The notes under the pieces are model-generated. The model made no database searches, was not told the DNA's origin, and saw nothing but the letters and a program-made list of their open reading frames with translations. A DNA stretch of 23,757 nt, from positions 1 through 23,757 of the IMG/VR virus record IMGVR_UViG_3300034418_008868; one strand, given 5' to 3'. How positions within the stretch are numbered: the first letter of the stretch is position 1; each line of letters starts with the position of its first letter. The position numbers and the translations under genes were made by a program. The stretch is from a virus. Below, in pieces: positions 1 through 23,757 of this stretch.

Positions 1-266
1 TTTATTCAACGACTGATTTAGGTTGTGGTGGTACTAGGGACAATTATATGATTATATTGTTTGATGATGGAACAACATATAAATTAAGTAATGACATAGC
101 TGATATTAGTTGTGCTGATTATGCTTCATCAATATATGTGTTTGATCCAAGTATGATTAATAAACCAATCACCAAAATACGAGTACGTCAAAGTAGGTAC
201 TATGCTGATTTTATCACAACGGATGGTGAATATACATTACAACAATTAATAACGGTTGTAGAATAA
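1..266 (+). CDS. 3' end of an unrecognised gene
   Basis: The reading frame is open from the window edge (first full codon at 3-5) to the TAA at 264-266. An ATG at 48 exists, but the residues before it (GCGGTRDNY) read smoothly into the rest, and no promoter or A-rich leader precedes 48. The true start is therefore probably outside the window. The visible part has alternating hydrophobic and polar residues typical of beta strands (IILFDDGTTYKL, YYADFITTDGEYTL) and no membrane segment. I do not recognise the family. It is followed by a long non-coding stretch that begins with a perfect palindrome, so this is probably the end of a transcription unit. Confidence 0.6.
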   Translation, partial: YSTTDLGCGGTRDNYMIILFDDGTTYKLSNDIADISCADYASSIYVFDPSMINKPITKIRVRQSRYYADFITTDGEYTLQQLITVVE

Positions 267-304
267 TAATAACGGAGACACACGTAGTATACATTAGGGA
301 ATTA

Positions 305-322
305 GGGTCACATATGTGACCC
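305..322. repeat. Perfect 18-bp palindrome
   Basis: GGGTCACATATGTGACCC reads identically on both strands. As RNA it would form an 8-bp stem with almost no loop. It lies 39 bases after a stop codon but has no T-tract, so it is a weak terminator candidate. A dimeric protein-binding site is equally possible. Confidence 0.6.
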
Positions 323-391
323 ATTCTCATTGTATGTGATATACGTATATTGTTATATGTGGATATGTGTATGTAGTGATATAGGTATATA

Positions 392-437
392 GGGTAGTGG
401 GTGACAAGTGGGGGATAAGTGGGTGTTAGGATAAGGG
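392..437 (+). other. G-tract cluster, possible G-quadruplex
   Basis: Five runs of three or more G occur on the plus strand at 392-394, 399-401, 410-414, 421-423 and 435-437, separated by 4, 8, 6 and 11 bases. Such a cluster is unusual in this AT-rich window. The loops are longer than in the tightest quadruplex motifs, so folding is only a possibility. Confidence 0.35.
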
Positions 438-480
438 TGACATGTGTGCCCTGCTGTCACGCAACCGCCTCAAAACGGTT
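437..480 (+). other. Two small adjacent hairpins
   Basis: GTGACA (437-442) pairs with TGTCAC (455-460). AACCG (463-467) pairs with CGGTT (476-480) around an 8-base loop. Neither has a T-tract. They sit just downstream of the G-tract cluster; function unknown. Confidence 0.35.
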
Positions 481-559
481 CCGATAAAAAGATATATGTA
501 TATACAAAACACATCAAAATGGATTCTGGACTTGGGTTGGATGGGGTTTAAAAAAATGT

Positions 560-589
560 TTTGACTTTGGAAATAACTTTATTATATTA
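560..589 (+). promoter_or_regulatory. Bacteroidetes-type promoter before 595
   Basis: TTTGAC (560-565), a 16-base spacer and TTATATTA (582-589) match the cassette repeated elsewhere in this window, which usually has a 17-base spacer. The ATG at 595 begins 6 bases after the -7 element, so the predicted mRNA start falls at or next to the start codon. Confidence 0.65.
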
Positions 590-594
590 CTGGT

Positions 595-741
595 ATGAAA
601 GATAAGAAAGAAAAAGATAAGAAAGAGGTGAGGGCCTTAAAACAACAAATAAGGCGAAACATGATTACAAAAGTAAAAAAAGATAAAACCAAATACGACC
701 GTAAAAAGGATTCTGGATTGTGTTTGGTTAGGTTTTACTAA
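595..741 (+). CDS. Small basic lysine-rich protein, 48 aa
   Basis: This ORF encodes 48 residues, starting MKDKKEKDKK and ending in LCLVRFY. It is very basic, with no membrane segment or recognised domain. Support comes from a well-formed promoter just upstream and a Rho-independent terminator 14 bases after the stop. Its first codons (ATGAAAGATAAGAAAG) are nearly identical to the starts of the genes at 972 and 1183, and similar bases appear in the untranslated leader before 1566. The conserved bases may therefore be a leader element rather than protein, and an internal start such as the ATG at codon 23 is possible. Its last ten codons lie in the first tandem GGATTCTGG copy. It may be a genuine small early protein or a decayed gene. 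Confidence 0.45.
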   Translation: MKDKKEKDKKEVRALKQQIRRNMITKVKKDKTKYDRKKDSGLCLVRFY

Positions 742-754
742 AAAGGATTCTGGA

Positions 755-776
755 CCCGTTTGTGACGGGTTTTTTT
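755..776 (+). terminator. Rho-independent terminator
   Basis: CCCGT (755-759) and ACGGG (765-769) pair perfectly around a 5-base loop TTGTG and are followed by a run of seven T. It would end transcription of the 595 gene. Confidence 0.7.
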
Positions 777-935
777 CTTAAAAAGGATTCTGGACCCAAT
801 GGGTACGTGTTGGTTGGGTGTGGAAAAAGATTCTGGCCAAGCCTACCTCTGATCCCTCCACACCTTGCAACCGGTGCGCCCTTTTTATCCTTCTCGGACT
901 TTATCAATATAACAAAGATGACTTGTGTAGCCAAA

Positions 936-966
936 TTTGTTTTCGCATGTACATTATGCTATATTA
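936..966 (+). promoter_or_regulatory. Bacteroidetes-type promoter before 972
   Basis: TTTGTT (936-941), exactly 17 bases, then CTATATTA (959-966). The ATG at 972 follows 6 bases after the -7 element, the same geometry as at 595. Confidence 0.7.
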
Positions 967-971
967 TAGGC

Positions 972-1166
972 ATGAAAGATAAAAAGATAAAGATGACTAA
1001 GATTAAATTCACTGGTGTAGCGATTGGATCATTTATCATGGCGTACATGACAATGATGGGTTACGGTTCATATATGTTCAATGATTCATTAGGAGAGATG
1101 TTTGTGTTTTTGATTTTTGGTGTTGTGGGATGTGCAGGTACATTTTTGGCTTTCTCAACAAAGTAA
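972..1166 (+). CDS. Small two-helix membrane protein, 64 aa
   Basis: The frame is open from 762, but the promoter at 936-966 and the shared MKDKK start place the real start at 972 (or at the ATG at 993 after an A-rich leader). The protein has two hydrophobic segments, about residues 13-30 (GVAIGSFIMAYMTMMGYG) and 43-61 (MFVFLIFGVVGCAGTFLAF), with a short charged connector. It is probably a small inner-membrane protein. No family is recognised. Small phage membrane proteins can act in superinfection exclusion or host takeover, but nothing here shows this. The promoter of the next gene lies inside its last codons. Confidence 0.65.
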   Translation: MKDKKIKMTKIKFTGVAIGSFIMAYMTMMGYGSYMFNDSLGEMFVFLIFGVVGCAGTFLAFSTK

Positions 1167-1175
1167 ATTATATTA
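1145..1175 (+). promoter_or_regulatory. Bacteroidetes-type promoter before 1183
   Basis: TTTGGC (1145-1150), 17 bases, then TTATATTA (1168-1175). The -33 element and most of the spacer are inside the 3' end of the 972 gene. The ATG at 1183 is 8 bases after the -7 element. Confidence 0.75.
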
Positions 1176-1182
1176 TAGACAT

Positions 1183-1485
1183 ATGAAAGATATGAAATTG
1201 AGATTTAAAGATGGTGTGTATGGGTTTGTTTTTGATGGTTGGTATGGTGAGATAAATAACATCATAACAGAACCTATATCTGAAAATGATGTAAAGTTTT
1301 TCAATCGTACCTCAGATGAATACATGAGTTTGTTTACTGATGTAGACAGTGTTGTAGAATTTTTCGGTTTGGAAAATAAGGACATTGTAAATGGGAGTTG
1401 GGACAATATTTTGGAACTAGAGGAGGATCAGGGATTGGGTCTTCTAAAAAAGGTAGAGTTAAGGAACATAAGTGGAAAAATATAA
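1183..1485 (+). CDS. Hypothetical acidic protein, 100 aa
   Basis: The frame is open from 1117, but the promoter places the start at 1183 (MKDMKLRFKDG) or at the in-frame ATG at 1192. The product is a soluble, acidic protein without signal peptide or membrane segment. Its middle part (ISENDVKFFNRTSDEYMSLF, then VDSVVEFFGLE) looks globular. I do not recognise the family. It is one of a series of short, individually promoted genes. A hairpin overlaps its stop codon and the next promoter begins 22 bases after it. Confidence 0.65.
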   Translation: MKDMKLRFKDGVYGFVFDGWYGEINNIITEPISENDVKFFNRTSDEYMSLFTDVDSVVEFFGLENKDIVNGSWDNILELEEDQGLGLLKKVELRNISGKI

Positions 1486-1509
1486 ATTATCCGTATAAAG
1501 AGATAATTT
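1484..1509 (+). terminator. Hairpin overlapping stop codon and next promoter
   Basis: AAATTATC (1484-1491) pairs perfectly with GATAATTT (1502-1509) around a 10-base loop. The left arm overlaps the TAA of the 1183 gene and the right arm ends in the TTT of the next -33 element. Only three T follow, so termination is uncertain. Confidence 0.35.
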
Positions 1510-1537
1510 GGCATCACACGACAAGATAATTATATTA
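1507..1537 (+). promoter_or_regulatory. Bacteroidetes-type promoter before 1566
   Basis: TTTGGC (1507-1512), 17 bases, then TTATATTA (1530-1537). The following bases (AAGAAAGATAAGAAA) match the 5' coding bases of the 595 gene, but here the corresponding ATG is missing. This segment is therefore an A-rich 5' leader. Confidence 0.75.
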
Positions 1538-1565
1538 CAGTATAAGAAAGATAAGAAATAAAGAT

Positions 1566-1670
1566 ATGAAAAAAGTAATTCAAGACACATTCATCGCCAC
1601 TTTGTACATGTTTGGAGCAATCATGATGGCGGCAGTAATTATCATTGGTTTGTACAACGTATTAGGATAA
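1566..1670 (+). CDS. Single-helix membrane micro-protein, 34 aa
   Basis: This 34-residue ORF starts MKKVIQDTF and contains one long hydrophobic helix (about residues 9-33, rich in I, M, A, V and G). It is probably a membrane micro-protein. It is supported by an excellent promoter (1507-1537), an A-rich leader immediately before the ATG as expected for Bacteroidetes-type initiation, and a stop codon directly followed by the next gene's TTTGGC element. There is therefore no spare sequence on its 3' side. Family and function are unknown. Confidence 0.55.
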   Translation: MKKVIQDTFIATLYMFGAIMMAAVIIIGLYNVLG

Positions 1671-1701
1671 TTTGGCAGTACAGAAAGATTTAGTTATATT
1701 A
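1671..1701 (+). promoter_or_regulatory. Bacteroidetes-type promoter before 1742
   Basis: TTTGGC (1671-1676) begins on the base after the preceding stop codon. A 17-base spacer and TTATATTA (1694-1701) follow. The leader to the ATG at 1742 is about 35 bases of A-rich sequence without a Shine-Dalgarno site. Confidence 0.78.
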
Positions 1702-1741
1702 TAAGAGTAAAAGAAAGTAAAATAAAAAGAAATAAAAAGTT

Positions 1742-2035
1742 ATGACAAAGAAAGTAAAAAACACAATCGAGGTAATTCAGGTAAACACAATCTCTAAAAA
1801 TGGTAAGCGTTTAGGTCGCCCCGCGAATGCAAATAGTCGCCGTCAACAGACATTGGCTTTGAAAGCTGAAATGAGAGAAAAAGGATTGATTAAGCGTGGT
1901 CGTCCAGTTGATCCAACTAGTAAAAAACAAATGCGTGAACAAGCACGTCTTGAGTTTTTAGCTAATGGTGGTGTAATTAAGCGTGGTCGTCCCAAAATGG
2001 TTAAGACTGAAGTTGAAGCCGAAGCAAAAGGTTAA
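1742..2035 (+). CDS. Three-AT-hook DNA-binding protein, 97 aa
   Basis: The protein is strongly basic and has three AT-hook cores (GRP at residues 25-27, 53-55 and 82-84), each preceded by Lys/Arg. AT-hooks insert into the minor groove of AT-rich DNA, so this product probably binds phage or host DNA with low sequence specificity. The hooks lie in a repeat of about 29 residues: each hook is followed by S-basic-basic-Q and a charged helix, and the second and third are preceded by G(L/V)IKR. A 17-base direct repeat at 1889-1905 and 1976-1992 underlies hooks two and three, which points to duplication. It has its own promoter and an A-rich leader. Nucleoid-like compaction, transcription modulation or protection of DNA are possible roles. 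Homology beyond the hooks is not recognised. Confidence 0.75.
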   Translation: MTKKVKNTIEVIQVNTISKNGKRLGRPANANSRRQQTLALKAEMREKGLIKRGRPVDPTSKKQMREQARLEFLANGGVIKRGRPKMVKTEVEAEAKG

Positions 2036-2056
2036 TTAACAACAATAACAAGTCTA

Positions 2057-2076
2057 AGCTCGCCAATGTGCGAGCT
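2057..2076 (+). terminator. GC-rich hairpin after the AT-hook gene
   Basis: AGCTCGC (2057-2063) pairs perfectly with GCGAGCT (2070-2076) around a 6-base loop, 21 bases after the stop codon. There is no T-tract, so it may be an RNA-stabilising 3' end or an attenuator rather than a classical terminator. Confidence 0.45.
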
Positions 2077-2101
2077 ATAGGCATCGATAATATTTAGTAA
2101 C

Positions 2102-2350
2102 ATGAGTGAATATAGTAATTTGATTGAGTTTCTACGTGACATGCGTGATGCGTTGAATGAACTAGCCGAGGATGCAGAATCCGAGTTGCGTGACATGGAT
2201 AATTTGGATTTGTCCGAGGACGTGTATAAGTCGGTTGTCTCTAAAATCGATGTGGCTCTTAATGGATGTGATGAATTAATCGATGAGCTAGAGGCAGGAT
2301 CTTATGACCGTGAAGATCTTTTTGAAGAAGAAGATTTTGATGATCTTTAG
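2102..2350 (+). CDS. Very acidic small protein, 82 aa
   Basis: About 29 of 82 residues are Asp or Glu and only about six are Lys or Arg. The acidic residues are spread along predicted helices (LIEFLRDMRDALNELAED, then SKIDVALNGCDELIDELEAG) and end in EEEDFDDL. Small, very acidic phage proteins are sometimes DNA mimics that block nucleases, restriction enzymes or DNA-binding proteins. That is a possibility here, not a homology call. No strong promoter of the TTTGGC type precedes it; an ATATTTAGTA element 10-20 bases upstream resembles the TATTTATA motif. It may also be read through from the AT-hook gene. A large hairpin begins 11 bases after its stop. Confidence 0.65.
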   Translation: MSEYSNLIEFLRDMRDALNELAEDAESELRDMDNLDLSEDVYKSVVSKIDVALNGCDELIDELEAGSYDREDLFEEEDFDDL

Positions 2351-2360
2351 AGACCCAAGG

Positions 2361-2450
2361 CTCCCCCGAGACCCGCTTTCCCCGTAAGTTTGGCGTCTCG
2401 GGAGAGATGTGGTTTCCGTAATTTAAAGTTCGAATACGGATCTCCACATC
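2361..2450 (+). ncRNA. Two adjacent large hairpins, possible structured RNA
   Basis: Hairpin 1: CTCCCCCGAGAC (2361-2372) pairs with GTCTCGGGAGAG (2395-2406), 12 positions with one mismatch, around a 22-base loop. Hairpin 2: GATGTGG (2406-2412) pairs with CCACATC (2444-2450), and inside it TCCGTA (2415-2420) pairs with TACGGA (2435-2440) around a 14-base loop. The region is much richer in GC than its surroundings. It contains TTCGAAT, but the arms do not fit a tRNA T-arm. It could be a small RNA, a 3' structure of the 2102 transcript or a terminator without T-tract. The following bases to 2618 hold no gene I can support. Confidence 0.45.
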
Positions 2451-2566
2451 GATGCGTATATACATATATACCCACAACAACAACCCAATTTCCATTTAAC
2501 CCCTTTTGACATAAAGTACATGGGGTGTAAAATCTCTTTTTTATAAAATTTTTTGTATCGACAAGA

Positions 2567-2580
2567 TATATACGGATATA
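2567..2580 (+). repeat. 14-bp direct repeat, left copy
   Basis: TATATACGGATATA is identical to the copy at 3760-3773. The pair flanks the whole minus-strand operon and its promoter. Confidence 0.5.
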
Positions 2581-2618
2581 CTGTTTTTGTTCCTACCCTT
2601 ATATACCCAGGTTTTGTC

Positions 2619-2972
2619 TTACATTTTACTTATTGGATATCGTCCGTCAATACAAATTGCATATACCATTCCTTTTACAGCTGGGAGATATGGGATGGAA
2701 AAAACTTTTTCCTCCTCACTACCACCATAATGGAAACCAAGCAATGAATACAAAGCCACATTTTGTTCCATGTCAAGACTTCGACCGTCACAAATTAAAT
2801 ATCCTTCAATTTCATGTTCCCATGGGAACAACCTAATTTCTCCTAAAATAGGATCATCATTTCCAAACATACTATTTTTTAACTCTTTTATTAAACCCAT
2901 AGTTCCAACAACAGCTAGACCTATTATTATACTAAAAATTACCCATATTATAAACCACATCAAGTTGCTCAT
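2619..2972 (-). CDS. Membrane-anchored tail-collar-domain protein, 117 aa
   Basis: Residues 4-28 form one hydrophobic helix (WFIIWVIFSIIIGLAVVGTM), with no signal-peptide cleavage site that I can see. Residues 42-97 match the phage tail collar domain: LGEIRLF, then EGYLICDGRSL, ALYSLLGFHYGG and FSIPYLP. The end (YAICIDGRYP, 104-113) resembles the C-termini of collar-domain fibre proteins. Collar domains usually sit in tail-fibre tips or microcystin-dependent-protein homologues, so a short membrane-tethered version is unusual. It could display a fibre-like domain at the cell envelope, for instance to interfere with adsorption of other phages; this is inference. It is the last gene of a minus-strand operon and its ATG overlaps the previous stop (ATGA). 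Confidence 0.75.
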   Translation of the reverse strand: MSNLMWFIIWVIFSIIIGLAVVGTMGLIKELKNSMFGNDDPILGEIRLFPWEHEIEGYLICDGRSLDMEQNVALYSLLGFHYGGSEEEKVFSIPYLPAVKGMVYAICIDGRYPISKM

Positions 2973-3208
2973 CGTTCAACCTTATCTACTAACATACCTT
3001 TCTCATAATACTCTACTACATGGTCTATACCATTTTCACTAAAGAACTTAGAGAAAGCCTCTAATACCCTAATCTTATCTCGTTCGGCCACAACTAATTT
3101 AATTGAGTTATCACCTTGTTCTACCGTAAAGGTAAAAGGTAATGTATTAATAGTTGTTTTGATATTACCGGTTGTTGTACTGTACCACTTAGGATTAATA
3201 ATACTCAT
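2969..3208 (-). CDS. Hypothetical protein, 79 aa
   Basis: This is the third gene of the minus-strand operon. Its start codon shares a base with the preceding stop (TAATG at 3206-3210) and its stop overlaps the next ATG (ATGA), so translation is probably coupled. The product appears to be a soluble alpha/beta protein: strands in PFTFTVEQGDNSIKLVVAE are followed by a helix in KIRVLEAFSKFFSENG and an acidic tail. There is no membrane segment and no recognised family. Confidence 0.65.
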   Translation of the reverse strand: MSIINPKWYSTTTGNIKTTINTLPFTFTVEQGDNSIKLVVAERDKIRVLEAFSKFFSENGIDHVVEYYEKGMLVDKVER

Positions 3209-3438
3209 TAGTCCATTTCCCCTGTTGTTCTACTATGTCGTGAATAAAGTTTTTTACCATACTTTATTAAGTATCGATAGTTTACATAATCATTCACATC
3301 ATAAAGTAATGTTACTACTTGATTACCTACCATATAACTTGCTAATGAAATAGGTAAAACTAAATTAACATTCCATACACTTATCAACATTAAAGTTGCC
3401 ACTAATAAGTTGATAGTACTGATTAAAACTGCTTTCAT
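3208..3438 (-). CDS. Small membrane protein, 76 aa
   Basis: This is the second gene of the minus-strand operon. The N-terminal half is hydrophobic, with probably two membrane helices (about residues 2-20 and 22-38, including INLLVATLMLISVW and LVLPISLASYMVG). The C-terminal half is polar and basic (YLIKYGKKLYSRHSR). It lies two bases after the first gene and overlaps the third by one base (TAATG). The family is unknown. Its linkage to another membrane-anchored protein in the same operon suggests that the operon acts at the cell envelope. Confidence 0.65.
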   Translation of the reverse strand: MKAVLISTINLLVATLMLISVWNVNLVLPISLASYMVGNQVVTLLYDVNDYVNYRYLIKYGKKLYSRHSRTTGEMD

Positions 3439-3440
3439 AA

Positions 3441-3698
3441 TTACTTTGACGTTCTACGTGTTCTTGATTTTTTCTTTGTTTTAACTTGTTTCTGTGCTGC
3501 CTCTATTTTTTTCATTTGTCTAGCAACACGTTTTTGTTCTTTTAATTTCTTTAGTTCTTCCTTCATTTGTTTATCTGTTTTACCATATGTTGTAACCACA
3601 CTAACGGGGTTAATTGGTGAAACATCTGTGTCGTAGTGCCAAACCGTCTTCTTAATATCCGCATCATCACTACCAAAAAACACTCTAGTATACTTCAT
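3441..3698 (-). CDS. Hypothetical protein with basic helical tail, 85 aa
   Basis: This is the first gene of the minus-strand operon, starting 10 bases after the -7 element of its promoter. The N-terminal half (MKYTRVFFGSDDADIKK, then WHYDTDVSPINP) appears globular. From about residue 42 it is a long Lys/Glu/Gln-rich helix (KQMKEELKKLKEQKRVARQM) ending in a very basic tail (KTKKKSRTRRTSK). The tail could bind nucleic acid or acidic membrane lipids. No family is recognised. Confidence 0.65.
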   Translation of the reverse strand: MKYTRVFFGSDDADIKKTVWHYDTDVSPINPVSVVTTYGKTDKQMKEELKKLKEQKRVARQMKKIEAAQKQVKTKKKSRTRRTSK

Positions 3699-3707
3699 TT
3701 CTAACTA

Positions 3708-3738
3708 TAATATAATAAAATTTACCCTAAGAGCCAAA
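3708..3738 (-). promoter_or_regulatory. Bacteroidetes-type promoter of the minus-strand operon
   Basis: On the minus strand TTTGGC (3738-3733), 17 bases and TTATATTA (3715-3708) reproduce the plus-strand cassette exactly. It drives the four genes 3698 to 2619. The ATG starts 10 bases after the -7 element. Confidence 0.78.
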
Positions 3739-3759
3739 CTTACTTACACATTTCTTTAG

Positions 3760-3773
3760 TATATACGGATATA
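3760..3773 (+). repeat. 14-bp direct repeat, right copy
   Basis: TATATACGGATATA is identical to 2567-2580, in the same orientation. It lies just upstream of the minus-strand operon promoter. Confidence 0.5.
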
Positions 3774-3812
3774 GAAGTTATATATGTGCCCACGACGGGC
3801 CAAGAACCCCTC

Positions 3813-3843
3813 TTTTTCTTTTTAGTTTTCTTTTGTTATATTA
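3813..3843 (+). promoter_or_regulatory. Promoter with good -7 and weak -33, before 3850
   Basis: TTATATTA (3836-3843) lies 7 bases before the ATG at 3850. The -33 position at the usual distance reads TTTTTC (3813-3818), a poor match to TTTGGC. Confidence 0.5.
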
Positions 3844-3849
3844 TGTAGT

Positions 3850-4065
3850 ATGGAAAAGAGATCTTATAGAAAATCGGTTAAATCTAGAAAATGGTATCAT
3901 GTTATGGATGCTGATGGTAATTTTTATGCTGGATTAAAAGGTGGTTATCCAATTTTCACACATGATTATAAAGAGTCTCATCCTGTTCCTGATTTGATAG
4001 CTGTAGCTAGAATTGAAAAAATGTCGGGTAGGGAACTTATTTATGAAGAAGAATTAATTTTTTAA
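3850..4065 (+). CDS. Hypothetical protein, 71 aa
   Basis: The start is fixed by the -7 element 7 bases upstream. The N-terminus is basic (MEKRSYRKSVKSRKWYH), then comes a probable beta hairpin (HVMDADGNFYAGLKGGYPIF) and an acidic end (RELIYEEELIF). It is soluble, with no recognised domain. It is monocistronic, with a terminator immediately after its stop codon. Family unknown. Confidence 0.6.
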   Translation: MEKRSYRKSVKSRKWYHVMDADGNFYAGLKGGYPIFTHDYKESHPVPDLIAVARIEKMSGRELIYEEELIF

Positions 4066-4102
4066 CCTTTTTTTCAAAAAGGCTTGGCTTCCCAAGATTT
4101 TT
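4066..4102 (+). terminator. Tandem hairpins ending in a T-tract
   Basis: CCTTTTT (4066-4072) pairs with AAAAAGG (4076-4082). Directly after it CTTGG (4083-4087) pairs with CCAAG (4092-4096) around a 4-base loop, followed by ATTTTT. The second hairpin with its T-run is a good Rho-independent terminator for the 3850 gene. Confidence 0.7.
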
Positions 4103-4129
4103 CCATTATCTTCACCCTCATTAAAGAGC

Positions 4130-4232
4130 AAGGGAATAAGTGAGAATGGATGAATGGAGAGAATGAGAAAAGGGAGAATGAGAAAAATGAATAAATAAGG
4201 TATAAGGTTAAAGCAGCTCTGCGCTAAACCTT
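4130..4232 (+). other. C-free purine-rich tract and a hairpin
   Basis: No C occurs on the plus strand from 4130 to 4213. GAGAATGAGAAA is repeated at 4159-4170 and 4174-4185, with a partial copy (GAGAATG) at 4142. It is followed by a possible hairpin whose outer arms are AAGGTT (4204-4209) and AACCTT (4227-4232). No gene is seen here; it may be leader or spacer sequence for the 4278 gene. Confidence 0.4.
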
Positions 4233-4260
4233 GTATACATAAAGAATTTATATCTACATA

Positions 4261-4268
4261 TATTTATA
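4261..4268 (+). promoter_or_regulatory. TATTTATA motif before 4278, possible late promoter
   Basis: TATTTATA ends 9 bases before the ATG, inside ATATATTTATATA. The same core precedes three late structural genes. Its reverse complement is TATAAATA, the T4 late -10 box. The strand orientation is a concern, and such AT-rich words also occur by chance here. Confidence 0.35.
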
Positions 4269-4277
4269 TACATACAT

Positions 4278-4565
4278 ATGAGCAAAAAGTTGTTGTTAGA
4301 AGCTATCCATAGTAGCGGATTATTTAGAAACGTTAACTCCCTCCAATTATTTGTCTTAGGCCTTAATTACTGTATCCATTGTAATGAGCTTAAAGAGGCC
4401 CTGGATAGTAGGGGAGTATCTTATAAATTTATTGATGCCGATGCTAATGGTAAATTCTCCGATACTATTGAGGAACTAACTAACAATGAAAATTACCCAA
4501 TGGTTATACTTTATGACGGTAGAAATGCTGAAGTTATAACTGATAATTTTGAAAATTTATTTTAA
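4278..4565 (+). CDS. Glutaredoxin-like protein, 95 aa
   Basis: The protein has a thioredoxin-fold layout: a strand (LQLFVLGL), the redox motif C32-I-H-C35, a helix, a strand with DAD (YKFIDADANG), and the conserved cis-proline context NYPMVILYDG (P74). Length and motif fit small glutaredoxins. In T4-like phages such proteins supply electrons to ribonucleotide reductase for dNTP synthesis, and the same role is likely here although no nrd gene is in the window. The first 20 residues precede the usual fold start. It is followed 6 bases later by the 4572 gene, so the two are probably co-transcribed. Confidence 0.8.
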   Translation: MSKKLLLEAIHSSGLFRNVNSLQLFVLGLNYCIHCNELKEALDSRGVSYKFIDADANGKFSDTIEELTNNENYPMVILYDGRNAEVITDNFENLF

Positions 4566-4571
4566 TTTAAT

Positions 4572-4766
4572 ATGAGACAGAAACAACTAGTATCTAGAAA
4601 GCTAGATCAATTGGAAAATATGCTTAACAAGCTTAATTTCAAATTCCGTGAACTACCACTTTCTATTCAATCATCCCAGGAATTAAGAGAATTTGTTGAT
4701 TATCTGAAGGAACATGTATCAGATATCCAGACATTGATTAATAATGAAGGTGACGAATGGAGATAA
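4572..4766 (+). CDS. Small helical hypothetical protein, 64 aa
   Basis: The sequence is almost entirely helical, with heptad-like leucines (LVSRKLDQLENMLNKLNFKF and ELREFVDYLKEHVSDIQTL). It is probably a coiled-coil dimer or an adaptor. There is no membrane segment and no recognised family. It starts 6 bases after the glutaredoxin gene and ends just before the promoter of the HD-domain gene. Its start is the first ATG in the frame; nothing else supports it. Confidence 0.55.
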   Translation: MRQKQLVSRKLDQLENMLNKLNFKFRELPLSIQSSQELREFVDYLKEHVSDIQTLINNEGDEWR

Positions 4767-4767
4767 A

Positions 4768-4798
4768 TTTGGCTCTCTAATTCCTCTTTATTATATTA
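4768..4798 (+). promoter_or_regulatory. Bacteroidetes-type promoter before 4806
   Basis: TTTGGC (4768-4773), 17 bases, then TTATATTA (4791-4798). The ATG at 4806 is 8 bases after the -7 element. It probably drives the HD gene, the 5584 gene and gp55. Confidence 0.78.
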
Positions 4799-4805
4799 CC
4801 AGTAT

Positions 4806-5579
4806 ATGAGTTTAACACCAGAACAAATAGAGTCTAATTGGCAGCAGTTTTTAGGTCTAATCGACCTTTACATTTCTTCTCCTCGTAAAGAGAAATTACT
4901 TGAGTTCTACAATAAGTATGAAGAGCGTTTTTGTTTAATGCCTGCTAGTCACAAAAAAGAGTACCACAACTGTTTTCCAGGTGGTTACGTTGATCACGTA
5001 TTGCGTGTTGTTAATGCTGCCTTAGACATCGACATGGTATGGAAAAAATATGGTGTTAAAGAAACTTATACCACTGAGGAATTGGTATTCGCAGCCTTAA
5101 ATCATGATGTTGGAAAATTTGGTGATTTTGAAAATGAGGCTGTGATACCAAATCCTTCAGAATGGCATGTTAAAAATCGTGGTGAAATTTACGCCTTTAA
5201 TCCGGCGCTTGCTTATATGACTGTTCCAGATCGTGGTTTGTGGTTACTTACCCAATTTGGAATTGAGTATTCTCAAAACGAAATGCTTGCCATTAAGTTG
5301 CATGATGGATTGTATAATGAGTCAAATAAACCTTATTTGATGACTTGGATGCCAGAAACTAAACCTAGGACATCTTTGATCTACATTGTTCATCAAGCTG
5401 ACTTAATGGCAGCTCGTATTGAGTTTGAACACGAAGCATTAGATAGATTTGTTGATCCTAGAACTGTTGTAGCACCTAAAAAAGAACCTAGAGTAACAGC
5501 AGTTAAAAATAAAGAAGAAGCTTTCAAATCAATTAGCAAAAACAATCCTGGCTTTGCTGATATGTTAAAAAATTTATAA
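4806..5579 (+). CDS. HD-domain phosphohydrolase, 257 aa
   Basis: The metal-binding pattern of the HD superfamily is visible: H64 in GGYVDHVLRV, H100-D101 in LNHDVGKFG, H166-D167 in KLHDGLY, and D199 in VHQADLMAARIE. HD enzymes hydrolyse phosphate esters of nucleotides or nucleic acids with divalent metals; the substrate here is not evident. Related proteins occur in marine T4-like phages, where nucleotide metabolism or signalling roles have been proposed. The C-terminal 40 residues are lysine-rich and outside the fold. The start is fixed by the promoter 8 bases upstream. It is separated by four bases from the next gene and lies upstream of gp55, so expression before late transcription is likely. 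CGT arginine codons are common, unlike in the structural genes. Confidence 0.82.
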   Translation: MSLTPEQIESNWQQFLGLIDLYISSPRKEKLLEFYNKYEERFCLMPASHKKEYHNCFPGGYVDHVLRVVNAALDIDMVWKKYGVKETYTTEELVFAALNHDVGKFGDFENEAVIPNPSEWHVKNRGEIYAFNPALAYMTVPDRGLWLLTQFGIEYSQNEMLAIKLHDGLYNESNKPYLMTWMPETKPRTSLIYIVHQADLMAARIEFEHEALDRFVDPRTVVAPKKEPRVTAVKNKEEAFKSISKNNPGFADMLKNL

Positions 5580-5583
5580 TATT

Positions 5584-5865
5584 ATGACATTTACAATAAT
5601 AACCATACTAAATGTATCTCTTTGGGTTTTATCCATTGGTGGTTATATGGTATGGAACTTACTAAAGAAAAACGAGAAATTAGAAAATATTGTTAACCAA
5701 CAGCAGATGTTGATTCAAGAAATTTCTCAAACAATTGAAGAATCTGCTAAATACCTTAAAGAAATTGATAAACGTGGTTCATTCTCATCTGATGATGAAA
5801 TTGGATGGTTCTTTAAAGGTGTTAAAGAGATCCAATCAACATTAAACCAATTTATTATTAAATAA
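5584..5865 (+). CDS. Membrane-anchored coiled-coil protein, 93 aa
   Basis: Residues 3-26 form a membrane helix (ITILNVSLWVLSIGGYMVWN). They are followed by a coiled coil (EKLENIVNQQQMLIQEISQT) and a C-terminal segment with DDEIGWFFKGVKEIQSTLNQF. A similar arrangement, with a DEIG-FF-type C-terminal motif, is familiar from small conserved proteins of T4-like cyanophages. Its function there is not established as far as I know. Its stop overlaps the gp55 start codon (TAATG), so the two are translationally coupled. Confidence 0.7.
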   Translation: MTFTIITILNVSLWVLSIGGYMVWNLLKKNEKLENIVNQQQMLIQEISQTIEESAKYLKEIDKRGSFSSDDEIGWFFKGVKEIQSTLNQFIIK

Positions 5866-6626
5866 TGGAAGTTGCGGTATTACCTGAATTGGATGTCCCT
5901 ACAGTAGAACTCACTAAAAAGGGTACTGTACGTAAACGTAAACCTAAAAAGAAAAATACCTATTTTACTCAAGAAACAGAAGATGCTATTGTTAAATGGG
6001 CTAAAACAACTGATCAAGTTGAAAAAGATAGACTTTTTTCTGAACAGATTTATCACCCATTTTTCAAATTAACCGAAAATATTATTCATACTTTTAAGTA
6101 TTATTATACTGAAGTTGATACTATTAAAGAATTGCAACATGAAGTTATTATTTTCTTATTAGAAAAAATGCACATGTATGATCAATCTAAAGGTAAAGCA
6201 TATTCTTACTTTGGTACTATAGCTAAACGTTATTTAATTCTTTCTAATCAGGCTATATATAAGAAAATTAAAAATAAAGCTGAAGTAGAAGAGGTAGATG
6301 AAGACAATACAATCTATAATGATTTAGTAGCTGAAGCTGACCCAACTGGTCCAGCTGAGTTTATGGATTTGTTTTGTGATTTTATGGACAAGTATATTTA
6401 CCATTATTTTCCTAAACAAAAAGACGCTCAAGTAGCTGATTCAATTGTTGAGTTATTTAGAAAAAGAGAAAATATAGATATATTCAATAAAAAAGCATTA
6501 TACATCTATATTAGAGAAATGACTGACTCTACAACACCTCAAATTACTCGTATTATTAAACGTTTAAAAGTAGTTTATAAAGATCAATACGATAATTATT
6601 ATAACTATGGATATTTAAAACATTAG
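5865..6626 (+). CDS. gp55: Late-transcription sigma factor, T4 gp55-like, 253 aa
   Basis: gp55 replaces the host sigma factor on RNA polymerase and directs it to late promoters, working with the sliding clamp. Residues 69-130 show the reduced sigma region 2: LTENIIHTFKYYY, ELQHEVIIFLLEKM and KAYSYFGTIAKRYLI, the last a hallmark of T4-like phage gp55. The protein is longer than T4 gp55 (185 aa): it has a basic N-terminal extension (KKGTVRKRKPKKK, 19-31) and a long C-terminal part ending in a tyrosine-rich tail. The clamp-binding C-terminus cannot be verified by eye. The gene is expressed with the HD and 5584 genes from the 4768 promoter, which fits production before late structural genes. Confidence 0.82.
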   Translation: MEVAVLPELDVPTVELTKKGTVRKRKPKKKNTYFTQETEDAIVKWAKTTDQVEKDRLFSEQIYHPFFKLTENIIHTFKYYYTEVDTIKELQHEVIIFLLEKMHMYDQSKGKAYSYFGTIAKRYLILSNQAIYKKIKNKAEVEEVDEDNTIYNDLVAEADPTGPAEFMDLFCDFMDKYIYHYFPKQKDAQVADSIVELFRKRENIDIFNKKALYIYIREMTDSTTPQITRIIKRLKVVYKDQYDNYYNYGYLKH

Positions 6627-6640
6627 TCAAATTCTTGTTT

Positions 6641-6659
6641 TTGACTTGTATTTATATTA
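6641..6659 (+). promoter_or_regulatory. Possible promoter before 6671
   Basis: TTGACT (6641-6646) and TTATATTA (6652-6659), the latter overlapping a TATTTATA (6649-6656), precede the ATG at 6671. The spacing between the two boxes is far too short for the cassette seen elsewhere. Only the -7-like box or the TATTTATA motif is likely to matter. Confidence 0.35.
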
Positions 6660-6670
6660 TATACAAGCGT

Positions 6671-6997
6671 ATGAATTTTGATACAATCATATTTAAAGAT
6701 AAAACTTTCGGTTCGTTGCTAGAGGATATTTATAAAAACTCTAAGGAAAAAGAAAAACAACTAAAAGCTTTAATCTCTCAATTAAAAGAATTTATCCATG
6801 AACCTGGTGACGCTGTCATGATGGTTCCTTTGTTAAAAGAATATCTTGAAATTAGTGTTAAGAATGATGATGCTTTAATCAAGATGGCAGGTATTGTTCA
6901 AAGAGCAATGAATGCTGCTTCACAAGATGGTGGTGAATTATTAACTGAGAAAGAAAAAGAAATGTTGTTTGAATCCTTACAAGAGATTAAAGACTAA
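6671..6997 (+). CDS. Conserved phage protein of unknown function, 108 aa
   Basis: The frame is open from 6635, but the ATG at 6671 (MNFDTIIFKDKTFGS) is preferred because the region before it carries promoter-like boxes and encodes a hydrophobic stretch unlike the rest. The product is soluble and helical: a charged helix (NSKEKEKQLKALISQLKEF), then MMVPLLKEYLEISVKNDDAL and IKMAGIVQRAMNAA. It resembles a small protein found in other T4-like phages next to structural or regulatory genes, but I cannot name a function. Its stop codon is immediately followed by the ATG of the hub gene, so it may be the first gene of the baseplate operon. Confidence 0.65.
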   Translation: MNFDTIIFKDKTFGSLLEDIYKNSKEKEKQLKALISQLKEFIHEPGDAVMMVPLLKEYLEISVKNDDALIKMAGIVQRAMNAASQDGGELLTEKEKEMLFESLQEIKD

Positions 6998-7476
6998 ATG
7001 CCTACTAGTGCTACTTATATAATAACCGGAAACCCAACTGGAAATGTTAACTCATCTTTAGCTGCTAATGCTTTGATAAAAGTAGCAGAGTTGTTAGTAG
7101 TGATATTTTTGGACGAGTACTATCTGTAAATAATGATAGATCAATTACTTTTGAGTATTTAAATAATAATTTTAACTCATCAACAGTAGGAACTTCAACT
7201 TCTGGACAAACTGCTTATCCATCTTCTAATACAATAATTAAACTTCCAGTTGTTGGAGAAATAGTTAAATTATTTAATGGTCCTGAACCTTTTAATTTAT
7301 CAACAAATAAAGCACAATATACTAAAGTAATTTATTATGAACCTCAACCCTTAAATGCTTGGCAAGATGTTAATAATAATGTTATATTAGATAACACTAT
7401 ACCACAAAATACCCCACAAGGAAATAATGTTAATGTTGATGTTAACTCATATATAAACTCTTCAAACGGATTTTAA
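6998..7476 (+). CDS. Baseplate hub OB-fold protein (gp5 N-terminal type), frameshifted
   Basis: The ATG at 6998 abuts the preceding stop and opens a frame that ends at TAA 7127-7129 after 43 codons. From 7069 the -1 frame is open to TAA 7474-7476 and encodes phage hub OB-domain features: IFGRVLSVNNDRSITFEYLN, IKLPVVGEIVKLFNGP and YYEPQPLNAWQDV. No ATG occurs in that frame before the conserved start. Joining the two at the AAAA run (7078-7081) gives ALIKSSRVVSSDIFGRV and a protein of about 159 residues. One missing A, a real mutation or a programmed -1 shift would all explain this. The product would form the platform on which the cell-puncturing spike sits. It overlaps the next gene by TAATG. 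Confidence 0.6.
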
Positions 7477-8813
7477 TGGCTGGAGAATATAGTAATAATA
7501 AATATTATAGAAGAAGGATTAATCCTGGTGATGTTACTATTGAAGGTAGAGCATCTAATGGAATGACTTTAGATAATACTGGTAATGTTTTTTTATATTC
7601 TTCACAAAATCAAAATATAACTAATCAATTAACATCAAGTAATTATGATGGGGCTATAGAAATATCACCTAACACTGATAATTCTTTTATAGGTATTATA
7701 TCAACCTCAACAGATTCTTTAATATCAAATTCTCCTATCAATATCCAGATGGGTTCTACAAACTATACTACTTTTAATTTAGAAAATAATTCTTCTAATT
7801 ATATAGTTACAAACCCAACAGGAGCTTTACCTACTCAAGCATTAACCCAATCTTCTGTTTTACCTAATGAAGAACCTTCTAATGAAGAAGTATTAGAAAA
7901 AATTAAAACAGTAATTCCTCAATTTAATCCTGATGAATTTGAAGATTTAATAATTTATCAATTACCTGAAGATGAAGATCTTGAATCTATTCAATTAAGT
8001 GATGTTGATAATCCTTATTATCAAGAGTTTTTTGTTTCACAAGCTTATATAGAATCTATATCGGCCGATCAAGAGTTAAACATTTTATCAACTCCAACAA
8101 CCCCAATTTCAACTTTTAAACTTACCTCAGAACAAGAAAAAGAGGCTCAATCTGCTTTAAATGATATATCTAGTTTTACTTACAATCCTAGAATAACTTC
8201 TGGTGGTACTGGAGCCGGTGCCGGTTGTAAAAGAAGTGGTAGGGTAGCTATGACAAAAAATGAGTACATTTATTATATGAAAAAACTTCTTGAAACAGCT
8301 AATATACCTATTAATCAGTATACTTTAATTTTTATGTTAGCTTGGAGAGAACAAGAAGGAGCTTGTGCTTTATATAATGCCTTTAATTCAACTCAACCAA
8401 CAGGATGTGTTAAAGATAATTCAGGAAATTGTATAAGTTTAAATAAAGCTAAAGTTACAGATTATACTTCTTTTGAAAATGGTATTAATGCTAATGCTGG
8501 TTTATGGAAAAGTTCAAGATATGCTCCTATAGTAGCTGCTTTAAAAACAGCTTCATCTTATCAAGATCTTTTTAATTTAATAGCTAGCCAATCAGATGGT
8601 CCAAGTAATGGTGCTTTTTATGTTTGGTCTCAAGGCTTTTACAAAGAACGTTCTAGATGTTGTGGTTCTGGGTGTTCTCGTAACCCAAATTGTTGCAACA
8701 AATATAAATGCCCAGCACCTACTAATGTCAATAATTATATAGCTCCTATAATAGAAAGATGGATTAACGCTGGTAAAATAACTATAACTAATGCTATATT
8801 TAAAAAATCATGA
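7476..8813 (+). CDS. Baseplate hub/spike protein with lysozyme-like domain, 445 aa
   Basis: Residues 14-30 (RINPGDVTIEGRASNGM) match the conserved start of the second half of gp5-like hub proteins (GDV.EGR.GNS). Residues about 60-100 continue that beta-rich part (GAIEISPNTDNSF, INIQMGST). After an acidic linker, residues 255-432 form a lysozyme-like domain: LIFMLAWREQEG with candidate catalytic Glu292 or Glu294, ALYNAFNSTQPTGC, then YTSFENGINANAGLW and YAPIVAAL. It should cut peptidoglycan during tail penetration, as the gp5 lysozyme does in T4. Ten cysteines lie between 251 and 412, six of them in 395-412, suggesting disulphides or a metal site. It overlaps both neighbours, and together the three ORFs correspond to one gp5-like protein. 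Confidence 0.7.
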   Translation: MAGEYSNNKYYRRRINPGDVTIEGRASNGMTLDNTGNVFLYSSQNQNITNQLTSSNYDGAIEISPNTDNSFIGIISTSTDSLISNSPINIQMGSTNYTTFNLENNSSNYIVTNPTGALPTQALTQSSVLPNEEPSNEEVLEKIKTVIPQFNPDEFEDLIIYQLPEDEDLESIQLSDVDNPYYQEFFVSQAYIESISADQELNILSTPTTPISTFKLTSEQEKEAQSALNDISSFTYNPRITSGGTGAGAGCKRSGRVAMTKNEYIYYMKKLLETANIPINQYTLIFMLAWREQEGACALYNAFNSTQPTGCVKDNSGNCISLNKAKVTDYTSFENGINANAGLWKSSRYAPIVAALKTASSYQDLFNLIASQSDGPSNGAFYVWSQGFYKERSRCCGSGCSRNPNCCNKYKCPAPTNVNNYIAPIIERWINAGKITITNAIFKKS

Positions 8814-9256
8814 GTACAACATTACCTAGTCAATACGAAGGAGAACAGATTATATTATCATCTGGTCGACTTATCTTAAATGGTAGGTCTGATAGTGTAT
8901 TCTTAAGTTCTAATCAATATATTCATATAAATGCTAATGAAGGTGTTTATATTGATGTCGGACCTGAAGATACTGATAATATAGTTAATAAATTTTATAT
9001 TAATTCTCCATTAATTCAATTAGGTGATGAGAAAAAAGGTAATTTACAAGCAGTAGTTAAAGCTGATGATTTAAAACAAATATTAACAGAAATGGTTAAC
9101 GCTATTAATAATTTTAATGAATTAGCCGCTACAAGTACTAAATTACCTCCTGTATATGCTGCAGCTGCTGATTTTTTAAAAATTCAATTGAATTTAAGTT
9201 TACAAAAACTAGATAATCCTGGTTTTTATAAGTCTAATATAACTAAAACTATATAA
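8810..9256 (+). CDS. gp5-like needle/C-terminal baseplate protein, 148 aa
   Basis: The N-terminal 50 residues (GEQIILSSGRLILNGRSDSV, FLSSNQYIHINANEGVYID) are the short repeated strands typical of the C-terminal stalk of gp5-like spike proteins in marine T4-like phages. There the motif ILSSGR(L/I)ILN is followed by LSS and INAN elements that build a trimeric beta structure. Then come an IQLGD motif and a helical end (DLKQILTEMVNAINNFNEL). The gene overlaps the lysozyme-domain gene by four bases (ATGA) and the next by TAATG. It is probably the needle portion, made as a separate chain. Confidence 0.65.
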   Translation: MSTTLPSQYEGEQIILSSGRLILNGRSDSVFLSSNQYIHINANEGVYIDVGPEDTDNIVNKFYINSPLIQLGDEKKGNLQAVVKADDLKQILTEMVNAINNFNELAATSTKLPPVYAAAADFLKIQLNLSLQKLDNPGFYKSNITKTI

Positions 9257-10299
9257 TGGGTATTTTTGATTTAGTTAAAAAATTACAACCTACCTTAGAA
9301 CTTCCTGATTTAGAAGAAGTAGGTGACTTTGGCTTTTCAGCTCCATCATTTGAAGATGCTAAAAATTCTGTTGGACAAAAAGTATCTGGTTCTGTTAGTG
9401 ATTTTAAAACAAAAGTATCCTCTTCATTATCAAATACTGATTTAGATGGTGATGGTTCTTTAGGAGTTAAAGAAATTGTAAAAGCATTAATTCCTATATT
9501 AAAACCTATACTAATATCTATAGCTACATCAGAAGAAAATATAAACAAAATAACTAAATCAGCTACATCATTATTAGATAGAAAAGGAAGAGTAGAAATT
9601 CAAGGTACAACTGTTAATTTTTACCCAGTTGTTGATGGTCCTTGGTTAGAGATTAAAGCTCAGTTTGATAGAAGAATTCAGTCTACTACTAAAACTATAG
9701 AAAAAATAAATGATGGTATAGAAAAACTTAATAAAATTTTAGGATTTGCTAATAAAATATTAACAGGATTACAAATACTTCTTAAATTTAGAGAAGGTCA
9801 AATTGAAGTTCAATTTATTTCAACCACTACTGAATTAGCAAGCCCATCACCTTCTAAACCTACAACAGGATTATCACTTGCTGATATACTTAAAAAATAT
9901 GAAAAAAATATTAAACTTCAACAAACTATTAGTGATATAAATGAAGTTATTGGAGTTATAAAAGCTTTAATAACAACAGCCAATTCTTTATTATCTAATT
10001 TAAAATTTTTATTAAGTCAAGCCCAACTTAATATTATCAACAACCCAGCAGATTACAAAAACACTAAAGAAGAATTAATAACATCTATTAAATCTACTGA
10101 AGTACCTTTAACATTAGAAGAAACTATAATAGGTTCAAATGGTATAAAATATACTATTAAAATTGTTGCTTTAGATAATGGATTTAATAAAGCAGTAGCA
10201 TATGAAGCTTTATCAGGATTATTAATAACCCAAACAGCTCCTAGTATAATTAAAACACCATACGAATTAATTCAAGAATTAAAACGAATACTTAGTTAA
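9256..10299 (+). CDS. Predicted baseplate/tail protein with EF-hand loop, 347 aa
   Basis: Residues 62-73 (DLDGDGSLGVKE) are a perfect EF-hand calcium loop: D-x-D-G-D-G-x-L-x-x-x-E. The remainder is long and helical (IVKALIPILKPILISIAT, KTIEKINDGIEKLNKILGFA, and helices around residues 230-260), with a beta-rich insertion near residues 110-135. Length and helical content suit a hub or tube-associated protein. It lies between the spike genes and gp25, so a baseplate hub role is likely, but no family is identified. The stop is followed by a TATAAATATTTATA motif and a 17-base gap, where a new transcript probably begins. Confidence 0.6.
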   Translation: MGIFDLVKKLQPTLELPDLEEVGDFGFSAPSFEDAKNSVGQKVSGSVSDFKTKVSSSLSNTDLDGDGSLGVKEIVKALIPILKPILISIATSEENINKITKSATSLLDRKGRVEIQGTTVNFYPVVDGPWLEIKAQFDRRIQSTTKTIEKINDGIEKLNKILGFANKILTGLQILLKFREGQIEVQFISTTTELASPSPSKPTTGLSLADILKKYEKNIKLQQTISDINEVIGVIKALITTANSLLSNLKFLLSQAQLNIINNPADYKNTKEELITSIKSTEVPLTLEETIIGSNGIKYTIKIVALDNGFNKAVAYEALSGLLITQTAPSIIKTPYELIQELKRILS

Positions 10300-10313
10300 T
10301 ATAAATATTTATA
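10300..10313 (+). promoter_or_regulatory. Candidate gp55-dependent late promoter
   Basis: TATAAATA (10300-10307), the exact T4 late -10 box, overlaps TATTTATA (10306-10313); together they form the palindrome TATAAATATTTATA. The ATG at 10317 follows 3 bases later. This is the best late-promoter match in the window and fits the presence of gp55. Confidence 0.6.
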
Positions 10314-10316
10314 AAC

Positions 10317-10745
10317 ATGAAAGCAAATGAATTTTTAAATGCAATCAGAAAAGTTGTGCGAGATGAAGTACGAAATGTACTTCGTGAAGAACTCAATGAA
10401 ATGAGTAAACCTCAAGTTAATGAATCTAGAACAGTAAAAAATATTGTTAAAGATATCCCTGTTAAAAAACAAACATTTAAACCAACAGGTGACCCAATTA
10501 AAGACATTTTACAAGAAACAGCCGCTGATGGTAGTTGGAGAACTTTAATAAATGGTACTTCTCCTATGGCCCCTAATTTTTCATCTATGATGCCTAATAT
10601 GGGAGGTAATGAAACTAAAGTAACTTCTGTAGAAAATTTTTTACAACAATCAGGTCCTGTTAAAGACATTAATCAAGTACAAATAGATGCTGTTCCTGAT
10701 TATAGAGCTATAATGGGTAAATTAAAAGAAAACGGTAAAATCTAA
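10317..10745 (+). CDS. Hypothetical structural or assembly protein, 142 aa
   Basis: The N-terminus is an amphipathic, charged helix (NAIRKVVRDEVRNVLREELN). It is followed by a low-complexity linker with methionine and proline (SPMAPNFSSMMPNMGG) and a short helical C-terminus (VPDYRAIMGKLKENGKI). The product is probably partly disordered. Such proteins in tail operons can be scaffolds, chaperones or minor baseplate components; I see no diagnostic motif. It is the first gene after the late-promoter motif and overlaps gp25 by TAATG. Confidence 0.55.
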   Translation: MKANEFLNAIRKVVRDEVRNVLREELNEMSKPQVNESRTVKNIVKDIPVKKQTFKPTGDPIKDILQETAADGSWRTLINGTSPMAPNFSSMMPNMGGNETKVTSVENFLQQSGPVKDINQVQIDAVPDYRAIMGKLKENGKI

Positions 10746-11146
10746 TGCCAGTAAGACCAATATATAGAATTAATCCCCAAGTAGCTAGACCTCAAAGAGC
10801 TTTGGGGATAAGTGTTTTGTATAATGGTAATGGTGTATTTAATCAAACTATCACAACAAAAGATCAAGTTAAATCTCAATTAATTAATTATGTTTTAACT
10901 AATAAAGGTGAAAGACTTTTTGATCCTAACTTTGGAGGAGATATAAGACGTATGCTTTTTGATCCTACTACTAATGTTGATAGTATAATAGCTACCTTAG
11001 AACAAGGGATATTAGAATATGTTCCTGGAGTTATTATCAACAATATAACCATAAACACAGATCCAGATAGCTATACAGCTAACTTAATAATAGATTATAG
11101 TATATATGATCAAAAAGATCTTTTAAATATTAATATAACACAATGA
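10745..11146 (+). CDS. gp25: Baseplate wedge protein gp25, 133 aa
   Basis: gp25 joins the inner baseplate wedge to the hub and sheath. The family signature is clear at residues 54-74: KGERLFDPNFGGDIRRMLFD, preceded by the helix KSQLINYVLTN and followed by a C-terminal strand pair (IINNITINTD and TANLIIDYSIYD). The length is close to that of T4 gp25 (132 aa). The N-terminal 30 residues are a short extension. Its stop overlaps gp6 by ATGA, the order normally seen in contractile-tail phages. Confidence 0.9.
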   Translation: MPVRPIYRINPQVARPQRALGISVLYNGNGVFNQTITTKDQVKSQLINYVLTNKGERLFDPNFGGDIRRMLFDPTTNVDSIIATLEQGILEYVPGVIINNITINTDPDSYTANLIIDYSIYDQKDLLNINITQ

Positions 11147-13014
11147 GTCAAGATATAAAATATATTAACAGGGACTTTACTTCTTTAAAACAAAGTTTAG
11201 TAGAGTATATTAAAAACTATTATCAGAATAGTTATATAGATTTTGGACCATCCGCTCCAGGTAATATGTTTATTGATTTGGCTGCTTATGTTGGTGATGT
11301 TTTATCATTTTATACTGATAATCAAGTTCAAGAAACATTATTAGCTTACGCTCAAGAAGAAAAAAATATATTAGCTTTAGCATATTCTTTAGGATATAAA
11401 CCAAAAGTTATTTCAACTGCTCAAACTAATTTAGATGTATTCCAACTAATTCCTTCAGATGCCTCTAACAACTATGAACCAGATTATAGATACTGTTTAC
11501 AAGTACAAGAAGGTTCAGTTGTAACTTCAAATTCAAACTCATCTGTAACTTTTATAACTGAAAATTTAGTCGATTTCAGATTTTCATCTTCATTTGATCC
11601 AACAGATATATCAATTTATAGTTATGTTGCCGGTACAAATAACCCAGAATATTATCTATTTAAAAAAAGAGTTTCAGCTTATTCAGGAACTAAAACATCA
11701 ACAACATTTACTTTTGGTAATTCTCAACAGTTTTCAACAGTAGATTTAGTTGATAATCAAATTATTAAAGTTGAAAGTATAGTTGATGATGATGGTAATA
11801 CTTGGTATGAAGTTCCTTACTTAGCTCAAGATACTATTATTGATAAATCATATAACATTCCTGTTTATGAACCTAATTACGCTCAATATAGAGACTCAGC
11901 TGCTTATATGTTGAGACTAAAAAAAGTTAATAGAAGATTTACAACTAGATTTACCAATGCTACAACATTAGAAATAGGTTTTGGATCAGGAGTTTCTTCA
12001 GTTGCTGATGAATTAATTATCCCTAACCCAGATAATGTTGGTTTAGGTTTAGTTGATGGTATATCTAAATTTAATACAGCATTTGATCCATCAAATTTCT
12101 TATATACTAATGAATATGGTTTAGCACCTTCAAATGTTACTTTAACAGTTAATTATATAGTTGGTGGTGGCCCAGAATCAAATGTTCCTTCTAATGACTT
12201 AACAATTCCTACAACAGTAAATACTTTTATAGATTCATACGGTTTAGACTCAGGTATAGTAACTGTTGTTCAAGATTCTGTAAGATTTAACAATCCTGTA
12301 GGAGCTGTTGGTGGTGGTCCTGGTGAAACAGTTGAAGAAATTAGACAAAAATCATTAGCTAACTTCCCAACTCAATTAAGAGGTGTTACTAAAGAAGATT
12401 ATTTAGTAAGAGCTTTATCATTACCTTCGGAATTTGGTTATATATCTAAAGCATTTGTTGCCCAAGATTATAAAGTAGGTATAGATACTGATAGACCTAA
12501 TGAATTACTAAATAACAATCCATTAGCTTTATCTATTTATATTTTATCAAATAATATAGATGGAAAACTATCCACAGCATCTCCAGCTGTTAAACTTAAT
12601 TTAAAAAATTATTTAGAACAGTTTAAAATGATTACAGACGCTTTATCAATTAGAGACGCTTTTTATATTAATATAGGTGTTAATTTTGATATATCTGTTT
12701 TAACTGGTTATAATGCGCAAACAGTGCTAACTGAATGTATTACTAAACTAAAAACATTCTTTGAAACATCTAAATGGAATATTAATCAACCTATTATTAA
12801 AACTGCAGTTGAAGCTGTATTATATAACACTCCTGGTGTTCAAACAGTAAGAAAATTAGAATTTGTTAATAAAGCTGGTTCAAATTATTCTCCATATGCT
12901 TATGATTTAAATGCTGCTACTTTAAATGGAATAATTTATCCTTCTATTGATCCTTCTATATTTGAAGTAAGATATCCTGATTCTGATATATCTGGTCGTG
13001 TAATAGTTTACTAA
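11143..13014 (+). CDS. gp6: Baseplate wedge protein gp6, 623 aa
   Basis: gp6 dimers form the ring of the inner baseplate. The N-terminal region (YINRDFTSLKQSLVEYIKNY, IDFGPSAPGNMFIDLAAYVG) and VQETLLAYAQEEKN are typical of the gp6/baseplate-J-like family. The central GETVEEIRQKSLANFPTQLR and GVTKEDYLVRAL match the J-like core. A C-terminal alpha/beta part follows (INIGVNFDISVLTGYN, then TPGVQTVRKLEF). The length is close to T4 gp6 (660 aa). Arginine is encoded almost only by AGA, as in the other late genes. The stop is followed by an ATATTTATA motif before the next gene. Confidence 0.88.
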   Translation: MSQDIKYINRDFTSLKQSLVEYIKNYYQNSYIDFGPSAPGNMFIDLAAYVGDVLSFYTDNQVQETLLAYAQEEKNILALAYSLGYKPKVISTAQTNLDVFQLIPSDASNNYEPDYRYCLQVQEGSVVTSNSNSSVTFITENLVDFRFSSSFDPTDISIYSYVAGTNNPEYYLFKKRVSAYSGTKTSTTFTFGNSQQFSTVDLVDNQIIKVESIVDDDGNTWYEVPYLAQDTIIDKSYNIPVYEPNYAQYRDSAAYMLRLKKVNRRFTTRFTNATTLEIGFGSGVSSVADELIIPNPDNVGLGLVDGISKFNTAFDPSNFLYTNEYGLAPSNVTLTVNYIVGGGPESNVPSNDLTIPTTVNTFIDSYGLDSGIVTVVQDSVRFNNPVGAVGGGPGETVEEIRQKSLANFPTQLRGVTKEDYLVRALSLPSEFGYISKAFVAQDYKVGIDTDRPNELLNNNPLALSIYILSNNIDGKLSTASPAVKLNLKNYLEQFKMITDALSIRDAFYINIGVNFDISVLTGYNAQTVLTECITKLKTFFETSKWNINQPIIKTAVEAVLYNTPGVQTVRKLEFVNKAGSNYSPYAYDLNAATLNGIIYPSIDPSIFEVRYPDSDISGRVIVY

Positions 13015-13018
13015 AAAT

Positions 13019-13027
13019 ATATTTATA
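13019..13027 (+). promoter_or_regulatory. Candidate late promoter before 13032
   Basis: ATATTTATA ends 4 bases before the ATG at 13032 in a short intergenic gap, one of the few gaps in the baseplate operon. The core matches those before 10317 and 19857. Confidence 0.45.
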
Positions 13028-13031
13028 TAAA

Positions 13032-14204
13032 ATGGCTGTATATAAACTATTCCCTACAAAAGACGCTACAATCTACTCAGACTATGCCTATCTCAACTCA
13101 GGTATAGATGAGATATTAGACATTTCAAAACAACTATCTAAAGTTTATGATGGTCAAGCTGAAATGAGAAGAATATTAATGCAATTTGATCAAACACCAA
13201 TTAATCAAATTAAAAACAATTATTCTCCTACTCCAGTAACTTGTAGTTTACATTTATATGCTGCTAATGTTAGTGGTTTACCATCCGATATAGTATTAAA
13301 TATTAATCCAATTTCTCAATCTTGGGATATGGGAACTGGTAGATTAGCTGATATTCCTATTGTAGATAATGGAGTAGCATGGAGATACAGATCATCAGAT
13401 CAAACTAACGCTTGGGCCACAACATTTAACTCAGGAGTTACAGGATCATATACAGGGTCAAATTATGGTGGAGGTACTTGGTATACATCTTCAGTTAGTC
13501 AATCATTTAATTTTTATACTTCAAAAGATATAAATGTTGATGTTACAAGTTTGGTTGATATGTGGTATAATGAAGAAATTGAAAATAATGGATTTATTAT
13601 ACAATTAAGTGGATCAACAAATGAAGTAACTAGTACAGGTTCATTATATACAATGAATTTCTTTTCTAGAGATACTAATACTATTTATCCACCTTATCTA
13701 GAATTAAAATGGGATGATTCAACTTGGAATACTGGTTCATTAGTTACTATAACTGATGATAATGTGTTAGTTACTTTAGGTAATAATAAAGAAGAATATA
13801 GAGAAACAGAATATGCTAAAATAAGAGTTTATACTAGAAAACGTTATCCAACTAGAACTTTTACAACAGCATCATTATATGCGTACAACAATTCATTACC
13901 TCAAACATCTTATTACTCAGTAATAGATTTAGATACTAATGAAACAATAATTGATTTTGATTCTACAGCAACTAAATTAAGCTCAGATTCAACAAGTAAT
14001 TATTTTAATCTTTATATGAATGGTTTAGAACCAGACAGATATTATAAGATATTAATTAAAACAATTATTGGAGCTAATGTTTATGTTTTTGATCAACCAA
14101 GTTTTTATTTTAAAGTAACACAAAATGTAAAAAGTGTAGGTGATACAACATTTACAAACGCTGCAGGATTCACAACTTCATTTAGTTTAGCATTTGGTAG
14201 TTAA
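13032..14204 (+). CDS. DNRLRE-domain virion protein, 390 aa
   Basis: Residues 1-215 resemble the DNRLRE-type beta-sandwich of secreted surface proteins: LFPTKDATIYSDYAYLNSG, RRILMQFDQTPI, SLHLYAANV, then WDMGTGR, GGGTWYTSS, and the closing DINVDVTSLVDMWYN with NGFIIQLSGS. The rest (about 240-390) appears to be one or two further beta domains (AKIRVYTRKRYPTRTFTTAS, RYYKILIKT). In phages such modules occur in tail or baseplate appendages that touch the host surface. Its place directly after gp6 suggests an outer-wedge or fibre-attachment role. The stop overlaps the next start (TAATG). Confidence 0.6.
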   Translation: MAVYKLFPTKDATIYSDYAYLNSGIDEILDISKQLSKVYDGQAEMRRILMQFDQTPINQIKNNYSPTPVTCSLHLYAANVSGLPSDIVLNINPISQSWDMGTGRLADIPIVDNGVAWRYRSSDQTNAWATTFNSGVTGSYTGSNYGGGTWYTSSVSQSFNFYTSKDINVDVTSLVDMWYNEEIENNGFIIQLSGSTNEVTSTGSLYTMNFFSRDTNTIYPPYLELKWDDSTWNTGSLVTITDDNVLVTLGNNKEEYRETEYAKIRVYTRKRYPTRTFTTASLYAYNNSLPQTSYYSVIDLDTNETIIDFDSTATKLSSDSTSNYFNLYMNGLEPDRYYKILIKTIIGANVYVFDQPSFYFKVTQNVKSVGDTTFTNAAGFTTSFSLAFGS

Positions 14205-14548
14205 TGGGAGAAATAGTAAACATAAAGAAAACTATATATAATAATGACAATTTTAAAGAAATTGTTAATACATCTTTTACTCAACTAATCCCAGCTCCAT
14301 CATCAACAGATACTGGTTCTGGTTTATTAAGTGTTCAAGATTTTTTCCAACAATATGAAACTTTATTTTTTTCTATTCCTTTAACAGGTTCAATTAATTC
14401 TCATGAATATTTAGCTGAAAGAAGTTTAAATGAACTTGGAATTTCATTAGATAGTTTGTATAATGAGTTAGAAGGTTTAAGACAAGAAAATGTATCACTT
14501 AAAAATCAAGTTATAACTTTATCAAATTTTAATACAACAAATCCGTAA
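14204..14548 (+). CDS. Small virion protein with C-terminal coiled coil, 114 aa
   Basis: The N-terminal part is mixed and polar (NIKKTIYNNDNFKEIVNTSF). The C-terminus has a clear short coiled coil (LDSLYNELEGLRQENVSLKN, then QVITL) that could trimerise. It is joined to both neighbours by TAATG overlaps, so it is probably made in fixed ratio with the DNRLRE protein and the 1762-residue protein. It is likely a small connector or a trimerisation partner for a large appendage. The family is not recognised. Confidence 0.6.
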   Translation: MGEIVNIKKTIYNNDNFKEIVNTSFTQLIPAPSSTDTGSGLLSVQDFFQQYETLFFSIPLTGSINSHEYLAERSLNELGISLDSLYNELEGLRQENVSLKNQVITLSNFNTTNP

Positions 14549-17500
14549 TGGCAATAATAGTAAATAAGTTATCATCAACAGATCAAATATTAACACCTGA
14601 AGAATTAACTTTAGTTGTTAATACTGAAATGAATAGAAGTTTTGGTCAACCTGAAGACTTTATTGAATTACATGTTTATGATAATTCTGATAACTTATTA
14701 AGATCAGTTGTACCTTTTTCAGACTATAAAGTACCTAATAATGGTATTACTGATAATGTTAATAAAATAAAACAAATAGAATTTGATCCAGGTATAGATG
14801 TTCAAAGATTAGGTTTTACTAGAGGTGATTTTGTAGTTGATTATAATATTCTTAGGCCAAAAATTTCACCTAGACCAGAAAGAGATTTTTTTATTAAAGA
14901 AATTTCTAATGATAGATTAGAATTAAGACTAGCTTCAACAGTATTAACTCCACAAGCTATAACAGCAGGTACATCAACTTTTATAACAGAATTTGAAAAT
15001 ACTCCTTATTTTAAAGAATTCTATTTAAATTTTGGCCAAAACCAATTTATTCCTGCAGTTAATATAGCTTTAGATTTAAATACAAATACTGTTTTAATAA
15101 AACTAATAGATCCACTTCCTGTTAATTTTATTATAAATGATAAAGTAGGGATAGTTGATAAATTATCTATTGATGATAGATTTTCAGTATCAATATTTTT
15201 TGAACTACCTGAAGAAACATTACCTACTTTACGACCAGCTAATTTTAATATAGATACTGATTCTCAAGTAGCTGGATCTACACCATATTATAATTATTCC
15301 CAATTAACTAATATAACTGGATCTCAAAATTCAACATTACAAAAATTAATTAATTATGTATCTTCATCTAATTTTCAAATAAATGTTGATTATACAAATT
15401 ATGCTAATTTTGTTAAATTTTCATCTGTTAATACTCGTTTAGAAACTTTTCAATATAAAGTAAACCAAATAGAACTTTATAATGAATTAATATACTCTGC
15501 CTCTCAAAGTCCATCATCTACAGCTTTATTAGATGCTTCTTCTTCCTTAAATTCTATTGATAACATTATTCAGGGATTTGATGGGTGGGAAAATTATTTA
15601 TATTTTGAGTCAAGTTCTTTTTCTTGGCCTAAATCAAATTCGACACAACCATATACATTATATTCTGTGTCGAGTTCACAAGTTATAACATGGTATAGCG
15701 CATCATATGAATCAGGCAGTATATATGACAACTCTAATAGAAATTACTTAGTAAACGCTTTACCTACTTATGTTAGTGAAGATTCAAGCAATACAGAGTT
15801 ATTTACCTATGTAGGCGCTTTAGGCCAAATGTTTGATGAAGTATGGCTTTATATTAAATCTATAGTTGATCTTCACCAAGCTAAAAATAGTTTAGATCAA
15901 GGTATATCTAAAGATTTAGTTTATTATGCTTTACAATCATTTGGTATAAAAGTTTATACTGATGAGGATGGTACAGAAGTATTTGATTACTTATATGGAA
16001 TTAACTTAGATGGTTCTTATCTCCCAGTGACATCATCTTATCAAACACTAATTTCATCTTCCCAATATCAAACACCAGGTCAAGATCAAATTAAGTCTTT
16101 TTATAAAAGAATATATAATAACCTACCAGCTTTATTAAAATCTAAAGGTACTAATAAATTTGCTGATTATTTATCTACTTTGTATGGTATTCCTAATACT
16201 ATTTTAAGACCATTAGGTTTTGGAGGTGTTGATAAAAATGAAGAAACAATTGAGTATAGTTTTAACAGATTTACCTATGGCGCTGAAGTAAGTGGTTCTC
16301 AATATTTTTATACTCCTTGGACAACATTATCATCATCATTTGTTTCTGGAACTTATAATGATCCTTCAATAAATGCTTTTGAATTTAGATTTAAACCATT
16401 TGAAGGATCAACTATAGCGAATACTCAATCTTTAGCTACTATTAGAGATTTTGATACTAGTAATGATCCTCTTATAGGTGTTACTTTAACAAAATATGTA
16501 ACAGGTAGTTTTAATTATGGTGTTGTTAAATTATTAATTGATAATATTGGAGGGGGTTCAACAACTACTTATCAAGAAGTAGAATTAGATCCATTACCTA
16601 TATTTGTTACTAATTCTTTAGGAGAATATAATTGGTATAATGTTTTAGTCCAAAGAAATCTTTTATCATCTGGACCTTATGTTATTGATGGGTATGTTAA
16701 TACTGGATATGTATCTGATCCTAATGGAGATTATAATTATACAATATTTGTTAAAAACGAAATAGGTGGAGAAATAGGTCATCAATCTTCAGGATCATTT
16801 GAAAATAATATTAATAATGACTATATAGATGTAGCTTGGAGTGGTAGTACTACTAAACAATTAGTTTTAGGTGGTTATGATACAATTCCAAATAATTCTG
16901 CTTTTGGTGTTAACTTTAGTGGATCGTTACAAGAATTAAGATTATGGGGAACAACAATATCTGAATCTAAATTCAACCACCATGTTCTCAACCCAGAATC
17001 ATTTGAAGGAGATAACACAGGATCTGCTTATGATAATCTAATTGGTAGATTTCCATTAGGTAATGATCTATATACTTATAATCATTCAACTACTACTAAA
17101 GTTTATGGTGTTCAACCAAACTTAAGCATGGCTTATAGTTCATCTGCTTATTCAACATCATCATATATTTCAGCTAGTGGATTTGATAATTTTATAAATT
17201 ATTCATCATTTGTTGAAACTTATTACACTAACCCAGCAATTTCAACATATACTAGTCCTGTGACTAGTAAAATTGATATTGTTAGTGGAAGTGTATATGG
17301 TGATATATTAACACTTAATAAATCTATTGTTAATAAACCTATTTTAAAATCAACAACAGATATTCACTTATATCAGTTTGGTTTTTCTCCTCAAGATGAA
17401 ATAAATGAAGATATTATAGCTCAATTAGGTACTACTTATAATATAGATAATATTATAGGTGATCCTAGTGAAGCTAGTTCAACTTCTTATGAACAATTAA

Positions 17501-19836
17501 CTTTATTACAAGCTGAATATTTTAAAAAGTATCAAAATAAGTTTAATTATAAAGATTTTGAAACATTAATTGATTATTTCCATAATTCAGTATTTAAATT
17601 CATTCAAGATTTTGTTCCTGGAAGAAGTAATACAGCTACAGGTTTAATTTATAAATCTCATATTTTAGAAAGAAATAAACAAGCTAGATATGAACCTACT
17701 TGGACAAATCCATATTACACTGGTTCTTTTGAAACAGAAGAATTTAGTGGTGGTTATGGTGGTTCAATGCCTGATATAAGAGTTTCTTCTAGTATATATA
17801 GAGTATCAACAGGTACTGGATCAGTTGATGTTATAGGAGATAATAAATACGCTTATAATGGTGAACTTTCTGGATCAATAATAAATGTAAGCAACTATTA
17901 TAATTTTTACAATCCAGCTACTTTACCACAAAATACAGATACTCTTTATCAAACAGGATCATTAGGTACTGTTGTTCAAACTGTAGGTAGTTTACCAACT
18001 CTTCTAATACCTTATGATATTAATGTTGATCAATCTTATTTCTTAAGTTTTGATTATTCTGGATTAGGTATAGGAGATAGTATTTTTGTTAGAGATACAT
18101 TAGGTGATACATTATATACTGTTTCTAGAGGACCATCTGATCCTTCTTCAGGAACTGTTTATAGAATAGAATTAAGTAATATTCAATCATCTCCAATTGG
18201 ATTTTTTACAACAGCAGCTAGTGTACCTATTACTAATGTAAAAATAGAAATTTATGGTCCTTTAGATAATAAACCATATGGTGGTTTTGAAGCATTAAAT
18301 AATAATGTTGAAGAAAATAGAACTTCTGATATTGTTAAATTATTATCATATAATGAAGATGGTACAACCGTTACAAGTTCAGTTCAATTACAAGATGCTT
18401 TATATACATCAACTTTATCTGTTCCTAGAATAAGTGGAACTAAAACAACTAGTAGATATTATAATGAATATTCTGATGGTGATATAACATATGATTTAAC
18501 TTCTGTTATTGATCAAAAACAATCATATTTTGCTTTTAGTGACTGGAACGGTAATACATTAGCTGAAAGATTTGGAAGTAGTAATTATCATATTAAATAT
18601 TTAATTGATGAAGATGGAAATGTATTTAAACCTGAATATTCATCATCTTACTATTATAATACTGATCAAAATTTTGGTGCCTACACTCCAGTTAACATAG
18701 CTGTTTATAATGGTAGTGGAAGTTTTACTCAAGATTATGATACTACTTCATATATTCCTTTAAAAAGATTTACTCCAATTATCTTTACTGATACAGGATC
18801 TCAAGGTGAAACTTATTTAGTTGACGGAACACTTCCTACAATGTCATTTAGTTTAGATCCGGGATTCGCAGGTGTTTTACCTTCTTATGGAGCTAAAATT
18901 GATTCAACTATATATAGTAATATTTTTCAAACAATTGAAAACAATTATAATCTCCCTGTTAGAGCCCAAATGGGAACATTTACTTTAGATGTTGTATATG
19001 ATTATGCTAGTGGATTTGCTTCTACATATGGTATAGGTGGTTCAGGTGTAATAAGTAGATATATAAGCCAGTTTGATTCTCCAGCTATAGCAATTGTTTC
19101 AGCTAGTGTTGCTTTAGAAAATTTAGGATCAGGTACCACTATTAACCCAAAAATAGAATTAAGAAAAAATAGTCAAGTATTAGGAACAAATTTTAGTGCT
19201 TTACCTAATAGTGCTGGTAAGGTTACAAGAACTATTTACGCTACAACTGATATAAAAGCAGGTGATAACTTTTTTATAGATATAACCAATACTACTAATG
19301 AAGGATCTTCAGCTGATTTAAAATATAGTGAAGTAAAATTTCAAATAGATCCTGATTTTACAACATCTAATGTTCCTAAAAATCAAACTTGGACAACTGG
19401 ATCTAATACAGGAACTCATCCATTTGTATTGACCGGTTCATCCTTATTAACTAGTATATATGGAGCCAATATTCAAGATCCTTTAACAACGGGATTTGGT
19501 AGTCCTTTAAATTTTACTATTCAAAGATATGATGAGTTTAGATTTGAAGGTGATGAAAATAAAGTATACAGAGTTATAGATTCATATATATCAGGATCTC
19601 CTTCTCAGTTATATGTTACTTTAGATAGACCTATATTATCTGACAGTTTTACAGATATACAATATTTTGCTATTCGTAGATTAATAGATGATCCCGGTTT
19701 TATCATTATTAACAACAACCCGGCTAAACTTCCATCTCCTGGTCCCGCGTTTATTGTGCCAAAATATCCTTCTGACAAACTTAAAGAAAATTTACCAGAA
19801 ATAATAAATAATCTTTCATCAAAACTTTTAATTTAA
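14548..19836 (+). CDS. Giant baseplate/tail protein with LamG-like domain, 1762 aa
   Basis: This is by far the longest gene here. The N-terminus (1-250) is beta-rich. A conserved helical block follows (EVWLYIKSIVDLHQAKNSLD, then FYKRIYNNLPALLKSKGTN at about 518-536), familiar from large tail proteins of other T4-like phages. Residues about 580-835 form a concanavalin/LamG-like domain: INAFEFRFKPF, YNWYNVLVQRN, and SGSLQELRLWGTTISESKF. A second helical block (DFETLIDYFHNSVFKFIQDF, VPGRSNTATGLIYKSHILER) lies near 1008-1050, then long Ser/Gly/Thr-rich beta regions. LamG folds often bind carbohydrate, so host-surface binding is plausible. It may functionally replace T4 gp7 or gp10, but I cannot assign it to either. 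Confidence 0.65.
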   Translation: MAIIVNKLSSTDQILTPEELTLVVNTEMNRSFGQPEDFIELHVYDNSDNLLRSVVPFSDYKVPNNGITDNVNKIKQIEFDPGIDVQRLGFTRGDFVVDYNILRPKISPRPERDFFIKEISNDRLELRLASTVLTPQAITAGTSTFITEFENTPYFKEFYLNFGQNQFIPAVNIALDLNTNTVLIKLIDPLPVNFIINDKVGIVDKLSIDDRFSVSIFFELPEETLPTLRPANFNIDTDSQVAGSTPYYNYSQLTNITGSQNSTLQKLINYVSSSNFQINVDYTNYANFVKFSSVNTRLETFQYKVNQIELYNELIYSASQSPSSTALLDASSSLNSIDNIIQGFDGWENYLYFESSSFSWPKSNSTQPYTLYSVSSSQVITWYSASYESGSIYDNSNRNYLVNALPTYVSEDSSNTELFTYVGALGQMFDEVWLYIKSIVDLHQAKNSLDQGISKDLVYYALQSFGIKVYTDEDGTEVFDYLYGINLDGSYLPVTSSYQTLISSSQYQTPGQDQIKSFYKRIYNNLPALLKSKGTNKFADYLSTLYGIPNTILRPLGFGGVDKNEETIEYSFNRFTYGAEVSGSQYFYTPWTTLSSSFVSGTYNDPSINAFEFRFKPFEGSTIANTQSLATIRDFDTSNDPLIGVTLTKYVTGSFNYGVVKLLIDNIGGGSTTTYQEVELDPLPIFVTNSLGEYNWYNVLVQRNLLSSGPYVIDGYVNTGYVSDPNGDYNYTIFVKNEIGGEIGHQSSGSFENNINNDYIDVAWSGSTTKQLVLGGYDTIPNNSAFGVNFSGSLQELRLWGTTISESKFNHHVLNPESFEGDNTGSAYDNLIGRFPLGNDLYTYNHSTTTKVYGVQPNLSMAYSSSAYSTSSYISASGFDNFINYSSFVETYYTNPAISTYTSPVTSKIDIVSGSVYGDILTLNKSIVNKPILKSTTDIHLYQFGFSPQDEINEDIIAQLGTTYNIDNIIGDPSEASSTSYEQLTLLQAEYFKKYQNKFNYKDFETLIDYFHNSVFKFIQDFVPGRSNTATGLIYKSHILERNKQARYEPTWTNPYYTGSFETEEFSGGYGGSMPDIRVSSSIYRVSTGTGSVDVIGDNKYAYNGELSGSIINVSNYYNFYNPATLPQNTDTLYQTGSLGTVVQTVGSLPTLLIPYDINVDQSYFLSFDYSGLGIGDSIFVRDTLGDTLYTVSRGPSDPSSGTVYRIELSNIQSSPIGFFTTAASVPITNVKIEIYGPLDNKPYGGFEALNNNVEENRTSDIVKLLSYNEDGTTVTSSVQLQDALYTSTLSVPRISGTKTTSRYYNEYSDGDITYDLTSVIDQKQSYFAFSDWNGNTLAERFGSSNYHIKYLIDEDGNVFKPEYSSSYYYNTDQNFGAYTPVNIAVYNGSGSFTQDYDTTSYIPLKRFTPIIFTDTGSQGETYLVDGTLPTMSFSLDPGFAGVLPSYGAKIDSTIYSNIFQTIENNYNLPVRAQMGTFTLDVVYDYASGFASTYGIGGSGVISRYISQFDSPAIAIVSASVALENLGSGTTINPKIELRKNSQVLGTNFSALPNSAGKVTRTIYATTDIKAGDNFFIDITNTTNEGSSADLKYSEVKFQIDPDFTTSNVPKNQTWTTGSNTGTHPFVLTGSSLLTSIYGANIQDPLTTGFGSPLNFTIQRYDEFRFEGDENKVYRVIDSYISGSPSQLYVTLDRPILSDSFTDIQYFAIRRLIDDPGFIIINNNPAKLPSPGPAFIVPKYPSDKLKENLPEIINNLSSKLLI

Positions 19837-19837
19837 T

Positions 19838-19846
19838 ATATTTATA
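19838..19846 (+). promoter_or_regulatory. Candidate late promoter before 19857
   Basis: ATATTTATA at 19838-19846, in a 20-base gap, ends 10 bases before the ATG at 19857. The core is shared with the gaps before 10317 and 13032. Confidence 0.45.
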
Positions 19847-19856
19847 ATCAAAAAAT

Positions 19857-20537
19857 ATGGCTTTTTTAAATAACCAATACATTACTATTGATGCTGTATT
19901 AACCAAAAAGGGACGTGAATTACTCGCCCGTAATGATGGTTCTTTCAGAATTACTCAGTTCTCTCTTTCAGATGATGAAATTGATTATACTTTGTATAAT
20001 CCAAATCACCCTTCAGGATCAGCTTTCTATGGAGAAGCTATTGAAGCAATGCCTTTACTAGAAGCATTTGTTGATAATACTCAAGATATGAAGTATCAAC
20101 TTGTTACTTTACCAAGAGGCACAAGTAAACTTCCAGTATTAAGTATTCCTACAGGTACTATTTCATTAACTCAAGGAGCTCAAGTTACAATTTCTCCACA
20201 AACATTAAATTATTTAGGTGCTTCTGGAGCTACAATTGAAACTTCTGGTTATACAGCTATTTTAGGAGATAGTAGAGTATGTGCTAGTTTTACAGGTGTT
20301 GGTATTGATACTACAAATATTAATTTAGATTCTCTTGTTCCAACAACAAGTGGTGTAGCATTATCATCAGCTCAAGTAGGTACTTCATTCACATTTGTAG
20401 CAGGTACAGCTAATGATTCATTATTCCCTAATGGATCTAGTGCTGTAACAGGAACTCAATACACTACAACTGTTACATTTATTGGTAGAGATTCAGGAGC
20501 TAGAATTACTATTCCATTTGTATTAAAGAAAAAATAA
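19857..20537 (+). CDS. Virion structural protein, 226 aa
   Basis: The N-terminus (DAVLTKKGRELLARNDGSFR, ITQFSLSDDEIDYTLYN) resembles the first domain of tail proteins in several marine phages, where the KGRE.L and F.LGDDE-type motifs recur. The C-terminal part is a probable Ig-like beta sandwich (TISLTQGAQVTISPQTLNYL, ending TTVTFIGRDSGARITIPF). It is probably an appendage or fibre-connector protein. It starts after a candidate late promoter and is followed by the paralogous pair at 20549 and 21593. Confidence 0.55.
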   Translation: MAFLNNQYITIDAVLTKKGRELLARNDGSFRITQFSLSDDEIDYTLYNPNHPSGSAFYGEAIEAMPLLEAFVDNTQDMKYQLVTLPRGTSKLPVLSIPTGTISLTQGAQVTISPQTLNYLGASGATIETSGYTAILGDSRVCASFTGVGIDTTNINLDSLVPTTSGVALSSAQVGTSFTFVAGTANDSLFPNGSSAVTGTQYTTTVTFIGRDSGARITIPFVLKKK

Positions 20538-20548
20538 TATAATATAAA

Positions 20549-21586
20549 ATGTCATTTTCACAATTTGCACCAGATGATTCAGTTACAAGCAACCAGGAAG
20601 TAGTATCTACTTTATGGAGTACTGATGATGCTACAGCTACTGCTTTTTATACCTCATCCACTCAACAAGCTTCAACTTTAGGTGATTTCTATCTAAATGT
20701 TTATACTAGTGATCCACAAGTTAATACTAGCGCTAGTATAGAAATGTCACTTGCTTATGGAGATAGTAGAGGTTCTGGATCAGCTTATTTTAATTCTGCT
20801 GTTGATGGTAAATCACCTACAAGAGATGTTTATGGTCAATTTAGAACTTTAATTTTAGGTGACGAGAATACTAAATTCACTTTTGATACTTTAGCCACTG
20901 GATCAGACCAAATAGCTATTATTTCATTTGCTAGAAGCCAATATAAACAATCTTTATATGGAGGTAGTTTAACTCTAGTATTAAGTGGTAGTGGGGATGA
21001 TAGATTAACATTAACAGATAATTCCCAAACACAAACAACGGCTGAATTTATACAAAACACCCAATATTATACATTAATATCTGGTTCTCAAGGAACATCT
21101 GTGACTCAGGCTTCTTTACCTAGTGGTTCTTATGGATATGTTTTTCCAAGTGAAGGTTTAATAATATTGAATGCTTTGGCTTTAGCTCAACCATATTCTG
21201 TTGGTGGATTAGGTATAACATGGAATGAGGATAGTAATGCCACTGTAGCAACCGCTGCTCCTGGATATAACTACAATAATAGAATTTTATACAATGCTAT
21301 AACATTAGGTGAAAACTTTAGAATACAAGCTAGTGAAACTGTATCATCTAGATACTTCTTTTGCCGTGTTAAAAACTCTGAGTATAACTTTACTAGTAAT
21401 CCAACAATTATAGATGCTAATGGTAATTTATTATATGCAACTCTAATTAATAATCCTGTAACATATCCAACAGCTGTAGGTTTATATAATGATACAGGTG
21501 ATTTATTAGCTGTAGCTAAATTAAGTCAACCATTACAAAAAGACTTTACTAAGGAAGCTCTTATTAGAGTTAAATTAGACTACTAA
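20549..21586 (+). CDS. Virion protein sharing a C-terminal domain with 21593, 345 aa
   Basis: The N-terminal two-thirds are beta-rich with many Ser, Thr and Gly residues; FRTLILGDENTKFTF and GGSLTLVLSGSGDD look like strand pairs. The last ~75 residues (RVKNSEYNFTSNPTIIDANG, YPTAVGLYNDTGDLLAVAKL) form a domain also present at the end of the next gene. Such a module is familiar from T4-like phage tail proteins. It is probably a tail appendage or baseplate-rim component. The upstream gap reads AATATAAAATG, like the bases just before the 13032 start, so a weak late promoter is possible. Confidence 0.6.
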   Translation: MSFSQFAPDDSVTSNQEVVSTLWSTDDATATAFYTSSTQQASTLGDFYLNVYTSDPQVNTSASIEMSLAYGDSRGSGSAYFNSAVDGKSPTRDVYGQFRTLILGDENTKFTFDTLATGSDQIAIISFARSQYKQSLYGGSLTLVLSGSGDDRLTLTDNSQTQTTAEFIQNTQYYTLISGSQGTSVTQASLPSGSYGYVFPSEGLIILNALALAQPYSVGGLGITWNEDSNATVATAAPGYNYNNRILYNAITLGENFRIQASETVSSRYFFCRVKNSEYNFTSNPTIIDANGNLLYATLINNPVTYPTAVGLYNDTGDLLAVAKLSQPLQKDFTKEALIRVKLDY

Positions 21587-21592
21587 TATGAT

Positions 21593-22546
21593 ATGGCTTA
21601 TACTTCATGGAAAAGATTAAATGTAAGTGATGTTTTTGCTGTACCTTATACAGCAAACAAATATTATCTTATAGCAGGATCCAACTTTGAAGATAATCAA
21701 ATTACAATTAATGTTGGTACACAAAATACAGGATTTATTTATCCTTTAGAAGGTTACAAAACAAATAATCAATTTGATTACTTAGTTTATAGAAGTATCC
21801 AAACTAGATACTATCCTGATTTTTATAATCAATCTCATTCAACAGGATCTTTTAAACAAACAACTTATTTAGATGGTACTCAAGTAGGAACTTACTATAC
21901 AGGTGGATTTATTAATCCTGGAAATTTATTATCAACAACAAAATATTTTCCAACATCATCTAATGATACTATTTTAGTTATTAATACACCTAAAAATTTA
22001 ATAGGAACCAAAATAACCCCAGGTACTTTTAAAATAACTATTAATAGTGGTTCTATATATGATGATGGACAATATAATTTACTATGGAGTGGATCAAATG
22101 TTGGATCATCAATAGGAACAACATTATCTCAATCATCTTATGTTGGTAATATATTTTATGAACAAGGTATTTCTGTATTAACAGTTATACCTGATTCATT
22201 AGCTCAAAATTATACAGTTGGTACTTTACCTACAAGAAGCTTATCAACTAATATAGATTATATTGAATTTAAAAATGATTATACAATTTATGAAAATTTT
22301 GTAAAATGTACAATTAAAGATTATGAATTTAATGCTAGTTATAACCCAACTATGTTAACAGGTAGTGTTACAGCTAGTAATGATACTTTATATGATTTTG
22401 CTACATCTTCATTATTTACACCATACGCTGGAGCTGTTGGTTTATATAATGATGCTCAAGAATTATTAGCTATAGCAAAATTTGCTACTCCAATCCCAAT
22501 TTCATCAAACACAGATACAACATTTTTAATAACATACGACACATAA
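21593..22546 (+). CDS. Virion protein sharing a C-terminal domain with 20549, 317 aa
   Basis: The N-terminus differs from its neighbour (YTSWKRLNVSDVFAVPYTAN, KYYLIAG), but the C-terminus aligns: TIKDYEFNASYNPT and AGAVGLYNDAQELLAIAKFA match RVKNSEYNFTSNPT and TAVGLYNDTGDLLAVAKLS. The two are therefore products of domain duplication with different N-terminal parts. It is beta-rich and without membrane segments, probably a tail appendage protein. It starts 6 bases after its partner and its stop overlaps the nuclease gene (TAATG). Confidence 0.6.
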   Translation: MAYTSWKRLNVSDVFAVPYTANKYYLIAGSNFEDNQITINVGTQNTGFIYPLEGYKTNNQFDYLVYRSIQTRYYPDFYNQSHSTGSFKQTTYLDGTQVGTYYTGGFINPGNLLSTTKYFPTSSNDTILVINTPKNLIGTKITPGTFKITINSGSIYDDGQYNLLWSGSNVGSSIGTTLSQSSYVGNIFYEQGISVLTVIPDSLAQNYTVGTLPTRSLSTNIDYIEFKNDYTIYENFVKCTIKDYEFNASYNPTMLTGSVTASNDTLYDFATSSLFTPYAGAVGLYNDAQELLAIAKFATPIPISSNTDTTFLITYDT

Positions 22547-22971
22547 TGACAGAGTGGTGGGTACATACAGAAAACTATGACCCAGCTGATTATTTAGGAT
22601 TCGTTTATATCATAAAAAATAAAAAAAGTGGACGAATTTACGTTGGTAAAAAAGTCTTTTGGAATAATACAAAAACCCGCTTAACCAAAAAAGAATTAGC
22701 TGAGCAGACTGGACCAGGGAGAAAATCTACTCATAAAGTAGTGACTAAAGAGTCCAATTGGAAATTTTATTGGGGAAGTTCAAAAGAACTTCTTGAAGAC
22801 ATAAAAGAATTAGGTACAGGAAGTTTTGAAAAGAAAATATTAAAACTTTGTAAAAATAAAAAAGAAATGACCTTTTTCGAAATGTATTATCAATGTCGAT
22901 ATGATGTATTGACAACTAATAGCTATAATGATAATATACTAGGTAAATTTTTTAGAAAAGATTTAGAGTAA
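22546..22971 (+). CDS. GIY-YIG endonuclease, 141 aa
   Basis: The GIY-YIG core is visible: GFVYII (18-23, the GIY strand) and IYVGKK (31-36, the YIG strand), then WKFYWGSS (72-79), and E112 in TFFEMYYQ as the likely metal-binding glutamate. The enzyme would cut DNA. It is a single domain without an obvious DNA-recognition module. It could be a freestanding homing endonuclease, but its TAATG coupling to a virion gene is unusual for a homing gene. Similar short proteins recur in T4-like phages, so a conserved role in DNA processing is possible. The next promoter begins just after its stop codon. Confidence 0.75.
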   Translation: MTEWWVHTENYDPADYLGFVYIIKNKKSGRIYVGKKVFWNNTKTRLTKKELAEQTGPGRKSTHKVVTKESNWKFYWGSSKELLEDIKELGTGSFEKKILKLCKNKKEMTFFEMYYQCRYDVLTTNSYNDNILGKFFRKDLE

Positions 22972-22972
22972 G

Positions 22973-23003
22973 CTTGGTATCTCCAAATGGTTATGTTATA
23001 TTA
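22973..23003 (+). promoter_or_regulatory. Bacteroidetes-type promoter before the primase gene
   Basis: CTTGGT (22973-22978), 17 bases, then TTATATTA (22996-23003), 9 bases before the ATG at 23013. It separates replication-gene transcription from the late operon that ends just before it. Confidence 0.65.
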
Positions 23004-23012
23004 TTCAAGTTG

Positions 23013-23757
23013 ATGGAGAATATTCTGCTATTAAATACTGTTGAATCGGTTTTAGGTAAAGGTCATAAAACATCAAAAGGTAATTATTCATTTCATTGTC
23101 CTTTTTGTAACCACCGAAAACCAAAATTAGAAGTTAATCTAGTAACTAATTCTAAAAAAGAAAATCCTTATAATTGTTGGGTTTGTCATACTAGAGGAAG
23201 ATCTATTTTAACTTTATTTAAGAAAATTAATGCTCCTAAAGATAAAATATCTGAAGTAGCTTCTTTAATTAAAGTTAATCTCCAACAAGAACTACCTGAA
23301 GAAAATAGTACTGTTAAATTGCCTAAAGAATTTAAATCATTAGTTAATGATAAAACTATTGAAGGAAGACACGCTAGAGCATATCTTAAAAAACGTGGTT
23401 TAACAGATGAAGATATTATTAAATATAATATAGGTTATAGTACTAGCGGTAAATATTCTGATAGTATTATTATACCTAGTTATGATGCCTCATATAAAAT
23501 TAATTATTTCATCTCCAGAAAAATTGTAGATAGTAATAGAAAATATAATTCACCTTCATGTGATAAAAACGCTTTAATTGGTTTAGAATCTAATATTAAT
23601 TGGAAAACACCAATTATTTTATGTGAAGGTATATTTGATGCTATAGCTATTAAAAGAAATGCTATACCGTTATTTGGTAAAACTATTTCTAAAGCATTAA
23701 TGGTTAAATTAGTTGAAAGTGAAGTTAAAACAGTTTATTTAGCATTAGATCAAGACG
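23013..23757 (+). CDS. gp61: DNA primase, T4 gp61-like (3' end outside window)
   Basis: The visible 248 residues show a primase: a CHC2-type zinc finger (C29-P-F-C32, then C55-W-V-C58-H59), a linker (HARAYLKKRGLTDEDIIKYN), and the TOPRIM fold with E205-G206 in ILCEGIFDAIAI and D246/D248 in YLALDQD. The enzyme makes RNA primers for lagging-strand synthesis with the phage helicase. The start at 23013 is fixed by the promoter 9 bases upstream, and the frame is open to the window end. T4 gp61 is 342 residues, so roughly a quarter to a third is probably missing. Confidence 0.88.
   Translation, partial: MENILLLNTVESVLGKGHKTSKGNYSFHCPFCNHRKPKLEVNLVTNSKKENPYNCWVCHTRGRSILTLFKKINAPKDKISEVASLIKVNLQQELPEENSTVKLPKEFKSLVNDKTIEGRHARAYLKKRGLTDEDIIKYNIGYSTSGKYSDSIIIPSYDASYKINYFISRKIVDSNRKYNSPSCDKNALIGLESNINWKTPIILCEGIFDAIAIKRNAIPLFGKTISKALMVKLVESEVKTVYLALDQD

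Follow-up and report, generated by a model that had tools for sequence, protein, structure and literature searches.

AT-hooks have been studied mostly in eukaryotes. The motif is defined by a GRP core with basic flanks that addresses the minor groove of AT-rich DNA (PMC11354804). The eukaryotic architectural proteins HMGA1 and HMGA2 are small, basic and made of several GRP hooks joined by linkers, and the linker spacing is thought to set the AT sites that are reached (PMC11354804, PMC7279267). H-NS and Lsr2 contact the AT-rich minor groove in an AT-hook-like manner (PMC7074111), and MotB, a small DNA-binding protein made early by phage T4, changes the host nucleoid (PMC7827196, PMC6070864). 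The nearest published phage case is an AT-hook protein from a filamentous prophage of Cupriavidus, an unrelated phage type, which carries one RGR motif in its N-terminal region and for which a regulatory role has been postulated (PMC10011098). Searches of the open-access literature listed, to judge from the titles and abstract openings returned, no report of phage proteins with several AT-hooks of the type described below.

The window analysed here is a whole virus record of 23,757 bases with a GC content of 29.8%, which agrees with the AT-rich phage assumed in the first-pass annotation. Its long tail gene has counterparts at 23-31% identity in six annotated phage records, including four records of Flavobacterium phage immuto, its baseplate gene gives matches to baseplate wedge profiles, and the gene order from the phosphohydrolase to the baseplate is similar in immuto and in the window. 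These three features suggest that the window likely derives from a T4-like phage whose hosts would be Bacteroidetes. A SegE-type GIY-YIG homing endonuclease (99.4 bits) is encoded after the tail genes, at positions 22546-22971.

The gene of interest (Table 1) encodes the protein MTKKVKNTIEVIQVNTISKNGKRLGRPANANSRRQQTLALKAEMREKGLIKRGRPVDPTSKKQMREQARLEFLANGGVIKRGRPKMVKTEVEAEAKG, previously annotated as a 97-residue protein with three AT-hooks in units of about 29 residues and an underlying 17-base direct repeat. The three GRP cores are present, beginning at residues 25, 53 and 82, and the repeat ATTAAGCGTGGTCGTCC is exact in its two copies, which are spaced by 87 bases. The hook spacing (28 and 29 residues) fits the announced unit length, but the third unit is reduced to a hook and the short tail KMVKTEVEAEAKG; the layout of the protein is hook-helix-hook-helix-hook. 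Shuffling the protein 200,000 times at constant composition never gave three GRP cores (two cores in 89 shuffles), and hence they are not due to chance. The closest relative (locus L002) encodes a protein 86% identical, the two loci agree in every base over at least the last 36 positions ahead of the ATG, and the comparison of the two genes gives a dN of 0.075 and a dS of 0.757. The identity, the dN far below dS and the conserved bases before the ATG show that the gene is real, and the dN/dS ratio of about 0.10 points to purifying selection between these two sequences.

Table 1. Features of the hook gene, of the acidic gene that follows it and of the promoter-like elements (positions in the window; residues in the hook protein)
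Feature	Position	Strand	Remarks
TTTGGC-N18-TATATTA	1145-1175		shortly before an ATG
TTTGGC-N18-TATATTA	1507-1537		shortly before an ATG
TTTGGC-N18-TATATTA	1671-1701	+	promoter-like element before the hook gene; shortly before an ATG
Hook-repeat protein gene	1742-2035	+	ATG start, 97 aa, net charge +16
Hook 1 core GRP	1814-1822	+	KRLGRP, residues 25-27
Predicted linker helix 1	1838-1879	+	residues 33-46, right after invariant Ser32 (AlphaFold2)
17-base direct repeat, copy 1	1889-1905	+	codes IKRGRP
Hook 2 core GRP	1898-1906	+	KRGRP, residues 53-55
Predicted linker helix 2	1922-1963	+	residues 61-74, right after invariant Ser60 (AlphaFold2)
17-base direct repeat, copy 2	1976-1992	+	codes IKRGRP
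Hook 3 core GRP	1985-1993	+	KRGRPK, residues 82-84
Acidic gene	2102-2350	+	82 aa, net charge -23; directly after the hook gene, 66-base gap
TTTGGC-N18-TATATTA	3708-3738	-	shortly before an ATG
TTTGGC-N18-TATATTA	4768-4798		shortly before an ATG

Searches for relatives yielded a family that we name the hook family. A first scan recovered only L002 as a close relative, with a matching order of the surrounding genes. The neighbouring HD-domain gene, used as query, led to the locus L012, whose upstream region contains a four-hook version. Queries built from these finds reached 45 and 47 loci, some of them on the same contigs. After merging of the loci per contig, 83 proteins were retained at E<=0.001, from which we removed three sequences cut at the 5' end and four proteins of at least 185 aa that represent a different hook protein. 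The family is thus composed of 76 complete proteins from 71 viral contigs, five of which contain two hook-family genes each. Homologues with a variable number of hooks, whose search the first-pass annotation had proposed, do exist: four GRP cores are found in 33 proteins, three in 25, two in 17 and one in a single protein (L064). That annotation had considered that homologues without conserved GRP motifs would speak against the AT-hook reading; these were in general not seen, although four members (L063, L064, L095 and L106) show, by eye, GRK, GRH or GRR at the position of a core. The hook number is uniform within close clades and has changed at least three times on a tree that was built by a quick method from a neighbouring marker gene (44 rows, those without a complete hook gene being fragments and left uncounted). 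The net charge of the 64 distinct sequences ranges from +5 to +22, and the loci of all 76 proteins are AT-rich (GC 26-38%).

The repeated unit reads [K/Q][R/L]-GRP-x4-S-x-R-Q-x2-L. In the 136 internal units, which were anchored on GRP so that the conservation of this core holds by construction, the Ser at +7 is conserved in all 136, the Arg at +9 in 119, the Gln at +10 in 118 and the Leu at +13 in 100; on the N-terminal side of the core, Lys is found at -2 in 94 units and Arg at -1 in 85. The spacing between hooks is 28, 29 or 30 residues in 126 of these units. Internal cores are mostly followed by V, I, S, T or A, and the 64 last hooks by K (32) or A (25). An alignment of 22 members contains one conserved hook, whose G and R are invariant and whose P is kept in at least 90% of sequences. 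The AlphaFold2 model built with these 22 rows (mean pLDDT 75.9, pTM 0.35) places helices between extended hooks, with a pLDDT of about 87-92 in the blocks that hold helix 1; the protein is predicted to have two helices, no strands and no global fold. The invariant Ser may be a helix N-cap, since the predicted helices start right after it. Foldseek returned seven meaningless matches in the PDB (best E 4.1). A GRP-type minor-groove arm followed by a helix is also known from the DNA-binding domain of the Hin recombinase, which differs by a full helix-turn-helix and a single arm of this type.

The family as a whole has no significant match in Pfam, PHROGs, NCBIfam or the PDB. The GRP core of the Pfam family AT_hook (PF02178) occurs three times in the window protein, which scores 13.0 bits (E 0.097) against that model, below the curated cut-off of 17.4 bits; eight of 22 family members match it at E<=1, the best with an E of 5.3e-4. 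The window protein therefore resembles PF02178 and is not filed under it, and the family is uncatalogued, with AT_hook as its nearest known family. The best PHROGs profile has an E of 0.018, the best NCBIfam match (E 0.004, two of 22 members) is to a polymerase model, and the best PDB sequence match of the window protein (E 0.0099) covers one helix of designed-type repeat proteins. Pentatricopeptide repeat proteins, also matched in the PDB (E 0.01-0.06, residues 32-51), were rejected: a single short helix is concerned and the family profile recovers none of them. Four family proteins gave no match at E<=1 in annotated phages and a fifth gave one chance-level match (E 9), in BLAST searches whose low-complexity filter may hide such proteins. 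With the family profile, which recovered 21 of 28 viral records, the hook gene was not found in the complete genomes of Flavobacterium phage immuto and Mel-JY01; it is therefore accessory and not essential for the immuto-like phage type. It was not found either in seven relatives of the HD-domain gene, all fragments. Two scans of the genome contigs for bacterial or prophage relatives gave 27 and 18 pattern matches, none of which was confirmed.

The hook units and their 17-base repeat had been taken as the mark of a recent duplication of units. Unit-by-unit comparison of the DNA led us to reject this proposal for the window gene: units 2 and 3 are identical at only 32 of 69 nucleotides, including the 17-mer, whereas the units of the window and their positional counterparts in L002 are identical at 74/87, 73/87 and 42/60 nucleotides. 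As each window unit is closer to its L002 counterpart than to another window unit, the units are older than the split between these two genes. The 17-mer is not kept in L002, where the two copies differ from each other. Elsewhere in the family, seven loci were tried and four yielded comparable unit pairs; L099, where units 1 and 2 share 70 of 84 nucleotides, is the strongest example of a duplication of younger age.

The next gene downstream encodes an acidic protein, for which AlphaFold2 predicts a hairpin of two helices (residues 3-30 and 35-65; mean pLDDT 79.9, pTM 0.60). Among the loci collected, 17 contigs encode a relative of it, and a hook gene is located just upstream in 15 of them, a set that was partly found through the hook gene. 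A search from the acidic side, which gives a fairer figure, places the hook gene upstream in nine of 11 loci, several contigs being near-copies. The exceptions are the same in both counts: the contig L130 ends on the upstream side, and in L131 the upstream gene encodes a RecA/KaiC-like ATPase starting with MNTGKRRGRPKKD, hook-bearing by eye. Conversely, the acidic gene is present in only 15 of the 71 contigs that contain a complete hook gene. The acidic gene goes with low-valency hook arrays: it accompanies 13 of 17 two-hook proteins, two of 25 three-hook proteins and none of the 33 four-hook proteins, and behind many four-hook genes its place is taken by a gene for a basic protein of 50 aa. 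No relative was confirmed with the acidic sequence of the window as query, whereas the L070 version did find relatives, and BLAST, with a low-complexity filter that may hide such proteins, gave no match to the acidic protein in annotated phages.

The promoter-like element TTTGGC-N18-TATATTA has five matches in the window for 0.01 expected in shuffles, and identical boxes with equal spacing precede the hook gene of L002. The stretch from the hook gene to the acidic gene in the window contains no such element, so that the two genes are probably carried by one transcript. Some copies are situated just 8-10 bases before the ATG and would make nearly leaderless transcripts. Six copies of TATATTAYAGTATAAGAAAG (0.09 expected) were observed in a run of small genes at positions 230-1644 of L008, and the window has one exact copy at 1531-1550. 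A gene of 253 aa at positions 5865-6626 of the window, kept in many relatives, displays a weak similarity to sigma-70 region 2 (E 0.04) and is possibly a phage sigma factor. A/T-tract enrichment was considered as a sign of target sites and rejected, because none exists across the window beyond the dinucleotide content: TpA-free A/T runs of at least 5, 6 and 7 bases have z values of 0.0, -2.7 and -0.6 over the whole window, and of +2.8, -0.5 and -1.0 in bases 1-2500.

The repeat anatomy, its conservation, the variable hook number and the adjacency of the two genes come directly from the sequence work. On this basis we give about an even chance to a multivalent minor-groove binder that would remodel AT-rich DNA in infection and that would have an acidic partner in part of the phages. 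This reading draws on the GRP cores, the family with one to four of them, the conserved Ser and spacing, the helices predicted exactly between hooks, the basic charge, the purifying selection, the AT-rich loci, the acidic neighbour, the promoter-like element and the second, different four-hook protein of some of these phages, which scores above the AT_hook cut-off. Against it are counted the AT_hook score below the cut-off, the non-basic residue after internal cores, the lack of A/T-tract enrichment, the complete immuto genome in which the hook gene was not found and the absence of the acidic gene behind most hook genes. The hook protein would bind DNA, and multivalent binding would result from the AT-hook chemistry and the covalent repetition of hooks: the Ser-capped basic helices would act as spacers keeping adjacent hooks about 28-30 residues apart, and one molecule could grip two to four AT-rich sites simultaneously. 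Expression from its own promoter-like element would probably precede that of the late tail genes. Most likely, the protein would remodel AT-rich DNA of the host or of the phage as the cell is taken over, where it would compete with nucleoid proteins of the host or take their place and would change transcription. T4 MotB is the model for this nucleoid role and resembles the hook protein in the proposed role only, being a predicted KOW and OB fold, whereas hooks and helices alone are predicted here. In the part of the family with the acidic gene, the hairpin could bind the hook protein and hold it or strip it from DNA, as a hypothetical chaperone or antagonist. A more elaborate version, to which we attach only a limited probability, is a two-gene chromatin switch, in which valency would be adjusted by gain or loss of the 28-30-residue GRP-x4-S-x-R-Q unit and a dedicated co-transcribed hairpin would load or strip the array on AT-rich DNA, like HMGA with an acidic chaperone in phage form.

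The likeness to HMGA is proposed at the level of architecture only (PMC11354804, PMC7279267). The window protein has the three AT-hooks that are characteristic of HMGA and the family has one to four; the phage linkers differ in being predicted helices with a conserved S-x-R-Q, HMGA hooks usually have a basic residue after GRP, unlike the internal phage hooks, and the highly acidic C-terminal tail of HMGA is not in the window protein, only L110 having a long acidic-rich tail among the sequences read. As HMGA1 AT-hooks can bind structured RNA (PMC11354804), the basic charge of the family would also suit an RNA-binding protein whose basic helices possibly add RNA contacts, a reading that we regard as improbable given that no RNA family is matched in the window and no RNA-specific domain in the protein. 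Minor-groove contact with AT-rich DNA would be common to the hook protein and to H-NS, Lsr2 and MvaT (PMC7074111). The first-pass annotation had suggested that the protein could coat DNA or have a xenogeneic-silencer-like function, the latter taken here as a filament-forming silencer of AT-rich DNA; the AT-hook-like chemistry is in favour of such a silencer (PMC7074111), but H-NS and Lsr2 combine an N-terminal oligomerisation domain with a C-terminal AT-hook-like domain, whereas the hook protein has hooks along the whole chain, no predicted folded domain and no visible oligomerisation domain, its multivalency coming from repeats within one chain. There is no H-NS/Lsr2-type match in Pfam, no sequence in common was found, and the lack of bacterial or prophage relatives in the genome contigs scanned also makes this silencer an improbable reading.

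A sequence-selective transcription regulator, which would recognise spaced A/T tracts in certain promoters of the phage or host and not AT-rich DNA in general, would explain the fixed spacing of the units and the clade-stable hook number with its repeated changes, which suggest a tuned valency, and AT-rich promoter-like elements do recur in the window; the absence of a predicted major-groove or HTH domain and of an excess of A/T tracts over the window makes it an unlikely reading. A small, basic, multivalent protein could equally neutralise packaged DNA as a condensing or internal virion protein. We consider this quite doubtful, the gene being situated among small genes of unknown function, behind its own promoter-like element and with no recognised head genes adjoining, and being missing from the complete immuto genome according to our search. 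The preferred reading of a multivalent minor-groove binder makes the family a testable candidate for how AT-rich phages handle host nucleoid proteins, with the acidic partner as a possible control step. The natural two-, three- and four-hook versions at near-constant spacing also constitute a ready series for relating AT-hook valency and spacing to affinity and bridging.

Other hook-bearing proteins were met in the course of the searches. Small-terminase-like proteins (by eye) from the unrelated contigs L003-L005 have in common with the hook protein an ISKNGKRLGRP-like stretch (phmmer E 8e-5 to 2e-4); they were rejected as family members, since only this stretch is alike and none passes the family profiles at E<=0.001. 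The contigs L077, L078, L110, L113 and L119 encode a second AT-hook protein of about 190-220 aa, with an N-terminal domain and four C-terminal hooks, whose L077 copy matches Pfam AT_hook above the cut-off (27.6 bits). The four-hook members of L099, L101 and L104 carry an extra N-terminal domain of about 35-40 aa that is SAP-like by eye, although Pfam gave no match of this kind with L099 and L104. L066 (8825-9664), a phage that also has a two-hook protein, and L131 (1-813) encode a RecA/KaiC-like ATPase whose N-terminal part carries a basic GRP stretch; in L131 the label rests on the L066 relative. Finally, the two-hook protein of L110 (4935-5417) is prolonged at its C-terminus by a long segment that ends in an acidic stretch, as if the hook and acidic parts were fused.
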